Part shown: piece after piece, positions 1-64,000 of the stretch
How positions within the stretch are numbered: the first letter of the stretch is position 1
Layout: the number at the start of each line of letters is the position of its first letter
NCBI RefSeq assembly: GCF_009828925.2
Contig: NZ_WUTY02000001.1
Location: 4,556,492-4,620,491 of the forward strand
Length of the DNA: 64,000 bases
Reading direction: 5' to 3'
DNA from: Methylicorpusculum oleiharenae
GTDB taxonomy: Bacteria; Pseudomonadota; Gammaproteobacteria; Methylococcales; Methylomonadaceae
The notes under the pieces: model-generated
The model's input: only the letters and a program-made list of their open reading frames with translations
Told to the model about the DNA's origin: nothing
Databases searched by the model: none
Made by a program: the position numbers and the translations under genes

Positions 1-506
1 CGATACGTGTTGCCCTCCTCTTTTCTGACAGCCAATTCATGAATCGGTGAAACGGTAAATGACCATTCGGGCACAACCTGTTCAATAGCCTGGTCACCTT
101 GTTTGAACCGAAGTTTAAAGCCCGCAATAGTCAACATTTTGACTTCCAAAGGCGCGTAAAAGACCTGGTATGTCAACTCGATTTCAGTCAGATGCTTTGA
201 AACTGGCCGAACAGTAATTTGATCGATTGACAACCAACGGTTGAGATCACCTTTGGCAGGGAGACTCGTAGGTTCCAGTTGAATACCGGAACGGGTTCCA
301 ATCACTATCCGATGCCGAATTTTATCGCCAATGACATAGCCAAAAGGTTTAGGCGTCTCAAATTCAAATCGTTCGATAGGAGGCGGCAAGCCTTCTGAAC
401 AGGCAACCAGTAAAAACAGTGAATACACCAGAATAGAGCGGGCATATTTTACTATTTGGTGGCTTAAGTCGGTGTCTTTGCAATGCAGGAAAGGTAACGA
501 TTTCAT
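1..506 (-). CDS. mxaA: MxaA, N-terminal part (cut by window edge)
   Basis: An open frame of 168 codons runs from an ATG at 506 off the left edge without a stop. The N-terminus has a hydrophobic stretch ending in a lipobox-like LVAC (Cys about residue 36), suggesting a membrane-anchored periplasmic lipoprotein. The start overlaps the mxaS stop as ATGA, so the two are translationally coupled. In known mxa clusters the gene after mxaS is mxaA, a factor needed for calcium insertion into methanol dehydrogenase; the name here rests mainly on that order plus the exported beta-rich look. The C-terminus and later genes (mxaC, K, L) would lie outside the window. Confidence 0.7.
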   Translation of the reverse strand, partial: MKSLPFLHCKDTDLSHQIVKYARSILVYSLFLLVACSEGLPPPIERFEFETPKPFGYVIGDKIRHRIVIGTRSGIQLEPTSLPAKGDLNRWLSIDQITVRPVSKHLTEIELTYQVFYAPLEVKMLTIAGFKLRFKQGDQAIEQVVPEWSFTVSPIHELAVRKEEGNTY

Positions 507-1354
507 AATGCTCTCGCCTGAAAATACCGGGTCACTGCTTCGGCTTGATAACCTTGGCTAATAAACAACGGCTCGGTACCTAACGATCTGAAACATTGTT
601 GCAAATCGGCTTTTCGTTGCGCGAAGGCATCGATAATCTGTTTTTTGAACGCCGGTCTCATCAGTAAAGTACGGGTAACTCCGTTTTCCTTGTCTTTAAA
701 TTTAACGATCCCCCACTCAGGCAGATCCGAAGAAGCTACTTCGTTCCACAACACAACAGGAACGACCGCATGCCTGTTCAGTTGCGGCAGCAACGCCTTA
801 AGCACAGCCAAATCAAAGTGAAAATCGGAAACCAAAAAAATCAATGCGCGTTGTGAAGTTATGAGTGCAGGTGTATTGAGCAAGCCGGAACTGGTCCCAA
901 CCGGTTTTGAATCAGCCAACTGTCCGGCCATTTTTTGGACAATGCCCCAATGATGACCGGCCGGAATATGCCACTTCGAACTGATACCGGTATCACAACC
1001 AATAAACCCGAAGCGGTCGCCTGTCTGATAAGCCGAAAGCGCAGCAGAAAGCATAAATTGAGACATGACCTGCATCACGCTTGATTGTCCTTCAATCCCC
1101 ATGGACCCCGACAAATCAGCGATCATGTAAAGTGTAGTTTGTGTGTGTTGCTGAAAGACTTTGACCCAATAGGACTGGAATGGATTAAGCAGACTGGCTC
1201 TCAAATCGATGCGCCGAGTGTCGGGACTGGCCATCAACGGCACATGAGCTTTGAACAACTGCCCGGCGCCTGTCAGCCGTCCCGGATGCGCTCCAGGATA
1301 AACATGGGTTGACGGCTGACCCAAACGGTAAATAAACGGAGTGGTAGAAATCAT
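503..1354 (-). CDS. mxaS: MxaS, DUF58/von Willebrand A-like protein
   Basis: The 283-residue protein has a DUF58-like N-terminal part and a vWA-like fold. A MIDAS-type DLSGSM motif at residues 80-85 follows a hydrophobic strand, and a second strand ends in FLVSDF. MxaS proteins accompany the MoxR-type ATPase MxaR and are thought to work with it in assembling or activating periplasmic methanol dehydrogenase. It lies 21 bp after the unnamed membrane gene and overlaps mxaA by 4 bp, so it is part of the same minus-strand operon. Length and the vWA motif fit the family; the biochemical role of MxaS is not well established. Confidence 0.85.
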   Translation of the reverse strand: MISTTPFIYRLGQPSTHVYPGAHPGRLTGAGQLFKAHVPLMASPDTRRIDLRASLLNPFQSYWVKVFQQHTQTTLYMIADLSGSMGIEGQSSVMQVMSQFMLSAALSAYQTGDRFGFIGCDTGISSKWHIPAGHHWGIVQKMAGQLADSKPVGTSSGLLNTPALITSQRALIFLVSDFHFDLAVLKALLPQLNRHAVVPVVLWNEVASSDLPEWGIVKFKDKENGVTRTLLMRPAFKKQIIDAFAQRKADLQQCFRSLGTEPLFISQGYQAEAVTRYFQARAL

Positions 1355-1375
1355 CGATAAGCCAGAAAAGATGCG

Positions 1376-2002
1376 TTATTGATGGGTAATCAAATGAACA
1401 AATAAACCGCTCATCACCAAGTAAGCCGGTAAAGCATATTTGAGCGGTGTTTTTATCAGCCAATCAATGACGCCGGACACCTGTTGATCATTGTGGTTAT
1501 AAAGTGCTTCACCCAACAACCAAAGTAACGTATTGGCCAGACAAAGCCCCACCAACGCAAGAAATCCAATATCACTGAATAAAAATGACTTCGACGCCAG
1601 CAGCGATGCTTTTTCGCTGGCATGAAAGAAATTGGCTACCAATATACCGATCATCAGCGCGCCTTCATCAAAAGCCACGACGAAAAAGGTATAGGTCAAT
1701 TGTCTCAACCTGGTCGCTACCTTTTCAAATCGCTTGAGATGTTCGGCCAGATAGACCAACGGTAAATTGACACACAGTAACAACAAGCCGATAACCGATA
1801 GCAAAATCCAGAATTTATAACCTACCGCGTCATTGACCGCATTGGTGTAATAAGCTGCATAAGCCACCTCCGCATATTCATCCAGCGCTGTAGCCACATA
1901 AGAGCCGATGAATCCGACACCGGCCCAGGTTAAATAAGTTGCTTTTAGATGCGTTAATCCTGCTTTGGGAATAATAATCGCCAAGTATTTTTGATAATTC
2001 AT
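1376..2002 (-). CDS. Unnamed multi-pass membrane protein in the mxa operon
   Basis: A protein of about 208 residues with four or five hydrophobic segments, roughly at residues 25-40, 65-85, 105-125, 140-165 and 190-206, and charged connecting loops. I do not recognise a family. I chose the ATG at 2002; an in-frame TTG at 2035 would add 11 residues, and neither has a clear ribosome binding site. It sits between mxaR and mxaS, which are adjacent in the classical mxaFJGIRSACKLD order, so it is an extra gene in the operon. The position suggests a role in methanol dehydrogenase assembly or membrane anchoring, but that is inference. Confidence 0.7.
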   Translation of the reverse strand: MNYQKYLAIIIPKAGLTHLKATYLTWAGVGFIGSYVATALDEYAEVAYAAYYTNAVNDAVGYKFWILLSVIGLLLLCVNLPLVYLAEHLKRFEKVATRLRQLTYTFFVVAFDEGALMIGILVANFFHASEKASLLASKSFLFSDIGFLALVGLCLANTLLWLLGEALYNHNDQQVSGVIDWLIKTPLKYALPAYLVMSGLFVHLITHQ

Positions 2003-2049
2003 GGGCTTACGGTTAGTCTGAAAAAACAGGTCCAAAAAAATTCAGGGTG

Positions 2050-2328
2050 GCCAATTGGCAAGATGGATAAGTGAATGCGGCAGGCGCCTTTTCCGCTCTC
2101 CAATGGCCTTTCATTTGCCGGAGTGATACCCAATCCTTCATGAACGTTACCGTGAAAGTACACGAAGCGAAGAGGGAGCGGTTGCTCGATCGACAGGTGT
2201 CGGCGGCAGGGAGCCGCCGTCAAGCCTACATGGACATATTCACGGCGTCCTGTCGGGCGAGTGACCGCTCTCTCCTTAACACCTGGTACTTTCATTTGAC
2301 GGGGCGAATGCAGGACTTTCATGAACGG
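2050..2328. repeat. Long imperfect palindromic intergenic repeat (MITE-like)
   Basis: No convincing gene lies between mxaR and the membrane gene. The segment instead holds nested inverted repeats: a 7-bp perfect hairpin CGGCGGC/GCCGCCG at 2201-2219, and outer arms of about 21 bp (2177-2197 against 2249-2270) that agree at most positions when one is reversed. Near the ends, CATGAACG occurs on the plus strand at both sides. This looks like a dispersed palindromic element inserted within the mxa operon. It can be read through as an open frame, which is typical of such repeats and not evidence of coding. Confidence 0.6.
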
Positions 2329-3348
2329 TTAGGGTGCAGCCACGGCGTCAAGAATGCCGTTGACCAGCTGAGGCATCAGTTCATCTTTACGGTAGGCATA
2401 AACCGGCGCGAGAAAAATACGATGCGCCATTGTCACGTGATAAACCGCTTGAACATCCTCTGGCAGCAATACAGTTCTGTCATTCAGCCAGGCCCTGACT
2501 TTTGCGGCTTTAATGAAATAACTCATACCGCGCGGGCTTGCTCCTGCCTGTATCAATGAAGGCATGTCCACGTCACTTAATTTCACACCGTATTGACCAG
2601 GATCAGCGCTGGCCTTCCATAAATCCAGCGCATATTTTCGAAGTCTTGGGCTGGGCTCCAGTGTTTTCTGAATAAGACCGGAAATCTCGTTAAGATCATA
2701 ATATTTGAGCGAATCGCGCTGAATACCGTCAATCAATGAATCAACGTCATGAAAGCGCGGGTTAAACATCAGTTCATCCAGAACGGCATCGTCAGCCGGC
2801 GTGTTGACATTGATTTCCATCAAAAACCGGTCGCGGGCAGCCGCCGGTAATTCGAAAGTTTCTTCTCTTTCAACCCGATTGCGATCAGCAAAAACCTGGA
2901 TATGCGGAAAACGATATTCTCGGTTAAAGGCGCTGACACTGCCTTCAGACATGGCTCTCAATAACAGCGAATGGACCTGAGGCCGTGCCCGGTTGATCTC
3001 ATTAAAAAAGAAAGTCGAAAGCTGTTCACCTTCTTTGAGTAAGGGGCCAGGGTCGACACACGGCCGACCTTCATGGTTTAAATAGGTGTAATAAATAAGG
3101 TCGGCGGGCATCAGGTCAATGGTGCCTTCAATCCTTTGATAGCTGCCTCCCAGTCCCTGCGCAACCGCTCTCAGCAAAGTGGTTTTACCGACGCCGACGC
3201 CACCTTCCAGCAATACATGGCCTCGTGCAAAAATTGCAATCAGCACATTTCTTACTGTGGCGGTTTGTCCGATGACAACCTCATTGATGTTGTTTTCAAA
3301 CTGAAGCGCTTTAGCGCGCCAGTCTGTGAATAAAGAATCTGTTTTCAT
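2329..3348 (-). CDS. mxaR: MxaR, MoxR-family AAA ATPase
   Basis: A 339-residue AAA+ ATPase of the MoxR family. Walker A is GGVGVGKTT at residues 49-57; Walker B reads FFFNEINRA (Asn116-Glu117), with Asn in place of the usual Asp. The region around FADRNRVE and AARDRF matches the MoxR sensor region. MxaR acts with the vWA partner MxaS in methanol dehydrogenase maturation. The open frame extends upstream to 3516, but that extension crosses an intrinsic terminator and looks non-coding, so I start at ATG 3348. No clear Shine-Dalgarno precedes this ATG, because the terminator T-run ends only about 6 bases upstream. Confidence 0.85.
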   Translation of the reverse strand: MKTDSLFTDWRAKALQFENNINEVVIGQTATVRNVLIAIFARGHVLLEGGVGVGKTTLLRAVAQGLGGSYQRIEGTIDLMPADLIYYTYLNHEGRPCVDPGPLLKEGEQLSTFFFNEINRARPQVHSLLLRAMSEGSVSAFNREYRFPHIQVFADRNRVEREETFELPAAARDRFLMEINVNTPADDAVLDELMFNPRFHDVDSLIDGIQRDSLKYYDLNEISGLIQKTLEPSPRLRKYALDLWKASADPGQYGVKLSDVDMPSLIQAGASPRGMSYFIKAAKVRAWLNDRTVLLPEDVQAVYHVTMAHRIFLAPVYAYRKDELMPQLVNGILDAVAAP

Positions 3349-3354
3349 AGTTTT

Positions 3355-3388
3355 AAAAAAAGCCCCGATACATGGCTGTGCCGGGGCT
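3355..3388 (-). terminator. Intrinsic terminator between mxaI and mxaR
   Basis: On the minus strand a 7-bp GC-rich stem AGCCCCG/CGGGGCT (3382-3388 with 3361-3367) and a 14-base loop are followed directly by seven T (3361-3355). This is a textbook rho-independent terminator facing transcription from mxaFJGI. The mxaR start codon is at 3348, almost touching it. It would let the abundant structural-gene message end while a smaller read-through supplies the maturation genes. Confidence 0.8.
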
Positions 3389-3692
3389 ATAAGGTCTATT
3401 AGTCTTAATAACACATTTGAAACCGTCAACGACTGCCGGCGTTTGGGTTTCGGAGAAAACATAAAAGATTCCTGTAACCATTGTGCGAAGACATCAACCG
3501 ATGCTGTAAAACACATCGCTGGGGTACTGCTTACTCCCCCAATCCAAGCTTGATAATTTCAGATTACTTTTATATTTAGGATCCGCAGTCCTTTGCAGAA
3601 TCGGTATTTGCCTGATGGATAACGTTTCGCAAGATGAGCGGAATTTTCACCCTGACCCAATCTGCGCACTATTGACTCCATCTTGCAAAAAA
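3389..3692. other. mxaI-mxaR spacer with a long stem-loop
   Basis: I see no gene here. Just after the mxaI stop, arms at 3625-3636 and 3679-3690 are inverted copies matching at 11 of 12 positions with a 42-base loop. On the mxa transcript this could form a 3' stem that protects the mxaFJGI message from exonucleases. A smaller GGGG/CCCC hairpin lies near 3530. The mxaR reading frame extends to 3516 in this spacer but shows no start signals. Confidence 0.4.
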
Positions 3693-3974
3693 CTAGTTTT
3701 CTTCTATTTCGTAAACAAATTTGCCGGTTTCGATCAAATGCTTCGTGCGTTTTTCGTTACGGGCTTCCATTTCTTTGATCGATTGGGCTTGTTTATTCAA
3801 TTCGTTAACATCATGTTTGGGATCGTATTTACTGCCCGCTACCTGCGCCGGAAAACCGGGTTTGGGTTCCCAGCAAACTCCCGGTTCTTTACAATTGGTT
3901 CCGTCATATGCAGAGGCCGAAAATGACAATACGGAAGCTAATGTCATCATGCTGATAGCTATAAATTTGTTCAT
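3693..3974 (-). CDS. mxaI: MxaI, methanol dehydrogenase small (beta) subunit
   Basis: A 93-residue precursor. A signal peptide ends in ASA at about residue 22, giving a mature N-terminus YDGTNCK. The short lysine- and glutamate-rich mature chain with two Cys (in NCKEPGVC) and long helical C-terminus is characteristic of MxaI. It forms the alpha2beta2 periplasmic methanol dehydrogenase with MxaF; XoxF enzymes lack this subunit, so its presence confirms the calcium-type enzyme. A good AAGGAG ribosome binding site precedes the ATG. It is followed by a stem-loop and then an intrinsic terminator before mxaR. Confidence 0.95.
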   Translation of the reverse strand: MNKFIAISMMTLASVLSFSASAYDGTNCKEPGVCWEPKPGFPAQVAGSKYDPKHDVNELNKQAQSIKEMEARNEKRTKHLIETGKFVYEIEEN

Positions 3975-3989
3975 GTTTAACTCCTTAAA

Positions 3990-4463
3990 TTATTTTAACC
4001 ATTTCGCTTTTTGGGGGTCACCGGTGTAAATCGAGCGGAGAAACGCCATAATTTGCAGCATCTGATCGGTTGAAAAATTGACATACTGAGGCCCCATCAT
4101 GCCGTTGGCGCCACCAAATAAAATTTCAAACAAACCCTGGTCCGTCAAACCGCTGGGGTAGGTCCAGTAGTCATCTGCCAAGCCTGGCCCTAACTTGCCT
4201 TCGGCCTCATGGCCATGACATCCTGAGCAACCAGTCATGTACAAGCTTTTACCCTCTGCCACGACTTTTTCGTTGCCGTTATAGGGGTTTTTACCGGTTT
4301 TCAGGAATTCCTTAAATGCGTCGGTATCGCCGCCTTTTTTGGCAAAACTCAGATCCAGGGCTTCGCCTGTCAAGGCATGACGAAGTGTGATGTCGGCATT
4401 AGCCAGTGTGCTGGTCAAAGCCAGAGCCACACAGAAGCCTGCCGTTAACTTTTTGATTTTCAT
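3990..4463 (-). CDS. mxaG: MxaG, cytochrome cL
   Basis: A 157-residue periplasmic c-type cytochrome. A signal peptide of about 23 residues precedes a single haem-binding motif CSGCH at residues 79-83; a Met-rich segment around GGANGMMGPQ (about residue 118-127) offers the distal haem ligand. Cytochrome cL is the specific electron acceptor of MxaFI and passes electrons on to cytochrome cH and the terminal oxidase. It lies between mxaJ and mxaI with short spacers, the usual operon order mxaFJGI. Confidence 0.93.
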   Translation of the reverse strand: MKIKKLTAGFCVALALTSTLANADITLRHALTGEALDLSFAKKGGDTDAFKEFLKTGKNPYNGNEKVVAEGKSLYMTGCSGCHGHEAEGKLGPGLADDYWTYPSGLTDQGLFEILFGGANGMMGPQYVNFSTDQMLQIMAFLRSIYTGDPQKAKWLK

Positions 4464-4477
4464 TTTTTAATAGTTCC

Positions 4478-5329
4478 TCATTTTGATACTAATACCTGGT
4501 CAGGTTCCTCTACCAACGGAATCCCCTCGGCTTTTAATGTTTGCGTGATGTCATCCATCCGGTTTTTCAACGCTTTCTCAAGTTTTGTCAGCAGTGCTTG
4601 ATCGTCTTTCCTAACCGCCATAGAAGTGCTGTAATGAAAACCGACTTTTTCGCCATCTGCCCGGGTGTTGTTATCCGGTATCAATGACATAGTTAACGGT
4701 GTAGCCGACGCTTTGACATATCGCGCTGCAGCAGGGCCCCATAAAACAGCCACCTCTGCCTTGCCGGATGACACTTCGGAAACCAGTTTGTCCGTTTCGT
4801 ATTTGATGTATTCGTTACGACGGGATTTAAAACCCACCAGCTCCTGCATGTAGTTGAACATATCGTTGTAACGGCCGATGGATCGCATCATCACTTCCGG
4901 CGGAGTTCCCGGAACGAAGGCGATACGCTCGGCTTTTTGCAACACGTCACTGTCCCATTGATCGACTGCCGGGGTATCATCCGTACGGGTAATAAAGACA
5001 TAGCCGGAGCGGTAATAAGGCTTAGTAGTCAACACCCTGGGATCACCGGCATCCATACCGATTACAACATCGCATAAGCCTTTGTCCAGGTAATCACGAA
5101 CGAGATAACGCGGGTCAGTCCAGATTACCCATTCGACTTTTCTCTCAAGCTCATCCGCAACAATTTCTGCCAGTTTATTTTCAAAGCCCTCACCTTTTTT
5201 ATTGGCATAAGGCATTTCATTTTCGGCATTGCATACTTTCAATGTTTGCTGTTCAGCCATGACATGTTGTGATCCACAACCAGCCATCAGCAATAAACCT
5301 GCAGACAAAACAAAAATTTGTATTTTCAT
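4478..5329 (-). CDS. mxaJ: MxaJ, periplasmic solute-binding-like protein
   Basis: A 283-residue protein of the family 3 solute-binding fold. An N-terminal signal has a lipobox-like LMAGC. The body has the typical LKVCNAENEMPY start, a GFENKLAE strand-helix and a second lobe around AVLWGPAAARY. MxaJ is required for methanol dehydrogenase assembly in methylotrophs, probably as a chaperone of MxaF rather than a transporter component. The frame could open six codons upstream (5347), but those codons contain the GAGGAA ribosome binding site of the ATG at 5329, which decides the start. Confidence 0.92.
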   Translation of the reverse strand: MKIQIFVLSAGLLLMAGCGSQHVMAEQQTLKVCNAENEMPYANKKGEGFENKLAEIVADELERKVEWVIWTDPRYLVRDYLDKGLCDVVIGMDAGDPRVLTTKPYYRSGYVFITRTDDTPAVDQWDSDVLQKAERIAFVPGTPPEVMMRSIGRYNDMFNYMQELVGFKSRRNEYIKYETDKLVSEVSSGKAEVAVLWGPAAARYVKASATPLTMSLIPDNNTRADGEKVGFHYSTSMAVRKDDQALLTKLEKALKNRMDDITQTLKAEGIPLVEEPDQVLVSK

Positions 5330-5397
5330 TATTTCCTCAAAATACATTGCTACGCGGGCCGGGTAGCTCTAATGAACTGGCCCGGCCTACCTCTGAA

Positions 5398-7206
5398 TTA
5401 GAGCGAGAACACCATGACGCCACCACCCATTTGAGTGTGATGTGCCAATTCTTTAAACGCGCCCACCGCGCCTAAACCGGCTGTCGGATCTTTAAGATCG
5501 AACACGAGTCCGACGCCAGGCCAACCGCCTACACCGTAATAGATAGCAACATATTGCTTACCGTCATGTTTGTAAGTTATTGGATGACCGATTACGCCGG
5601 AAGGCAGTTTAAATTTCCACAGCTCTTCCCCGGTTTTGGAATTAAGCGCTTTGATGTAACCATCTAACGTACCGTAGAACACTAGATCGCCGGCTGTCGC
5701 AGTTGTACCGCCCCAAACCGCGAATTTTTCCTGAACTTCCCATTCAAATTCACCGGTTACCGAGTTCATTGCTTTAACCTGACCCAGTGTGCCTTTGGGG
5801 CCTGGATACATATTCAGCGTGGCGCCGACAAAGAACTGACCTGCACGGTAAGGCAACATGAACGGTTCCCAATCCATACAAATATGGTTCACACCCATGA
5901 AGAACAGCTTTTTATTGGGATCGTAGGACTCGATGCCCTGGTTGTGATAGCCCATCGCTGAAGGACAAATACCTTTGGCTTCATGATCCATATGGGTTGA
6001 ATATTCTGGATCACGTACCGGCAAACCGGTTTTCAAGTCAACATGCTTGACCCAGTTGACGGTGTTATCGATTTTGAACGCATTGACCAGGTCGCCGTTT
6101 TCGCGATTTAAGGTATAAACCAGACCGTTACGATCAGGGTGTGTCAGCAATTTGGTCATCTTACCGTTAACCATTTGCTCGGATAAGCCCATGTAGTTCA
6201 CACCGGCATAATCCCACTCGTCATGAGGCGTTTTTTGATAACCGAATTTTGCTTCACCACTTTTGATATCCCGTCCCCAAATGGTCATCGTCCATTTGTT
6301 GTCGCCTGGACGCATGGTTTCATTCCACGGCGCAGGGTTACCTGATCCGTAATAGAGCATTTGTAAATCCGGGTCGTAGGCATACCAACCCCAGTTGGTT
6401 CCGCCACCGATTTTCCAGGCATCCCCTTCCCAGGTTTTCAGACCCAGACCGAATTGTCCGTAATGCGGATTGGCTTTATTGAAATCTTTGGACAATTTAA
6501 TGTCTTCATCAGGACCTGTCGCATAGACACGCCAGGCTTGTTTTCCATCCTTCAGGTTATAAGCGGTTGCATACCCTCTTACACCCAACTCAGCACCGGA
6601 AGTGCCGACAATCACCTTATCTTCAGCTACGAACGGAGCGATGGTGAGTGTAGAACCCATGGCAATATCGGAATTTTCCATTTTCCATAACAGATCACCG
6701 GTTTTTGCATTGAGTGCAACGATATGACCGTCTAATTGGTTAAGGAAAATAGTCGCGGGATAATCTTTACCTTGAGGTGCATAAGCCAAACCACGATTGA
6801 CAACATCACAACAAGCTACCGCTCTGGCAGCCGGGTTCTGTTTCGGCTTGAACTGCCACAAAATTTTATCGGGCTCTTTCAAGTCGATAGCAAATACGTT
6901 ATTCGGATAAGGCGTGTGGACATACATGATGCCGTCAACAACCAGAGGGCCGCCTTCGTGGCCATTGAGAACTCCGGTTGAGAAAGACCACGCAACTTTC
7001 AGATTTTTGACATTGGTAATATTGATGTCATAAAGCTCGCTAAAGTGAGTCGAACTGTAGTCCTTGGTCTGCATTACCCAGTTGGTATTTTGACGGGACA
7101 ATTTATCTAATTCTTTATTGGCCTGCGCCGATTGCGGCAATGCCAGAATGGCGCTAGCCATTAATGCGGACGTTCCCACGTTACGTGCAAATTTCAACAT
7201 TTGCAT
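5398..7206 (-). CDS. mxaF: MxaF, PQQ methanol dehydrogenase large subunit
   Basis: A 602-residue periplasmic quinoprotein that oxidises methanol to formaldehyde using PQQ and Ca2+. A signal peptide ends near AQA at about residue 29. The adjacent-cysteine disulfide that stacks on PQQ is at Cys132-Cys133. Ca2+/PQQ ligand candidates are Glu206 (in GAELGV) and Asn290 (in GSGNPAPW), and the catalytic base is Asp332. The motif WDYAGVN has Ala334 where XoxF enzymes have the lanthanide-binding Asp, so this is the calcium type. A strong GGAGGA lies 5 bases before the ATG. It heads the mxaFJGI unit and is divergent from the mxaB-like regulator. Confidence 0.97.
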
Positions 7207-7677
7207 AATTCCTCCGAGTTATTGTTCTGCTGTGAATTAAGGCATAGCCGCTGCATATCGATGATTCGATTTATGTTAACCAACTTACTTGATCAAAGTT
7301 CGCAAGGGGGGTCGACACACAGGGCTACACTGCGAGCAAATTCTACGCAGATCGTTTTGCAGGCGTTACGGAAGAAGGCTTGAATTAAGCCGGGAATATG
7401 TCAGTTATATCCCAAGAAGATTTCCCGATACTTGGGAACTTAAGTGACCGGTTATCAATAATTTCGTGAATTCTGAGCGGAGTGAATTTCGAGTTTGTTT
7501 ACCTCATCCTTGGCTCCTGGACCCCCGGCAATCCGTCCCGGGGCGACACCCACTGTTGACGCACTGAATTATTAAAATACCTATCATCAAGGTCAATAAT
7601 TCAGGAAAACATCCCATAGTTTTGATGAATGGAAACGGGCATGATGCTAAGTTATTCATTCAAGGGAGCTTTTAGCG
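7207..7677. promoter_or_regulatory. Divergent mxaF / mxaB control region
   Basis: This 471-bp gap separates mxaF (minus) from the regulator (plus), so it should hold the mxaF promoter. A TAGAAT hexamer on the minus strand (7340-7345) could be a -10, but I find no convincing -35 at the right distance. Two hairpins are present: TCCCAAG/CTTGGGA at 7410-7437, and a GC-rich CCCCGG/CCGGGG pair near 7530-7550. They could be regulator sites, leader structure or the end of a dispersed repeat; the sequence does not decide this. Confidence 0.45.
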
Positions 7678-8343
7678 GTGTCCAACAAGATCAGCGTTTT
7701 ACTCGTCGACGACCATGCCGTGGTAAGGGCCGGCTATAAAACCTACTTATCGCTGTCCGATAAAATAGGTGATATTTATGAAGCAGACAAAGGTGAAACG
7801 GGTTGCCAGGTTTATGAAAAGAACAAACCGGATATAGTCGTCGTAGACTTGTCCATGCCGGGAATTGGCGGTTTTGAAACGATCAGACGGCTTATTAACC
7901 GCGATCCGCATTGTAAAATTCTCGTTTTCAGCATCCACAATGAATTGATTTATGTCACACGCGCCATCAAAGCCGGTGCCAAAGGCTACATCAACAAAAA
8001 CAGCGCTCCCGAAATTCTGGTCACCGCAGTCTGCCAAATTGCACAAGGAGGCACTTTTGTAGACCCGATTCTCGCTCAACAACTCGCCATGTCGATGGTT
8101 ACGGGCGATGATGAAGAAAGCAAAATCAAATCGCTTTCGCCCAGAGAATTTGATGTGTTCTGTTTGCTGGTCAATGGCTATACCACCCAAAAAGCCGCCG
8201 AAAAACTTTGCTTAAGCTACAAAACCATTTGTAATCACGGGACTTCAATCAAAGAAAAACTGGGTGTCAAAACGGTTGCAGAAATGACACTGTTAGCGTC
8301 CCGGCAAGGTCTGATCAATGGTTTGAATGAGCGTTTATCATGA
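7678..8343 (+). CDS. mxaB: MxaB-like LuxR/NarL response regulator
   Basis: A 221-residue two-domain response regulator. The receiver domain has acidic pocket residues Asp11-Asp12 and phosphoacceptor Asp57 (VVVDLSMPG). A LuxR-type helix-turn-helix follows at about residues 150-205 (LSPREFDVF, then TTQKAAEKL). The start is GTG, with GGGAG upstream. Methanotrophs often carry such a regulator, called MxaB, divergently beside mxaF, where it is linked to mxa transcription. No sensor kinase is next to it, so the signal is unknown. Confidence 0.78.
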   Translation: MSNKISVLLVDDHAVVRAGYKTYLSLSDKIGDIYEADKGETGCQVYEKNKPDIVVVDLSMPGIGGFETIRRLINRDPHCKILVFSIHNELIYVTRAIKAGAKGYINKNSAPEILVTAVCQIAQGGTFVDPILAQQLAMSMVTGDDEESKIKSLSPREFDVFCLLVNGYTTQKAAEKLCLSYKTICNHGTSIKEKLGVKTVAEMTLLASRQGLINGLNERLS

Positions 8344-8524
8344 TCACTCCGGTTGAATTATTCTGCTGATCTTGCGTGCTTTGATCAACCCGCCCACATC
8401 AGCTGACGAATGACACGCTTGAGCAAAGTCGTGACAATGTCCCGGGTTTATTCAGGAAACTTACCCACGTCAATACGCCATGCTTTACCCATAATAGTGT
8501 TTTTAACCACTCTGACGTGAATCC

Positions 8525-9055
8525 ATGAACTATCCATTGACCGTGTTAATCAGTATTTTCTTGTTTCCACTTTTTGCTCATGCACACGGGCCGACACCGC
8601 AAAAAGCCAAGGAAAGCATCGTCATCAACGCATCTGTCGAACAGGTATGGGATGCTGTTAAACAATTTGACGGCATCGCTTCGTGGCATCCGGATGTTAA
8701 AGCCAGCAAAGGCGACAGCAAACACGAATCAGGCGGATTGAGGACTGTAACCCTGCAAAACGGTAATGATCTGATTGATGAACTGGATTATTACAGCGAC
8801 AAAGACCACGAATACAGCTACCGGCTAAAAACCGAAAATGTCCAGGCCTTACCGGTCAGCTCCTACTCCATTGAACTTCAAGTGAGTCCGGGACAAGATG
8901 CAAGCAGCACGACAGTGACCTTCAAAAGCCGTTTCTACCGTGGCGATACCGGCAACACGCCACCCGCAAACTTGAATGATGAAGCGGCTATCAAGGCGAT
9001 GAATGAATTTTTCAAAAACGGTTTAAGCGGGCTGAAGAAAAAGTTGGAACCCTAA
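8525..9055 (+). CDS. mxaD: MxaD, periplasmic SRPBCC-fold protein
   Basis: A 176-residue protein with an N-terminal signal peptide ending near AHA (about residue 20). It is followed by one SRPBCC/polyketide-cyclase-like domain: ESIVINASVEQVWDAV at the start and a long C-terminal helix FFKNGLSGLKKKL. The fold and context match MxaD, which in methylotrophs raises the rate of electron transfer between methanol dehydrogenase and cytochrome cL. It is 181 bp downstream of the regulator on the same strand, separated from the main mxa operon rather than at its end as in Methylorubrum. Confidence 0.82.
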   Translation: MNYPLTVLISIFLFPLFAHAHGPTPQKAKESIVINASVEQVWDAVKQFDGIASWHPDVKASKGDSKHESGGLRTVTLQNGNDLIDELDYYSDKDHEYSYRLKTENVQALPVSSYSIELQVSPGQDASSTTVTFKSRFYRGDTGNTPPANLNDEAAIKAMNEFFKNGLSGLKKKLEP

Positions 9056-9083
9056 TCTGCTTAATAAGATTAACCAAGCCTTC

Positions 9084-9193
9084 GTTCCGGCAGAGATTGC
9101 CGGAACCGTTAGACCGCACAAGGGTATCCAGATCACATGGATAGCTCGAAGCTTACCATCCATGGCTATGGATGCCCGTTTCCAGGCGGGCAT
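9084..9193. repeat. Dispersed intergenic repeat with three hairpins
   Basis: Three hairpins follow one another: a perfect 9-bp stem GTTCCGGCA/TGCCGGAAC (9084-9106), CATCCAT/ATGGATG (9157-9174), and ATGCCCG/CGGGCAT (9172-9193). Phrases such as GATTGCCGGAA, CACAAGG and CCATCCAT recur in the same order near 11744-11805, so the two are members of one repeat family. It may also act as a transcription end for mxaD. Confidence 0.6.
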
Positions 9194-9233
9194 GACGGGC
9201 CAATGGATTTAGCTGTAACATCTTGCTAATCAG

Positions 9234-9360
9234 GAAAATTTATAGTGGTTAGGGACTGATTGCCTTGTTCAGTTGATTCACGGACAAATATCAGTAAAAA
9301 CTCACTTCGATTGATGCATTCCGGTAATGCACTTTTTGACGAAATCCTAAATCACATCCG
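9234..9360. other. Possible decayed fragment(s) of glf downstream of glf
   Basis: Bases about 9234-9290 resemble an internal piece of the neighbouring UDP-galactopyranose mutase gene (about 9721-9778), sharing AAAATTTAT and GGACAAAT at the ends and many positions between. A 15-base match (9346-9360 with 9661-9675) also exists, but the two pieces are not in the same order as in glf. I see no intact gene in 9056-9416. Confidence 0.3.
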
Positions 9361-9416
9361 CTATCAGCCATTAAATCAGCCGGCAATTACGCCAGCTTTT
9401 TGAAAATCGTGAGCCA

Positions 9417-10538
9417 TTAGCTGCTCAAATATCCTTTAGCAATTTTCAAGCTATTTGCGACTACCTGATGCATATCGTAATAGATATACTGACCGCAACG
9501 GCCAATAAAGGTCATATGCGCTAATTTCCTAGCCTCTTCACAATAACGGCGATACAAGCGTTGTGGGGCACCATCGACTGTTTTGACAGGGTAATATCTT
9601 TCGAAATTATTTTCTTCATAACTGCACGGAATTTCTTTAGTCAAAAACGCTTGATTAGCACCTAAATCACATCCGGGATACAAACGCCAATCGGTTTGGC
9701 GAGTAAAAATACTTTGATCGGTAAAATTTATGGTGGGTACTGGCTGATGGTGTTGTTCAATTTGTTCGTGGACAAATTGGATGGAGCGATAAGGTAAAGC
9801 TCCAAACTGCTCATTGAAATAAGCATCTATAGGCATGGAATTAAACACATGTTCGTAGTCTTTCTCCATGGCTTTTTCAAACTGGCAAGACAGCGATATT
9901 GATATTTCCGGGTGATCAAGCATCGTTTCAAATAAACCGAGATAACCATGCGCGGGCATGGCCTGAATTTTATCATTGAAGTAATTGACGTTATCATCGT
10001 ATCTAACCGGAAGCCGGGCCAACACCTCCGAGGCTAAATCTGACAATGACATTCCCCACATTTTTTGCGTGTAACGGGCAAAAAATAATTCAGTCAGTTC
10101 CACGCCATAGATGTTTTCGGCCACTTCTCGAGCATTGGCGGGTTGCGAGTGATGGCAGCGCAAAGTTTCCAAAAAAGCTTTAACCTCAGCCTCATCAGCC
10201 AGCGACTTATTATAAATTTTGTTGAGTGTGATGCGATTGATTGGCAAAGGCACATATCCAGTTCCCTCAACTAAGGCTTGGACTTGATGTGAGTAAGGTA
10301 ACCATCGAGTAAATCTCGATAAGTAATCAAAAATGCGTTGGTCATTCGTATGAAAAATATGCGGACCATAACGATGTATTCGAAGTTTTAACTGGTCGTC
10401 AACCGGATCAAAAGCATTACCGGCAATATGATCGCGCTTATCAATGATATGAATTTTGTATCGTCCACTGTCCGCTAATTCTCGGGCTACCGTTGCACCG
10501 GCAAATCCAGCTCCGACAACTAAAATGTTTTTTTTCAT
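9417..10538 (-). CDS. glf: UDP-galactopyranose mutase
   Basis: A 373-residue FAD enzyme that converts UDP-galactopyranose to UDP-galactofuranose, the donor for galactofuranose in surface glycans. The N-terminal dinucleotide-binding motif GAGFAGATVAREL is at residues 8-20. The family hallmark HRYGPHIFHT follows at about residue 55-64, and the conserved Trp-rich middle segment and C-terminal YYDMHQ are present. Length is normal. It overlaps the upstream glycosyltransferase gene by 4 bp (ATGA) and is the last gene of the polysaccharide cluster. Confidence 0.93.
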   Translation of the reverse strand: MKKNILVVGAGFAGATVARELADSGRYKIHIIDKRDHIAGNAFDPVDDQLKLRIHRYGPHIFHTNDQRIFDYLSRFTRWLPYSHQVQALVEGTGYVPLPINRITLNKIYNKSLADEAEVKAFLETLRCHHSQPANAREVAENIYGVELTELFFARYTQKMWGMSLSDLASEVLARLPVRYDDNVNYFNDKIQAMPAHGYLGLFETMLDHPEISISLSCQFEKAMEKDYEHVFNSMPIDAYFNEQFGALPYRSIQFVHEQIEQHHQPVPTINFTDQSIFTRQTDWRLYPGCDLGANQAFLTKEIPCSYEENNFERYYPVKTVDGAPQRLYRRYCEEARKLAHMTFIGRCGQYIYYDMHQVVANSLKIAKGYLSS

Positions 10539-11635
10539 GGATTAAGCCATTCGGCCAAACGCTTAGCTTGATCTTTCCAGGTAGGAATAGGAATATCCAC
10601 GGCACAAGGGTTATTAAGTAAATTGACTATCTTCTCTGATAAGTCCGCCTGATTTTCAGGTTCGTAAAGACATTGGGGGTAATCTTTCAAGGTTTGCTGA
10701 AGAGCACCTAGACGTGCCGTCAATATCGGCGTTTTACAGGCTAATATTTCATACGTTTTTTGGGGGAAAGCATAGCGCCCAAATTCGGTATCGCGCATAC
10801 ATACCACGGCTAAATCGAGCCCATTATAAAAAATGTTAACGTCATGATGGGGTAACAAGCCCAAATAATGAATACGAGGATGTTCTGGTATAGGGCAAGA
10901 GGCATCATTAGGTCCGGCCAAAGCTAAATGCAATGCGGGATCACATTCGGCCAGTTGCAGAAAGCTGTCATAGAGCAAATCGATACCCCGGTTTCGGTGC
11001 AATGATCCGGCAACACCAATTAGTTTGGCATTTTCGGGCAAATTGAATCGATTGCGTGATTCGAACCGATTCCGTGGATAAAAATCACCACCGCTAATCG
11101 TACTTTCCAGCGTCAGTACATTAGCATGTCTGTAACGCTGCCTGATGTAGCCTGACAAAGGCTCACTGACGCAACTGACTCCGGTTGCGTTTTTGAGTGC
11201 GCTTCGATAAAGCCGCAACATGCCGGGTATTCTTGCCAAACCGAAACTTTCGTAATTGTCGTAAAGATCGATGAAATAAGGAATATTAAATCTGTGCGCC
11301 AAATAGGCCGTAATCACAGCATGAGGGCAGTCGGAGCAACCCAGCAAGACATCAGGCTTGAAATCACGTAGCAATACTTCGGCATTTTGTAAGTAACGCC
11401 AAAATCCAGGCGCTATTAAATGCCCCAAATTATAAGAATACCATTCCAGTAAGCCGCCATTTTCATGGTAGTGTTCAAAGCGCCCCTCTTTACGCTTACT
11501 ATAACTGAGACAAATTCCACGTACCCGGTGGCCTTGTTGTGCAAATTGATTCGGCAGTTCATAGACTCTGGCATAGCGATCGTCTATGACGTCCTTATGC
11601 ATGTATTGGCGCTTGGTTAGGAAAACTATCTTCAT
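10535..11635 (-). CDS. GT-B glycosyltransferase (family 4-like)
   Basis: A 366-residue GT-B fold transferase. The N-terminal half contains an acceptor-side Rossmann region (ISDC-like CSDCPHAVITAYL near residue 98-110). The C-terminal donor domain has GVAGSLHRNRGIDLL and the FPQKTYEILACKTPI segment holding the conserved Glu residues of family 4 enzymes. It probably adds one sugar to the lipid-linked surface polysaccharide; the substrate cannot be told. It is translationally coupled to glf through a 4-bp overlap, which hints at use of UDP-galactofuranose or a linked step. Confidence 0.8.
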   Translation of the reverse strand: MKIVFLTKRQYMHKDVIDDRYARVYELPNQFAQQGHRVRGICLSYSKRKEGRFEHYHENGGLLEWYSYNLGHLIAPGFWRYLQNAEVLLRDFKPDVLLGCSDCPHAVITAYLAHRFNIPYFIDLYDNYESFGLARIPGMLRLYRSALKNATGVSCVSEPLSGYIRQRYRHANVLTLESTISGGDFYPRNRFESRNRFNLPENAKLIGVAGSLHRNRGIDLLYDSFLQLAECDPALHLALAGPNDASCPIPEHPRIHYLGLLPHHDVNIFYNGLDLAVVCMRDTEFGRYAFPQKTYEILACKTPILTARLGALQQTLKDYPQCLYEPENQADLSEKIVNLLNNPCAVDIPIPTWKDQAKRLAEWLNP

Positions 11636-11743
11636 GATAATGCCAATTGAGCCAAGAAATTAATTATAAAGACAATAAATTATGCCCGAAAGAAAGCGTT
11701 ATGCTCAAATGTTATCCTGATTATAAAGCTGCTTCAGCAACAA

Positions 11744-11805
11744 CGTCTTTCCGGTAGGGATTGCCGGAATCCAGAGCACAAGGATGTGTTCGGCGCTCGC
11801 CATCC
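11744..11805. repeat. Second copy of the dispersed intergenic repeat
   Basis: A TTCCGGTAGGGATTGCCGGAA hairpin-like core is followed by CACAAGG and CGCCATCCATT, matching in order the repeat at 9084-9193. The rest of the 223-bp gap between the two glycosyltransferase genes has no recognisable gene. Confidence 0.5.
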
Positions 11806-11858
11806 ATTAACGTATTTAGGATCAGCTATATTCAATAGAACCATACAATTGCAAAAAG

Positions 11859-12764
11859 TTAGTTAATATGCCAAAAAGTATGTCGTTTTCCTTTTATGTT
11901 TAATAAACCATCATAAAAACCTGTAAAAAATGCCCAAAGTTGCGCTAACTTACGAGGTTCATAACGTAGCGCGCCGAATAATCTCAGAAATGATGCAGGT
12001 ATTGTATGGGTCCAGAAACGCAAGCCATAGAATTGTCGAGCAATAAACAAGCGATTACGAGTATCGTAATAACGCTTCCACGGAGGAAGTTGTAAACAAG
12101 TAAAACTTCGACCAGGCAGTTGAAGTGTATAAGTAATAGCTTTGGGGTGTTTAATACGACTTTTGCCAGCAACGATGACTTGGGCTCCAAAACTCGCCGC
12201 CCTCATGCAATATTCAACATCGTCTGCAGCAATGAAAAAACCTGCGTCCGGCAAACCCATTTTATTCACCAAGTCGCGATGAATCATGAAGCCAAGGAAT
12301 GGTAAGAATTGTACTCTAGCTCTATCAGGAATATCTTCAATCAGATCAACGCCTAAATTACCTTTGTTAACTAAGCTCAAACCCCAAGAAGTATATTCTC
12401 CGCTAATAGCGACCGAACCATAGATATGGCTTGGGTTATTCGAAACAAACAATAATTCTTCCAATGCATTGGGTAACGGCTCGGCATCATCATCCATCAT
12501 CCAAATCCAGTCAGCCCCATGAACAAGTGCCTGTTGGATACCCTCCGCGAAACCGCCTGCTCCTCCACGATTGTCAGTCAACCGAATGTAAATAATGTTT
12601 GAAGAGATTCCATGAATCCATGCATCAGTGCCGTCTGTGGATGCATTATCGATAATTAATATGTGATCTGGAGATTTGGTCTGTGATTGGATGGCCCCAA
12701 CACAGAGCTGAAGTAGGGGAAGGCGATTGTAAGTAACGATTACAGCAAAAACGTTGGAAGGCAT
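11859..12764 (-). CDS. GT2 glycosyltransferase, GlfT2-like (putative galactofuranosyltransferase)
   Basis: About 301 residues from the ATG at 12764. It opens with the GT2 signature FAVIVTYNR and has IDNASTDGT and a metal-binding DDD in WIWMMDDDAEP. The phrase DNRGGAGGFAEG between them is typical of the GlfT2-like branch, which transfers galactofuranose from UDP-Galf. That agrees with glf two genes downstream. The frame is open 34 codons further upstream (12866), but that would overlap the preceding gene and lacks family sequence. Another possible start is ATG 12812. The galactofuranose assignment is inference from motif and context. Confidence 0.78.
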   Translation of the reverse strand: MPSNVFAVIVTYNRLPLLQLCVGAIQSQTKSPDHILIIDNASTDGTDAWIHGISSNIIYIRLTDNRGGAGGFAEGIQQALVHGADWIWMMDDDAEPLPNALEELLFVSNNPSHIYGSVAISGEYTSWGLSLVNKGNLGVDLIEDIPDRARVQFLPFLGFMIHRDLVNKMGLPDAGFFIAADDVEYCMRAASFGAQVIVAGKSRIKHPKAITYTLQLPGRSFTCLQLPPWKRYYDTRNRLFIARQFYGLRFWTHTIPASFLRLFGALRYEPRKLAQLWAFFTGFYDGLLNIKGKRHTFWHIN

Positions 12765-12834
12765 GAAAATAGATTCCGAAAGTCCAAAAATGGAAAGTAA
12801 TATGAAGGCCATGGAGCCACCAATTTTTGGATGG

Positions 12835-13836
12835 TCACAATATTCTTCTATAGTCTTTAAGAGCAACTCTTTTTTTATTGATATAAAAGTTTTTTACTCT
12901 TCGTAATAGAAATATCATCCATTCAACAGTTAATGGGTCAAGATGTCGCAAAAAAGGACGAGAAAAAATGATATTTTCCGGTTTATAGTCTTTATCTATT
13001 TTTCTGGTCTGTTTTACGACTTGATGCCAATAATAAGGGGCATAAGGAAAAAAGGTATGAATAAAAAACCATAAAGTTCTGACTATGACTTGCTTTCTAA
13101 TGTCCAATAATCTGTTTTGCTCCAAAAGTAAATTATGGAGCGTAAAAATAGATGTAACAAGATCAAAAGGGATGTCTTTTGTGAAATTCATACTTGAAAC
13201 TCTAGCTAGGTCATGTTGAAACCATACGCCAACAATCTCATCAAGGTGTACCCATCGCCACTCTCTTAATCCGGCCAAATCAATCATCCATATATTATCC
13301 TGCATACGCACAACATTTTCATTCCACCTAGCTTCCTTAAGAGAGGATCGTAAATAAACATTACCAATAGGCAATGTGAATCCAGAAATGATAAGACTTG
13401 CGCAGACAAAGTCGCGTGAAACAGGAAAATTAACTTGCCCCAGATCTTTATTTTCCATATCGATATTGAGCAATAAACCCGAACAAAAATCAAAGTTATC
13501 GCTTTCGAGCAATTCATACTGCCTTACACACCCGGCAAATATCAGATAATCGTCGTCATCAAGAAATCTTATATATTTACCATGGGCATTTAGCATGCCT
13601 ACATTACGAGCTGCATTTCCACTGGCTTGCGGTATCGGTATAACTCGTACGGCCAGGTTGTTTTTAAATGGCTGCAACGCTTTGCTCCAAGACTGATCAG
13701 GACCATTCGGAACAACAATGACTTCAACATCCTTCCTATCCATTCCTGCCAAAGCACTATTCACTGCTCTTGCCAAGAATTGTGGGCGGTTGAAAGTTGG
13801 GATGATGACAGAAACAAGCGGTTTTGGATTGTGCAT
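12835..13836 (-). CDS. GT2 glycosyltransferase
   Basis: A 333-residue family 2 (GT-A) transferase. The N-terminus VSVIIPTFNRPQFL, the GNAARNVGM segment and the acidic RFLDDDDYL (metal and nucleotide binding) are diagnostic. The C-terminal 130 residues are aromatic and basic and probably membrane-associated. It would add a sugar to the surface polysaccharide; donor and acceptor are not predictable. It is in the same minus-strand run as the other polysaccharide genes. Confidence 0.82.
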   Translation of the reverse strand: MHNPKPLVSVIIPTFNRPQFLARAVNSALAGMDRKDVEVIVVPNGPDQSWSKALQPFKNNLAVRVIPIPQASGNAARNVGMLNAHGKYIRFLDDDDYLIFAGCVRQYELLESDNFDFCSGLLLNIDMENKDLGQVNFPVSRDFVCASLIISGFTLPIGNVYLRSSLKEARWNENVVRMQDNIWMIDLAGLREWRWVHLDEIVGVWFQHDLARVSSMNFTKDIPFDLVTSIFTLHNLLLEQNRLLDIRKQVIVRTLWFFIHTFFPYAPYYWHQVVKQTRKIDKDYKPENIIFSRPFLRHLDPLTVEWMIFLLRRVKNFYINKKRVALKDYRRIL

Positions 13837-13916
13837 ACAAGTTAATATTTTTTAATGCAAGAGTCTTTTGAGTCGATTTAATAGTGTTTTCAGGATTTTT
13901 AAAACAGACTTTAAAG

Positions 13917-14395
13917 TTATTGAGATACTCCTGCCAACTCGAGTACTGTATTTATCAAACTTTCGCTGATGTATACAGGGCTTGAGGCAATTAGCTTTAA
14001 TAAGGGCGCAATTAATTGAATATGTCCTGCGCGTTTGGCTTGCAGTAAGACGCCAAGTGATCCAATAGTTTTGATTTGATTTATTTTTGCAACTTTACGG
14101 CCGCGCTTATCGTCAATGAGCAAATAATCCGCAGACACCTCCTTGTAAAGAAGCATAGCCTCTGTTTCTCCCGCGTCAGCGAAAGCATCCAAATAAACAA
14201 ACCGCTGTGTATCTACAACTCGTACCCTGCCTTGCAGATACGATTGCAAGCAAGAGGAGTATGCTTTATCAACTTTAGAAATTTCGGAATAAACAGTTTG
14301 GGTGCAAGGACTTCGCCAAAAAGTTTATCGAGTAAAGACAGACTATTACGGAAAGCAAGTGCAATCAAAGCAGAAGCGTCGGCGACCAAGATCAT
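13917..14395 (-). pseudogene. Frameshifted PIN-domain toxin (DUF3368-like)
   Basis: Two overlapping frames together make one PIN protein of about 158 residues. The first gives MILVADASALIAL with the leading Asp; the second continues from EISKVDKAYSS through FADAGETEAM and DYLLIDDKRGR to the end. They join at 14285-14287, where restoring one G (ATTCCGGAAATT instead of ATTCCGAAATT) would fuse the frames. PIN toxins are Mg-dependent RNases. The start overlaps the stop of the intact UPF0175 antitoxin by 4 bp, the normal arrangement for this pair. The toxin is therefore probably inactive unless frameshifting occurs. Confidence 0.75.
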
Positions 14396-14643
14396 GGTGT
14401 TTTGAAACAGCTCAGTTCTTCAAGAATTTCATCATGTGTGATGTTGATGATAGGAATCTTATTTGCTTTACAAATGCACATGAATTCATAAAGATCGAAC
14501 CCCGCCAGTTCTGCCGCTTTTGCCAGCGTTACGCGCTCGTGTTGATATAGCCAAACAGCATAGGAGGTGCGGATTTCTTGCTTAATGTCGTTTTCGGTTT
14601 GAAATTCGACAAAGTCATTGGGAAGATCGATGGCGATTTGCAT
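14392..14643 (-). CDS. UPF0175-family antitoxin
   Basis: An 83-residue protein with a short N-terminal strand (MQIAIDLP) followed by a helix-turn-helix-like region LAKAAELAGFDLYEF, as in UPF0175 small proteins. These are the antitoxin partners of DUF3368 PIN toxins. It overlaps the broken PIN gene by 4 bp (ATGA). The antitoxin frame is intact while the toxin is not. The pair lies within the polysaccharide cluster between two GT2 genes, which marks an insertion. Confidence 0.75.
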   Translation of the reverse strand: MQIAIDLPNDFVEFQTENDIKQEIRTSYAVWLYQHERVTLAKAAELAGFDLYEFMCICKANKIPIINITHDEILEELSCFKTP

Positions 14644-14686
14644 TAAGGGCCTCTAAATTGTTGCACATTCAGCAAGGAAAACTTTG

Positions 14687-15679
14687 TTATTTAGGCAAAA
14701 AATCCCCAAAAGCTGTACGCAAACCATCAAAATAATCATAACCACCTTTTCGGTAATGATAAATAATTGGAAAAAATCTTTGCCTACGTTTCAAAGAAAG
14801 TATTAGACACCTTTGTTTAATACTATCAAAGTAATTTTTATAATGCTCAATAACTATTTCCAACTCCACAGATGAAACATAGTTATTTTCGATAAGTAAA
14901 TCTCTTTTATCTACTAACCATTGAATTAAAGATTGATCAAGCAATTCTTTAAGTATTATTTTGAGATTATTAACATTTTTTATCTTTTTATACAAAGTAG
15001 TTTTAAAATAACTTGCTGTAGTTACAAAATCAACGTTAAGTTTACCTTCGATTGTAACATTTGATTGATGCCGACGATAAAGCGCTAGCACATCCGTAAT
15101 TATGGCTTTACGGTTAATCGAATGCGAACAATGGTGTAACCACATGTCATGTGTAATCAATCCAGAATTGGGAACCGGCATACACAGCTTAAGAAATGGG
15201 TTTCGAATCGCAGTGGCCATACCTACGACATAATACCAGTTAAGATCGAAATTATTTTCCATCCTCTGGATTTTTGTTTGACCGATTGGTCTCAAATCTT
15301 CTTTGCAGTAATCAAGATCGTGAATTACTAATTGTATATGAGGGTTTAAATCGAGGTACTGAGACATCTTTTCAATTTTTGTTGGCAGCCAAACATCGTC
15401 CTGATCACTAATAAATACAATATCACCATTACAATATGAAAACGCATTGGAAAAGTTCTGCACATACCCCAAATTCCTCTGATTAACAATAATTTTTACT
15501 GTGAAAGGGGCCTTAGCTGCAAAATCATATGCTATTGATAAAGTTGAGTCCTGTGAACAATCATCACAAATGATAAGTTCATCTGGCATTCGAGTTTGAT
15601 TACAAAAACTTCGAAGTTGTTCTACAAGGTATTTTTCGCCGTTATAAGTAGCGAGTGCTATTGAAATGCGGATAGTCAT
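14687..15679 (-). CDS. GT2 glycosyltransferase (rhamnosyltransferase-like)
   Basis: A 330-residue GT-A enzyme. The start ISIALATYNGEKYLVEQL, the DDCSQDSTL loop and FISDQDDVWLPTKI are typical of the GT2 branch that includes O-antigen rhamnosyltransferases. The C-terminal third is rich in Lys, Ile and Tyr. The gene and the next two upstream are visibly AT-rich compared with the rest of the window, consistent with acquisition by transfer. The sugar is not predictable from sequence alone. Confidence 0.8.
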   Translation of the reverse strand: MTIRISIALATYNGEKYLVEQLRSFCNQTRMPDELIICDDCSQDSTLSIAYDFAAKAPFTVKIIVNQRNLGYVQNFSNAFSYCNGDIVFISDQDDVWLPTKIEKMSQYLDLNPHIQLVIHDLDYCKEDLRPIGQTKIQRMENNFDLNWYYVVGMATAIRNPFLKLCMPVPNSGLITHDMWLHHCSHSINRKAIITDVLALYRRHQSNVTIEGKLNVDFVTTASYFKTTLYKKIKNVNNLKIILKELLDQSLIQWLVDKRDLLIENNYVSSVELEIVIEHYKNYFDSIKQRCLILSLKRRQRFFPIIYHYRKGGYDYFDGLRTAFGDFLPK

Positions 15680-15685
15680 ATTAAT

Positions 15686-16867
15686 TCATAACAACTCACT
15701 GGATTCGCTATTTAGGTTATCAGCATCATCTATACCTTGTTTTATTGCCTCAAGATATTGCTCCCCCCATTTTTCACATGGCTCAAGATGATTACCTTCC
15801 GCCCACTCATTCCATGCATTGACAAAAATAAATCGTTCCGGCAATAAGCTCCAGTTGGTTTTTTTTATCTTTTCAGTCACCCATTTTTGAAAAAGACTAG
15901 GAGTTGAGTTGTTGACAATTAAAGCACCCCCATTTCTTCTGCGTACTGAATTATCCCAGCTAGGACATACACCAGGAAATATTGGCAACCCCTTCTGAAA
16001 GTGTTGGTTCAAATCATTTTTTATAAGATCTTTATACTCAATAATTATATTTTTTGGATTAACATTTAGGCCGAGTAATTTTTTTATGCCTCTGTAATAA
16101 TTATATAATTTTAAATATTTTTCAAAGCTGTTTTTTTTTGCCTTTGTAAGATCAGAGAATTGTCTTGTAAGTGGCTGGAACTCGATCCCTGCATCAAAAA
16201 ACCTGTATGCTTTACTAAAATTCTTTGATGTGCCTATACCTCTCTCAAAACGACATATAAAGACATCCAAGCCGTATTCCTTCAGCGTATTTCTAAATGC
16301 GTTAATGCAATTTTCGATATCTTCAATCAATAAATCTTTATATATAGCAAATACAGGCCTATTGTTTATTTTAATATACCGTTGATCTTGAAAATATTTG
16401 ACAAGATGGTGTGCGTGAGCCACAAAATCTTCGACAGAATGTTTTTGCTCTAAAAGTATTTTCTCAAATCCACCATCCCAGTTTCGTGACCAATTTTCAT
16501 TTGCCCAACAAAGCATAAAAGGAAAGTCAGGTGTATTAGATTCAAATATTGCATCTACTGGCGTTTCGAGGATTCTTCTGCCGTTAAACCAATAATGATA
16601 ATAACAAAAACCATAAATACCATATTTTTTGGCTAATGCAGCCTGTGCAGCTCTTGTTTCTGCAAGCCTTAAATCATAAAAGCCGAGATTTTTTGGTAAG
16701 TGAGGTTGATAATGCCCTTTAAATAGTGGTTTACCTTTAACAACATTTGTCCATTCAGTAAAGCCTTCTCCCCACCACACATTATTTTCGGGAATGGGGT
16801 GAAATTGGGGTAAAACGATTGCAATAGTTTTAATTTTTAAACAATTTTGTTTTGCAAATGAGTTCAT
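15686..16867 (-). CDS. WbsX-like glycan enzyme (GH99/GT99-like)
   Basis: A 393-residue protein of the WbsX type found in O-antigen clusters. Diagnostic segments are AIVLPQFHPIPENNVWWGEG near the N-terminus, YGFCYYHYWFNGRR, PFMLCWANENWSRNWDG and the C-terminal FVNAWNEWAEGNHLEP. The fold is related to GH99-type glycosidases, but in polysaccharide loci such proteins are treated as glycosyltransferases or modifying enzymes. It is AT-rich and six bases from the next GT2 gene, so the two are co-transcribed. Confidence 0.82.
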   Translation of the reverse strand: MNSFAKQNCLKIKTIAIVLPQFHPIPENNVWWGEGFTEWTNVVKGKPLFKGHYQPHLPKNLGFYDLRLAETRAAQAALAKKYGIYGFCYYHYWFNGRRILETPVDAIFESNTPDFPFMLCWANENWSRNWDGGFEKILLEQKHSVEDFVAHAHHLVKYFQDQRYIKINNRPVFAIYKDLLIEDIENCINAFRNTLKEYGLDVFICRFERGIGTSKNFSKAYRFFDAGIEFQPLTRQFSDLTKAKKNSFEKYLKLYNYYRGIKKLLGLNVNPKNIIIEYKDLIKNDLNQHFQKGLPIFPGVCPSWDNSVRRRNGGALIVNNSTPSLFQKWVTEKIKKTNWSLLPERFIFVNAWNEWAEGNHLEPCEKWGEQYLEAIKQGIDDADNLNSESSELL

Positions 16868-16943
16868 CTTAAAAATAGATGCAGAAAAACGGTTTTTTTA
16901 TTAAAATTTTTATAAGGCTGCTATATGAAATAAGTGTTTATGG

Positions 16944-17573
16944 CTATGATTTATTTGAGCAAAAAAAAGCCACGTGAAAAGTATTTTTCCATGTATTAAA
17001 TTCTTCAGGATACTTAACTGCGTTAATATTATTAAACCAATAACTTAATCTATTAATTTGTGTATCATATTCTGGATAGCGTGCAGAGTAACTTGTTTTA
17101 AGAAATTTAGAATACCCATTAAATACAAATTCTTTTTCATTTGAACATTGATTCTTTACGACAACTAATCCCGTTGTAGAAATACATTTTGATAGTAAAC
17201 AATAAATGCTATTTTCCTCCTCCAAGTCTAAATAAGTTACAACACCAAGCAATAGAGCGAGGTCAAAAACATTAAATGGTTTGTAGTCGGTCAGGGAACT
17301 ACAGACAAAACTCTGATTAGGCTTATCAAATGAATTAGCATAATCTGGAATATAGTCAACACCTAAAAGATAAGTATGTCTATCAACAATGCTACGACTT
17401 AATTCTCCATGACCGCAACCAAGATCAATTACTTTATTAGCCCTTTTTGCATATGGAGCAAGAAGATTGCGTTCATATTCCAATATAGTATTTCCGGACC
17501 ACCTGTTAGATTTTTCTTTAGATTTTTCTGTCCAAAACTTTTTAATAATTTCTTTGTCGATCATATTTCGCAT
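16944..17573 (-). CDS. Class I SAM-dependent methyltransferase
   Basis: A 209-residue methyltransferase. Motif I is VIDLGCGHGELS (about residues 44-55) and the acidic end of strand 2 is LLGVDYIPDY; motif IV-like ALLLGVVTYLDLEEE follows. Its place in a polysaccharide cluster with an ABC exporter suggests it methylates a sugar, possibly a chain-capping residue. It begins one base after the stop of the nucleotidyltransferase gene, so the two are co-translated. AT-rich like its downstream neighbours. Confidence 0.78.
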   Translation of the reverse strand: MRNMIDKEIIKKFWTEKSKEKSNRWSGNTILEYERNLLAPYAKRANKVIDLGCGHGELSRSIVDRHTYLLGVDYIPDYANSFDKPNQSFVCSSLTDYKPFNVFDLALLLGVVTYLDLEEENSIYCLLSKCISTTGLVVVKNQCSNEKEFVFNGYSKFLKTSYSARYPEYDTQINRLSYWFNNINAVKYPEEFNTWKNTFHVAFFCSNKS

Positions 17574-17574
17574 G

Positions 17575-18231
17575 CTATAGATTATTTTCCCTACATTTTA
17601 GCCAATGAGAGGCTTTTATCAGATCATCTGGTTCATCAATCTCAACAGTCTCTACTGGTAACCAATCCATCGGAAGCATGTTCACTAGACCTTGATAGAC
17701 ATGGTTTCTTCCCAACTGAATAGCAGACTTTGATGGTATTTTGACAATACCGGTCCATTCGTAAGCTGATCTCATTTCAATTGATTGAGAGAGTAACACT
17801 ACTTTATTATGCTTATTAAGTTGAGCATAAACAGGGGCTTGAGAAACCACAGAAGAAAGCCCAAGACAAGCATTGGAATGTTGAAGAATAGAATTGAGCG
17901 ACTGCTTTTCTATTAATAAATCACCATCCAAAGATACTACCCAATCAGCAGAAATTTTCCCAGCCAATGACACGCTTAGTGCTGTTCCAGAATTTCTATA
18001 GTCATGATTGAAAGCAATAATTGCATCTGGCCGAAGCTTTTTAACAAGACTTATGACACTCTCCGCCCTGAATCCGACTACAACAACAACCTCTGCTACA
18101 TCCTGTAATAGCTCAAGTTGGTGAGCTAGTATAGGTGTACCGCCAACTTCAACTAATGCTTTGGGTCTGTTGAGTCCTAAACGCGACCCCAGGCCAGCAG
18201 CACTAATTACAACCGTGAGAGAAGACGACAT
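17575..18231 (-). CDS. Sugar-/polyol-phosphate nucleotidyltransferase (MobA-like)
   Basis: A 218-residue NTP transferase. The nucleotide-binding signature AAGLGSRLG is at about residue 11-19 and the family Lys in PKALVEVGGTPIL follows. A metal-binding Asp pair sits in VSLDGDLLI. Such short enzymes include LicC-type cytidylyltransferases and related NDP-alcohol synthases. With the HAD phosphatase (25-bp overlap) and the CDP-glycerol-type transferase upstream, it could make the activated donor (CDP-linked alcohol or sugar) used by that transferase. The exact substrate is inference. Confidence 0.75.
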   Translation of the reverse strand: MSSSLTVVISAAGLGSRLGLNRPKALVEVGGTPILAHQLELLQDVAEVVVVVGFRAESVISLVKKLRPDAIIAFNHDYRNSGTALSVSLAGKISADWVVSLDGDLLIEKQSLNSILQHSNACLGLSSVVSQAPVYAQLNKHNKVVLLSQSIEMRSAYEWTGIVKIPSKSAIQLGRNHVYQGLVNMLPMDWLPVETVEIDEPDDLIKASHWLKCRENNL

Positions 18232-18800
18232 AGTGAGGATTCCTCCATAACAAGATAGTCGGCAACTTCCAGCAAAACCTGCGATGCTGGATGAATAAGC
18301 GAACAGGCAATTGAGATATCGGCGCTACGCATAATTTCAGAATCATTTGCACCATCGCCTATGAATATCGACTTAAATCCAGGGAAATAACTCAATACTG
18401 AAGCCTTGTGCAGAACTGTTGTTACTTTCAATCTGCCGGAAGTAATATCTGACGTGCTGGTAAAACCACGGAGACCATGTTTTTTTAACCATGGATTTAC
18501 CCAGCAGTCTAGATTACCTGTAACTACACAGCATGAATCTCGCTTAGCTAGAACCCATTCCATTAACTCTTCATGTACTGGTTGTGCGAGAATGATTTCC
18601 GCAACCCTCTCGATAGGAACATCCGCTAATAATTCCACACGATGACGAAAACTCTGATCGAATGGAACTTCACCCGCCATGGTTGCCTTAGTTAGTTCAT
18701 TAATTTCATCAAAAACTCCAAGCTCTGCTCCTATCACAGGCAGTAATTCCGTCGAGATCAAAGTGCCATCCAGGTCGAACAGATAAACTTTATCCTTCAT
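18207..18800 (-). CDS. HAD-superfamily phosphatase (SerB-like)
   Basis: A 197-residue HAD hydrolase. Motif I is LFDLDGTL (nucleophile Asp about residue 9), motif II is the Thr of VVTGN, and motif IV is FIGDGANDSEIM. The cap region is short and helical, as in SerB-like enzymes. It overlaps the nucleotidyltransferase gene by 25 bp and follows the CDP-glycerol-type transferase by a few bases. In that setting it probably dephosphorylates the precursor of the activated alcohol or sugar. A role in serine synthesis is less likely. Confidence 0.78.
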   Translation of the reverse strand: MKDKVYLFDLDGTLISTELLPVIGAELGVFDEINELTKATMAGEVPFDQSFRHRVELLADVPIERVAEIILAQPVHEELMEWVLAKRDSCCVVTGNLDCWVNPWLKKHGLRGFTSTSDITSGRLKVTTVLHKASVLSYFPGFKSIFIGDGANDSEIMRSADISIACSLIHPASQVLLEVADYLVMEESSLCRLLSRL

Positions 18801-18804
18801 CTTA

Positions 18805-20217
18805 TTAAACCCTTTGATAAGAGGCTGATTGCATTGAGTAACTAATTTCAGAACTAATTATTTCTGCAATTCGCGATGCAGCTTGTTGAGGGTATGGGTG
18901 TATAGTTTTCGCCACACGACAACGCGCATCGACAATACTATCATCCTCCTCCCCCTGCATAAGTTTATTCAGCAGAGGTTCGATTTGTTCAGGTTTTTGC
19001 AATCTATAAAGTCCAGAAAGCAAATTTTTTCCTGCCGAATTAAATCCGATAGTATCCTCCCGTTCAAAAAAAATCAGAGGCTTGTCAAAAAGTTGATATT
19101 CAGAAAGAAAACTCAAGCCATCAGTCAATAGCGCATCGGATGCAGCGAACAGGGGAGCGTAATCTGCTTCTCGAGAGATGAAAGTATTCGGCAACAGGTT
19201 CCATTCATTAATGAATTGTTCAATCTCTGACCCCGTCTCGGCGTCGTCCATGTACTCGAGAAAAACAGGATGAGGTCTCAGTACAATTTGTAGATTTGTT
19301 TTGGCTTTTGCCAAGTTGAATATCGTAGCGGACGTTTGCGAAAATGCACCGAACTTTAGCCAATTATCCATAAAGCTCCAGTGGGGAGCCCAAATAAGTT
19401 TAAAGTTATTGCTTCTTTCGTTCGCATAATTAATCGGCCATTTTTTGGTCGATTTGTCGGTAAGATAATCGAACTTTGGATAACCAGTAACGACGCAATT
19501 AATCCCGTTAATCAGGCAATATTTTTCTGCCAACTTTAAATGCGCCTCATCTGGACAGAAAATTTTCCAGCAGCGCTGGTGAAAATCTTGATTAAACTGC
19601 TTATCTTCGATTGCCGCAGTCATATATCCATAAGGTATATAACAAATTCTGGTAAAGGATAGTGATTCAGCATCCAGCGAACTAGGCAAATCGTGTGGCC
19701 ATGGCGTTTGCCTGAAGATCACATCTGGCTTAATGGCTTTCACGACCCTCAAAGCATGCGATATTTCGCCCTCGCTAATCCGTATGTGTTTAATATTCTG
19801 CGAGACAAGCATTTTATGAATTTCTTCTTCACCACATAATTCGTGTGAAGCAGCCATCAACTTTATGTGTGGGAGCGAAATGGCGATAACTTCAAAGCGA
19901 ATATCGTTTGTCAAATGCTCTAACACTGGTTTTGTTGCGAGCCAAGAGGTAGCGTGATGCACGAGAAAAACAACGCGTACCGGTTGGTTAAAATTGCGTG
20001 AGCTTGAGATAGTGTTGATAGTATCTTCTAATCGCTCGACGCTAAATTTCAGTACCTCTAGATTTTTTGAGAGACTGTTTAGTGTTTCCGCAATATTTAT
20101 AAAATTACACGCCCATCGCGCTAATTTTCTAATCCAGTCCAACACTAGGGCTTTCTTCTTTATCATTAATATTGATCTTTTCATCAAATCCATAGCACCG
20201 TTTGCTATTTTATTCAT
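18805..20217 (-). CDS. CDP-glycerol glycerophosphotransferase-like protein
   Basis: A 470-residue protein. Residues 1-75 form a basic, coiled-coil-like N-terminal region; the rest is a GT-B fold. The donor half has IWAPHWSF, LRPHP (residues near 315) and the SDALLTDGLSFLSEYQLFDKPLIFFE block that typifies the CDP-glycerol:polyglycerophosphate transferase family (TagB/TagF type). In Gram-negatives such proteins add glycerol phosphate or a similar phospho-alcohol to surface glycans. It heads a compact cassette with the HAD phosphatase and the nucleotidyltransferase. Confidence 0.78.
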   Translation of the reverse strand: MNKIANGAMDLMKRSILMIKKKALVLDWIRKLARWACNFINIAETLNSLSKNLEVLKFSVERLEDTINTISSSRNFNQPVRVVFLVHHATSWLATKPVLEHLTNDIRFEVIAISLPHIKLMAASHELCGEEEIHKMLVSQNIKHIRISEGEISHALRVVKAIKPDVIFRQTPWPHDLPSSLDAESLSFTRICYIPYGYMTAAIEDKQFNQDFHQRCWKIFCPDEAHLKLAEKYCLINGINCVVTGYPKFDYLTDKSTKKWPINYANERSNNFKLIWAPHWSFMDNWLKFGAFSQTSATIFNLAKAKTNLQIVLRPHPVFLEYMDDAETGSEIEQFINEWNLLPNTFISREADYAPLFAASDALLTDGLSFLSEYQLFDKPLIFFEREDTIGFNSAGKNLLSGLYRLQKPEQIEPLLNKLMQGEEDDSIVDARCRVAKTIHPYPQQAASRIAEIISSEISYSMQSASYQRV

Positions 20218-20316
20218 AAGGTGAAATATTTATTTTTTTGTTGGTCTTTGGGTGATTTGACATAAGATAAAATTCAATTTATTAAAGATATTTTGAATTA
20301 CAGAATAATCACATGG

Positions 20317-21594
20317 TTAACTTATATTTTCACGGGATATCACATAACTCTTGCCAGGAGCACCAGATATGCAGTCAATTTGAAGCTCCGTTTCCTTGAT
20401 AAGTTTTCCTGCGAGATCAGGATATGTTGAAATTACTTTAAATGGGGATAGGCCTTCATGGCGGAGGAGGACTTGGTGAGTTTTCTTCATTTTTACAGCA
20501 AACATGAATGAATAACATCCTGAGTTTAAATGCATTTCACCCAAGCTGAAACGAAGACGATAGAATGAATGATGAGCAAAAGCTTGAATATCAGTCGATT
20601 GGACGATCTGGAAAGGCATAGAAATTAGAGCGTTTCTTTGTGAATCCATTATTGCGCAAAGAAAGTAACATTTATTAAGCGGCTGAAAAATTTCAACAAC
20701 CATTTCAATCACCACGTATTCACCCGATTTAACTGTACTTGAATGAGCCGACTCAATATCTTGTTCATCAATTATTATTTTCATTTGATGAACCTTTGCC
20801 TCTAGGGTTCCTGAACGATTTTCTCCTATTTGATTATTAGCAAGATAATCAGCTATTACCGAATTAATATCTTCAGAAGGTAATGATGGTTCTCCTTTGA
20901 TCAACTTAAATACTAAAGAGCATAACAAGGCAATATGTTGCATGTTGTGCGAAACAAAAATGACCGCGCTGCTGCTAGCTAGCTCCCTAACTCTATTAAG
21001 ACACTTAATCTGGAACGAAACATCACCTACAGCTAAAACCTCATCAAGAATAAGAATATCGGGACTGATAGTGCTTGCAATAGCAAACCCCAATCTCACA
21101 TACATTCCACTCGAATAATGCTTAACCGGCATATCGATAAACTCTTCCAACTCAGCAAACACTACAATTTCATCGAATTTCTTGTCGATCTCACGTTTGC
21201 TCATGCCGAGAATCGCACCGTTGACATAGATATTTTCCCGCCCTGTCAACATCGGGTGAAATCCGGCGCCGACTTCGATCAGAGCACCAACTTTACCTTT
21301 GATGGTGATCTTGCCTTTGTCCGGCAGAATGATACCGTTAAGCATTTTTAATAAGGTGCTCTTCCCTGCGCCGTTACGACCAATAATACCCAGGCATTCG
21401 CCGCGTTTGACTTCAAACGACACATCGTCCACCGCCCAGAATTCATCCCCCCGTAACTTGTCCGAGGTGTTCGGCAAATGCAGCAGGTCGCGACTGATGT
21501 CTTCGATGCCATAAAGCATAGACCGTTTCAGCGAGCGGCAGAATTTTTTGCTGACGTTTTCGACTTTGATTAAGACGTCGTCTGAGTTTGACAT
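20317..21594 (-). CDS. wzt: Wzt, polysaccharide ABC exporter ATPase with C-terminal glycan-binding domain
   Basis: A 425-residue protein. The ATPase domain (about 1-240) has Walker A GRNGAGKST at 72-80, the signature HYSSGMYVRLG and Walker B ILILDEVLAVGD. Residues about 260-425 form an extra beta-rich domain like Wzt-C, which in O-antigen systems recognises the modified end of the finished chain. With Wzm it exports the undecaprenyl-linked polysaccharide to the periplasm. The matching permease gene is 3.5 kb upstream instead of adjacent, and a copy of this gene's first 50 codons lies between them. Confidence 0.9.
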   Translation of the reverse strand: MSNSDDVLIKVENVSKKFCRSLKRSMLYGIEDISRDLLHLPNTSDKLRGDEFWAVDDVSFEVKRGECLGIIGRNGAGKSTLLKMLNGIILPDKGKITIKGKVGALIEVGAGFHPMLTGRENIYVNGAILGMSKREIDKKFDEIVVFAELEEFIDMPVKHYSSGMYVRLGFAIASTISPDILILDEVLAVGDVSFQIKCLNRVRELASSSAVIFVSHNMQHIALLCSLVFKLIKGEPSLPSEDINSVIADYLANNQIGENRSGTLEAKVHQMKIIIDEQDIESAHSSTVKSGEYVVIEMVVEIFQPLNKCYFLCAIMDSQRNALISMPFQIVQSTDIQAFAHHSFYRLRFSLGEMHLNSGCYSFMFAVKMKKTHQVLLRHEGLSPFKVISTYPDLAGKLIKETELQIDCISGAPGKSYVISRENIS

Positions 21595-21629
21595 GGAGGT
21601 ATCGTGTTATAGGATCATCATTTGAAATA

Positions 21630-21875
21630 TTAAACTTCCCATGGTGCGGCGTGAGATCCCATTCCTTGGCAACTGCGCAAAGATCGGTATATATCCCCAC
21701 TTATGCTCTTTAGAGTATGCGTAAAAGTGGGAACAAAGTAATCTGTCGTCAAAACGCGGCAAATTAATCGATTTTCTATACCCCACTGCTTAAGCGCTTT
21801 AGCAAAAATTAAACACTGCATAAAGTGGTCTGCGCTAATTTGATGAGACGCTTCCATACGGAACGCGACATGCAA
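21630..21875 (-). pseudogene. PseG-like N-terminal remnant
   Basis: An 81-codon frame reads MHVAFRMEASHQISADHFMQC, then LIFAKALKQWG and NRLICRVL. This matches the N-terminus of PseG-type UDP-sugar hydrolases (pseudaminic acid pathway), where the motif is normally Gly-x-Gly-His. Here that motif reads SADH, and the protein ends at SHAAPWEV instead of the usual 300+ residues. It is a truncated and altered remnant of a nonulosonic-acid gene once present in the surface-glycan cluster. Confidence 0.55.
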
Positions 21876-21881
21876 TACAAG

Positions 21882-22100
21882 CTATTTTTCACCGAATAGT
21901 TGGTTGTTTTTTTCAGCTTCGAGGTTCGCTAATCGGGCGAGTTCCTCTATGGATACATCCGGTAATCTAGTTCGCCGCCATTCAGTGTAATTAAAACGTT
22001 CACGGGATATTGCCATTAAAAAGCGTTCGGCTTCTACCAAGCCCAATGCTTGTATCAATGCATTCATTCCGTCCATGCGAATTTCAGTTTCAGTTTTCAT
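21882..22100 (-). CDS. Small protein paired with PIN toxin (putative antitoxin)
   Basis: A 72-residue acidic helical protein, MKTETEIRMDGMNALIQALG followed by VEAERFLMAISRERFNYTEWR. It overlaps the end of the upstream PIN-domain gene by 11 bp and is on the same strand. Similar small proteins are found beside PIN toxins, so an antitoxin role is likely, although here it follows rather than precedes the toxin. I cannot place it in a named family. Confidence 0.55.
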   Translation of the reverse strand: MKTETEIRMDGMNALIQALGLVEAERFLMAISRERFNYTEWRRTRLPDVSIEELARLANLEAEKNNQLFGEK

Positions 22101-22536
22101 ACCATTTCTCTATATAAGCCAAGGCATTTTGTGGTAACAGTGCCAATGTATCATCAACCACGCGTAAATATTTTAGTAATCTATCATCCGTTGTCACGAA
22201 AAGTTCTGCACCGCCTGCAATGGAACAAGCCACATGGAACGCATCATATTTAGCTACGCCCATTGTCATTAGGTTTGTGGCTCGTGCAATAATGCTGTCA
22301 TCGATCATGATCACGGTAGATGCTATAGTTCGCCAATTGAGTATGGCGATTTGATGTTCTTGGAACGGGTTATTCGAGCATTCAAAATCGAGAATTGAAG
22401 ACCACAGAAGTTCATGCTCACGATCCTTGAGCTTTTGTTGAATCACAATTTTAGCTTCCGTTTCAATTCGAATACGAGACTGAGTTTGGTCATCATAAGG
22501 TCGATTAAAGCAACACATATCAAGATAGATTTTCAT
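22090..22536 (-). CDS. PIN-domain protein (putative toxin RNase)
   Basis: A 148-residue PIN domain. The first acidic residue is in MKIYLDMCCFNRP (Asp6), a central acidic residue is in SILDFECSNNP, and the last cluster is in KYDAFHVACSIAG followed by FVTTDDRLLKY. This is the arrangement of PIN RNases. It overlaps the small downstream gene by 11 bp, forming a likely toxin-antitoxin pair. It lies in the accessory segment separating wzt from wzm. Confidence 0.75.
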   Translation of the reverse strand: MKIYLDMCCFNRPYDDQTQSRIRIETEAKIVIQQKLKDREHELLWSSILDFECSNNPFQEHQIAILNWRTIASTVIMIDDSIIARATNLMTMGVAKYDAFHVACSIAGGAELFVTTDDRLLKYLRVVDDTLALLPQNALAYIEKWYEN

Positions 22537-22564
22537 CAGCTAAGGTTTCCGCGTGTTCCCAATC

Positions 22565-22883
22565 TTATGACATATGGATATTCTGAAGCGCATCGGGTGT
22601 TTTTATTTTATGTTTGACTCTCAAGTTTAACGCTCTGGCAATTACAGTGTCATTGATGGTTAACCATCGTTGGTCAGCCAAAAATAACTCATAATCTTCA
22701 ACGAGTATTTGATTACCTTCAATCAACGGCTTTACCAGGCATTCAAGGCGGACTAATGATGAAATGCATAAAATATGCATCTAGGTTATTTGCAAAATGT
22801 TGTCGAATAAGGCCGCTGAAAGGCTGTGCTTCTTCCAGCAAATAAATGACACAACACGTGTCAAGATAAATGAGTCGGGGCAT
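22565..22883 (-). pseudogene. Degenerate PIN-domain toxin
   Basis: From the ATG at 22883 the frame reads MPRLIYLDTCCVIYLLEEAQ, a PIN N-terminus with its catalytic Asp, but stops after about 46 codons. The rest of a PIN domain (ISSLVRLECLVKPL, then DTVIARALNLR and KTPDALQ) is in another frame at 22565-22780, and even that ends early where the final acidic cluster should be. So a frameshift and a C-terminal truncation inactivate it. The intact antitoxin-like gene ends at 22883 with a TGATG overlap. Confidence 0.7.
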
Positions 22884-23155
22884 CAGTCGTTATTCCATTC
22901 ATCCCGAATAGCAAAAATTCGTCGTTGTACTTCTTCTAGATTAGCTCTTGGACGGTGCTGGAAACGAGGAGATGCCAAAAGTCTTAGTGTGCGAGACACA
23001 CTTCCTTTAGTTTCGGTTATCGTTGCATCGGATTCTTCGTTCGTATCACTTTCCAATAGCGTAAGCAGCGCCTTACCTTCTAACTTGAACATGATCGGCT
23101 CTAAGGCTTGGATATGACCAGTTGGGTCAATCTCAACGTGTATGGTTTTTAGCAT
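22883..23155 (-). CDS. Putative antitoxin of the degenerate PIN gene
   Basis: A 90-residue protein starting at MLKTIHVEIDPTG (ATG 23155; the frame is open 7 codons further). It has an N-terminal beta strand, an acidic Thr/Ser-rich middle, and a basic C-terminal helix VQRRIFAIRDEWNND. It is coupled to the broken PIN gene by a TGATG overlap. The arrangement is a toxin-antitoxin operon with antitoxin first. No family name can be assigned from sequence alone. Confidence 0.55.
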   Translation of the reverse strand: MLKTIHVEIDPTGHIQALEPIMFKLEGKALLTLLESDTNEESDATITETKGSVSRTLRLLASPRFQHRPRANLEEVQRRIFAIRDEWNND

Positions 23156-23301
23156 GGCTTTGTTCCTAAATAGCAATCAAGGATAGTAGCATTGACATAG
23201 ATATGCGCGCGCATGGCCTACATCAGGTTACAGCCCGCGCAAACTCTAATCAACGCTGCATCTTTGCCTTTGTACAGCACGATGTTGACATGTGTTTTTT
23301 T

Positions 23302-23475
23302 TTAATTTATAGACCAAAATTCATCTCTGTGTAATTTGTCCGAGGTGTTCGGCAAATGCAGAAGGTCGTGATTGGTGTCTTCGATGCCATAAAGCATAGA
23401 CCGTTTCAGCGAGCGGCAGCATTTTTTCAAGACGTTATCGACTTTGATTAAGACATCGTCTGAATTTTGGATGAC
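23302..23475 (-). pseudogene. Duplicated 5' fragment of wzt
   Basis: The frame reads NSDDVLIKVDNVLKKCCRS and on to DKLHRDEFWSIN, matching Wzt residues 3-55 with about ten changes, then stops before Walker A. At the DNA level about 160 bp (23313-23474) match 21429-21594 at roughly nine positions in ten, in the same orientation. It is not functional. The two copies form a direct repeat bracketing the pseG remnant and two toxin-antitoxin units. Confidence 0.85.
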
Positions 23476-23629
23476 TGGTCGGATTAATTTATTAAATTTC
23501 GCGTATTCAACTAACAAGTGCATGATCAATAACCCGCTGGCTTAAACCTATCCCCATGAGACTGTATTATGCTTATAGCTCTGGGTATCGGCCGGAAACA
23601 GAGGCTGACCCGGTATTGCTTTCGCATTT

Positions 23630-23878
23630 TTATGCATTGTTTATATCGCTATGGAGTTCATTGGTATTGAGATCGATCATGGCCACATTGTAGCGTTGTA
23701 GTTCCGCTAAAAAAGACACACGCTCCATGTCCGCAAGTGTAGCCACCATGCCTGATGAGAGTCGTTTCATTTCGAATAACTTTACAGCCATGGCTATTTT
23801 GGCTTCACGAGCAAATTGTTCAGGTGTGCATTGGATCGCACCGGGCAGATTGGGTGGCACATTGATAAGGATTTGCAT
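23630..23878 (-). CDS. UPF0175-like antitoxin (orphan)
   Basis: An 82-residue protein. MQILINVPPNLP opens a short strand; then VKLFEMKRLSSGMVATLADMERVSFLAELQRY gives the helix-turn-helix typical of UPF0175 antitoxins. The usual PIN partner would follow on the minus strand, but the next 100 bp hold no PIN sequence and then comes the wzt fragment. It is therefore an orphan antitoxin, perhaps left after loss of the toxin. A second member of the same family is at 14392-14643. Confidence 0.65.
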   Translation of the reverse strand: MQILINVPPNLPGAIQCTPEQFAREAKIAMAVKLFEMKRLSSGMVATLADMERVSFLAELQRYNVAMIDLNTNELHSDINNA

Positions 23879-23947
23879 GGCGTTTCTCGGTTATTTGAGA
23901 TTTTGTAATTGCTAGCACAACAATGGAACTCACCCTTTTCGCTAAGT

Positions 23948-24568
23948 TCAGAGCCGATATTCGGCCAATGGATCGGAACCGGCATTATCGCGAAACGAAC
24001 CTGTGGCGGCCTCGTCATTTGCCAATACCCAGGCCACCACATCAAGTGGCTCATCTCCTTTGATCAATCGTTGCGTTTCCTCTCTAAAGCGATCGAAAAT
24101 CCCATTAAGCGGATCACCGCTTCGTAGTCGCCTAGCGCTGTCTATAACCGCTGCGGCACGATTGAGCCGCGCTTGCAATAAGCGAATCTGCTCCTGTTTG
24201 GTTTGCAGCGACTCCACCAGAACGCTATGCAAGCGAGACGAATTGCGCCATTCTTCCCTCAATTGTCGTAACTTCTGTGCTATCGCTTCAGATGTCAATT
24301 CACCATCGCATAACTGATAAGTCACAAAGACACCATGCGCAATAACGACAAATAATGTCAGCGTACGCACTCGCACGCCGTCCGGGCTATAAACCAGTCT
24401 GCCATCGGCATCGAGGTGCAAAACATCGAAATAGACTGCTATTCCAAAAGTTGCGCCAGCGATCCAGTCACCCTGACGGTATGTTTCCAGTATACAGTCA
24501 AAACGTTTAGTCTGGATTTCCAAGTCCCGACCATCCAGTTCGATGTGGAACGAATCAAACATCCCCAT
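23948..24568 (-). CDS. Hypothetical protein with coiled-coil middle
   Basis: A 206-residue protein of unknown function. The start MGMFDSFHIEL at 24568 is supported by GAGGA nine bases upstream. Residues about 1-85 are beta-rich (WIAGATFGIAVYF, VRTLTLFVVIAHG); residues about 90-150 are heptad-like and charged (AIAQKLRQLREEW, LQTKQEQIRLLQARLNRA). The C-terminus is hydrophilic. It follows the 54-residue ORF and the DUF2442-like gene closely, forming a small three-gene run inside the wzm-wzt gap. Confidence 0.55.
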   Translation of the reverse strand: MGMFDSFHIELDGRDLEIQTKRFDCILETYRQGDWIAGATFGIAVYFDVLHLDADGRLVYSPDGVRVRTLTLFVVIAHGVFVTYQLCDGELTSEAIAQKLRQLREEWRNSSRLHSVLVESLQTKQEQIRLLQARLNRAAAVIDSARRLRSGDPLNGIFDRFREETQRLIKGDEPLDVVAWVLANDEAATGSFRDNAGSDPLAEYRL

Positions 24569-24572
24569 TTCA

Positions 24573-24737
24573 CTAATCCTCAATCATTGAGCTTTCCAGA
24601 GCCATAGGTCTTGTTGGAGTGGCCTCTGATTCGATAATCGTTTCTTCAACGTCATTGGCGATGGTCATCAGTGACTTGTCTATTTTGTTATTGGTTGAAT
24701 CACATTTTAATTCCGTTTCGATTCCAATACCCATCAT
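24573..24737 (-). CDS. Small ORF, 54 residues
   Basis: An open frame from ATG 24737 (a second ATG follows directly) to TAG at 24573. It encodes an acidic peptide beginning MMGIGIETELKCDS. Its start overlaps the DUF2442-like stop as ATGA, and its stop is four bases before the next gene's ATG, so its spacing is that of a real operon member. The ribosome binding site of the next gene is inside its last codons. No homology is recognisable. Confidence 0.4.
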   Translation of the reverse strand: MMGIGIETELKCDSTNNKIDKSLMTIANDVEETIIESEATPTRPMALESSMIED

Positions 24738-25015
24738 GCAGAAACGTTTGTGGTTTGATTGTGTTCAATCGAATTGCGATAGAGATCAATGATTGGAAAG
24801 CAAAGTTCGTAATCGCCCCAAATTAATTCACCATATTCCACTCTAAAACCCGCAAAACGGGCCGGTTCCAAGTATGCTCGAATGTCGGGATGATGTGAGC
24901 GGGAAAGAAATAATTTGAAGTCAATTTCTTGTGAGGTGTTGTCATCAAAAATGAGCCTGATGCGGAATTCTCCTATTTGCATTGCGGAGATTATATTGAT
25001 TGAGGTGCCTTTCAT
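24734..25015 (-). CDS. DUF2442-like protein
   Basis: A 93-residue protein. The pattern of an N-terminal strand EFRIRLIFDDNTSQEIDF, then ARFAGFRVEYGELIWGDYELCF, matches DUF2442, small proteins often found in toxin-antitoxin-like pairs, commonly with DUF4160. No DUF4160 gene is visible here; the next gene is a 54-residue ORF overlapping by 4 bp. It begins 39 bp after the wzm stop and so could be transcribed with wzm. Confidence 0.65.
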   Translation of the reverse strand: MKGTSINIISAMQIGEFRIRLIFDDNTSQEIDFKLFLSRSHHPDIRAYLEPARFAGFRVEYGELIWGDYELCFPIIDLYRNSIEHNQTTNVSA

Positions 25016-25053
25016 TTGAGTCTCCCGTTGATACGTTCAGGTGTAAATGGTAT

Positions 25054-25905
25054 TCAAGCCCGCTCGGCAATTCTGGGCAGGGTAATATAAAAAACCCGCC
25101 AGCCCAATAATAAAACCATTATGGCTATTCCCGCTGCAACCGGCAATGCTGTCATTTGACTTAACGTTTGGCCGGCCAACAATTCCTGAGTAGCGATGAC
25201 CAGAGGACTGAACGGATTTAACGTATTTACCCATACAAAGGGCTCTCTGATCGGGGGCGGATAGAGAATTGGTGCTAAAAACATGCCGAACGTCAGGATC
25301 ATACTGATTGCATTACCCGCATCACGAAACACCAAGTTGAGTATGGCCATGAAAAAACCGATACCGAGCGCCATCATAATGACCAAAATCAAGATGAGAG
25401 GAATGGCCAAAGCATGTATTGAAGGCAAATAACCGTACCAGATGAATACAGCAGCAATCGGTACCAAACGTATCAAAAAATCGATACCTGCCTGCCCAAC
25501 TGAAGCAAACACCAGGGCTTCTTTGGTAAAGTTGATTTTTGTCACCAATGAACCGGCATTAACCAAGCTGTTGGTGCTACCCACCAAACAACTTGAAAAT
25601 AGCTGCCAAACGGATAAGCTCCATAATGCGTGCAAGACATAAGGCAAACTGGTTTCACCCATGTCAAAGACCCTGTGTTTAGCCAAAAAGGTAAATAGAG
25701 CTACTGTGACAATTTGCGGAAGAACGGCCCAGACATAACCCAAAATCGATTGCCGGTAGCGGACAGCAAAATCTCTTTTCATCAACCTCAGGATGAGCTC
25801 CCTGCTTTGCCAGACAGATCTAACCATGATCACCCAGACTAAAAGACCGGACTGACGGCGAGCATTGGGTGTATAGACGGTGATAATTTCGTGTTGTTTT
25901 TCCAT
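25054..25905 (-). CDS. wzm: Wzm, polysaccharide ABC exporter permease
   Basis: A 283-residue ABC-2 type permease with about six transmembrane helices. The N-terminal cytoplasmic segment leads to RDFAVRYRQSILGYVWAVLPQ, the interface motif of polysaccharide exporters, then LANPL-like FLAPILYPP and LNPFSPLVIATQELL near the end. It would pair with the Wzt at 20317-21594. It is the first gene of the minus-strand cluster; the 275-bp gap to bioA should hold its promoter, but I cannot identify a clear one. Confidence 0.88.
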   Translation of the reverse strand: MEKQHEIITVYTPNARRQSGLLVWVIMVRSVWQSRELILRLMKRDFAVRYRQSILGYVWAVLPQIVTVALFTFLAKHRVFDMGETSLPYVLHALWSLSVWQLFSSCLVGSTNSLVNAGSLVTKINFTKEALVFASVGQAGIDFLIRLVPIAAVFIWYGYLPSIHALAIPLILILVIMMALGIGFFMAILNLVFRDAGNAISMILTFGMFLAPILYPPPIREPFVWVNTLNPFSPLVIATQELLAGQTLSQMTALPVAAGIAIMVLLLGWRVFYITLPRIAERA

Positions 25906-26180
25906 TTAAAGGGATGTTCGTATATCAATTCAGTTTCTTGTTAGGTTGCCAACAGAATACAACTCAAACCTAAACCGTTTACTTAAATTCAAAGTGCCAT
26001 GAGTATAGTGCGAGTCTTCTATTTCGCCTATGCTAAAACCCTACTGCAAACCGGGAACAATTAATTAACTGATCCTTTGTGCGTCTGGACACTCACTTTC
26101 CCGTTGATTAGCGGTAAGATGATTACCTCACTCAACATGGTTGACCTTTAAGCGTGCTTTCCACTGGTTTCGCATAACGC

Positions 26181-27485
26181 ATGACAGATACTTTTACTTC
26201 AGATAACTCGATGTTGGCTTTCGATCGTCAGCATATTTGGCACCCTTACACGTCGTTGACTGCTCCGGATCCTGTTTATGCGGTCGAATCTGCTGCAGGC
26301 GTTATGCTCAAATTAACAGATGGGCGAGAGCTGATCGACGGCATGTCCTCCTGGTGGGCCGCGATTCATGGTTATAACCACCCGCGTTTAAATCAGGCGG
26401 CCAGCGATCAATTAAACAAAATGTCGCATGTCATGTTCGGCGGCATAACTCATTCTCCTGCGATTGAGCTTGCGCAGCGTTTAATTGAGATGACACCTGA
26501 AAATCTTGATGCCGTGTTCTATTGTGATTCCGGCTCAGTCAGTGTAGAAGTGGCTCAAAAAATGGCGATTCAATACTGGCAGGCGCAGGGAAAAAGCCAT
26601 AAGCACCGGTTTATTGCGTTGCGCGGGGGGTATCATGGCGATACCTTTGGCGCAATGTCGGTGTGTGACCCGGTCACCGGCATGCATCATTTATTTGGCG
26701 ATGTGATGCCCAAGCAGTTATTTGCGCCTCGCCCTGCTTGCCGTTTTGGCGCCGTCTGGCACCCTGATGATACCGTTCAACTGGAAACGCTGTTAAAAGC
26801 CAACCACGACAACTGTGCAGCCTTGATTCTGGAGCCTGTTGTTCAAGGTGCAGGCGGGATGTGGTTTTATCATCCCGGTTATCTGAAGGCAGCGCGCGAG
26901 CTCTGCGACCGCTATCAAGTGCTGTTGATCGCTGATGAAATCGCCACGGGATTTGGCCGCACCGGCCGTTTGTTTGCTTGTGAACATGCCGATATTTCAC
27001 CGGATATTTTATGTATCGGAAAAGCGTTAACCGGCGGCTATTTGTCTTTAGCTGCGACGCTGACCAGCCAGGCTATTGCCCGAGTCATATCGAATGGTGA
27101 AGCCGGGTGCTTCATGCATGGCCCTACTTTTATGGGCAACCCTTTGGCTTGCCGTATCGCCTCGGCCAGCATCGATGTGTTACTGGAATCAGACTGGCAA
27201 GCCAATACAGCGATGATTGAACGCGGCTTAAACAAAGGTCTGTCGCGTTGCCGCGATTTACCGGGAGTCAATGACGTCAGGGTCTTAGGCGCAATAGGTG
27301 TAGTTGAAATGCGGGAATCGGTCGCTGTTGCCAAAATTCAGGCCAGACTGGTAGAGCTAGGAGTATGGTTAAGGCCATTCGGACGATTGATTTATCTGAT
27401 GCCCCCCTTCATTATCAGCGCATCCCAGCTTCAATCATTAACCTCGGCAGTGTACATAGTTATCAGTGAAGGCAATACAGCATAA
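26181..27485 (+). CDS. bioA: Adenosylmethionine-8-amino-7-oxononanoate aminotransferase
   Basis: A 434-residue PLP enzyme of biotin synthesis. It transfers an amino group from S-adenosylmethionine to 8-amino-7-oxononanoate (KAPA), giving diaminopelargonate (DAPA). Diagnostic segments are HIWHPYTSL near the start, [13 protein letters not shown], the PLP site [15 protein letters not shown] and the Schiff-base Lys281 in [15 protein letters not shown]. Length matches the family. Other bio genes are not nearby. It is followed by the P-type ATPase after only 6 bp, so the two may share a transcript. Confidence 0.95.
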
Positions 27486-27491
27486 ATATAT

Positions 27492-30329
27492 ATGAATAAA
27501 TGGCTTGTTTATTTTAACGATCTAAACCCGGCAACAATAAAAGCTATCGCCATCCTGGTATTAATCCTTGGTGTCGGACTCTCAGTTGTTTTTCTAGTCA
27601 GGCGCCGGCGAGGTAAACATCATCTAAAACAACCATCCCAGCCACCACCCAAATCTCTCGATTGGCATACCCTGGCAATCAACGAAGTATTTAAGCGCCT
27701 GGATGCTTCTGCTCAGGGCTTGTCGTCAAAATCAGCAGACGAACGCTTGATTAAATTTGGCCCCAATCAATTGATGGAAGCGCCACCGACCTCGATTGGC
27801 TACCTGTTATTATCTCAATTTAAAAATTTTCTGATCGTTATCCTGATTTTTGCGGCGTTATTGGCAGCAGCGATAGGGGATATACGGGATGGACTCGTCA
27901 TATTAACCGTTGTGCTGATCAACGCATTTTTGGGGTTTTATCAGGAATACCGGGCCGAACAATCCCTGGCCGCCCTCAAAAAAATGCTGGCGTTAAAAGC
28001 CAAAGTCAAACGGGATGAGCATATTCAGGAACTGTTCGTCACTCAATTGGTACCCGGCGATCTAGTGATTTTGGAAGCAGGGGACAAACTCCCAGCAGAC
28101 GGGCTTATCGTCAATGCCCATAGCCTGGAAATTGACGAATCTTCATTAACCGGTGAATCCATTCCTGTCCCTAAAAGGGCCGGCAAGCTGGAAAAAAAGG
28201 ATAGTCCTCTTTCCGAACAAAGCAATCGGCTGTTCATGAATACGGTCGTTACTCACGGCCGGGCAGAAATGATAGTCACCGAAACCGGCATGCAGACCGC
28301 AATCGGCCGAATAGCTGATCTTTTAGCTTCTTCATCCGAAAGCTCAACCCCTTTGCAAGTCCAGCTTGACAGTTTGGGCAAGCGGCTGGCTTTTAGTGCA
28401 TTTGTGATTATTTTACTTTTATTCGCAAGTGCGCTGCTTCGCGGCGAACCTTTAATCAAGACCGCTTTTACCGCCATTGCATTGGCAGTGGCCGCAATTC
28501 CCGAGGGTTTACCTGCAGTTGTAACCGTCACGCTGGCTTTGGGCATGCACCGGATGGCCCGGCAAAACGCCATCGTTAAACGCCTGGCGGCCGTCGAAAC
28601 ACTGGGCTGCACGACGGTTATTTGCAGCGATAAAACCGGTACGTTAACCCATAATCAAATGACGGTAAGAGCCTTACACTATCAAGACAATCACTATGGC
28701 GTGAGTGGCCAAGGCTACAGTTTAACGGGCGAAATCAAGCTGGACAGCGACAGCGTTCCTATCGACTTTGCACCGCTGTTAAACGCCTTGATATTGTGCA
28801 ATGACAGCCAATTGCGCGAGGGTCAAGTCATAGGTGACCCTATGGAAGCCGCTTTGCTGGTCTTGGCGGCAAAAGGCGGACTGGATAGTGCGGCGGTTAA
28901 ATCGCAATTCAAACGATTGGCTGAAATCCCATTCGATGCGGCAAACAAGTTTATGGCAACTTTCCACGAACAAGGTGAACGGGTCGTGGTATTTATCAAA
29001 GGCGCGCCCGAAATACTGTTATCGCATTGCACCTATCAACTGAATGCCTCAGGCTCCAACAACCCGGTCGAGCATGTCAAAATCATCAATGCAAACGAAC
29101 GTATGGCAGCGACAGGGCTGCGTATACTCGCTGTCGCCATGACCGATATTGCCGCTGAAGACTTTAATCCACAAGGCGATTTGCTAAGCCACATCAATAA
29201 TCTCGGATTCATTGCCTTGATCGGTTTAATGGACCCGCCCAGACAGGAAGCCAGAGAGGCAATTGCTTTGTGCCGCAAGGCAGGTATCAAGGTCAAAATG
29301 ATTACCGGCGATCAAAAAGTGACGGCAACCGCCATTGCTGATGAATTAGGTCTAAGCGGTAATGTAATGGACGGTGATGAATTAGCGAAACTGGATAATC
29401 AGGCGTTAGCTGAACAAATCGATCATATTGCAGTATTTGCCCGCACTGCTCCCGAACAGAAAGTACGCATTGTCACTGCCTTACAAGAAAACGGCGAAGT
29501 CGTCGCAATGACCGGAGATGGCGTCAATGACGCGCCCGCACTCAAACATGCCGATATCGGAGTAGCCATGGGCATCAGCGGTACGGATGTTGCCCGCGAA
29601 TCAGCGTCGATGATTCTGACGGACGACAATTTTGCAACCATTGTCAGAGCTGTTCAGGAAGGACGCAGCCTGTACGAAAACATGATTAAATTTATACGCT
29701 ATCAGTTGTCGACCAATATTGGCGCTATATTGACCGTTGCCGCAGCGCCGCTACTGAGTCTGCCTGTGCCTTTTTCGGCGATTCAGTTATTGTGGATCAA
29801 TATCATTATGGACGGTCCGCCCGCCATTGCTTTGGGAATCGATCCATCGCGTCCCGCCTGCATGAACGAGCCCCCTCGCCCACCCAAGTCACGAATTCTG
29901 TCATTGCCGCGCTTTGGCAATTTGTTCAGTTATGGTCTCACCATGGCTTGCGGCACATTGGGCATTTTGGCTTACAGCCTGCAAAATAGCGATAAAAGTC
30001 ATGCCATCACTCTGGCTTTCACCACTTTTGTGCTGTTTCAGATATTCAACGTGTTTAACGCCCGCTCGGAAAAACGTTCGGCATTTAACCGGCAATTTTT
30101 CATGAACCACATGCTCTGGCTGGCTCTGGTTTGCGTCGTGTTATTGCAAATCCTGGTTGTACACTGGCCGCCCGCGCAACTCATTTTTCATACCGTGCCG
30201 TTGACATTAAACGACTGGCTTTTGGCTACGGGCATTGCGGCATCAGTATTAGTATTGGAAGAAACGCGAAAACTGCTGCAACGCTGTATATCGGCAATAG
30301 TAAAATGCAAACCGAAAAAGAGCATTTAG
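27492..30329 (+). CDS. P-type cation-transporting ATPase (P2A, Ca2+/Mn2+-like)
   Basis: A 945-residue P-type ATPase with an extra hydrophobic N-terminal segment (about residues 16-37) before the usual cation-ATPase N domain. TGES and the phosphorylated Asp380 in DKTGTLT are present, and TGDGVNDAPAL marks the hinge. M4 has PEGL (337-340), and M6 reads NIIMDGPP, keeping the Asn and Asp of SERCA site II. M5 reads NIGA where SERCA has NIGE, so site I appears missing. This suggests one ion per cycle, as in secretory-pathway Ca2+/Mn2+ pumps. The ion is inferred. Confidence 0.88.
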   Translation: MNKWLVYFNDLNPATIKAIAILVLILGVGLSVVFLVRRRRGKHHLKQPSQPPPKSLDWHTLAINEVFKRLDASAQGLSSKSADERLIKFGPNQLMEAPPTSIGYLLLSQFKNFLIVILIFAALLAAAIGDIRDGLVILTVVLINAFLGFYQEYRAEQSLAALKKMLALKAKVKRDEHIQELFVTQLVPGDLVILEAGDKLPADGLIVNAHSLEIDESSLTGESIPVPKRAGKLEKKDSPLSEQSNRLFMNTVVTHGRAEMIVTETGMQTAIGRIADLLASSSESSTPLQVQLDSLGKRLAFSAFVIILLLFASALLRGEPLIKTAFTAIALAVAAIPEGLPAVVTVTLALGMHRMARQNAIVKRLAAVETLGCTTVICSDKTGTLTHNQMTVRALHYQDNHYGVSGQGYSLTGEIKLDSDSVPIDFAPLLNALILCNDSQLREGQVIGDPMEAALLVLAAKGGLDSAAVKSQFKRLAEIPFDAANKFMATFHEQGERVVVFIKGAPEILLSHCTYQLNASGSNNPVEHVKIINANERMAATGLRILAVAMTDIAAEDFNPQGDLLSHINNLGFIALIGLMDPPRQEAREAIALCRKAGIKVKMITGDQKVTATAIADELGLSGNVMDGDELAKLDNQALAEQIDHIAVFARTAPEQKVRIVTALQENGEVVAMTGDGVNDAPALKHADIGVAMGISGTDVARESASMILTDDNFATIVRAVQEGRSLYENMIKFIRYQLSTNIGAILTVAAAPLLSLPVPFSAIQLLWINIIMDGPPAIALGIDPSRPACMNEPPRPPKSRILSLPRFGNLFSYGLTMACGTLGILAYSLQNSDKSHAITLAFTTFVLFQIFNVFNARSEKRSAFNRQFFMNHMLWLALVCVVLLQILVVHWPPAQLIFHTVPLTLNDWLLATGIAASVLVLEETRKLLQRCISAIVKCKPKKSI

Positions 30330-30590
30330 CACGAATTGCAGCGTTTTCTTGCTGGTATGAGCCGAGAAAATCAGGTTGCAAGGATGGGAAAGTCCAACAC
30401 CATCCATGGCTTCTGAACCTTATAAAATGGGAGGTACCTTTTAGTTAAGGCCATCGTAATGAATCGATAGGCTTGTAACGTAGGTGCGGGGTGATCAGAT
30501 ACCCATTAAGTTATTCAAGCTATGTCCTTAGTTTTGAATTAAGCGATGATAAGCCTTATAGTACAAGGCTGTTTTATATACGGACAATTA

Positions 30591-33413
30591 ATGGACACCA
30601 TCAGCATACGCGGCGCTAGAACCCATAATCTCAAAAATATCGATCTGGATTTACCTCGTGATCAGCTCATAGTGATTACCGGCCTTTCGGGCTCCGGCAA
30701 ATCTTCACTGGCATTTGATACGATTTACGCTGAAGGCCAGCGGCGCTATGTGGAATCGCTCTCTGCTTATGCCCGTCAGTTTCTTTCGATGATGGAAAAA
30801 CCGGATGTCGATCATATTGAAGGCTTGTCTCCGGCCATCTCCATCGAACAAAAATCCACGTCGCACAATCCGCGATCCACCGTCGGCACCATCACCGAAA
30901 TTTATGATTATCTGCGCTTGCTGTATGCCCGGGCCGGAACCCCGCGTTGCCCTGAGCATCAGGTTTCGCTGGCCGCGCAAACGATCAGTCAAATGGTCGA
31001 TACCGTTTTGGCCCAGCCCGAAGGGCAGCGCTGGATGCTGCTGGCACCGGTAATTAACGACAGAAAAGGCGAACATCTGCAATTATTCGAGGACTTACGC
31101 TCGCAAGGCTTTATCAGAGCCCGCATTGATGGCGTCGTTGTCGACCTGGACGATTCCCCCACGCTGGATCCGAAAAAGAAACACACCATCGAAGTCATCG
31201 TTGACCGGTTTAAAGTCCGCGAAGATATCAGCTTGCGTCTGGCCGAGTCCTTTGAAACCGCGTTACGCATCTCGGAAGGTATTGCTCTGGCAGTCAGCAT
31301 GGAAGAAGGCGATTCAACCACCCTGCTCTTTTCCGAACGCTATGCCTGCCCTCACTGCGGCTACAGCCTGACCGAACTTGAGCCCCGCATATTCTCGTTT
31401 AACAACCCGAAAGGCGCGTGTCCCAGTTGCGATGGCTTGGGCGTCAAGCAACATTTTGATCCGCAATTGGTGATTCATAATCCGGAAATCAGCCTGGCAG
31501 GCGGTGCTATTCGAGGCTGGGACAGGCGCAACGGATATTACTTCCAAATGATCTGTTCGCTGGCCGAGCATTATGGCTTCGATCCGGAACAGCCTTATCA
31601 GGAATTACCGGAAACCCTACAAAACATCTTGCTGTTCGGTAGCGGACAGGAGGTCATTCATTTTAAATTTATGAACGGCCCCCATGGACACCAAACCCGG
31701 AAATACCCGTTTGAAGGCATTATTGCCAACATGGAACGCCGCTATCATGAAACCGATTCGCAAATGGTACGGGAAGAGCTGGCTAAATACCTTTCGCAAA
31801 AACCCTGTAATACCTGCAACGGCGCACGCCTGAATTTGGCAGCGCGTAATGTGTTCATCAATGAACTGCCCTTGCATGAAGCCACCCGCTTCCCTATACG
31901 CAAATCGCTCAGCTTTTTCGAAACGCTTGATCTGCCCGGCAAACGCGGCGAAGTCGCCGCAAAAGTCGTCAAGGAAATCGTCGAAAGACTGGAATTTCTC
32001 GTCAATGTCGGACTGGATTACTTAACGCTGGATCGCAGTGCCGATACCCTCTCCGGAGGAGAAGCGCAGCGCATCCGGCTGGCGAGTCAGATTGGCGCAG
32101 GTCTGGTCGGTGTCATGTATGTACTGGATGAACCGTCCATAGGCTTGCATCAGCGCGATAACGAACGTCTGCTGAAAACCTTATTCCGGCTGCGCGATCT
32201 GGGAAATACCGTGATTGTGGTCGAACATGATGAAGACGCGATCCGCGCCGCTCAGCATGTTGTGGACATTGGTCCGGGGGCGGGTGTCCACGGAGGACAA
32301 ATTGTTGCGCAAGGTACGCCGGATGAAATTATCGCCAATCCGTCATCATTGACCGGTCAATATCTGGCCGGCATTCAAACGATAGCCATTCCCGAAACCA
32401 CGACGCCGGTCAATCCTGATAAAAAAATCACTATTTGCAACGCACACGGCAATAACCTGAAGCAGGTCAACATCGAAATCCCGGTCGGGTTGCTGACCTG
32501 CGTAACCGGTGTTTCCGGTTCCGGCAAATCGACACTGATCAATGACACGCTCTACCGCTTTGCGGCCCGCGCCATTAACCGCGCCGGCACTTTACCGGCT
32601 CCTTGCGACAATGTGGAAGGACTTGATTTTTTCGATAAAGTCATCGACATCGATCAAAGCCCCATCGGCCGCACACCCAGGTCCAATCCGGCCACTTACA
32701 CCGGTATTTTCACTCCCATACGCGAGTTGTTTGCCGCCACACAGGAAGCGCGTTCACGCGGTTACACACCCGGCCGGTTCAGTTTTAATGTCAAAGGCGG
32801 CCGCTGCGAAGCCTGCAAAGGCGATGGTGTTATCAAAGTGGAAATGCATTTTCTGCCCGACATTTTTGTCAATTGCGACAATTGCGGGGGCAAACGTTAT
32901 AACCGCGAAACACTGGAAATTCGTTACAAAGGCAAAACCATCAGCGAAATATTGAATATGACGGTAGAAGATGCTGCGCATTTTTTCAGCGCGGTGCCGA
33001 TGCTCGCACGAAAACTGGATACGTTGACTGAAGTGGGCTTGAACTACATCACCTTGGGGCAAAATGCAGTCACGCTGTCAGGCGGCGAAGCGCAACGGGT
33101 TAAATTAGCGAAGGAGTTGTCAAAACGGGATACCGGAAAAACCCTTTATATACTCGATGAACCGACGACCGGCCTGCACTTTCATGACATCAAGCAATTA
33201 CTTAAAGTACTGCATACCTTGCGGGATCACGGTAATACACTGGTTGTCATCGAACATAACCTTGACGTTATCAAAACCGCAGATTGGGTGATTGATATGG
33301 GACCGGAGGGTGGCGATGGGGGGGGAATGCTAGTAGCCCAAGGGACGCCTGCCGAGATATGCAGACAGGAACACTCCCATACAGGCTACTATTTGAAACG
33401 TTTTTTTGAATAA
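30591..33413 (+). CDS. uvrA: UvrA, excinuclease ABC subunit A
   Basis: A 940-residue DNA-damage-recognition ATPase of nucleotide excision repair. It opens [17 protein letters not shown] and has two Walker A motifs (GLSGSGKSS and GVSGSGKST). ABC signatures LSGGEAQRI and LSGGEAQRV are present, with zinc-binding CxxC pairs (CPHC/CPSC and CEAC/CDNC). Starting at ATG 30591 gives the same length as E. coli UvrA; the open frame upstream to 30546 has no family sequence. A weak CTGT-N8-CGGA sequence sits just before the ATG but is not a convincing SOS box. Confidence 0.97.
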
Positions 33414-33419
33414 CGCAGT

Positions 33420-33746
33420 TTATGATTTGACGGAATCGGCTATGGCGTTAAACGCTTCGACTTTTGCTTTACCCAGCGTAATCAGTTCAACGCCCGTGTC
33501 CACAACCAACTTGCACAAACCGGGTGTTTTATAGACGATAAGGCCCAGGTAGCCGATAGCGGGAATGGCAATAAAAGCGGAGATAAAGGCATTTAAACCA
33601 ATCACGCTAAACAACTTGATTAACATGACAATGGCGTCCAAAGGCAACAAGACCATCGCGCCAAAGTAAACGATGACGACAAACACAAATACTACAAACA
33701 CAATAAACTGAAAAAGTCTTACTAGCCCAACATTTAATTTATTCAT
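33420..33746 (-). CDS. Small membrane protein, unknown
   Basis: A 108-residue protein with two or three strongly hydrophobic helices: FQFIVFVVFVFVVIVYFGAMVLL at about 12-34 (18-20-residue span), and FSVIGLNAFISAFIAIPAIGYLGLIVY at about 46-72. A short amphipathic C-terminal tail follows. It ends six bases from the convergent uvrA stop. I do not recognise the family; the rest of the 120-bp gap upstream is AT-rich and may hold its promoter. Confidence 0.6.
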   Translation of the reverse strand: MNKLNVGLVRLFQFIVFVVFVFVVIVYFGAMVLLPLDAIVMLIKLFSVIGLNAFISAFIAIPAIGYLGLIVYKTPGLCKLVVDTGVELITLGKAKVEAFNAIADSVKS

Positions 33747-33866
33747 TTTTTCTATTCCCAGGCAGGATCGAGAAACCTCACAAGCCAGCCAAATCTGACT
33801 TTCATTGCATGAAAGGCGCTAATTAAAAGGGGTGTATTATACATAAAAGCGATTTTATTTCATGCA

Positions 33867-34553
33867 TTATTGCGGAGGCTCTTTTTTAAGAAAGAAGCGG
33901 TACAAAAACCCGCCGGCAATAAATCCGCCCAGGTGCGCCCACCAGGCAACATCTGCCGCACCGCCTTCAAAGATGACAGAAGTGCTTCCTTTGTATAGCT
34001 GAATAATCACCCACAAACCCAGAAAACCGATAGCGGGCACATGGATAATGATGGGCAAAAAGAAAATCGGCACCCACAAAATAACTCTTTCCATCGGATA
34101 CAGAAAAAAGTAAGCGGCCAAGACACCGGCAATCGCCCCGGAAGCCCCTACTACCGGAATCGCCAGCATGGGATCGAAATACCATTGCATGGCAGTAGCC
34201 AGCAAGCCGCAGAGCAGGTAAAAGCACAGGTAATTGAACTTGCCCATCCGATCTTCGACGTTATCGCCAAATATCCACATAAACCACATATTGATAATCA
34301 GATGTGACCACCCGCCGTGCAGAAACAGATTGCTTATAAACGAAAAATGGTAATCATTCGGCAAGCCAAAATGCACAGCCCATTCCGGATTGCCATATCT
34401 CAAAGGCACCATACCGTATAGGAAGAGCAAGCGATTACTTTGCTCAAAGGGCATCAGTTTCATCGCAATAAATATCACGATGCATATCGCCATCAACGTC
34501 CATGTGACATAAGGTCTTGAATTGCAGGGAGCGGTATCTCTGATAGGTATCAT
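33867..34553 (-). CDS. Rhomboid-family intramembrane serine protease
   Basis: A 228-residue six-to-seven-helix membrane protein. It carries the rhomboid catalytic set: Ser139 in VVGASGAIAG, His207 in WWAHLGGFIAG, and the HxxxN motif His84-Asn88 in GGWSHLIINMWFMW, which stabilises the oxyanion. The DNVEDRMG loop is also typical. Rhomboids cleave transmembrane substrates within the bilayer; the substrate here is unknown. Its start overlaps the stop of the DUF2232-like gene as ATGA, so the two are co-translated. Confidence 0.9.
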   Translation of the reverse strand: MIPIRDTAPCNSRPYVTWTLMAICIVIFIAMKLMPFEQSNRLLFLYGMVPLRYGNPEWAVHFGLPNDYHFSFISNLFLHGGWSHLIINMWFMWIFGDNVEDRMGKFNYLCFYLLCGLLATAMQWYFDPMLAIPVVGASGAIAGVLAAYFFLYPMERVILWVPIFFLPIIIHVPAIGFLGLWVIIQLYKGSTSVIFEGGAADVAWWAHLGGFIAGGFLYRFFLKKEPPQ

Positions 34554-35434
34554 CGTTTAATTACTCTGATAGATTTTCTAAAATTCAACAAAACATCAAC
34601 AATTCCAACCGTAGCCATACCAAAAACAACGTAGTGAGGCATGACAAAAAATAACAGATAAGGCGGCCAGAGGTAGTATTTATTTTTATCCTGAGCCGCT
34701 ACGGTGTAATGAAGAACTGACATTCCTTGAAAAAAGAAGGCAACCGCAAAAATCAGAATCAGATCATTCGCCAGCCGCTCTTTAATTAACATTGCTAACA
34801 GAACAACCACACCCATCGATATCACATGGGTCCAGGTAAATTTGATTTGATTGAATTCCTTGCCAAATCCGCCCGGGTTATAAAGACCGGCCTGCAGCCA
34901 CCGTCCGATAAATACGGATGCGCTGATCGCAAAAGCAAACAGCATCCCGATCAGACCGTTCATTAACAGCAAGGTACCGCTTTTTACAAAGCCGTCATAA
35001 TCGGCTTCTTTAACCCCTTCGACGGCAATTTTTAGCCAGTCCGACCACCATTGAACGGCGTTGCCGGAAGCAAACTGAACGAATAAAGCCGTGATTGCTG
35101 CAAATATCACGGCCAAAAAAATAGCTGCAGACTGCGATTCGGTCACTTTAAGCGTTTTGGCACAAACAACGACCGGTCCCAGCAAAAACAAGATCAACGG
35201 ATAGCCCAACCCGGGTCGTGGAACCACAAATTGCTGACTGATTAATACGATCAAAACGGTCACCGATAAAACAATTAACCATTCAAGGTCTTTTCGCGTC
35301 AGTACGCAAAGAGCGATGACTCCGCTACTGATCAAGCCCAAAGGCAACACATATTGAGACAAAGCACCCAGCATACCGGCGACGGCAATCGCCTGAAATG
35401 GGCCCTTCATGACAAAGCCGGCTAACAATTTCAT
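34550..35434 (-). CDS. DUF2232-like multi-pass membrane protein
   Basis: A 294-residue protein with about eight hydrophobic segments, beginning MKLLAGFVMKGPFQAIAV. The general plan and length fit the DUF2232 family of uncharacterised gammaproteobacterial membrane proteins. The frame is open to 35533, but an AGGAG seven bases before ATG 35434 decides the start. It is translationally coupled to the rhomboid protease. The function is unknown. Confidence 0.7.
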   Translation of the reverse strand: MKLLAGFVMKGPFQAIAVAGMLGALSQYVLPLGLISSGVIALCVLTRKDLEWLIVLSVTVLIVLISQQFVVPRPGLGYPLILFLLGPVVVCAKTLKVTESQSAAIFLAVIFAAITALFVQFASGNAVQWWSDWLKIAVEGVKEADYDGFVKSGTLLLMNGLIGMLFAFAISASVFIGRWLQAGLYNPGGFGKEFNQIKFTWTHVISMGVVVLLAMLIKERLANDLILIFAVAFFFQGMSVLHYTVAAQDKNKYYLWPPYLLFFVMPHYVVFGMATVGIVDVLLNFRKSIRVIKR

Positions 35435-35800
35435 ATTGACACTCCTGTCGTTATTTTTATCAAAAGGCAAAGCTTTTAGGACCAAAACAAAATTAAACGT
35501 TACGTAGCTTATCACTGAATCCATTACGCACAATTCAGCGCTTTAGACAAGTTGATAATTCAGGCTTCTACGCGTACCATGGGGCATTTTTTACGTAACA
35601 ACCTTTACACGGCTTTTGTTGTTAATTGCCCGGTCGATAATAGATACCGCTTTCGTTGCACACTTTTTTGCGCCGCGTGTCTATCACTTTACCTGATCAC
35701 TGCCAAGGCCAGGACGGAATATATCCTAAGCTCAGGGGCTCCCTACATCGCTGTTGTTTCTGTTTTAAAGTCGCACATTCAATCGAATCCCTAACTATCT
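35435..35800. other. Divergent intergenic region
   Basis: This 366-bp gap separates two divergent genes (the DUF2232-like gene and the DEAD-box helicase) and must hold both promoters. I see no tRNA, repeat or convincing small gene; open frames here lack start signals and protein-like composition. Confidence 0.4.
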
Positions 35801-37141
35801 ATGCCAAACTTTTCCGATACTGCGTTATCGCCTGTTACCTTTATAAATTTCAATCTTGATGATTGCTTGTTAAAAGCCACTGAGCAAATGGGTTTTAAAC
35901 AAGCGACCGAAGTCCAGGCGCATTGCATTCCGGCAGCGCTGGAAGGTAAAGACCTCTGGGTAGCCGCCAAAACCGGCAGCGGGAAAACCGCAGCTTACCT
36001 TCTGCCGCTGTTGCAGCGTCTTCTTGATGAACGTCTTAATGCTTCGGGCGTCAGCGCCCTGATTCTTGCACCTACCCGTGAGTTGGCCCGTCAAATCCAT
36101 AAACAATGCCAACTGCTGGCCGAGTTTACTTCAATAACATCCGGCCTGATCACCGGTGGTGAAGATTTTAAAAAACAATCCGGACTGTTCCGTAACGATA
36201 CGCACATCGTCATTTCGACGCCGGGCCGTTTGCTGGAACTGATCAATGAGGGCTCTGCCAATCTCAATAACATCAGTGTGCTGGTTGTTGATGAAGCCGA
36301 TCGCATGCTGGAAATGGGTTATGGCAATGACCTTGTCAGCATCGTCGAGCAATGCAACAAAACGCGTCAGACCTTGTTTTTTTCAGCGACACTCAATCCC
36401 AATTTAAAAGGTGTTGCCCGCACCATCCTGAACGACCCTCAACCGATTTATCTCAACGGCATTCAGGAAGTCCACAGCCAGATTCATCAGCAAATGGTAC
36501 TGGCCGATGATTTTGAACACAAACAAAAATTACTCACCTGGCTGCTCAGCAACGAAACCTACGGCAAAGCGCTGGTGTTTGCCAACACCAAAATCAACGT
36601 CGATAAACTGCGTGGACCGTTGCGCGGCCATAAATTAAGAGTCGGCAGCCTGCATGGGGATATGGATCAGAGTGAAAGAAACAAGGTGATGACTTTCTTC
36701 AGGGATGGCGTTATCAATATCCTGGTTGCTACCGACATTGCTGCTCGGGGCCTGGACATTGAAGGCGTCGATCTGATAATCAACTTCGATCTGGCTCGCA
36801 ATGCCACCGATTATGTGCACCGGATCGGCAGAACAGGACGCGCAGAAAATGAAGGTGTGGCCATTTCTCTGATCAACTCAAGGGAATGGAATCAGCTTGC
36901 CGGAATTGAACGCTATCTGAATCAACGCTTGACCCGAAGAACCATTAAAGGCATGGAAGGCCACTATACCGGTCCGAAAAAACTCAAATCATCCGGTAAA
37001 GCGGCCGGCACCAAGAAAAAAGAGTCGGCGCCAGAGAAAAAACCGGTCAAGAAAGAGAAAGTGCGATTACGCGATAAGAAAAATATCGGCAAACGGCGCA
37101 AACCCAGCGCCGTCGAGACATCAACTGAAAACAAATCTTAG
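35801..37141 (+). CDS. DEAD-box RNA helicase (SrmB-like)
   Basis: A 446-residue RNA helicase. In order: Q motif region FKQATEVQAHCIP, motif I AKTGSGKT, Ia PTRELARQ, II VVDEADRMLEMG, III SAT, and IV-VI with VATDIAARGLD and HRIGRTGR. After about residue 370 comes a Lys/Arg-rich tail (KKESAPEKKPVKKEKVRLR), as in SrmB- and RhlE-type proteins acting in ribosome assembly. SrmB is the nearest guess, from the overall length and tail; RhlE is possible. Confidence 0.88.
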   Translation: MPNFSDTALSPVTFINFNLDDCLLKATEQMGFKQATEVQAHCIPAALEGKDLWVAAKTGSGKTAAYLLPLLQRLLDERLNASGVSALILAPTRELARQIHKQCQLLAEFTSITSGLITGGEDFKKQSGLFRNDTHIVISTPGRLLELINEGSANLNNISVLVVDEADRMLEMGYGNDLVSIVEQCNKTRQTLFFSATLNPNLKGVARTILNDPQPIYLNGIQEVHSQIHQQMVLADDFEHKQKLLTWLLSNETYGKALVFANTKINVDKLRGPLRGHKLRVGSLHGDMDQSERNKVMTFFRDGVINILVATDIAARGLDIEGVDLIINFDLARNATDYVHRIGRTGRAENEGVAISLINSREWNQLAGIERYLNQRLTRRTIKGMEGHYTGPKKLKSSGKAAGTKKKESAPEKKPVKKEKVRLRDKKNIGKRRKPSAVETSTENKS

Positions 37142-37191
37142 CCCGAAGACCGGGGCATCCGGGATTCCAAATCCGATCGGCTTAAGTTCGG

Positions 37192-37821
37192 TTAGCCTGT
37201 TTCCAAACGGATTTTCTGAAACACCAGCAGCCGGTTGTTAGCGGGCATCGCATGATCATCGACAAGATTCATTCCCGCGTTTTGCGCTTCAGCCGCAACC
37301 GCCTCGAAATCACGGATGCCACTTAATAAATCCCGCGCTTTAAGCGACTGGTCAAAAAATTCATTACTGGCGCTGGTGTATTGCCCGTTATAGTTAAAAG
37401 GCCCATAAATACAGACTGTTGCATCCTCTGCCAACAAGGATTTCAAGCGGGCAAACAATACCGTCACATCCTGCCATGACATGATGTGCAATGTATTGGC
37501 GGTAAACAACGCCTCAATACGGGTGCATGGCCAGACCGCATCATTCACATCCAGCGCCACCGGTGACTTGAGGTTACTCAAGCCGGCTTCACTTATCCAT
37601 TGCTCGATACCCGGCAAATACTCCGCTCTGTCAGCAGGCTGCCAGATCACATGCGGCAGATGACCGGCAAAATGGCACGCATGCTGACCTGTCCCGCTGC
37701 CGATTTCCCATACGGTTAGCGGCTTGACGAATATCTGTCGCAATACGTGCAAAATAGGTTCTTTGTTATTCTCACATGCCTGAGAGAAGGGTTTAGGCTG
37801 ATTCAAACGCAAATGCTCCAA
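37192..37821 (-). CDS. DUF938 SAM-dependent methyltransferase-like protein
   Basis: A 209-residue protein of the DUF938 family. It opens with a family-typical FSQACENNKEPILHVL, followed by SAM motif I VWEIGSGTGQHACHFA and WQPADRAEYLPGI. ALFTANTLHIMSW and CIYGPFNYNGQYTS are strongly conserved family segments. The family is predicted to be methyltransferases, but no substrate is established. It is divergent from the GNAT-type gene 48 bp away. Confidence 0.85.
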   Translation of the reverse strand: MEHLRLNQPKPFSQACENNKEPILHVLRQIFVKPLTVWEIGSGTGQHACHFAGHLPHVIWQPADRAEYLPGIEQWISEAGLSNLKSPVALDVNDAVWPCTRIEALFTANTLHIMSWQDVTVLFARLKSLLAEDATVCIYGPFNYNGQYTSASNEFFDQSLKARDLLSGIRDFEAVAAEAQNAGMNLVDDHAMPANNRLLVFQKIRLETG

Positions 37822-37869
37822 AAAGTGATAATCTCTAACTAACTCCGATTTAACCCGTCAGTTTTAAAG

Positions 37870-39003
37870 ATGATTGTAAAACAGCTATCCAGCCTCAGTG
37901 AAATCGATAAAGACCAGTGGAACAGCCTGACCGGTTTCACTTACCCGTTTCTGCGACACGAATTTCTGAACGCATTGGAACAATCCGGTGCAGTCTGCGC
38001 GCAAACCGGCTGGGAACCCAAACATCTGCTGGTCTATGAAAATAATGAACTGATCGCACTGATGCCGCTATACCTTAAACATCACTCCCAAGGCGAGTAT
38101 GTGTTCGACCATCAGTGGGCTCAGGCTTATCAGCAACAAGGCCAGGACTATTATCCCAAATGGCTGACCGCGGTTCCTTATTCACCTTGTCAGGGTCCCC
38201 GAATCATTATTCAGAACACAGTCAACTCATCAGAAGTCGTCGCGTTACTGATTGCTTTTATACAGGAACAGTCCGCGATACAAGGCATTTCATCCTGGCA
38301 TTGTCTGTTTCCCGTCAACGACCAAGCCGAATTGCTAGAGGGAGCCGGTTTACTGCTTAGATCTGACGTGCAGTTTCATTGGCATAACCTGGGTTACCGG
38401 GATTTTGCCGATTATCTGGCGCGTTTTTCTTCCGCTAAACGCAAGCAGGTCAAACGCGAACGGCGCCGGGTAGACGAACAAGGCATTCACTTTCTGCACC
38501 TGCGAGGAAGCGAGATTTCCGAATCACAATGGACCGCTTTTTACCTGTTTTACCAAATGACTTACATCAAACGCGGCATGCGGCCTTATTTGCCGCTGGA
38601 TTTTTTTCTAAACATTGCAGCTACAATGCCGGAGAATTTATTACTTATCCTGGCCGTTAAAGACGAGCGCTATGTGGGTGCAGCATTGAGTCTACTCAGC
38701 GAAACGACACTTTACGGCCGTTATTGGGGATGTTACGAAGAGTTTAACAGCCTGCATTTCGAGGCGTGCTACTATCAAGGCCTCGATTATTGCCTTCTCA
38801 ATAAGCTGAGCCATTTTGATTCCGGTGCTCAGGGCGAACACAAAATCACCCGAGGTTTCGAGCCGGTTTTGACCCATTCCGCACACTGGCTGCAAAATCA
38901 GGACTTTGCGCAGGCCATCAAACGATTTCTTGATCGCGAGCAAAAACACATAGAACAATACCGTGATTACGCACAAACCCTGCTGCCGTTTAAACAAACG
39001 TAG
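37870..39003 (+). CDS. GNAT-like acetyltransferase, DUF482/FemAB type
   Basis: A 377-residue protein with the DUF482 pattern: FLRHEFLNALEQSG near the start, AVPYSPCQGPR in the first half, and the GNAT-like core HWHNLGYRDFADYLARFSSAKRKQVKRERR and RYWGCYEEFNSLHFEACYYQGL. Such proteins are annotated as peptidogalycan or FemAB-like acyl/aminoacyl transferases of unknown substrate. Its TAG stop lies inside the left REP sequence of the following transposase unit. Confidence 0.8.
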   Translation: MIVKQLSSLSEIDKDQWNSLTGFTYPFLRHEFLNALEQSGAVCAQTGWEPKHLLVYENNELIALMPLYLKHHSQGEYVFDHQWAQAYQQQGQDYYPKWLTAVPYSPCQGPRIIIQNTVNSSEVVALLIAFIQEQSAIQGISSWHCLFPVNDQAELLEGAGLLLRSDVQFHWHNLGYRDFADYLARFSSAKRKQVKRERRRVDEQGIHFLHLRGSEISESQWTAFYLFYQMTYIKRGMRPYLPLDFFLNIAATMPENLLLILAVKDERYVGAALSLLSETTLYGRYWGCYEEFNSLHFEACYYQGLDYCLLNKLSHFDSGAQGEHKITRGFEPVLTHSAHWLQNQDFAQAIKRFLDREQKHIEQYRDYAQTLLPFKQT

Positions 39004-39030
39004 CCTGGATGGAGCAAAGCGGAATCCGGG
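39000..39030 (+). repeat. REP sequence, left copy
   Basis: A 31-bp sequence beginning GTAGCCTGGATGG that can fold with CCTGGAT pairing to ATCCGGG. It matches the right copy at 39605-39635 (read on the other strand) at 24 of 31 positions, and differences in the stem are compensatory. It overlaps the stop codon of the preceding gene. Such sequences are the substrates of REP-associated tyrosine transposases. Confidence 0.8.
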
Positions 39031-39069
39031 CCGAATCCACGTCCACCCAAAAAACGTAGAGGCCTAGCA

Positions 39070-39597
39070 ATGGTTTTATACCGACGAAATCGAATTGAAG
39101 GTGGAACGTATTTTTTCACGGTCACACTGAGAAATCGTCAATCGGATATTCTGGTACGGCATGTTGAACTTTTGCGAGAGGCTTTTCGTTCTGTAAAGAA
39201 GCAACATCCTTTTACGATTGATGCAGTTGTGATTTTGCCGGATCATCTACATACAATTTGGACACTTCCCAAAGGTGATGCCGATTACTCAGGACGATGG
39301 AGAGCCATCAAAGCCCAATTTACTTTTCAACTCAAAAAAACCGGATTAACTTTGACTCAGGATAAACGCGGTGAGCATCAATTATGGCAAAGACGGTTTT
39401 GGGAACACACCATCCGTGACGACAACGATTTTAACCGGCATGTCGATTACATTCACTGGAATCCCATAAAACATGGATTGACTCAAAGTGCAACAGACTG
39501 GCCTCATTCTTCTTTCCATAATTACGTCAGGCTCGGCTTACTTCCGGAAAACTGGGCCATCTCGTCCTCCAAAAATGCTGAACATTATGGTGAATAA
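39070..39597 (+). CDS. REP-associated tyrosine transposase (RAYT)
   Basis: A 175-residue Y1-HUH transposase related to IS200/IS605 TnpA. The HUH pair is His59-x-His61 in LPDHLHTIW and the catalytic Tyr127 is in HVDYIHWNPIKHGL. The N-terminus RRNRIEGGTYFFTVTL is typical of RAYTs. It is flanked by two inverted REP sequences, the arrangement expected for a RAYT and the REPs it mobilises or maintains. The gene is intact, so activity is plausible. Confidence 0.93.
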   Translation: MVLYRRNRIEGGTYFFTVTLRNRQSDILVRHVELLREAFRSVKKQHPFTIDAVVILPDHLHTIWTLPKGDADYSGRWRAIKAQFTFQLKKTGLTLTQDKRGEHQLWQRRFWEHTIRDDNDFNRHVDYIHWNPIKHGLTQSATDWPHSSFHNYVRLGLLPENWAISSSKNAEHYGE

Positions 39598-39604
39598 TAG
39601 GAAA

Positions 39605-39635
39605 CCCGTATTACGCTACGCTGCATACGGGCTAC
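39605..39635 (-). repeat. REP sequence, right copy
   Basis: Read on the minus strand it begins GTAGCCCGTATGC and ends ATACGGG; the stem CCCGTAT/ATACGGG is perfect. It is the inverted partner of the left REP. A run of eight T follows on the plus strand (39636-39643), so it may also end transcription of the transposase gene. Confidence 0.8.
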
Positions 39636-39646
39636 TTTTTTTTGAT

Positions 39647-41239
39647 CTAACTGATATTCTGGCTCAACAAATAATCTTCGTAATTACCACTAAAGTCGTT
39701 AATGCCGTCCGGTGTCAATTCAATGATGCGGGTCGCTAGCGATGAGACGAACTCACGGTCGTGACTGACGAAAATCAGCGTACCGGGATAATTTTCCAGG
39801 GCATTGTTCAATGATTCTATCGATTCCATGTCCAAATGGTTGGTCGGCTCATCCATGATCATGATGTTGGGCTTTTGCAATATCAGCTTGCCGAACAATA
39901 ACCGGCCCTGCTCTCCGCCCGAAACCACCTTGACCGATTTGTTGATATCATCTTGCGAGAACAACATCCGGCCCAGTGTGCCGCGTATGGTTTGGTCATC
40001 ATCCGTTTCTTTGCGCCATTGCCCCATCCATTCGATCAAGCTTAGATCTTCTTCAAAATCGGAGGCATGATCCTGGGCAAAATAGCCTATATCGGAATTC
40101 TCCGACCATTTGATTTCGCCGGCATCGGGTGTCAAATCGCCCACCAGTGTGCGTAACAGCGTGGACTTGCCGATACCGTTGGGCCCGATTACGGCAACAC
40201 GCTCACCGACACTGACCATTAAATTCAGGTTTTTGAATAAGGGCTCTGCGCCATAGCCTTTGGTGAGATTGTCAACTTCCACCGCCAATCGAAACAGTTT
40301 TTTATCCTGGTCGAAACGGATGAACGGATTAACCCGGCTGGATGGTTTGACTTCATCCAGTTTGATTTTATCGATCAATTTAGCCCGCGAGGTGGCCTGC
40401 TTGGCTTTGGAGGCATTCGCCGAAAAACGGCTGACGAATGTTTGCAATTCAGCAATCTGGGCTTTTTTCTTGGCATTTTCCGACAACAAGCGATCGCGTA
40501 CTTGCGTAACGGCGGTCATGTATTCGTCGTAATTACCCGGATAAACTCTCAACTCGCCGTAATCCATATCCGCCATGTGGGTGCAGATACTGTTCAAGAA
40601 ATGCCGGTCATGCGAGATGATAATCATCGTGCTGTTGCGCTGGCTCAACACACCTTCCAGCCAGCGGATCGTGTTGATATCCAGGTTGTTGGTCGGCTCA
40701 TCCAGCAACAAAATATCAGGATCGGCGAACAAGGCTTGAGCCAGCAGCACGCGCAACTTCCAGCCCGGTGCAACGGCACTCATCAAGCCATAGTGTTGCT
40801 CAATCGGGATATCGAGACCCAACAGCAAATCACCGGCTCGGGATTCGGCGGTATAACCGTCCATTTCACCGTACTGCACTTCCAGTTCGGCAACGTGCAT
40901 GCCCTCTTCTTCGGTCATTTCCGGCAAACCGTAAATACGATCACGTTCCAGTTTGATCCGCCACAGGTCTTTGTGGCCCATGATGACGGTATCGATAACG
41001 GTATAGTTTTCAAAAGCAAACTGATCCTGACGCAGGTTCCCGATACGCTCGTTTGGCGACGTACTGACATTGCCCTGTGTCGGATCGAGATCGCCGCTCA
41101 GGATTTTCATGAAGGTGGATTTGCCGCATCCGTTAGCGCCGATTAGGCCGTAGCGGTTGCCTTCGCCGAATTTGACGGAAATATTTTCGAAGAGGGGTTT
41201 AGCCCCGAATTGCATGGTGATATTGGCAGTAGAAATCAA
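39647..41239 (-). CDS. ABC-F protein, YbiT-like
   Basis: About 530 residues with two ABC ATPase domains and no membrane part. The first Walker A is GANGCGKST, the second GPNGIGKST; signatures are of the LSAVAPGWK and VVSGGEQGR type, and a charged linker lies between. N-terminal TANITMQFG through RLRQDQ-like segments agrees with E. coli YbiT (530 residues), a ribosome-associated translation factor. A TTG at 41239 gives that length; the open frame to 41344 adds 35 residues without family sequence. No clear ribosome binding site is visible. Confidence 0.88.
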
Positions 41240-41486
41240 GGTGTTGTATCCGAAATGTGGTCGATAAAGTGGTGATGAAGAAAAAAAGATGGGCTCGACA
41301 GCGAAGCTTGTCAATTGCATGATTGCGCCGACTTTTGACATCATAAAAAGGCTTAAGTCGCAGGCAATTTTTCAGCTGACCATCCTACCATTTTCGAGCG
41401 TTTTAAAGTAGCCCAAAGTAATGAGCAACGAGTAAACAAGACTCAAAAATGACGGCTGTCAGCCTTGCTGAAATGTCGCTAGATCG

Positions 41487-42017
41487 TTAATAAAGCGTGC
41501 CGGATAACTCGACATGCGTCAAATAGAGACGGGTGTCAAATTCCAGCTGATGATAATCCGGCTCCATGTGCGCGCACAGTTGGTAAAACGCTTTGTTATG
41601 GTCTTTTTCACGCAAATGGGCCAGTTCGTGGACCACAATCATTCTGAGAAACTCAACCGGCATTTTTTTAAAGACAGCCGCCACCCGGATTTCATTCTTA
41701 GCTTTAAGCCGTGAACCTTGAACGCGCGAAATCTGGGTATGCAGGCCCAATGCATCATTTAGCACGCTAATTTTATCGTCATAAGCCACTTTGCTCAGCG
41801 GCGATGACATTTTGAGACGTTCATTTTTAAGGCTCATGACATATTGATACAAAGCCTTGTCAGTCCTGATTTCATGGGCTGCAGGATAGCGCTTTAAAAT
41901 TTGCTCACCCAACTGATCGGCATTGATCAATGACTTGACCCGCTCAATAACCGGCTCCGGATAGCCGCCCAGGTAACTTAGCGATTTCATAGGTTGTTGA
42001 TTTATTGTCGTTGACAT
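41487..42017 (-). CDS. DUF45/YgjP-like metallopeptidase
   Basis: About 176 residues. The zinc-binding motif HELAHLREKDHNKAFY near the C-terminus (HExxH plus a third His) is that of the DUF45/YgjP family of metal-dependent hydrolases. The upstream half is helical and basic. I start at ATG 42017 (MSTTINQQ); six more codons are open upstream. It is the last ordinary chromosomal gene before the remnants and the BREX locus. Confidence 0.82.
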   Translation of the reverse strand: MSTTINQQPMKSLSYLGGYPEPVIERVKSLINADQLGEQILKRYPAAHEIRTDKALYQYVMSLKNERLKMSSPLSKVAYDDKISVLNDALGLHTQISRVQGSRLKAKNEIRVAAVFKKMPVEFLRMIVVHELAHLREKDHNKAFYQLCAHMEPDYHQLEFDTRLYLTHVELSGTLY

Positions 42018-42109
42018 TGCGGTTGCTCGTTCCAAAACATATTTTAAGCGAACGTATCGGTAAGTGGTTTTTCCAGACCGGCAAAGATGAGGTTTTAATT
42101 GGCCAAAGG

Positions 42110-42395
42110 ATTCTCATCAATAGGATCCAGCGGCGTGATCTAGTAATACTAGTTTTCATAAGCCTCAATCAAAGCCACCCGTATTTCCATTTCATCCGTT
42201 TCCGGTTTGCACTCTTCTTGAAAAATAAACTAAAGTCGTTGAAACGCCTCAAACAATCCTCGTCACTGCGGATTGGTTTAATAGACATTGATAGTCTCGG
42301 TATTAATTTTATCGTATTGGCCCTGGATGCCAGCGAAATTTACATTAGTCTCCAAAAATTCAGCAATTCTCATTTTAAAACCCTACCCGGAGAGG
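42110..42395 (-). pseudogene. higBA-type toxin-antitoxin remnant
   Basis: On the minus strand, NFAGIQGQYDKINTETI (near 42300-42350) matches the C-terminal end of HigB mRNA-interferase toxins (usual text ...GTHAQYDKIDAETI). It is followed by MSIKPIRSDEDC from an ATG at 42288, the start of the HigA/COG5499 antitoxin. The antitoxin then needs a frameshift to reach EECKPETDEMEIRVALIEAYEN, and two stops interrupt YENxYYxITPLDPID. Most of HigB is missing, cut at the transposase remnant. Both genes are dead. Confidence 0.65.
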
Positions 42396-42709
42396 AATTG
42401 TGCCGTTGAGTCCTTTAGGCATAAACTGCACCAAATGATCCCAGCCATCGAATGGAAGATACTGCATTAAAGCGCGAAGATGTTTTAAAAAAGTCCGTCG
42501 TGAGGGTAGAAAACCGCGCATACCAGGGTAATTGGCATCGACCCAATCCAGCGTGGTATGAAGCAAACAGGCGAGTAGCACCAGTGTGGCCATCAAATTC
42601 GCTAAAGGGTGTTGACCGTGACCGAAGTTATGGTCGAAATGATAACCGTGGTTCTTGAGCACGTTATTGTTTTCGTTTTCGTCGGTTTCCCCCTGTATCA
42701 GGATAGTTG
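42375..42709 (-). pseudogene. Transposase C-terminal remnant
   Basis: A minus-strand frame reads NNVLKNHGYHFDHNFGHGQH, then LLACLLHTTLDWVDANY, LPSRRTFLKHLRAL and LPFDGWDHLVQFM. This is the C-terminal text of a transposase family in which KNxGYHFEHNFGHG is strongly conserved. Only about 95-110 residues remain and no upstream part is visible. It abuts the truncated HigB sequence, so the insertion probably broke that gene. Confidence 0.7.
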
Positions 42710-42721
42710 TTCGAAGCCCTG

Positions 42722-43228
42722 ATGAAAATCAGTGAGCCCTATGATTATGACGATTTGTCATTTGATGACTATAAAAAGCTGATCATCCTGTCTATTGCTG
42801 CCTGGAATATAGCCAATATGCCTGAAGAGCAGCGCGCCGAACAGGCACTTGAGTTTCTTATGAGCATGCCGGTGTTAAAGGAGGAAATGGCAAGGGATTT
42901 GGAAACGGCGCTCAACGATCAAGAGCATCCACCGGTATCTCTGGTGATGGCGCATATGATGAAGGTATTGATGCGACAAAAACTGGAGTTTTATCCCAAC
43001 GATGATCGAATGGTAGCCGATTACAAGGTAATGAAGCAGTGGACCATGACCGGTGTCTTCATAACAATCTCCCCCTTTCTGAAATCCTGCCAATTTGTAA
43101 CGATTACTAATGATTTAACCTGTTTTATGTGGTTCCGTTGCTATACTATTTCTTTTAGAATGAGTCCCATTAAAACATTCAGCGCTGAGTTCAAAGACGA
43201 TGGAAGACAGATGGCTATCCGTAGATGA
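42722..43228 (+). CDS. Conserved hypothetical protein, C-terminus uncertain
   Basis: The first 110 residues from ATG 42722 look protein-like: MKISEPYDYDDLSFDDYKKL, AAWNIANMPEEQRAEQALEFL and VMRQKLEFYPNDDRMVADY-type helices. I do not recognise a named family. After about residue 115 the composition changes (ISPFLKSCQFVTITNDL) and the frame runs over the putative BREX promoter and into the HTH gene, so the real protein probably ends earlier by damage or frameshift. The region also lies beside the transposase remnant. Confidence 0.35.
   Translation: MKISEPYDYDDLSFDDYKKLIILSIAAWNIANMPEEQRAEQALEFLMSMPVLKEEMARDLETALNDQEHPPVSLVMAHMMKVLMRQKLEFYPNDDRMVADYKVMKQWTMTGVFITISPFLKSCQFVTITNDLTCFMWFRCYTISFRMSPIKTFSAEFKDDGRQMAIRR
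43118..43147 (+). promoter_or_regulatory. Possible extended -10 promoter of the BREX operon
   Basis: TGCTATACT at 43139-43147 is a good extended -10 (TGn then TATACT). No good -35 is seen at 17 bp, which an extended -10 can tolerate; TTAACC lies 20 bp upstream. It is about 55 bp before the first gene of the operon. Confidence 0.35.
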
Positions 43229-43403
43229 AATTTGTGATTATCTCGGCGTAAAGCGGGATACGGTTTACAAGTGGATCAATGACAAATCGATGCCTGCTCA
43301 TCGTGTTGGTCGGCTTTGGAAATTTAAGAAAGAGCAAGTTGATGCCTGGGTTGAGGCCGGTGGTGGTGCTGAGCAGACAAAAAGGCATCCGGATACAGAA
43401 TGA
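43200..43403 (+). CDS. Excisionase-type helix-turn-helix protein
   Basis: A 67-residue MerR/excisionase-like DNA-binding protein: WLSVDEICDYLGVKRDTVYKW (recognition helix), then MPAHRVGRLWKF as the wing and KEQVDAWV. It overlaps brxA by 4 bp (ATGA), so it is the first gene of the BREX operon and a candidate regulator of it. Small HTH genes commonly stand at the head of type 1 BREX loci. The direction of control (repressor or activator) cannot be read from the sequence. Confidence 0.8.
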   Translation: MEDRWLSVDEICDYLGVKRDTVYKWINDKSMPAHRVGRLWKFKKEQVDAWVEAGGGAEQTKRHPDTE

Positions 43404-44014
43404 ATCACGACAGGTATAGTATGTCATTTACGACCGGCGGACTTTTTCGCCGAGAATCGGTGATATTTGCTGTACTGTACCTTGAGCTTAATGATTGGAC
43501 TATTGTTCGAGATAAAGTCCTCTCGGAAAATTTATTACAAGCCAGAACACTCAGTACTTCTAAACGTGTCTGTCGAGAAATCATTTCCCGGTTAAAAAAT
43601 CTTTGCCCTACTGAGCTGGACTTGCTTGTAACAACTAATTCGCAAGAGCAAGGCTATCTTTTGTGGCTCGCAATTTGTCGTCGGTACCGGTTTATTGGTG
43701 ACTTTGCTATTGAAGTTCTTCGAGAGCGATACATCACGCTAAAAAACCATTTGAGTTATGAAGACTTTGATTTCTTTTTCAACAAAAAATCGGAATGGCA
43801 TACCGAGCTTGATGACATCAGCCTAACTACCAGAAATAAACTTCGCCAGGTTCTGTTCAAGATTCTGAGAGAAGCAGAACTCCTAACGCCAAAAATTAGC
43901 ATCAATGCGGCCATACTGAGTTACAGGATTTTGGCAGCAATACCGCCTGATAAGCGTAATGACCTCTTATTTTTTCCAGCGTTCGAATCTGACTTAAAAG
44001 GAATGACAAGGTGA
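43400..44014 (+). CDS. brxA: BrxA (DUF1819)
   Basis: A 204-residue protein of the BrxA/DUF1819 family. Typical text is YSMSFTTGGLFRRESV at the start, then RTLSTSKRVCREIISRL and LWLAICRRYRFIGDFAIEVLRERY. BrxA is a small DNA-binding, helical BREX component needed for full phage defence in some type 1 systems. It overlaps the HTH gene by 4 bp and brxB by 4 bp (GTGA), showing tight coupling. Confidence 0.92.
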   Translation: MNHDRYSMSFTTGGLFRRESVIFAVLYLELNDWTIVRDKVLSENLLQARTLSTSKRVCREIISRLKNLCPTELDLLVTTNSQEQGYLLWLAICRRYRFIGDFAIEVLRERYITLKNHLSYEDFDFFFNKKSEWHTELDDISLTTRNKLRQVLFKILREAELLTPKISINAAILSYRILAAIPPDKRNDLLFFPAFESDLKGMTR

Positions 44015-44622
44015 GGACAGATAGTGCAAAAAAATCGATGCAGGAGAGATTTCAACATCTCTTTGCGGTGATCTCCGGACAACGATTTCTTAATAAACAA
44101 GGCTTAGGAAACGAGGTGCCTTTTTTCATTTGCCCCTTTAAACCCGAAGAAGCTAATGAGATGGACAAGCTGCAGCGCCAATTAGTTAATCGGCTAGAGC
44201 AGGCGGGGGTCCGGATATTAGAGATCAACCTGTATGACCTCTCTATCGAAATACTCAAAAGTCGGGAAATTTGGGAACAGGTTCTTGATATGGAAGTATC
44301 AGTTTCCAAGGATCAGTTTAAGGAATTGTTACAAGGAGTGCTTGATCCCGAGGCTCATCTTACCCCGGCCATTGCCGTCAAACTAAGGGACAGTGATTTT
44401 GATGTGCTATTCCTTTCAGGCGTTGGCGAGGTGTTCCCTTATATTCGCTCACATAATGTCTTGAATAACTTACAGAGCACCGCAAAAGAAAAGCCAACCG
44501 TCCTATTTTTTCCGGGTGCCTACACCCACTCGCTGGAATCAGGAGCCTCGCTCGATCTATTTGGCAAACTCCATGACGACAAGTATTACCGCGCATTTAA
44601 CCTATTTCATTGTGAAGCATAA
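44011..44622 (+). CDS. brxB: BrxB (DUF1788)
   Basis: A 203-residue protein of the DUF1788/BrxB family. Segments MQERFQHLFAVISGQRFL, VPFFICPFKPEEANEM and VLFLSGVGEVFPYIRSHNVLNNLQ, and the C-terminal TVLFFPGAY are family hallmarks. BrxB is required for type 1 BREX function, but its activity is not known; it is thought to link complex subunits. It starts with GTG inside the brxA stop and lies 14 bp before brxC. Confidence 0.92.
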   Translation: MRTDSAKKSMQERFQHLFAVISGQRFLNKQGLGNEVPFFICPFKPEEANEMDKLQRQLVNRLEQAGVRILEINLYDLSIEILKSREIWEQVLDMEVSVSKDQFKELLQGVLDPEAHLTPAIAVKLRDSDFDVLFLSGVGEVFPYIRSHNVLNNLQSTAKEKPTVLFFPGAYTHSLESGASLDLFGKLHDDKYYRAFNLFHCEA

Positions 44623-44636
44623 ACGAAGGAAGCGTA

Positions 44637-47600
44637 ATGACTCTTAAGACCATTTTCCATAAGCCGGTCGACCGTCCAATAGAGGGCGTTATCAAAGCCG
44701 ATGATGAAGCAAGCCTGCGCCTTGAAATCGAAGAGTACGTCCTCACCAACGAGGTTGAAAAACGCCTAGAGTCTTTTCTTGATGCCTATAACAATTACGA
44801 AGGGGCCAACGGGGTTTGGGTATCAGGCTTTTTTGGATCGGGTAAATCGCATTTACTGAAAATGCTGGCACTGCTGCTGGAGAATCGCCAAATAGATGGC
44901 GTTACCGCCCTTGAATTGTTTTTACCTAAGTGTGGGGAAAATGAAATTCTTCGCGGCGACCTTAACCGAGCCATAAAGATTCCTTCCAAAAGTATTCTGT
45001 TTAATATTGACCAGAAAGCGGATGTCATCAGTAAAACCCAAATTGATGCACTCCTGGCTGTTTTCGTTAAAGTCTTTGATGAAACCTGCGGCTACTACGG
45101 TAAACAAGGGCATATCGCACAATTCGAACGCGATCTCGACAGCCGTGACCTGTATGAGCCATTTAAAAAGGCTTACCAAACTCTTGCAGATAAAAGCTGG
45201 CACAAAGGTCGCGAGCAAGCACTGCTGGAGGCGAAAAACATTGCCAAAGCTTATGCAGAAGTTACGTCTGGCGATGAAACTGCCGGACTCGGCATTCTCG
45301 ATAAATACCGAAGTCAATACCGTGTCTCCATCGAGGACTTTGCTGAGCAAGTCAATGCCTACATCGAAAGGCAACCCCCAGAATTCAGGCTGAACTTTTT
45401 CGTCGATGAAGTAGGGCAATATGTCTCCGACAATGTGAAGCTCATGACAAACCTGCAAACCATCGCAGAAAGTTTAGCCACTAAATGTCGTGGGCGAGCT
45501 TGGGTCATCGTCACCGCCCAAGAGGACATGGCGACTGTTGTCGGTGAGATGGGTAAGCAGCAAAGTAACGACTTTTCCAAGATTCAGGCTCGGTTTGCCA
45601 ACCGCATGAAACTGACCAGCGCCGACGTGGCTGAAGTTATCCAAAAGCGCCTACTCATGAAGAATGAGGAAGGTGTTCAATTACTAGGTGAGATCTACCA
45701 CGCGCAAGCGAACAATTTCAAAACCCTGTTCGATTTTGCAGATGGCTCTCAAACTTACCGTAACTTCCAAGATCGGGACCACTTTATTCACGGCTACCCG
45801 TTCATTCCTTACCAGTTCGCTCTATTCCAATCAGCCATTCAGAACTTGTCGCAGCACAATGCCTTTGAAGGTAAACACAGCTCGGTGGGTGAACGGTCGA
45901 TGCTGGGGGTGTTTCAGCAAGTAGCAATTCAGATTGGTGATCATCAGATTGGCCAGCTTGCCACCTTTGACTTGATGTTCGAAGGTATCAGAACAGCCCT
46001 TAAAGCCAATACTCAGCGGGCGATTCTTTTGGCGGAAAAACAGCTGGAAAACACATTAGCCATACGCCTACTAAAAGCCCTCTTTCTGGTTAAGTATGTC
46101 AAAGCATTCAAACCCAGCTTACGCAACCTTTGTGTTTTGATGTTGGAGGCTTTCAACCAAGATCTACCCGGACTTCGCAAAAAAGTTGAAGAGGCTCTAA
46201 ACCTGCTGGAGCAACAGACTTATATTCAGCGTAATGGCGAGCTTTACGAATACCTCACGGACGAAGAGAAAGACGTTGAGGAAGAAATTAAAAATACCGA
46301 GGTTGAGTCTAATGATGTCGCTGCCGAACTCGAAAAACTGGTATTCGACCATGTCATAAAAAATAAAAAAATCCGTTACGACGATAATGGCCAGGATTAT
46401 CCCTTTACCCGAAAATTGGATGAACGCTTATTCGGTCGTGAATCCGAATTGTGTATTCATATCATCAGCCCTTTTCATGAATTCGCCGATAACCAAACTT
46501 CGTTGGTCATGCATTCTTTTGGCAGGGATGAGTTATTGGTCGTTATGCCGCCCGACGACCGCTTGGTTCGTGACATTTTGATGTACAAACGAACGGAGAA
46601 ATACATTCGTCAAAATATCTCCATCACTCAACAGGAAGCAGTCAAACGGATTTTGAACGACAAGGGTTTTCAAAACCGAGAGCGTTATGACGCCTTACAA
46701 AAGCGCGTGCAAACACTCCTAGGTAAATCCAAACTCTACGTCGCGGGAAACGAAATAGAAATAGGCGTCGAAGGTGCTCAGTCTCGGATAGTTCGGGGCT
46801 TCCATGAACTGATAGCGCGCACTTATCCAAATCTGCGGATGCTGCGTGGCATTACCTATACCGAAAATGACATCGCCCAATGCCTTAAAGCCTCTCAAGA
46901 TGGGATTTTCGGTAATGATGTCGCTGCCTTAGCCGAGTCAGAGCAAGATTTACTGGCGTTTATCCAAAGCAATAATCGGGGCGGTGTACGTACTACCGTA
47001 AAATCCCTATTGGAAAAATTCGAACGCAAGCCCTACGGCTGGTATTTTGCGGCCGTACTTTGTACCTTGGCTAGCCTTTGCGCGCGTGGAAAGGTTGAGA
47101 TGCGCGTTGATGGTAATCTTCTCGAAGAATACGAATTGGAACGGGCGCTTCGCAATACCCATGGTCATGGCAATCTGGTGTTGGAACCCCAGGTTGAGTT
47201 CACCGCCTCACAGATACGTGCGCTCAAAGCATTTTATGAAGATTTCTTCGATACCCCACCTCATGCGAGCGAAGCCAAAGCACTTGGCAGTGAAACCGCT
47301 GAGGCATTCAAACAGCTAAGTCAGCAGCTCTCAAGCCTAATGGCTTTGGTCTCTCAATATCCTTTCTTGAGCGCACTCAATCCGGTGCTTGAGAAGCTAA
47401 AAGAGCTGAATGGTAAACCTTACATCTGGTATCTGACTGAGCTCGCCCGGCAAGAAGACAGTCTGCTTGCCATCAAGGAAGACGTGATCGATCCCATCCG
47501 TAAGTTCATGAGCGGCCCGCAAAAAGGCATCTTTGATGACGCGCGTAAATTTGTGCAATCTCAAGAACCTAATTTTGCCTATTTAAGTAATCAGTCATCA

Positions 47601-48191
47601 GTACTCGGTAATCAGCAAAAATCGGCTGAAGGCTTGCGAGTTTTACTTAGTAGTCCCTCCTGTTTTAAAGGTAATCTTATTCAGCAAATGAAAAATGAGC
47701 TGGATGGCTTAACACAGGAAATCGATCAAAAAGTTGCAGAAGTTCGCACTCAGGCCATCGATAAACTCAAAACCTTGCAGCAACGCATGCACGGGCTGGA
47801 AGAGTTTCAAAAGTTACCCGATTTCAGAATGGCAGAACTTGATGCGCCTTATCAGGACTTGATTGAACATATCAAACAGCAAAGCCTGATTGCAGTGATC
47901 AACGACCGTTTGCGCTATTTCGAAGAACAGGGTTATCAAAAACTCTTGACAAAACTCATTGAGTTAACGGCGCCCAAACCGGCTGCGGGTGGGAAGTCAA
48001 CGGATGTCTCAGAAGCTGATCCCGCTGAACAAATTTTAGAGCCACAACCGCAATATATTACGTCACGTCAAATCAGTATTCGATTCGATAAACCGTGGCT
48101 GGCTGACGAGAGCGATGTGGATCGTTATCTGGAATCGATGCGCGAGGCTCTGATTAATGAAATCCGCAATGGAAAAAGAATTCAAATATAA
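44637..48191 (+). CDS. brxC: BrxC, large P-loop ATPase
   Basis: A 1184-residue AAA-type ATPase, normal length for BrxC. Walker A is GFFGSGKS at residues 64-71; the Walker B-like FFVDEVGQYVSD follows at about 250. The middle region has RFANRMKLTSADVAEVIQKRL. The C-terminal third is helical and charged, with coiled-coil-like LTQEIDQKVAEVRTQAIDKL. BrxC is an essential core BREX protein that probably couples phage DNA sensing to the methylase complex. It is on one transcript with brxB and the AIPR gene. Confidence 0.95.
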   Translation: MTLKTIFHKPVDRPIEGVIKADDEASLRLEIEEYVLTNEVEKRLESFLDAYNNYEGANGVWVSGFFGSGKSHLLKMLALLLENRQIDGVTALELFLPKCGENEILRGDLNRAIKIPSKSILFNIDQKADVISKTQIDALLAVFVKVFDETCGYYGKQGHIAQFERDLDSRDLYEPFKKAYQTLADKSWHKGREQALLEAKNIAKAYAEVTSGDETAGLGILDKYRSQYRVSIEDFAEQVNAYIERQPPEFRLNFFVDEVGQYVSDNVKLMTNLQTIAESLATKCRGRAWVIVTAQEDMATVVGEMGKQQSNDFSKIQARFANRMKLTSADVAEVIQKRLLMKNEEGVQLLGEIYHAQANNFKTLFDFADGSQTYRNFQDRDHFIHGYPFIPYQFALFQSAIQNLSQHNAFEGKHSSVGERSMLGVFQQVAIQIGDHQIGQLATFDLMFEGIRTALKANTQRAILLAEKQLENTLAIRLLKALFLVKYVKAFKPSLRNLCVLMLEAFNQDLPGLRKKVEEALNLLEQQTYIQRNGELYEYLTDEEKDVEEEIKNTEVESNDVAAELEKLVFDHVIKNKKIRYDDNGQDYPFTRKLDERLFGRESELCIHIISPFHEFADNQTSLVMHSFGRDELLVVMPPDDRLVRDILMYKRTEKYIRQNISITQQEAVKRILNDKGFQNRERYDALQKRVQTLLGKSKLYVAGNEIEIGVEGAQSRIVRGFHELIARTYPNLRMLRGITYTENDIAQCLKASQDGIFGNDVAALAESEQDLLAFIQSNNRGGVRTTVKSLLEKFERKPYGWYFAAVLCTLASLCARGKVEMRVDGNLLEEYELERALRNTHGHGNLVLEPQVEFTASQIRALKAFYEDFFDTPPHASEAKALGSETAEAFKQLSQQLSSLMALVSQYPFLSALNPVLEKLKELNGKPYIWYLTELARQEDSLLAIKEDVIDPIRKFMSGPQKGIFDDARKFVQSQEPNFAYLSNQSSVLGNQQKSAEGLRVLLSSPSCFKGNLIQQMKNELDGLTQEIDQKVAEVRTQAIDKLKTLQQRMHGLEEFQKLPDFRMAELDAPYQDLIEHIKQQSLIAVINDRLRYFEEQGYQKLLTKLIELTAPKPAAGGKSTDVSEADPAEQILEPQPQYITSRQISIRFDKPWLADESDVDRYLESMREALINEIRNGKRIQI

Positions 48192-48206
48192 GGCAAGGTA
48201 AACATC

Positions 48207-49889
48207 ATGAACATCAACGCAAGTATCATAGACCAGCGAATAAGCGGGATCATTGATGGTCATCCTGAATGGCTACCAGAAGGCAATGATCTGGATAAGA
48301 AAAAATCAGCGGCCTTTGTTTTATTGTGTATGTCCACGACATTAGATATGGATTTAGATGAAGCGGCAGAGCTTTTGACCGATGGTGGACAAGATGCGGG
48401 TGTAGATGGTTTGCATGTCGGTGAAGTAGAAGACGGCGAATTTAGAGTGACTATCTTTCAAGGAAAATACAAAAGAGATTTATCGGGCGAAGCCAATTTT
48501 CCTGAAAATGGCGTACAAAAAGCCATCAACACGGTGCAAGTATTATTCGATCCCTCGCGCAAAGTGGCTTTAAATAAAAAAATCGAGCCTAAAATCGAAG
48601 AGATACGCTCACTGATCAGAGACGCCTATATTCCGACTGTCCGCGTGGTCTTGTGCAATAACGGGGCTGCTTGGAAAGAAGAGGCCCAGCAGTGGCTTAA
48701 TGCGGCTGAAAAGGACTATGGTGACAAAGTCAGTTTCACTCATTTCAATCACGACTCTATTGTTAACGTTTTACAGCGCAGCAAATCAGTCGATACCCAA
48801 TTGATCTTAAATGGCAAGGCCATTGTGGAAGACATGAATTTTCTTCGAGTATTGGTTGGCAGAGTATCTGTACAGGAAATACAAAGACTGTTTAATCAGC
48901 ATGGCGACAAATTACTCGAAAGAAACATTCGCCGTTATTTAGGCTTGCACGCCAATCGGGTTAATCTGGCTATTCATGAAACGCTGACTGATCCCAGTAA
49001 ATCCGATAAGTTTTACTTCTATAACAATGGTATAACCGTCGTTTGCGACAAATTTGATTACAACGCCTTTCAAAAGGAAGACTACCAAGTTCAAATCAAA
49101 AACATGCAGATTATCAATGGTGGGCAAACCTGCCGTACCATTCAGGAGACCTTAAATAACTCGCAAAAGGATTTATTCTCAGTGCCGCAATCGGCGTATG
49201 TGATGATCCGCATCTATCAGTTAGCCGAATCGAAAAAAGATTTTGTCAGGGATATTACTTATGCCACCAATAGCCAAAATCCAGTCGATCTGCGCGATTT
49301 ACGTTCCAATGACGAGATACAAAAGCAACTGGAAATGGGCATTGAGGATTTGGGTTACAGTTACAAACGTCAGCGGGAAGAAGGTGGTGGTGGTTCCAGT
49401 GTAATTACCAGCACAATTGTTGCCGAATCGGTGTTAGCAATTTGGCGAGATAAACCCCATCAAGCCAAATTTCGGCGTAAAGAACACTTCGGCAAGTTAT
49501 ACCAAGATATTTTTCAGGGGCTGAACGCAGCACAAGCGTTGTTATCCGTCTTGATTTTCCGAACGGTAGAGAATGAGCGTAAACGGCCCTCCCAGCAGAA
49601 TCCCGCTGATTTCTTACCCTATGCGTCCCATTACATCAGCATGTTGATTGGTAAACAATTGCTCGCCGAGCAAGGTATCAGTTTACAAGATGTTTCCCAT
49701 CGAAATTTCAAACAATTACTGGAAGCGTTTGAAGCAAAACAAATCGAATATCACCAAAAAGCCATCCAAGAATTAAGAGACGCTCTGAATTATTGCTATG
49801 GAAATAGAGACGTTTCATTACAACAATTGTCAGCAACATTTAGAAGGGGCGATTTACTCGAACAATTAGACATACTCAACTTCATATAA
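48207..49889 (+). CDS. AIPR-family abortive-infection protein
   Basis: A 560-residue protein of the AIPR family. The N-terminal 90 residues look like a PD-(D/E)XK nuclease: DGGQDAGVDG (Asp67) followed by VTIFQGKY (Gln85-x-Lys87). The AIPR body has RNIRRYLG, FYFYNNGITVVCD, IINGGQTCRTI and ITYATNSQNPV, all family hallmarks. AIPR proteins are linked to abortive phage infection. It is inserted between brxC and pglX with 15- and 10-bp spacers, so it is expressed as part of BREX and may be an extra effector. Confidence 0.88.
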   Translation: MNINASIIDQRISGIIDGHPEWLPEGNDLDKKKSAAFVLLCMSTTLDMDLDEAAELLTDGGQDAGVDGLHVGEVEDGEFRVTIFQGKYKRDLSGEANFPENGVQKAINTVQVLFDPSRKVALNKKIEPKIEEIRSLIRDAYIPTVRVVLCNNGAAWKEEAQQWLNAAEKDYGDKVSFTHFNHDSIVNVLQRSKSVDTQLILNGKAIVEDMNFLRVLVGRVSVQEIQRLFNQHGDKLLERNIRRYLGLHANRVNLAIHETLTDPSKSDKFYFYNNGITVVCDKFDYNAFQKEDYQVQIKNMQIINGGQTCRTIQETLNNSQKDLFSVPQSAYVMIRIYQLAESKKDFVRDITYATNSQNPVDLRDLRSNDEIQKQLEMGIEDLGYSYKRQREEGGGGSSVITSTIVAESVLAIWRDKPHQAKFRRKEHFGKLYQDIFQGLNAAQALLSVLIFRTVENERKRPSQQNPADFLPYASHYISMLIGKQLLAEQGISLQDVSHRNFKQLLEAFEAKQIEYHQKAIQELRDALNYCYGNRDVSLQQLSATFRRGDLLEQLDILNFI

Positions 49890-49899
49890 TTGGCTAACA

Positions 49900-52800
49900 A
49901 TGGAAACCACCAAGCTCAAGCGTTTTGCCCAATACGCTCGCCGCAGTCTCAAGGATCAAGTCGAAACCAAACTCAATCAAGTATTAGTTGAGGAAAGTGC
50001 CGCCAGACGTGAAAGTGCAGCTGCAATCAGAAAGCTCGAAGAGGCTATCCATAACCAGGGTAAAGACCAGGTGATTGAACGGGTAGCCTACATCTGGTTT
50101 AACCGTTTCTGTGCACTGCGCTTCATGGACGTGAACCGCTACAATCGAGTCGGCATTGTTTCTCCGGCTGACCCTGGGCAATTCCAGCCCGAGATCCTGG
50201 CCGAAGCCAAGATGGGCCATATCGATGACGAGATGGTGCCTATCAAGATTCGGCAGCAAGTCTTTGCGCTACTCGATGGCAAAGCGCCCAGTCGCGATCC
50301 GCAAGGCGAGGCCTATCGGCTATTGGTCGTCGCTGCGTGTAACTACTGGAACAAGGCCATGCCGTTCCTGTTCCAGCGTATCGAAGACTACACCGAGCTG
50401 TTAATGCCCGATGACCTGCTTTCGAGCAACTCCATTCTCGCGCACATGCGCGAAGCAATCAGTTATCAGTTATCAGTTATCAGTAATGAACACGAACCTG
50501 CTGATAACTGCACACTGAATACTGAGGGCTTGGAAGTCGAAGTTATCGGCTGGCTTTACCAGTTCTACATCTCCGAGAAAAAGGACGAGGTGTTCGACGG
50601 GCTGAAGAAAAACAAGAAGATCACGCCCGAAAACATCCCCGCCGCCACCCAGCTGTTTACCCCGCACTGGATCGTGCGCTACTTGGTAGAAAATTCACTC
50701 GGTCGCCTTTGGCTGCTCAACCGCCCAGGCTCGAAGTTGGCTAAGCAGATGGACTACTACATCAAACCCGAACAAGCAGAGACGGACTTCCTGCGCATCA
50801 GCAAACCAGAAGAGATCAAAGTTTGTGATCCGGCCTGCGGCTCCGGCCACATGCTGACCTACGCCTTCGACCTGCTTTACGCCATCTATGAGGAGGAAGG
50901 CTACGAGCCTGCTGAGATCCCGGAGAAAATTCTCACCCATAATCTGTTCGGCATCGAGATCGACGAACGCGCTGGCGAGCTGGCAGCATTCGCGCTAACC
51001 ATGAAAGCTCGTGCAAAGCAGCGCCGATTCTTCAACAAAGGGATCAAGCCGAACATTTGCGTGCTGGAAAATGTCCGTTTCGACGAGACTGAACTGAGTG
51101 AGTATATGACTTTTGTCGGGCGTGAATTGTTTACTGCTCCGCTGCAAATGGCTCTGAGTCAATTCGAAGAAGCCGACAACTTCGGCTCTCTGATTCGCCC
51201 CGATGTCACTGATGTAGACAAAATACTCAAAACCTTGGCGTCAAAGAACGTCTCCGGGCATCTGTTCCTCAGTCTAACTCACCATAAGGTACTGCAAGCC
51301 CTGCGGCAGGCCGATTACCTGAGTCCCAAATACCATGTGGTAGTCGCAAACCCACCGTATGCCGGTGTTAAGGGATTAAATAATAGACTTGCGGTTTGGC
51401 TGAGTGAGCAATTCCCTTCCGCTTGCTCAGACCTAATGACTGCATTTATGGAAAGATGTCGGCTGCTTGTTATTCAACATGGAACTTGGAGCATGATCAA
51501 TCTTCCTTCTTGGATGTTTCTTGGATCTTACCGAAAACTTCGCACACATCTTTTGAATTCACAGAAAATCATTTCATTAATTCACCTTGGGCGAGGCACC
51601 TTTGGAGCAGATTTTGGTGCGGTCGCATTCTCAGTATCGAATAGCCAACCATTTTCGGAAACTAGAATGATTGCAAGGAAGCTCTTTGAAAAATTTTCTA
51701 TCGTTCGTACCAACGAAGAATTAGAGAAGCTATTTCTCGACAAAAATTATGGCAGATTCAACATTAAGCAAGGTTCATTGATGGCAATTCCAGATGAACC
51801 GATTGCATATTGGTTGAGCGAAAATGCCATTAGATCATTTTCAGATGGAACTCCACTCTTAGAAATTGCGCCTGCAAAACAGGGTATCAAGACTGGTAAC
51901 AACGATAGATTCTTGAGGTTTTGGCAAGAAGTTGATGTTTCGAGAGCTGCGCTGGATGAGCAGAAAATTGAAGCCCTTACTGGCCAAAAGAAATGGTTTC
52001 CATGTACTAAGGGTGGCTCGTTTCGTCGATGGTATGGTAATTTTGAATACCTCCTCAATTGGGAGAATGACGGTTATGAAATCCGAAATTATAAGGATGA
52101 AAACGGTAAATTACGTTCCCGACCTCAAAATACACAGTATTTCTTTTTTGGAGGAATAACATGGTCTAGTCTCACGATTGGTTCATTTTCCGCTCGGCGT
52201 TTGCCGAAGAATTTTGCATTTGAAAGCAAGGGATCTGCATCGCCAATACAGGACAACGATACTGCGTTAAGCATTTTGGGCTTCATGAACTCCGTTGTAG
52301 TAGATCGGCTTATTTCTGCTCTTTCGCCCACAGTTGATTACAGCGAAGGTGCTATTGGAAAATTACCAATAATTGAAGTCAATAAATCTGTTCTTTCTGA
52401 AGTAGAAAAGTTGATCACACTTTCTCGCTCGGATTGGGACTCATACGAAACCTCCTGGGACTTCACCAACCTGCCCCTGCTTAATCCCAACCATTTCCAG
52501 CCAACTCTGAAAGCCACCTATCAGAAGCTCCGCGCACATTGGCGCGAAATGACGCTGGAGATGCAGCGGCTGGAGAAAGAGAACAATCGCATCTTCATCG
52601 ATGCCTACGGTCTTCAGAATGAGTTAACGTCGGTGGTGCCGCTCAATGTAATCACCCTGACCTGCAACCCGCACTACCGCTACAGCAATGGCAAATCCGA
52701 GGAAGAGCTGGAAGCGCTGCTACTGGCCGATACCCTTCGCGAACTGGTCTCCTATGCAGTGGGCTGCATGTTCGGTCGCTATGCGTTGGATAAGTCTGGA

Positions 52801-53478
52801 TTGATTCTGGCAAACCAAGGTGAAACCCTCTCTAACTACCTGAAACAGATTCCAGAGCCAAGCTTCCCAGCCGATGACGATAACGTCATCCCCATGCTCG
52901 ATGGCGATTGGTTCACCGACGACATCACTGAACGTTTCCGCCAGTTTCTGCGCGTGGCCTTTGGCGAGGAACACTACGAGGAAAACTTGAAGTTCGTCGA
53001 GCAGGCGCTTAACGTCAAAGGTAAACGTGAATACAGCATTCGTGACTATTTCCTAGGTGAGTTCTATATCGACCATGTCAAACGCTACAAAAAGCGGCCC
53101 ATCTACTGGCTGTTTTCCAGCCCTAAAGGCAGCTTCAATGCCCTGATTTATATGCACCGTTACCGCCCGGATACAGTCAGCGTAGTTCTCAACGACTATC
53201 TGCGCGAATTCCGCACCAAACTCACAGCCCATAAAAGCCATCTGGAAGCGGTCAGCATCAGTGCCAGTGCCGCCCCAGTTGAGAAAACCAAGGCCCTGAA
53301 GGAAATCGAGAAGATCAATAAAATCATCGCGGAGCTGGAAGAGTATGAGCGCGAAATCCTATACCCACTGGCTACTCAACAGAAAGAAATTAATCTGGAT
53401 GATGGTGTTAAGGTCAACTATGTCAAATTCGGTTCCGCATTGAAAAAGATTGTTGGTTTGGATGCACCGGAGGATTAA
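49900..53478 (+). CDS. pglX: PglX, BREX adenine-specific DNA methylase
   Basis: A 1192-residue methyltransferase. Motif I is DPACGSG (310-316) and the catalytic NPPY is at 484-487. The N-terminal helical part has ERVAYIWFNRFCALRFMD; the C-terminal half includes ITLTCNPHYRYS. It methylates the host DNA at a BREX site to mark self. Two oddities: residues about 187-209 (ISYQLSVISNEH...) come from an in-frame repeat insert, and residues about 488-847 are encoded by markedly AT-rich DNA. The frame is intact throughout, so a full-length product is expected. Confidence 0.95.
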   Translation: METTKLKRFAQYARRSLKDQVETKLNQVLVEESAARRESAAAIRKLEEAIHNQGKDQVIERVAYIWFNRFCALRFMDVNRYNRVGIVSPADPGQFQPEILAEAKMGHIDDEMVPIKIRQQVFALLDGKAPSRDPQGEAYRLLVVAACNYWNKAMPFLFQRIEDYTELLMPDDLLSSNSILAHMREAISYQLSVISNEHEPADNCTLNTEGLEVEVIGWLYQFYISEKKDEVFDGLKKNKKITPENIPAATQLFTPHWIVRYLVENSLGRLWLLNRPGSKLAKQMDYYIKPEQAETDFLRISKPEEIKVCDPACGSGHMLTYAFDLLYAIYEEEGYEPAEIPEKILTHNLFGIEIDERAGELAAFALTMKARAKQRRFFNKGIKPNICVLENVRFDETELSEYMTFVGRELFTAPLQMALSQFEEADNFGSLIRPDVTDVDKILKTLASKNVSGHLFLSLTHHKVLQALRQADYLSPKYHVVVANPPYAGVKGLNNRLAVWLSEQFPSACSDLMTAFMERCRLLVIQHGTWSMINLPSWMFLGSYRKLRTHLLNSQKIISLIHLGRGTFGADFGAVAFSVSNSQPFSETRMIARKLFEKFSIVRTNEELEKLFLDKNYGRFNIKQGSLMAIPDEPIAYWLSENAIRSFSDGTPLLEIAPAKQGIKTGNNDRFLRFWQEVDVSRAALDEQKIEALTGQKKWFPCTKGGSFRRWYGNFEYLLNWENDGYEIRNYKDENGKLRSRPQNTQYFFFGGITWSSLTIGSFSARRLPKNFAFESKGSASPIQDNDTALSILGFMNSVVVDRLISALSPTVDYSEGAIGKLPIIEVNKSVLSEVEKLITLSRSDWDSYETSWDFTNLPLLNPNHFQPTLKATYQKLRAHWREMTLEMQRLEKENNRIFIDAYGLQNELTSVVPLNVITLTCNPHYRYSNGKSEEELEALLLADTLRELVSYAVGCMFGRYALDKSGLILANQGETLSNYLKQIPEPSFPADDDNVIPMLDGDWFTDDITERFRQFLRVAFGEEHYEENLKFVEQALNVKGKREYSIRDYFLGEFYIDHVKRYKKRPIYWLFSSPKGSFNALIYMHRYRPDTVSVVLNDYLREFRTKLTAHKSHLEAVSISASAAPVEKTKALKEIEKINKIIAELEEYEREILYPLATQQKEINLDDGVKVNYVKFGSALKKIVGLDAPED
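50458..50524 (+). repeat. Miniature inverted-repeat insert, in frame within pglX
   Basis: Four tandem 7-mers (ATCAGTT three times, then ATCAGTA) at 50458-50485 are followed 15 bases later by an inverted arm starting CTGATAACTG (50501-50510). The left end matches the left end of the element at 56376-56777 at 18 of 22 positions. The right end (50501-50524) matches its right end (56754-56777) at 20 of 24. It adds about 22 codons to pglX without a stop. Confidence 0.8.
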
Positions 53479-53481
53479 GGC

Positions 53482-53760
53482 ATGACTAAGCCTTTTGTAG
53501 CGGCGGATTTCTCCGCGCTGGTAGCCACTATTGCCGGGATTCACCATTCCTTGGCCGAGCAAGCCGCGCGTGCTGTCAATATCAGCCTGACTTTACGAAA
53601 TTGGTTGATAGGCGTTTATATCCGTGAGTATGGACAAAAAGGCTCTGATCGGGTCCCATTCGGCGAAGCTTTGCTGGAACGCCTCAGTCAAACATTGGCG
53701 GAAACCGGGAAGCTGGCTATCACGCACGCGAACTGCGCCACTGCCGTGCGTTTTATCTGA
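53482..53760 (+). pseudogene. Truncated DUF1016/YhcG N-terminal domain
   Basis: A 92-codon frame with the start of a DUF1016 (YhcG-like PD-(D/E)XK nuclease) protein: GIHHSLAEQAARAVNISLTL, RNWLIGVYIREYGQKG and LLERLSQTLAETGK. Normal members have about 340 residues with the nuclease domain at the C-terminus, which is missing here. It ends in TGA just before a perfect palindrome (53771-53797). It starts 4 bp after pglX, so it is still co-transcribed; no nuclease activity is expected. Confidence 0.7.
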
Positions 53761-53770
53761 CGTATCCCGA

Positions 53771-53797
53771 AATTCGGGGGACAGTGTCCCCCGAATT
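53771..53797. repeat. Perfect 13-bp-arm palindrome
   Basis: AATTCGGGGGACA and its exact reverse complement are separated by a single G. It lies in the 64-bp gap between the truncated DUF1016 gene and pglZ. It is probably the end or target of a mobile element that removed the rest of the DUF1016 gene, and could also act as an RNA hairpin before pglZ. Confidence 0.75.
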
Positions 53798-53824
53798 CAT
53801 TGATCTACCGGAGTTGGTTATCTA

Positions 53825-56374
53825 ATGAGTGAAAACAAGATTGCGCTCGCATTGGAGCGTTTGTTTGATAAGCATCGGATTGTGTTTTGGTACGATGCCA
53901 AGCAGGAATTACGCAACGATTTTGAGTCCCTAGCATTACCCGGCGTTGAGAAGCTTGAACTACTCAACAATGAGTACGAAATCAAATACCGGATATTGCG
54001 CGAGCAGCCTGAACAAAAATTCCTGCTGTATCGGGAGGGTCCGCAACCGGTCGACTTAGACAATTGGCTACTGGATGTGCAGTTGGCTCACGGTGAGTTT
54101 CGTACCGATCAAGCGGCATTGTGGCTGTCCGAGCTGGAACTTGGCTTCCAGTTTGTCGATTTGGTCCAAACGCATGCCGAATTCTTTCAAGCCATTAAGC
54201 GTAGAGAGGCCCTCAAAAAGTGGCTGAAGCCTGACGACACCAATGGGCTGATTCGCGTGAAAATGCTAGCGGTCTGTGCGGGCTGCGAGGCGCGCATAGA
54301 CGCCGTCATTGAAAACTTATTTCAGGAATTGGCGGATGGCCGCAACGATAAAAGCAAACTGATCGAACGCTGTGGACTGGATGCTTTTTTGTGGGAACAG
54401 TTGTTAAGAATCTACGATTACCATTCTCCAGAGAAAAGTCTTAAAGATTTTCTGATCAAGCTGTTTCATGACTGCTACGAAATGGAACTTGAACCCGGAA
54501 AATACGCCGACCTGAGAAAACAAGTCCACGGGAGTGAGAACTTACCTTCACGGATGTCTCAAGACATACAGGTTTTTATCAAACGCTGGAAAGATAGCCG
54601 ACAATTTGAAACGGGGTTTGAAAAACTTTCTGCTGAAGTAGCTGAATTGCTCGGGATTGAGCAGGATCTTGCCAAGCGGGATTTTCGGCAGCTGATCGAG
54701 CTGGATTACTTTCGCCTCATCGACCAAAAAATTATCAGTGATCTGGTAAAAGTGGTGGTTGAACGGACCGTTTCCGGGGGGGATGTGGCGTTATGGGTGC
54801 GTCGGCGTCGGCAGGGACACTGGTACAGAGAGTTTCGGCATTTATACGAAGCAATCGATTACGCCGCGCAATTTATCAATACACTCGGAGAAGCCAATCT
54901 TACGATGGATGGTCTGGTGGACGGTGTGCAACGTTACAGCCGCTTTTGGTACCAACTAGATCAACTTTACCGTAAGTTCACCTTTCATGTGCGGATGTCA
55001 GGTCAAGCGTCGCTGATGAGCATCCTGACTGAACAAATCGAAAATCTTTACACCAATAATTATTTGCTGAAGATCAACGATTGCTTTCAGGCCTGTGTCG
55101 ATGAGGTCCAGGTTTGGAACGCCCGCCCGATTACTTTGCAACGAAATTTCTTCGAACACTGGGTACGGCCGTTTTTGCGGAAGGATAACAAGGTTTGCGT
55201 GATCATTTCCGACGCCATGCGTTATGAAATTGGCGATGAACTGCTCAGTCTTATCCGTCAGGAAGACCGCTATAGCGCAGAGATTGAGGTCGCATTAGCT
55301 ATGCTGCCGAGTTACACCCAATTGGGTATGGCAGCGCTGTTACCCAATAAAACGCTAGCGATTACCGACAATGATACCGGCACGGTGCTGGTCGATGGTC
55401 AAAGTTCCCAAGGGACGGCCAGTCGTAACAAGATTTTGCAGGCCGCACTCAAAGGTCGAGGACAGGCTGTAACCGCTGAAGACTTTATGTCCATGAACCG
55501 TGATGATGCACGCGAGCTACTCAAGGCTAACGATGTGGTATACATCTACCACAATCGGATTGATCACACCAGCGATAAGATGCATTCCGAAGGGCAGGCA
55601 TTTGAAGCCGCAGAGCAAACGCTTGATGATCTGGTTCGTTTGGTGAAAAAACTTGCCGCGGCCAACGCCAATAATTTACTGATCACTGCCGACCATGGAT
55701 TCATTTATCAGCACCGTGTACTGGATGAAAGTGACTTTTCCAGCGTCGAGGCCGAGGGTGCCCATATTCTTTACCGTGATCGTCGCTTTGTATTGGGCAA
55801 GGGGCTCACGTTATCACCGGCACTACACACGTTCTCACCCGCACAATTAGGCTTGGAAGGTAATATTGAGGTTCAGATACCCAAGTCGATCAATCGCTTA
55901 CGCCTTAAAGGCTCAGGGAGCCGCTTCGTACACGGCGGAGCATCCTTGCAGGAAGTTGTTATTCCAGTGCTAAAGATCAACAAAAAACGCCAGAGCGATG
56001 TCACTAGCGTTGAGGTTGAAATCTTGCGTGGAGCCAGTTCGGTTATTACCGCTGGCCAATTGGCGGTAACGCTCTATCAGTCGGGCCCCGTTACCGACAA
56101 AATCCAGCCCAGAATCCTACGTGCAGGCATTTACACTGAGGCAGGAGATTTAATATCCGATAGCCATGAACTGACCTTCGACCTTAGCTCGGAGAACCCA
56201 CGAGAAAGAGAACTGCAAATACGCTTTGTACTTACGCGTAAAGCCGATGATGCCAATGGCCAGGAAGTCATTCTTAAGCTGGAAGAAAAGCATGCCGGCA
56301 CTTCACATTACAAAGAATATAAATCGCTTCGCTATGTGATGAGACGTTCGTTTACCAGCGATTTTGATTTTTGA
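53825..56374 (+). CDS. pglZ: PglZ, BREX alkaline-phosphatase-fold protein
   Basis: An 849-residue type A PglZ. The N-terminus IVFWYDAKQELRNDF is typical of BREX-1 PglZ. The alkaline-phosphatase-like domain has SDAMRYE at 462-468, ITADHGFIYQ (about residue 617-626) and HGGASLQEVVIPV, which hold the metal and nucleophile residues. PglZ is a core BREX protein needed for both methylation and defence. Its stop codon is immediately followed by the left end of the small mobile element. Confidence 0.93.
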   Translation: MSENKIALALERLFDKHRIVFWYDAKQELRNDFESLALPGVEKLELLNNEYEIKYRILREQPEQKFLLYREGPQPVDLDNWLLDVQLAHGEFRTDQAALWLSELELGFQFVDLVQTHAEFFQAIKRREALKKWLKPDDTNGLIRVKMLAVCAGCEARIDAVIENLFQELADGRNDKSKLIERCGLDAFLWEQLLRIYDYHSPEKSLKDFLIKLFHDCYEMELEPGKYADLRKQVHGSENLPSRMSQDIQVFIKRWKDSRQFETGFEKLSAEVAELLGIEQDLAKRDFRQLIELDYFRLIDQKIISDLVKVVVERTVSGGDVALWVRRRRQGHWYREFRHLYEAIDYAAQFINTLGEANLTMDGLVDGVQRYSRFWYQLDQLYRKFTFHVRMSGQASLMSILTEQIENLYTNNYLLKINDCFQACVDEVQVWNARPITLQRNFFEHWVRPFLRKDNKVCVIISDAMRYEIGDELLSLIRQEDRYSAEIEVALAMLPSYTQLGMAALLPNKTLAITDNDTGTVLVDGQSSQGTASRNKILQAALKGRGQAVTAEDFMSMNRDDARELLKANDVVYIYHNRIDHTSDKMHSEGQAFEAAEQTLDDLVRLVKKLAAANANNLLITADHGFIYQHRVLDESDFSSVEAEGAHILYRDRRFVLGKGLTLSPALHTFSPAQLGLEGNIEVQIPKSINRLRLKGSGSRFVHGGASLQEVVIPVLKINKKRQSDVTSVEVEILRGASSVITAGQLAVTLYQSGPVTDKIQPRILRAGIYTEAGDLISDSHELTFDLSSENPRERELQIRFVLTRKADDANGQEVILKLEEKHAGTSHYKEYKSLRYVMRRSFTSDFDF

Positions 56375-56375
56375 G

Positions 56376-56777
56376 TTATCAGACGTCAGTTGTCAGTAAA
56401 AGAGAAATTGAATGAAATTTGAGGATTTAGTAGTTTGGAGACGATCAGCGCGGCTTTCGGCAGAATTGTACAAATCATTTACTGATTGCAAGGATTTTGG
56501 TTTTAGGGATCAGATTACGCGGTCTGGCTTATCTATTCCTAGCAATATTGCTGAGGGATCAGAAAGAAATTCAAAAAAGGATTTCATCCGGTTTTTGCAC
56601 TATGCAAAAGGTTCATGTGGTGAGCTTAAAACTCAAATTTATATCGGAATCGACATCGAATACATCGAACCCATTCAAGGAAAATCTTGGCTGAATGAAA
56701 CCCGCGAACTGTCTGCTATGTTGGTTGGATTAATCAGTTCGATAGAAAAACAACTGATAACTGAAGGCTGATTACTG
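56376..56777 (+). mobile_element. Four-helix-bundle-protein element with terminal inverted repeats
   Basis: A 402-bp unit between pglZ and brxL. The left end (56376-56398) and the right end (56752-56774, reverse complement) match at 18 of 23 positions, with repeats of the TCAGTTATCAGT type. The only gene inside encodes a four-helix-bundle protein. The unit fills the junction completely: pglZ stops at 56374 and brxL starts at 56778. The brxL ribosome binding site candidate (GAAGG, 56764-56768) lies inside the element's right end. Confidence 0.7.
56412..56771 (+). CDS. Four-helix-bundle protein (23S rRNA intervening-sequence/Avd-like family)
   Basis: A 119-residue helical protein. MKFEDLVVWRRSARLSAELYK, FRDQITRSGLSIPSNIAEGSE and FIRFLHYAKGSCGELKTQI are hallmarks of the small family first found in 23S rRNA intervening sequences and related to Avd of diversity-generating retroelements. 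These proteins form four-helix bundles that bind nucleic acid; no catalytic activity is known. The gene's last codons lie within the right terminal repeat. No reverse transcriptase or variable repeat is nearby. Confidence 0.88.
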   Translation: MKFEDLVVWRRSARLSAELYKSFTDCKDFGFRDQITRSGLSIPSNIAEGSERNSKKDFIRFLHYAKGSCGELKTQIYIGIDIEYIEPIQGKSWLNETRELSAMLVGLISSIEKQLITEG

Positions 56778-58877
56778 ATGACTCCCCTAGATAAGAAAAT
56801 CAATACCCATTTCCCAGGACTTGTCGTTCGAAAAGATCTCGTCAAGACCGTTAAGGGGAATGCGATCGTTCCCTCTTACGTGTTGGAATATTTGCTCGGC
56901 CAGTATTGCGCGACCAGTGACGAGGCGACGATTCAGACGGGCATCGAGACGGTCAAGGAGATCCTTCGCAAGCATTATGTCCATCGCAATGAAGCGGGCC
57001 TAGTGCGATCGACCATTAAGGAGAAAGGTCGCTACAAAGTGATCGATAAAGTCTGTGTTGACTTAAACGACAAGGCAAACGTTTACGAAGCAACCTTTGA
57101 AAACTTGGGCTTAAAAAAGGTCTTGATCGATTCAGGAACCATAAAGAAGCATCCTAAATTGTTAGTCGGTGGTGTTTGGTGCATTTGCGACCTTGAATAT
57201 GATTTTACGGAAGATCAAAACGCATCGCCGTGGATATTGTCATCGTTAAAGCCCATTCAGCTTTCCCATTTCGACTATGAAAGCTATATCGAAGCGAGAA
57301 AACAGTTTACGACAGAAGAATGGATTGATGTTCTGCTCCAGAGCATTGGTTTAAATCCGGAAGTCTTTGGTCGCAGAAGTAAGCTAATCCAGCTTGTCCG
57401 CTTAATCCCATTTTGCGAACGAAATTACAACTTATTGGAACTGGGTCCCAAAGGGACGGGTAAGTCTCATATTTATTCAGAGTTTTCGCCTCATGCCACC
57501 TTAGTTTCTGGTGGCGAGGCAACACTGGCAAAACTGTTTATCAATAATACGACCGGCAAAATCGGATTGGTCGGTTATTGGGATGTTGTTGCCATGGATG
57601 AGTTTGCCGGAAGCAACAAAAAGCCGGACATTAAGCTGATCGATACGCTGAAAAATTATATGGCTAATAAGTCATTTAATCGGGGTACGGGGCCGCAAGG
57701 CGCCGAAGCATCCATGGTCTATATCGGCAACACTTCGCATAACGTTGCCTTCATGCTGAAGCACGAAAACCTTTTCATGGATTTGCCGGAGACTTACCGA
57801 AATTCTGATGGTCAGGCCATTCTGGACCGGATGCACTGGTTTCTTCCCGGCTGGGAAATGGAAAATTTGCGTAGCGAGATGTTTTCGGATGGTTATGGTT
57901 TCGTCGTGGATTATCTCGCCGAAGTTTTACGCTCTCTACGTAATCACGATTATGCAGATCGCTACGCAGAGCATTTCTCACTTTCGTCTGATATTTCGAC
58001 ACGTGACCGGGACGGTATCAATAAAACGTTTTCCGGCCTGATGAAAATCTTGTTTCCACATGGAGGAGCTTCCACAGACGAAATTGAAGAACTGCTGAAA
58101 TTTGCAATTGAAGGTCGAAAACGCGTCAAGGACCAATTGATGCGGATCGATCAGACCTATGCCAAGGTCAATTTTGCCTATCTGAATTCCTCGCAGCATT
58201 TGTATCAAGTCACGACACTGGAAGAACAAGAATACCCGCATTATTATCATCGTTCTGTTGGTGACGGCAGTGACGAGGAGGAATTGATTCAATCAGAAAT
58301 TCCCACGTCACCGGTTGAATACCCTTCGATATCGCCTCGGGATATTCCCGAGCCAGTCTTGAAAGAAAAACACCTAACATTTCAGGAAAACCAGAAAGGG
58401 ATTTCATTTGATTTTTTGTTTGGGCCCTATCTGGCGGGCGCTAACAAAATCACTATCACTGATCCTTATATACGGTTGTTTTATCAGCTTCGTAATTTTA
58501 TGGAGTTTCTTGAAACAATCGTCAGGCATAAATCTGACGATGCTGAAGTTGAAGTTCATTTGATTACGACTGAGGATGACTTTAAGGGCGAGCAGCAGCG
58601 GGAAAGTCTGGATAAAATCGCCGAATCTTGTAGCGCGGTCGGCATCCATTTCACATGGGCATTTGACGAAACCGGGACGATTCATGCCCGACACATTTTG
58701 ACCGATCACGGTTGGAAAATTTCGTTAGACCGTGGTTTGGATATTTTTCAGAACTACGAAACGAAGGAAGCGTTTACCTTTACCAATCGCATGCAGCAAT
58801 ATCGGGCTTGTAAGGCGTTTGAGGTGACGTTTATTAGGTGCGAAGAAACAAGACCAGTGAGAGAGTCACATGGGTAA
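56778..58877 (+). CDS. brxL: BrxL, BREX AAA+ protein (Lon-like annotation)
   Basis: A 699-residue AAA+ protein. Walker A is GPKGTGKSH at 223-231 and a Walker B-like VVAMDEFAGSN follows near 268. The N-terminal domain (HFPGLVVRKDLVKTVKGN) is typical of BrxL. BrxL assembles into rings on DNA and is needed for phage exclusion. The last 150 residues (KITITDPYIRLFYQLRNFMEFL, GWKISLDRGLDIFQ) resemble an MIT_C/PLD-like module instead of a Lon protease domain. It is the last BREX gene here. Its start directly abuts the mobile element. Confidence 0.9.
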   Translation: MTPLDKKINTHFPGLVVRKDLVKTVKGNAIVPSYVLEYLLGQYCATSDEATIQTGIETVKEILRKHYVHRNEAGLVRSTIKEKGRYKVIDKVCVDLNDKANVYEATFENLGLKKVLIDSGTIKKHPKLLVGGVWCICDLEYDFTEDQNASPWILSSLKPIQLSHFDYESYIEARKQFTTEEWIDVLLQSIGLNPEVFGRRSKLIQLVRLIPFCERNYNLLELGPKGTGKSHIYSEFSPHATLVSGGEATLAKLFINNTTGKIGLVGYWDVVAMDEFAGSNKKPDIKLIDTLKNYMANKSFNRGTGPQGAEASMVYIGNTSHNVAFMLKHENLFMDLPETYRNSDGQAILDRMHWFLPGWEMENLRSEMFSDGYGFVVDYLAEVLRSLRNHDYADRYAEHFSLSSDISTRDRDGINKTFSGLMKILFPHGGASTDEIEELLKFAIEGRKRVKDQLMRIDQTYAKVNFAYLNSSQHLYQVTTLEEQEYPHYYHRSVGDGSDEEELIQSEIPTSPVEYPSISPRDIPEPVLKEKHLTFQENQKGISFDFLFGPYLAGANKITITDPYIRLFYQLRNFMEFLETIVRHKSDDAEVEVHLITTEDDFKGEQQRESLDKIAESCSAVGIHFTWAFDETGTIHARHILTDHGWKISLDRGLDIFQNYETKEAFTFTNRMQQYRACKAFEVTFIRCEETRPVRESHG

Positions 58878-59011
58878 GGTTTCAGCGTCGCTTTCAAAGT
58901 GGTTTGAAGTGAGTGACATTGCCTTTTCTGATGTTATTGATCGTTGGCGAAAGTAGTGTGGAGAATACATATCATGATGGTTAGATACGCACAACAAAAA
59001 GGAAAGGATCA

Positions 59012-60268
59012 GTGAAATTCATCCATGCGGCAGACATACACTTGGATAGTCCGTTAACCGGATTAAGTGCATACGCTGATGCCCCGGTGGAGATGCTCCG
59101 CACGGCGACTCGCGATGCGTTTACCAACCTGGTGACTGAAGCGATTGAGCAAGCGGTTGACTTCATGGTGATTGCCGGCGACCTCTACGATGGTACCTGG
59201 AAGGATCACAACACCGGCATTTATTTCTGTAGAGAAATGGGCCGTCTTAAAAAAGCGGGCATTCCGGTTTATCTGCTGTTCGGCAACCACGATGCCGAAA
59301 GTGAAATGACCAAGAAACTGCAATTGCCTGACAATGTCTTTGCCTTCGACACCCGAAGACCCAATACTTTTCATCTGGCAGACCTAAAGGTTGCCCTGCA
59401 TGGCCGCAGCTTTAAGGAAAAAGAGACCCTGGAGAATCTAGTGACTGGCTATCCGGCTCCACTGCCAGGCATGTTCAATATTGGCGTGCTGCATACCGCG
59501 CTTGAGGGCAATGCAGCGCATGCATCTTATGCCCCGTGCAGTTTGAATGAACTTCATGCCAAGGGCTACCATTACTGGGCATTGGGCCATGTTCACGAGC
59601 ATCAAATATGGGAAGGTGCCTCGACAGTGGTTTTTCCTGGCAACCTCCAAGGTCGTCATATCCGGGAGACCGGACCGCGTGGAGCGGTTATTGTCACTGC
59701 AGATGAGCACGGCATTCATGATATTCAGCGCCTTTTCGTCGATGTTCTGCGCTGGGTCAGTCTTGAAGTTGATGCTACCGAGTGCAAAACGCTATCGGAA
59801 GTCGTGACCCACATTGGCAAAGCGCTCGACGAACGGGTAGAAAGCAGCTCGTCGACCATTCCCCTAGCGGTTAGAGTCACCGTCACCGGTAAAACGGCTG
59901 CGCACGGTGATCTTTTCGGACTGGAACCGCAACTTCGCGCCGAAGTCTTGGCTTTGGCAGTCACCCTGGGGACGGAGCGACTTTGGATTGAAAAGGTCAA
60001 GGTGGCGACTGCTTCGGCAGATGACGGTGAGGCGCTGCGAGCACGAGCCGATGCCTTATCCGATTTGCAGGATCTACTTCAGGCGGCTGAATCAGACGCT
60101 GATTTCCTTAAGAGCCTGCAAGACGATCTTTTAGGGCTCGTCAATAAAGCTCCCTTAGAGTTGCAAACCTCAGTCCCTTATTTTAAAGCCATCCGTTCAG
60201 GCGAGTTAGTGGACTTGGTTCGCGAAGTCCGTCCGGGACTGCTGTCTCATTTAGCCAAGGTAGAGTGA
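59012..60268 (+). CDS. YhaO-like Mre11/SbcD-type nuclease
   Basis: A 418-residue calcineurin-like phosphoesterase. Metal-binding motifs in order are AADIHLDSPL, VIAGDLYDGTW, LLFGNHDAESE, ..GVLHTALEG and ALGHVHEHQIW. The C-terminal third is helical and probably binds the Rad50-like partner. Proteins of this YhaO type pair with YhaN-like ATPases as bacterial relatives of Mre11-Rad50 (SbcCD) acting on DNA ends. It lies 134 bp after brxL and 7 bp before its partner. Confidence 0.88.
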   Translation: MKFIHAADIHLDSPLTGLSAYADAPVEMLRTATRDAFTNLVTEAIEQAVDFMVIAGDLYDGTWKDHNTGIYFCREMGRLKKAGIPVYLLFGNHDAESEMTKKLQLPDNVFAFDTRRPNTFHLADLKVALHGRSFKEKETLENLVTGYPAPLPGMFNIGVLHTALEGNAAHASYAPCSLNELHAKGYHYWALGHVHEHQIWEGASTVVFPGNLQGRHIRETGPRGAVIVTADEHGIHDIQRLFVDVLRWVSLEVDATECKTLSEVVTHIGKALDERVESSSSTIPLAVRVTVTGKTAAHGDLFGLEPQLRAEVLALAVTLGTERLWIEKVKVATASADDGEALRARADALSDLQDLLQAAESDADFLKSLQDDLLGLVNKAPLELQTSVPYFKAIRSGELVDLVREVRPGLLSHLAKVE

Positions 60269-60275
60269 ACTGACG

Positions 60276-63200
60276 ATGCGATTCAACCGCTTGGACTTAA
60301 TCAAATACGGCAAATTCTCTGACCGCTCGGTTATGTTTCCAGTAGCCAAACAGGACTTTCATCTAATTGTCGGGCCTAATGAGGCCGGCAAGTCGACATT
60401 GCGGTCCGCCATTGTTGATTTGTTGTTCGGCATCCCGCCGCGTTCTCAGCTCAGTTTTTTACATCCGCTTAATGAACTACGTTTGGGTGCCTCCATCAGC
60501 AATGCCTCAGGTTCGTTAGACTTTCACCGGGCAAAGGCTCTAAAACAAACCCTACGTTCACCACAGGATGTCGTCTTGCCCGATACTGCGCTGACACCGT
60601 TCTTAGATGGTGCGGATAGACATTTCTATGATCAAATGTTTGGTCTTGACCATACGCGCTTGGTGTCCGGAGGCAATAGCATCCTCAATGCCGAGAACGA
60701 CGTCGGCCAGATCCTGTTTCAGTCGGCGGCGGGTGTTGCCAGTCTCGGTAAAATTCGTGATGCGCTGATCGCCGAGGCGGATAAGCTTTGGGCACCCCGA
60801 AAAGCCAATAACCGAGAGTATTACATCGCCGCAGATCAGCTCGACAAGGCGACCACCGCGTTAAAGGAAGCCACTGTCCGCACCAAAGTCTGGGTAGACG
60901 CCAATAGTAAGGTCGAATCTCTGCAAGAAGCGCTCAGTCATGAGCGCGAACGACATCAGCAACTCCAAAGCCAGCGTAATCGGCTTGAGCGCATTCGAAG
61001 GCTCGCCCCGTTTTTGATGACCCTGAGGGATAACGAACATAAACTCGCTGAACTGGGTGAAGTGATAGAACTGCCTGTCGACGCCGCTGCTACGCTCGCA
61101 ACTGCAGAACGCGAGCTGGCTATCGCCCTTGAACGCCTAGAACTGCGCAATGATGAGGTTGAAAAAATCACTGAAGCGTTATCCAACATCGATGTGGACG
61201 AAGTCGTACTTGAACTGGCTGCCGACATCAGCAAACTCGATAACCTTCGCCTTCAATACAGCGCCTATGAGCGCGATATCGCCAATCGAAAAAATGAAAT
61301 AGCCGTGCTTTGGCAAGCGGTGGGTCAAGCCTGCAACCAGTTGAGTTGGGCCAAAGACTCTGAGAGTGCAATTGCCCAACGTCTACCAACACTGCTGGTC
61401 CGGCGCGAACTCAGGCAACTGGTCCGCGACCGCGGCGGCATTATTCAAACCCTACGGGCAGCAGAACAGGCAGAAAAAACCAAGTGTTCTGAAATCGAAA
61501 CACTATCAAAGCAGTTGGCTGAGTTGCAGATGGGCGAGGTCAAACCCGCGCTACGTGCAGCATTAGCCAACACCAAATCATTCGGTGACACCGAATTAGC
61601 CCTCCAAATGCGCCAAGCTACGCTGACCAAGACGAAGTCAGCGTTGGACAATCTATTGTTGGAGTTGGGGCAATGGCAAAAGCCTTTGCCTGAGTTAATC
61701 GCATTGCAGCCGCCTAGCCAAGAAAAAGTAAACCGATTGATCCAAGAGCGGCAATCCCTAATTGCTGACCGGAAAGCTGAATTATTAAGGCTAAAAAATC
61801 AAACAGCTGAGGTTGCCAGAATTGAACTACAAATTGCCCAGTTTAAAGCGCTCCATCATCCTATGACACTAGCGGCGGTGATTGAAGCGCGGACTGAACG
61901 AGATACGTCTTGGGAAGCGATAAAAACCGGTGAAATTGATCTGCAGCGAGAGGGACACACGTTTGAAGAGAAGATGACCCATGCCGACCAAGTTGCCGAT
62001 AAGCGACTCGACGATGTCGAAGAAGCAACCGAACTCCAAAGCTTGAATCAGCTGCTTGAACGGGAGCAGCAGAGCCTATCGATGATTGAACACCAATGTG
62101 CACAATGGGAAGCAAAGCTTCACGTGTTCGATGACCGATGGGGGCAGGAAGCACTGTCAATGGGTTTAAACGGCATGCCCTTAGAAGACATGGGGGCCTG
62201 GATTATTAGACGGGAAAAGGCGCTGTCTGCTGGTATTGCATATCAAGATGCACAGGATGAATTTGATTCATTTAGCCGTTTAGTTGCACAGTCCCGACTC
62301 AATCTCGTCAAGGCGTTACAAGAAACGCGGCTTCCTGTGGTCGAGACGGATAGCTTGTCTGTCCTGTGCATTCAGGCCGAAGACTATATCCACGCCACCG
62401 ACAGCGCCAAAATTCGGCACGAAACTTTATCGGCTCAATTGCTTACCGCGCAGTCACTGGCGACGACGTTAAGGCAAGCCACTGAGAATGCGAAAGCTGA
62501 GGAAAGCCGCTGGTCTAAAGCTTGGTCAACAACTCTGGCTAAAACGGGGTTGCCTCCTGACAGCGATATTGGCACGACTGAAGGTGCTCTTGAGCTCATC
62601 GAGCAAATAGCTGAAAAGTTAGAAAAGATGCGGCAGATTCAAGTCGAGCGCATCGACACCATGAATGCTGACCTAAAGGAGTTTTCTATTGAAGGGAATC
62701 GACTCGCGCAAATCATTGCCGCTGAGCTCAAAGATCAGCCAGCCGAGCAAATTGCTCAAACGTTAGCCAATCGTTTAGATCGAGCCCGCGAGTCTTTTAC
62801 TGAAAGCAGTCGGCTTAAAGAAGCCCTGCGAATTGCAAACAGTCAGGTCTTGGAAGCCAAGGAATCAAGTCAAACCGCAATGGCGAGTTTGAAGCCGCTC
62901 ATGGAAAAAGCGGGGGTCGACACCACGGCTTTGTTGAATGAAGCAATTGGCCGATCTGACGAGCAACGCCGCCTAAATGCCGCGCTGGCAGAGGCTAAGG
63001 CAGCTCTTCTCAGTGGGGGGGATGGTCTTATACGGGAACAACTCGAGGCTGAGATTGATGCAGCCAACCTGGTTCAGCTTGCCGCTGAACTCACACGCAT
63101 CAACGATGAAATTGCTGATGCAGTGCAGCAGCAAACAACTCTTTCGGCTGACCGTGCAAATGCCTTGGGGGTTCTGTCCGAAATCGGTGGATCAGACGCG

Positions 63201-63734
63201 GCAACACAGGCGGAGGCCCAACGCCAAGAAGCGCTTGCGCAAATGTCGGATGTTGCAGAACGCTATGTAAAAGTTTTCACCGCCGGCCGCTTGCTCCGTT
63301 GGTCTATAGACCGCTATCGAGAAGAAAAGCAGGGACCCCTGTTGCAACGAGCGGGTGCTATCTTTTCGACATTAACGTCCGGATCATTTACCAAGCTGAT
63401 TCTTGATTTTGAGCGGGAGCCCATGGTCCTAGAGGGGCTTCGCTCCGATGGCACGCTGGTTGGTATTTCTGGCATGAGTGACGGCACACGAGATCAGCTT
63501 TACTTGGCACTTCGACTAGCGGCCCTGGAAATGCACTTGGAGCAGGCCATGCCATTGCCCTTCATCGCAGACGATCTATTTATCAACTACGATGATGTCC
63601 GATCAAAAGCGGGGTTTGAAGCACTTAAGGCATTATCCGAACAAACCCAAGTTATTTTTCTTAGTCACCATGACCACTTGATCCCAACAGTTCATGAGGT
63701 TTTTGGTAAACAAGTGAACGTTGTACTCTTGTGA
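60276..63734 (+). CDS. YhaN-like Rad50/SbcC-type ATPase
   Basis: A 1152-residue SMC-like ATPase. The N-terminal half-site has FHLIVGPNEAGKST (33-41) and a hydrophobic strand. The C-terminal half-site has SGMSDGTRDQLYLALRLAAL (signature) and FIADDLFINYDD (Walker B). Between them are about 850 residues of long coiled coil. A Cys-x-x-Cys zinc hook is not evident. It overlaps neither neighbour but is clearly co-transcribed with the YhaO-like nuclease gene. Confidence 0.9.
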   Translation: MRFNRLDLIKYGKFSDRSVMFPVAKQDFHLIVGPNEAGKSTLRSAIVDLLFGIPPRSQLSFLHPLNELRLGASISNASGSLDFHRAKALKQTLRSPQDVVLPDTALTPFLDGADRHFYDQMFGLDHTRLVSGGNSILNAENDVGQILFQSAAGVASLGKIRDALIAEADKLWAPRKANNREYYIAADQLDKATTALKEATVRTKVWVDANSKVESLQEALSHERERHQQLQSQRNRLERIRRLAPFLMTLRDNEHKLAELGEVIELPVDAAATLATAERELAIALERLELRNDEVEKITEALSNIDVDEVVLELAADISKLDNLRLQYSAYERDIANRKNEIAVLWQAVGQACNQLSWAKDSESAIAQRLPTLLVRRELRQLVRDRGGIIQTLRAAEQAEKTKCSEIETLSKQLAELQMGEVKPALRAALANTKSFGDTELALQMRQATLTKTKSALDNLLLELGQWQKPLPELIALQPPSQEKVNRLIQERQSLIADRKAELLRLKNQTAEVARIELQIAQFKALHHPMTLAAVIEARTERDTSWEAIKTGEIDLQREGHTFEEKMTHADQVADKRLDDVEEATELQSLNQLLEREQQSLSMIEHQCAQWEAKLHVFDDRWGQEALSMGLNGMPLEDMGAWIIRREKALSAGIAYQDAQDEFDSFSRLVAQSRLNLVKALQETRLPVVETDSLSVLCIQAEDYIHATDSAKIRHETLSAQLLTAQSLATTLRQATENAKAEESRWSKAWSTTLAKTGLPPDSDIGTTEGALELIEQIAEKLEKMRQIQVERIDTMNADLKEFSIEGNRLAQIIAAELKDQPAEQIAQTLANRLDRARESFTESSRLKEALRIANSQVLEAKESSQTAMASLKPLMEKAGVDTTALLNEAIGRSDEQRRLNAALAEAKAALLSGGDGLIREQLEAEIDAANLVQLAAELTRINDEIADAVQQQTTLSADRANALGVLSEIGGSDAATQAEAQRQEALAQMSDVAERYVKVFTAGRLLRWSIDRYREEKQGPLLQRAGAIFSTLTSGSFTKLILDFEREPMVLEGLRSDGTLVGISGMSDGTRDQLYLALRLAALEMHLEQAMPLPFIADDLFINYDDVRSKAGFEALKALSEQTQVIFLSHHDHLIPTVHEVFGKQVNVVLL

Positions 63735-63850
63735 TTCATCCCTCATATGGATAAATATCAACAATCTCCTCTTTGGAAACAGGCATTCCTTAAACAGGAT
63801 GACGGCTTAGACGCCAACGAAATAAGCTAATTAACAAGAACGATTCAGGG

Positions 63851-64000
63851 ATGATAAGAAAACTTAGCCGCCCGCCGAAAGCGTGTTGTACCTTGCCAAT
63901 GTATATGGGATTTTTGATGAGCGAACCGAAATCAAGCACCTGCACCCGTCTTGCCGAGGTGATGAACATTTCTCACGACAGTGTGAATCGTTTTCTGTTG
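63851..64000 (+). mobile_element. Transposase gene start (runs off the window)
   Basis: Fifty codons from ATG 63851 read MIRKLSRPPKACCTLPMYMG, then FLMSEPKSSTCTRLAEVMNIS and HDSVNRFLL. This N-terminus is that of IS4/IS701-type transposases, which start with a helix-turn-helix. The rest is outside the window. A 27-codon frame (63747-63830, MDKYQQSPLWKQAF...) ends just upstream and may be a gene start cut off by this insertion. Confidence 0.65.

Follow-up and report, generated by a model that had tools for sequence, protein, structure and literature searches.

The window analyzed here is a 64,000-nucleotide stretch of the Methylicorpusculum oleiharenae genome (contig NZ_WUTY02000001.1, positions 4,556,492 to 4,620,491). 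It carries a BREX operon made up of brxA, brxB, brxC, an AIPR-domain gene, an Eco57I-type methylase gene that we take as pglX, pglZ, and brxL. The AIPR-domain gene lies at 48207-49889, between brxC and pglX, and a short open reading frame (ORF) between pglX and pglZ (53482-53760) gives a sub-threshold match to DUF1016_N and is perhaps a remnant. A Y1_Tnp transposase ORF, presumably of the IS200-like, REP-associated type, is found upstream of the operon (39070-39597), and the region beyond brxL (59012-63734) holds a calcineurin-like phosphoesterase gene and a large AAA_27/SMC-like gene, which we take to be an SbcD/SbcC-like pair. Between pglZ and brxL, the junction is filled by a single small gene and two flanking arms, and a related structure that contains no gene lies within pglX (Table 1).

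Table 1. Features of the pglZ-brxL element, the pglX miniature, and their host genes (positions in the window)
Feature	Position	Strand	Description
Whole element	56374..56783	+	Ends approximate; gene for the four-helix-bundle protein between two heptad arms; occupies the pglZ-brxL junction
Left arm	56374..56397	+	7-mers AGTTATC AGACGTC AGTTGTC AGT; starts on the final base of the stop codon of pglZ
Four-helix-bundle gene	56412..56771	+	PF05635 (23S_rRNA_IVP), 119 aa; profile match and matches to solved chains
Right arm	56751..56783	+	7-mers CAACTGA TAACTGA AGGCTGA TTACTGA TGACT
pglZ	53825..56374	+	Host gene left of the element; not part of it
brxL	56778..58877	+	Host gene right of the element
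Gene-less fold-back miniature	50460..50525	+	In frame within pglX; left arm 50460-50484 (AGTTATC units), loop, right arm 50501-50525 (CTGATAA CTGCACA CTGAATA CTGA)
pglX/brxX	49900..53478	+	Gene for a methylase (Pfam Eco57I), interpreted as pglX/brxX; host of the miniature

The protein encoded in the junction matches the PF05635 profile at 118.9 bits, against a cut-off of 33.8, and its sequence matches chains of the solved structures 2gsc (E 3e-14) and 2rld (E 5e-9), both of which comprise five chains. A relative of this helical protein, Xcc0516, reportedly forms a five-fold ring. The nearest named matches are in metagenome-assembled genomes (MAGs) of Methylomicrobium sp. and Methylicorpusculum sp., and no tblastn match to the protein was found among phage records at E 1e-5. 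Relative to the copies in two other genomes with a filled junction (G002 and G001), the gene has a dN/dS of ~0.10 to 0.15. Across the pairs compared, the ratio was 0.04 to 0.17 in eight of the ten pairs that gave a value, the remaining two (0.56 and 2.2) both having a dS below 0.02; two further pairs yielded no dS. Judged by these ratios, the gene is maintained by purifying selection.

A sequence-only reading of this DNA had described the gene as a discrete insert in the junction, bounded by imperfect terminal inverted repeats (18 of 23 positions matching) and lacking a transposase or reverse transcriptase. The repeats are there: a 24-nt imperfect inverted repeat (56374-56397 and 56753-56776) is complementary at 20 of 24 positions (83%), and its score of 14, obtained with 40-nt flanks, was equalled by 0 of 2,000 dinucleotide shuffles. 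With flanks of 200/250 nt, the score was equalled in 0 of 500 shuffles. When the window arms were judged instead against swapped flanks of other copies, which have the heptad style in common, they scored 13 (95th percentile, 11.5; 99th percentile, 14.5), and the inverted repeat alone is thus less outstanding than against shuffles. What that reading had missed is that both arms consist of degenerate tandem 7-mers in a 7-nt register, although the period-7 signal of the window copy alone is modest (z 2.6), and that the insert does not stop at the gene: the right arm runs on to ~56783, encoding the last residues of the PF05635 protein (its C-terminal tail) and including the brxL start codon (56778). 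Left and right arms pair with each other in the element's minimum-energy fold. No transposase or reverse transcriptase was recognized among the scanned operon ORFs. The genome as a whole has four reverse transcriptase matches, two of which, among the matches listed, fall outside the window.

23S rRNA intervening sequences (IVSs) are a long-known kind of element, which RNase III cuts out of the rRNA. In the portions of the literature available to us, IVSs with an S23p/IVP ORF resemble the window element in their PF05635 gene, stem-forming terminal inverted repeats, gene-adjacent heptamers, and single small ORF; the Coxiella IVS, as described there, combines a terminal stem of 28 bp with tandem heptamers in front of the S23p ORF, their number depending on the strain, and its protein is probably not made. 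Unlike these, the window copy lies in an mRNA operon and, being outside 23S rRNA, is not classed as an rRNA IVS, although two of its relatives (L194 and L140) are true rRNA copies. The proposal of an undescribed type of element does not hold as a whole: the type is known in part, since rRNA IVSs have the same gene and anatomy. The IVS literature that we found, as far as its available portions go, does not tie copy-specific heptad arms on both sides, miniatures, or filled and empty sites to IVSs. According to similarly partial sources, PF05635 proteins also resemble Avd of diversity-generating retroelements. Those retroelements differ in having a reverse transcriptase beside the Avd gene, and none is present among the scanned operon ORFs at the window element. 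Three weak hits in our collection (L023-L025) have a reverse transcriptase match within 2 kb and look like Avd genes of such retroelements.

The 7-mers of the arms have a counterpart in the literature as well. TAACTGA heptamer repeats, a unit identical to a 7-mer of the window arms, are reported from Beggiatoaceae, Cyanobacteria, and Bacteroidetes, often just before start codons (MacGregor 2015, PMC4679880). In the sections of that paper available to us, the repeats differ between strains mostly by 7-nt steps and are discussed as translation signals that are possibly mobile, with no mechanism of spread being apparent; its text contains none of the terms "four helix," "23S," and "intervening." Within the accessible parts of the open-licence literature, we found no paper linking these observations on IVSs and on heptamer repeats.

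We drew PF05635 copies from relatives, from a scan of genome contigs (24 loci), from their genomes, and from 6 of 21 plasmid hits. Of 84 hits in 82 loci, 51 copies were left once duplicates, partial hits, and those close to the end of a contig had been removed. A 74-copy set selected by the same rules covers several phyla, and a hold-out of 31 copies came from a class-wide draw and its multi-copy genomes, with two duplicates and two partial hits removed. Stretches 500 to 1,200 nt away from the copies served as controls. Among the 51 copies, lag-7 identity was 0.385 in left flanks and 0.374 in right flanks, compared with 0.263 and 0.251 in the controls; lags 14 and 21 were also raised in both flanks, and no other lag within 2 to 24 was raised comparably. 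The hold-out gave 0.424 and 0.360, compared with 0.258 and 0.255. Considered singly, 33 of the 74 copies had lag 7 or 14 as the dominant lag at z>4, and lag 7 reached this in a single one of the 144 control stretches, while no lag exceeded z 4 in 36 copies and other steps were rare (lag 6 in two, lag 8 in one, lag 9 in two). At three loci (L134, L085, and L126) the strongest step is 6, 8, or 9 instead of 7, and the flanks of L126 look like direct rather than inverted copies. A scan for tandem arrays at lags 5 to 12 across the loci of the PF05635 set returned 51 lag-7 arrays, 35 of them no more than 300 nt from a PF05635 gene, and a single array with lag 12.

The arms were scored by comparing the left flank of each copy to reverse-complemented right flanks, both its own and those of other copies (swapped pairs). 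The inversion between a copy's own flanks surpassed the 95th percentile of the swapped pairs for 56 copies out of 74 and the 99th for 28; the corresponding counts in the hold-out were 24 and 9 of 31. This leaves 18 of 74 copies, and 7 of 31 in the hold-out, with no arm pair above the 95th percentile. Among copies whose arms are significant, the left arm contains more G than C in 53 of 56, and in 21 of 24 in the hold-out. Inverted ends thus recur around many copies of the family, in support of the sequence-only reading, but not as one conserved repeat. They are copy-specific 7-mer arrays, with units read from the flanks as AACTGAC, CCTTGAA, GAGTTCT, GTGAGTA, GCGCGAA, ACCCTAC, and others, and no fixed end sequence was found among these varying arms. 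This absence of fixed terminal repeats distinguishes PF05635 elements from DNA transposons and classical MITEs.

The similarity of units falls with protein distance, from a mean cosine of 0.153 at distances below 0.3 to 0.110 at 0.3 to 0.4 and 0.050 to 0.067 above; in a permutation test over distances below 0.5, 4 of 1,000 permutations were as high. Among copies in unrelated places the relation is weak, and we rejected the 7-mer unit as a stable mark of protein lineage. Even at fixed sites, the arrays of sister copies vary in length and unit. Selection for RNA pairing in the arms left no sign, with 96 mismatches of the G.U type and 104 of the A.C type.

Comparison of homologous junctions bears on whether these elements move. 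The pglZ-brxL junction is filled in M. oleiharenae (G000), in G001 and G002, and in a deltaproteobacterial MAG (L033), and these four copies form one clade in the protein tree (support 99/90). Five genomes have a brxL that is at least 71% identical; the junction is filled in three and empty in two (L056 and L059), and the PF05635 family profile has no match in the BrxL loci L056 and L059-L084. The element gene is not a BREX core gene. The empty and filled junctions whose comparison the sequence-only reading had called for are both found. The target duplication that it had named as a sign of mobility was not visible at the pglZ-brxL, cysD-cysN, swap, and pglX sites compared, which include no near-identical empty site. 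Taken together, its interpretation is partly supported.

A second junction provides a larger sample. Thirty cysD-cysN loci (a label of hsdM-hsdR for this junction was rejected) comprise 7 with the gene, 16 that are empty, 6 with other genes, and 1 that is unreadable. Empty spacers are at most 95 nt long, and the window's own genome (L148) is among the 16. The junction is filled in Halomonas and two Shewanella loci, among others, and in one of the seven (L167) the gene has decayed to ~30 codons while both arms are kept. The protein tree gives at least two origins at cysD-cysN, on few columns and with unsettled bootstrap values. At L158, another gene occupies the junction and CCTTGAA-like repeats remain before cysN. 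The native spacer is missing at filled sites of both pglZ-brxL and cysD-cysN.

Two sites hold different elements between similar flanks. At cysD-cysN, one element is present in G011 and G037 and another in G059; the flanks beside the arms are 95 to 99% identical, compared with 51 to 69% for the inserts, and one intergenic stretch further upstream is 25% identical. At the second swap site, it is G011 whose element differs from the one common to G037 and G059 (inserts 53 to 70% identical), yet the closest flanks are those of G011 and G037 (93 to 100%), despite their different elements. The gene also occurs inside other coding sequences: at L003, L004, and L005 it is surrounded by a host frame, different from its own, that continues uninterrupted across the element (525, 1,102, and 868 codons), the host frame of L004 being open at both ends of the locus, and L109 is similar, but its host frame stops soon. 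Pfam identifies an Eco57I-type methylase in the L004 host frame, a sub-threshold methylase in that of L005, and no family in that of L003, for which the identity as a methylase was dropped; the tree label "in_methylase" is a working label for L003 and L109 only. Going by these open host frames, rather than by an aligned uninterrupted homolog, L003-L005 would be in-frame insertions. No near-identical gene copies were found at unrelated sites within one genome. Mobility is well supported for the family and less well supported for the window copy itself.

The history of the window copy is complicated by recombination. Between G000 and G002, the element gene is 91% identical at the DNA level (dS 0.36), compared with ~70% for pglZ and brxL, whose dS is too high to estimate, a contrast that looks like independent movement of the element. 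Identity at the window element rises from 64 to 78% in pglZ to 86 to 93% in the gene, and it remains high for ~270 nt into brxL. The brxL gene of G000 is a mosaic: its first ~270 nt are 81 to 88% identical to G034, G001, and G002, and the remainder is 92 to 98% identical to G034 and 63 to 73% identical to G001 and G002. Because the high identity runs on through these ~270 nt, a stretch that also recombines between the filled G001 and the empty G034, homologous recombination could have carried the window copy into the operon together with the first part of brxL.

Other copies lie in or beside genes for stable RNAs. In 2 of 47 loci scanned with Rfam, the gene is embedded in 23S rRNA and shares its strand (L194 and L140, the latter on an Azospirillum plasmid). 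Both have 7-mer arms; those of L194 are built of TCTGTCT units (left, CATCAGAAGACAGA; right, TCTGTCTTCTGATG). A tRNA gene lies directly downstream on the same strand in 8 of 27 hold-out copies scanned with Rfam (L179, L184, L187, L189, L190, L191, L195, and L240), and the position in front of a tRNA is a further hot spot of PF05635 elements. A partial copy outside these counts (L196) is also located among tRNA genes. Taking the longest ORF on each side as the neighbor, the downstream gene had the same orientation as the element in 54 cases and the opposite in 7, and the upstream gene in 57 and 7, the rest being unclear; the bias was weaker in the hold-out (9:3 downstream and 12:6 upstream, with many unclear).

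Arms of this build also occur without a gene. The miniature in pglX is a 66-nt fold-back that keeps the reading frame, and it has the AGTTATC unit in common with the element 5.9 kb downstream. A 25-nt pattern of four ACTG heptads has a single match in the 5.85-Mb genome, at 50460-50484 in pglX. The miniature is absent from all nine aligned homologs (L209-L217, from 31 other genomes with a match), including that of G002, whose protein is 90% identical. A lag-7 scan of the window with a 42-nt scanning length found no array, the pglX arms being shorter than that. Rickettsia palindromic elements and other MITEs likewise insert in frame and leave a palindromic miniature within an ORF; they differ from the pglX miniature in that here there are 7-mer arrays, a copy-specific sequence, and a related one-gene element. 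Elsewhere, the pglZ-brxL junction of another genome (L062) contains a gene-less fold-back 7-mer array of ~220 nt (1262-1490; GTGATTA/GTGAACA against CACTAAC), and G389 also has a gene-less fold-back or array. In genus g10 (L254-L282), there is a high-copy gene-less family with a conserved core, gGGGCTTGACAAGTGaTTGAAATGCCGCATCATT, and a promoter-like TTGACA; after the core there are, in most cases, highly regular 7-mer arrays with a unit that varies among copies. We rejected this core as proof of descent from a gene-bearing element: it was undetectable in L009, L010, L014, and L026-L028, and its best scores in gene-bearing elements were below the shuffle maxima.

Across 276 gammaproteobacterial genomes, a PF05635 match is present in 12 of 22 with arrays and in 43 of 254 without (P = 1.7e-4). 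When one genome whose sole array is the arm of its own element is counted as array-free, the numbers are 11 of 21 and 44 of 255 (P = 5e-4). The reversed pattern was intended as a control but matches 7-mer arrays as well and so is not a clean one; it gave 11 of 24 and 44 of 252 (P = 0.002), with element arms possibly included.

We interpret the window insert as a small selfish mobile element of the 23S rRNA IVS kind that lives outside rRNA, within transcripts, and consists of one Avd-like gene between inverted arrays of degenerate 7-mers, a reading to which we give a probability of about two in three. Sequence comparison supports it through the recurrence of the anatomy across phyla, the two rRNA copies included, through the filled and empty junctions, through the exchanges between similar flanks, and through the gene-less fold-backs.

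It is conceivable that the 7-mer fold-back arrays are themselves the mobile or self-amplifying unit, spread by, for example, a Y1/RAYT transposase or replication slippage, and that the gene is a passenger in their loops. The gene-less arrays in L062, pglX, genus g10, and G389, the lack of a PF05635 match in 10 of the 22 array genomes, and the Y1_Tnp ORF in the window would all suit such an explanation. We nevertheless consider it unlikely, given the association of arrays with the gene and the purifying selection on the latter. REP/RAYT elements are short palindromes, at times in high copy, as here, but no constant tag is seen by eye beside the arms, and no Y1 transposase is adjacent, the Y1_Tnp ORF lying ~17 kb away (selected window ORFs scanned). 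Moreover, although Y1_Tnp matches occur in 88 of 101 genomes, they are absent from G031, which has three PF05635 matches and neither a Y1_Tnp nor a reverse transcriptase match. The resemblance to Avd would instead suggest an RNA-mediated movement that depends on a reverse transcriptase supplied in trans, and the location of copies in transcribed regions, mostly in sense orientation, agrees with this. To this route we give little credence: of the 20 genomes in which PF05635 exceeds the cut-off, 13 have a reverse transcriptase match (PF00078), compared with 45 of the 81 others (P = 0.31), the nearly complete genomes G012, G031, G048, and G050 have copies and no such match, and the arms bear no mark of selection for RNA pairing. 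We set a reverse transcriptase in trans aside on this lack of association; neither reverse transcriptase genes nor Y1 transposases show a telling association with PF05635.

A quite improbable alternative, though less so than the RNA route, is that the gene is a domesticated part of a BREX lineage, for instance a regulator, which travels solely with the operon through homologous recombination, and that the inverted repeat serves mRNA processing or the translation of brxL. The single clade of the four pglZ-brxL copies, the dN/dS of about 0.1, the provision of the brxL start region by the right arm, and the extension of the mosaic tract into brxL are consistent with this view, but close relatives of the operon (L056 and L059) are without the gene, and the same build occurs at cysD-cysN, tRNA, rRNA, and other loci.

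If the window insert is a selfish element within transcripts, as we favor, it would have no promoter of its own and would live in host transcripts, at operon junctions, before tRNAs, in rRNA, and in frame in ORFs, which fits the mostly sense orientation. The arms would fold into one hairpin in RNA or single-stranded DNA. RNase III, which cuts such a hairpin out of rRNA, presumably cuts it in mRNA as well, which would make an insertion cheap for the host. The helical protein would recognize the hairpin from its shape and 7-nt step, not from its sequence, and would help to copy or insert the element; the cutting and joining of strands may fall to host replication and repair or to another partner. 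Arrays would turn over fast, in 7-nt steps, and for this reason each copy would have its own unit.

On this reading, the ribosomal IVS is one habitat of a type of mobile element with 7-mer arms. More tentatively, PF05635 proteins may define a separate class of minimal mobile elements that is present in many phyla and inserts in transcribed regions without a transposase, recombinase, or reverse transcriptase of its own. In such a class, the hairpin would be read by its 7-nt periodicity, the ends would be rebuilt at or after insertion, miniatures would be mobilized in trans, and ribosomal IVSs and part of the heptamer repeats would be special cases. Operons, including defense operons, can carry such inserts without necessarily using them. 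The anatomy of the element makes its way of movement testable, and the window is a handy model, with a full element and an in-frame miniature in one operon, the AGTTATC unit in both, and empty sites in relatives. Three puzzles, namely, the movement of rRNA IVSs, the role of the many orphan "four helix bundle protein" genes, and the scattered degenerate 7-mer repeats, seem to be one system.
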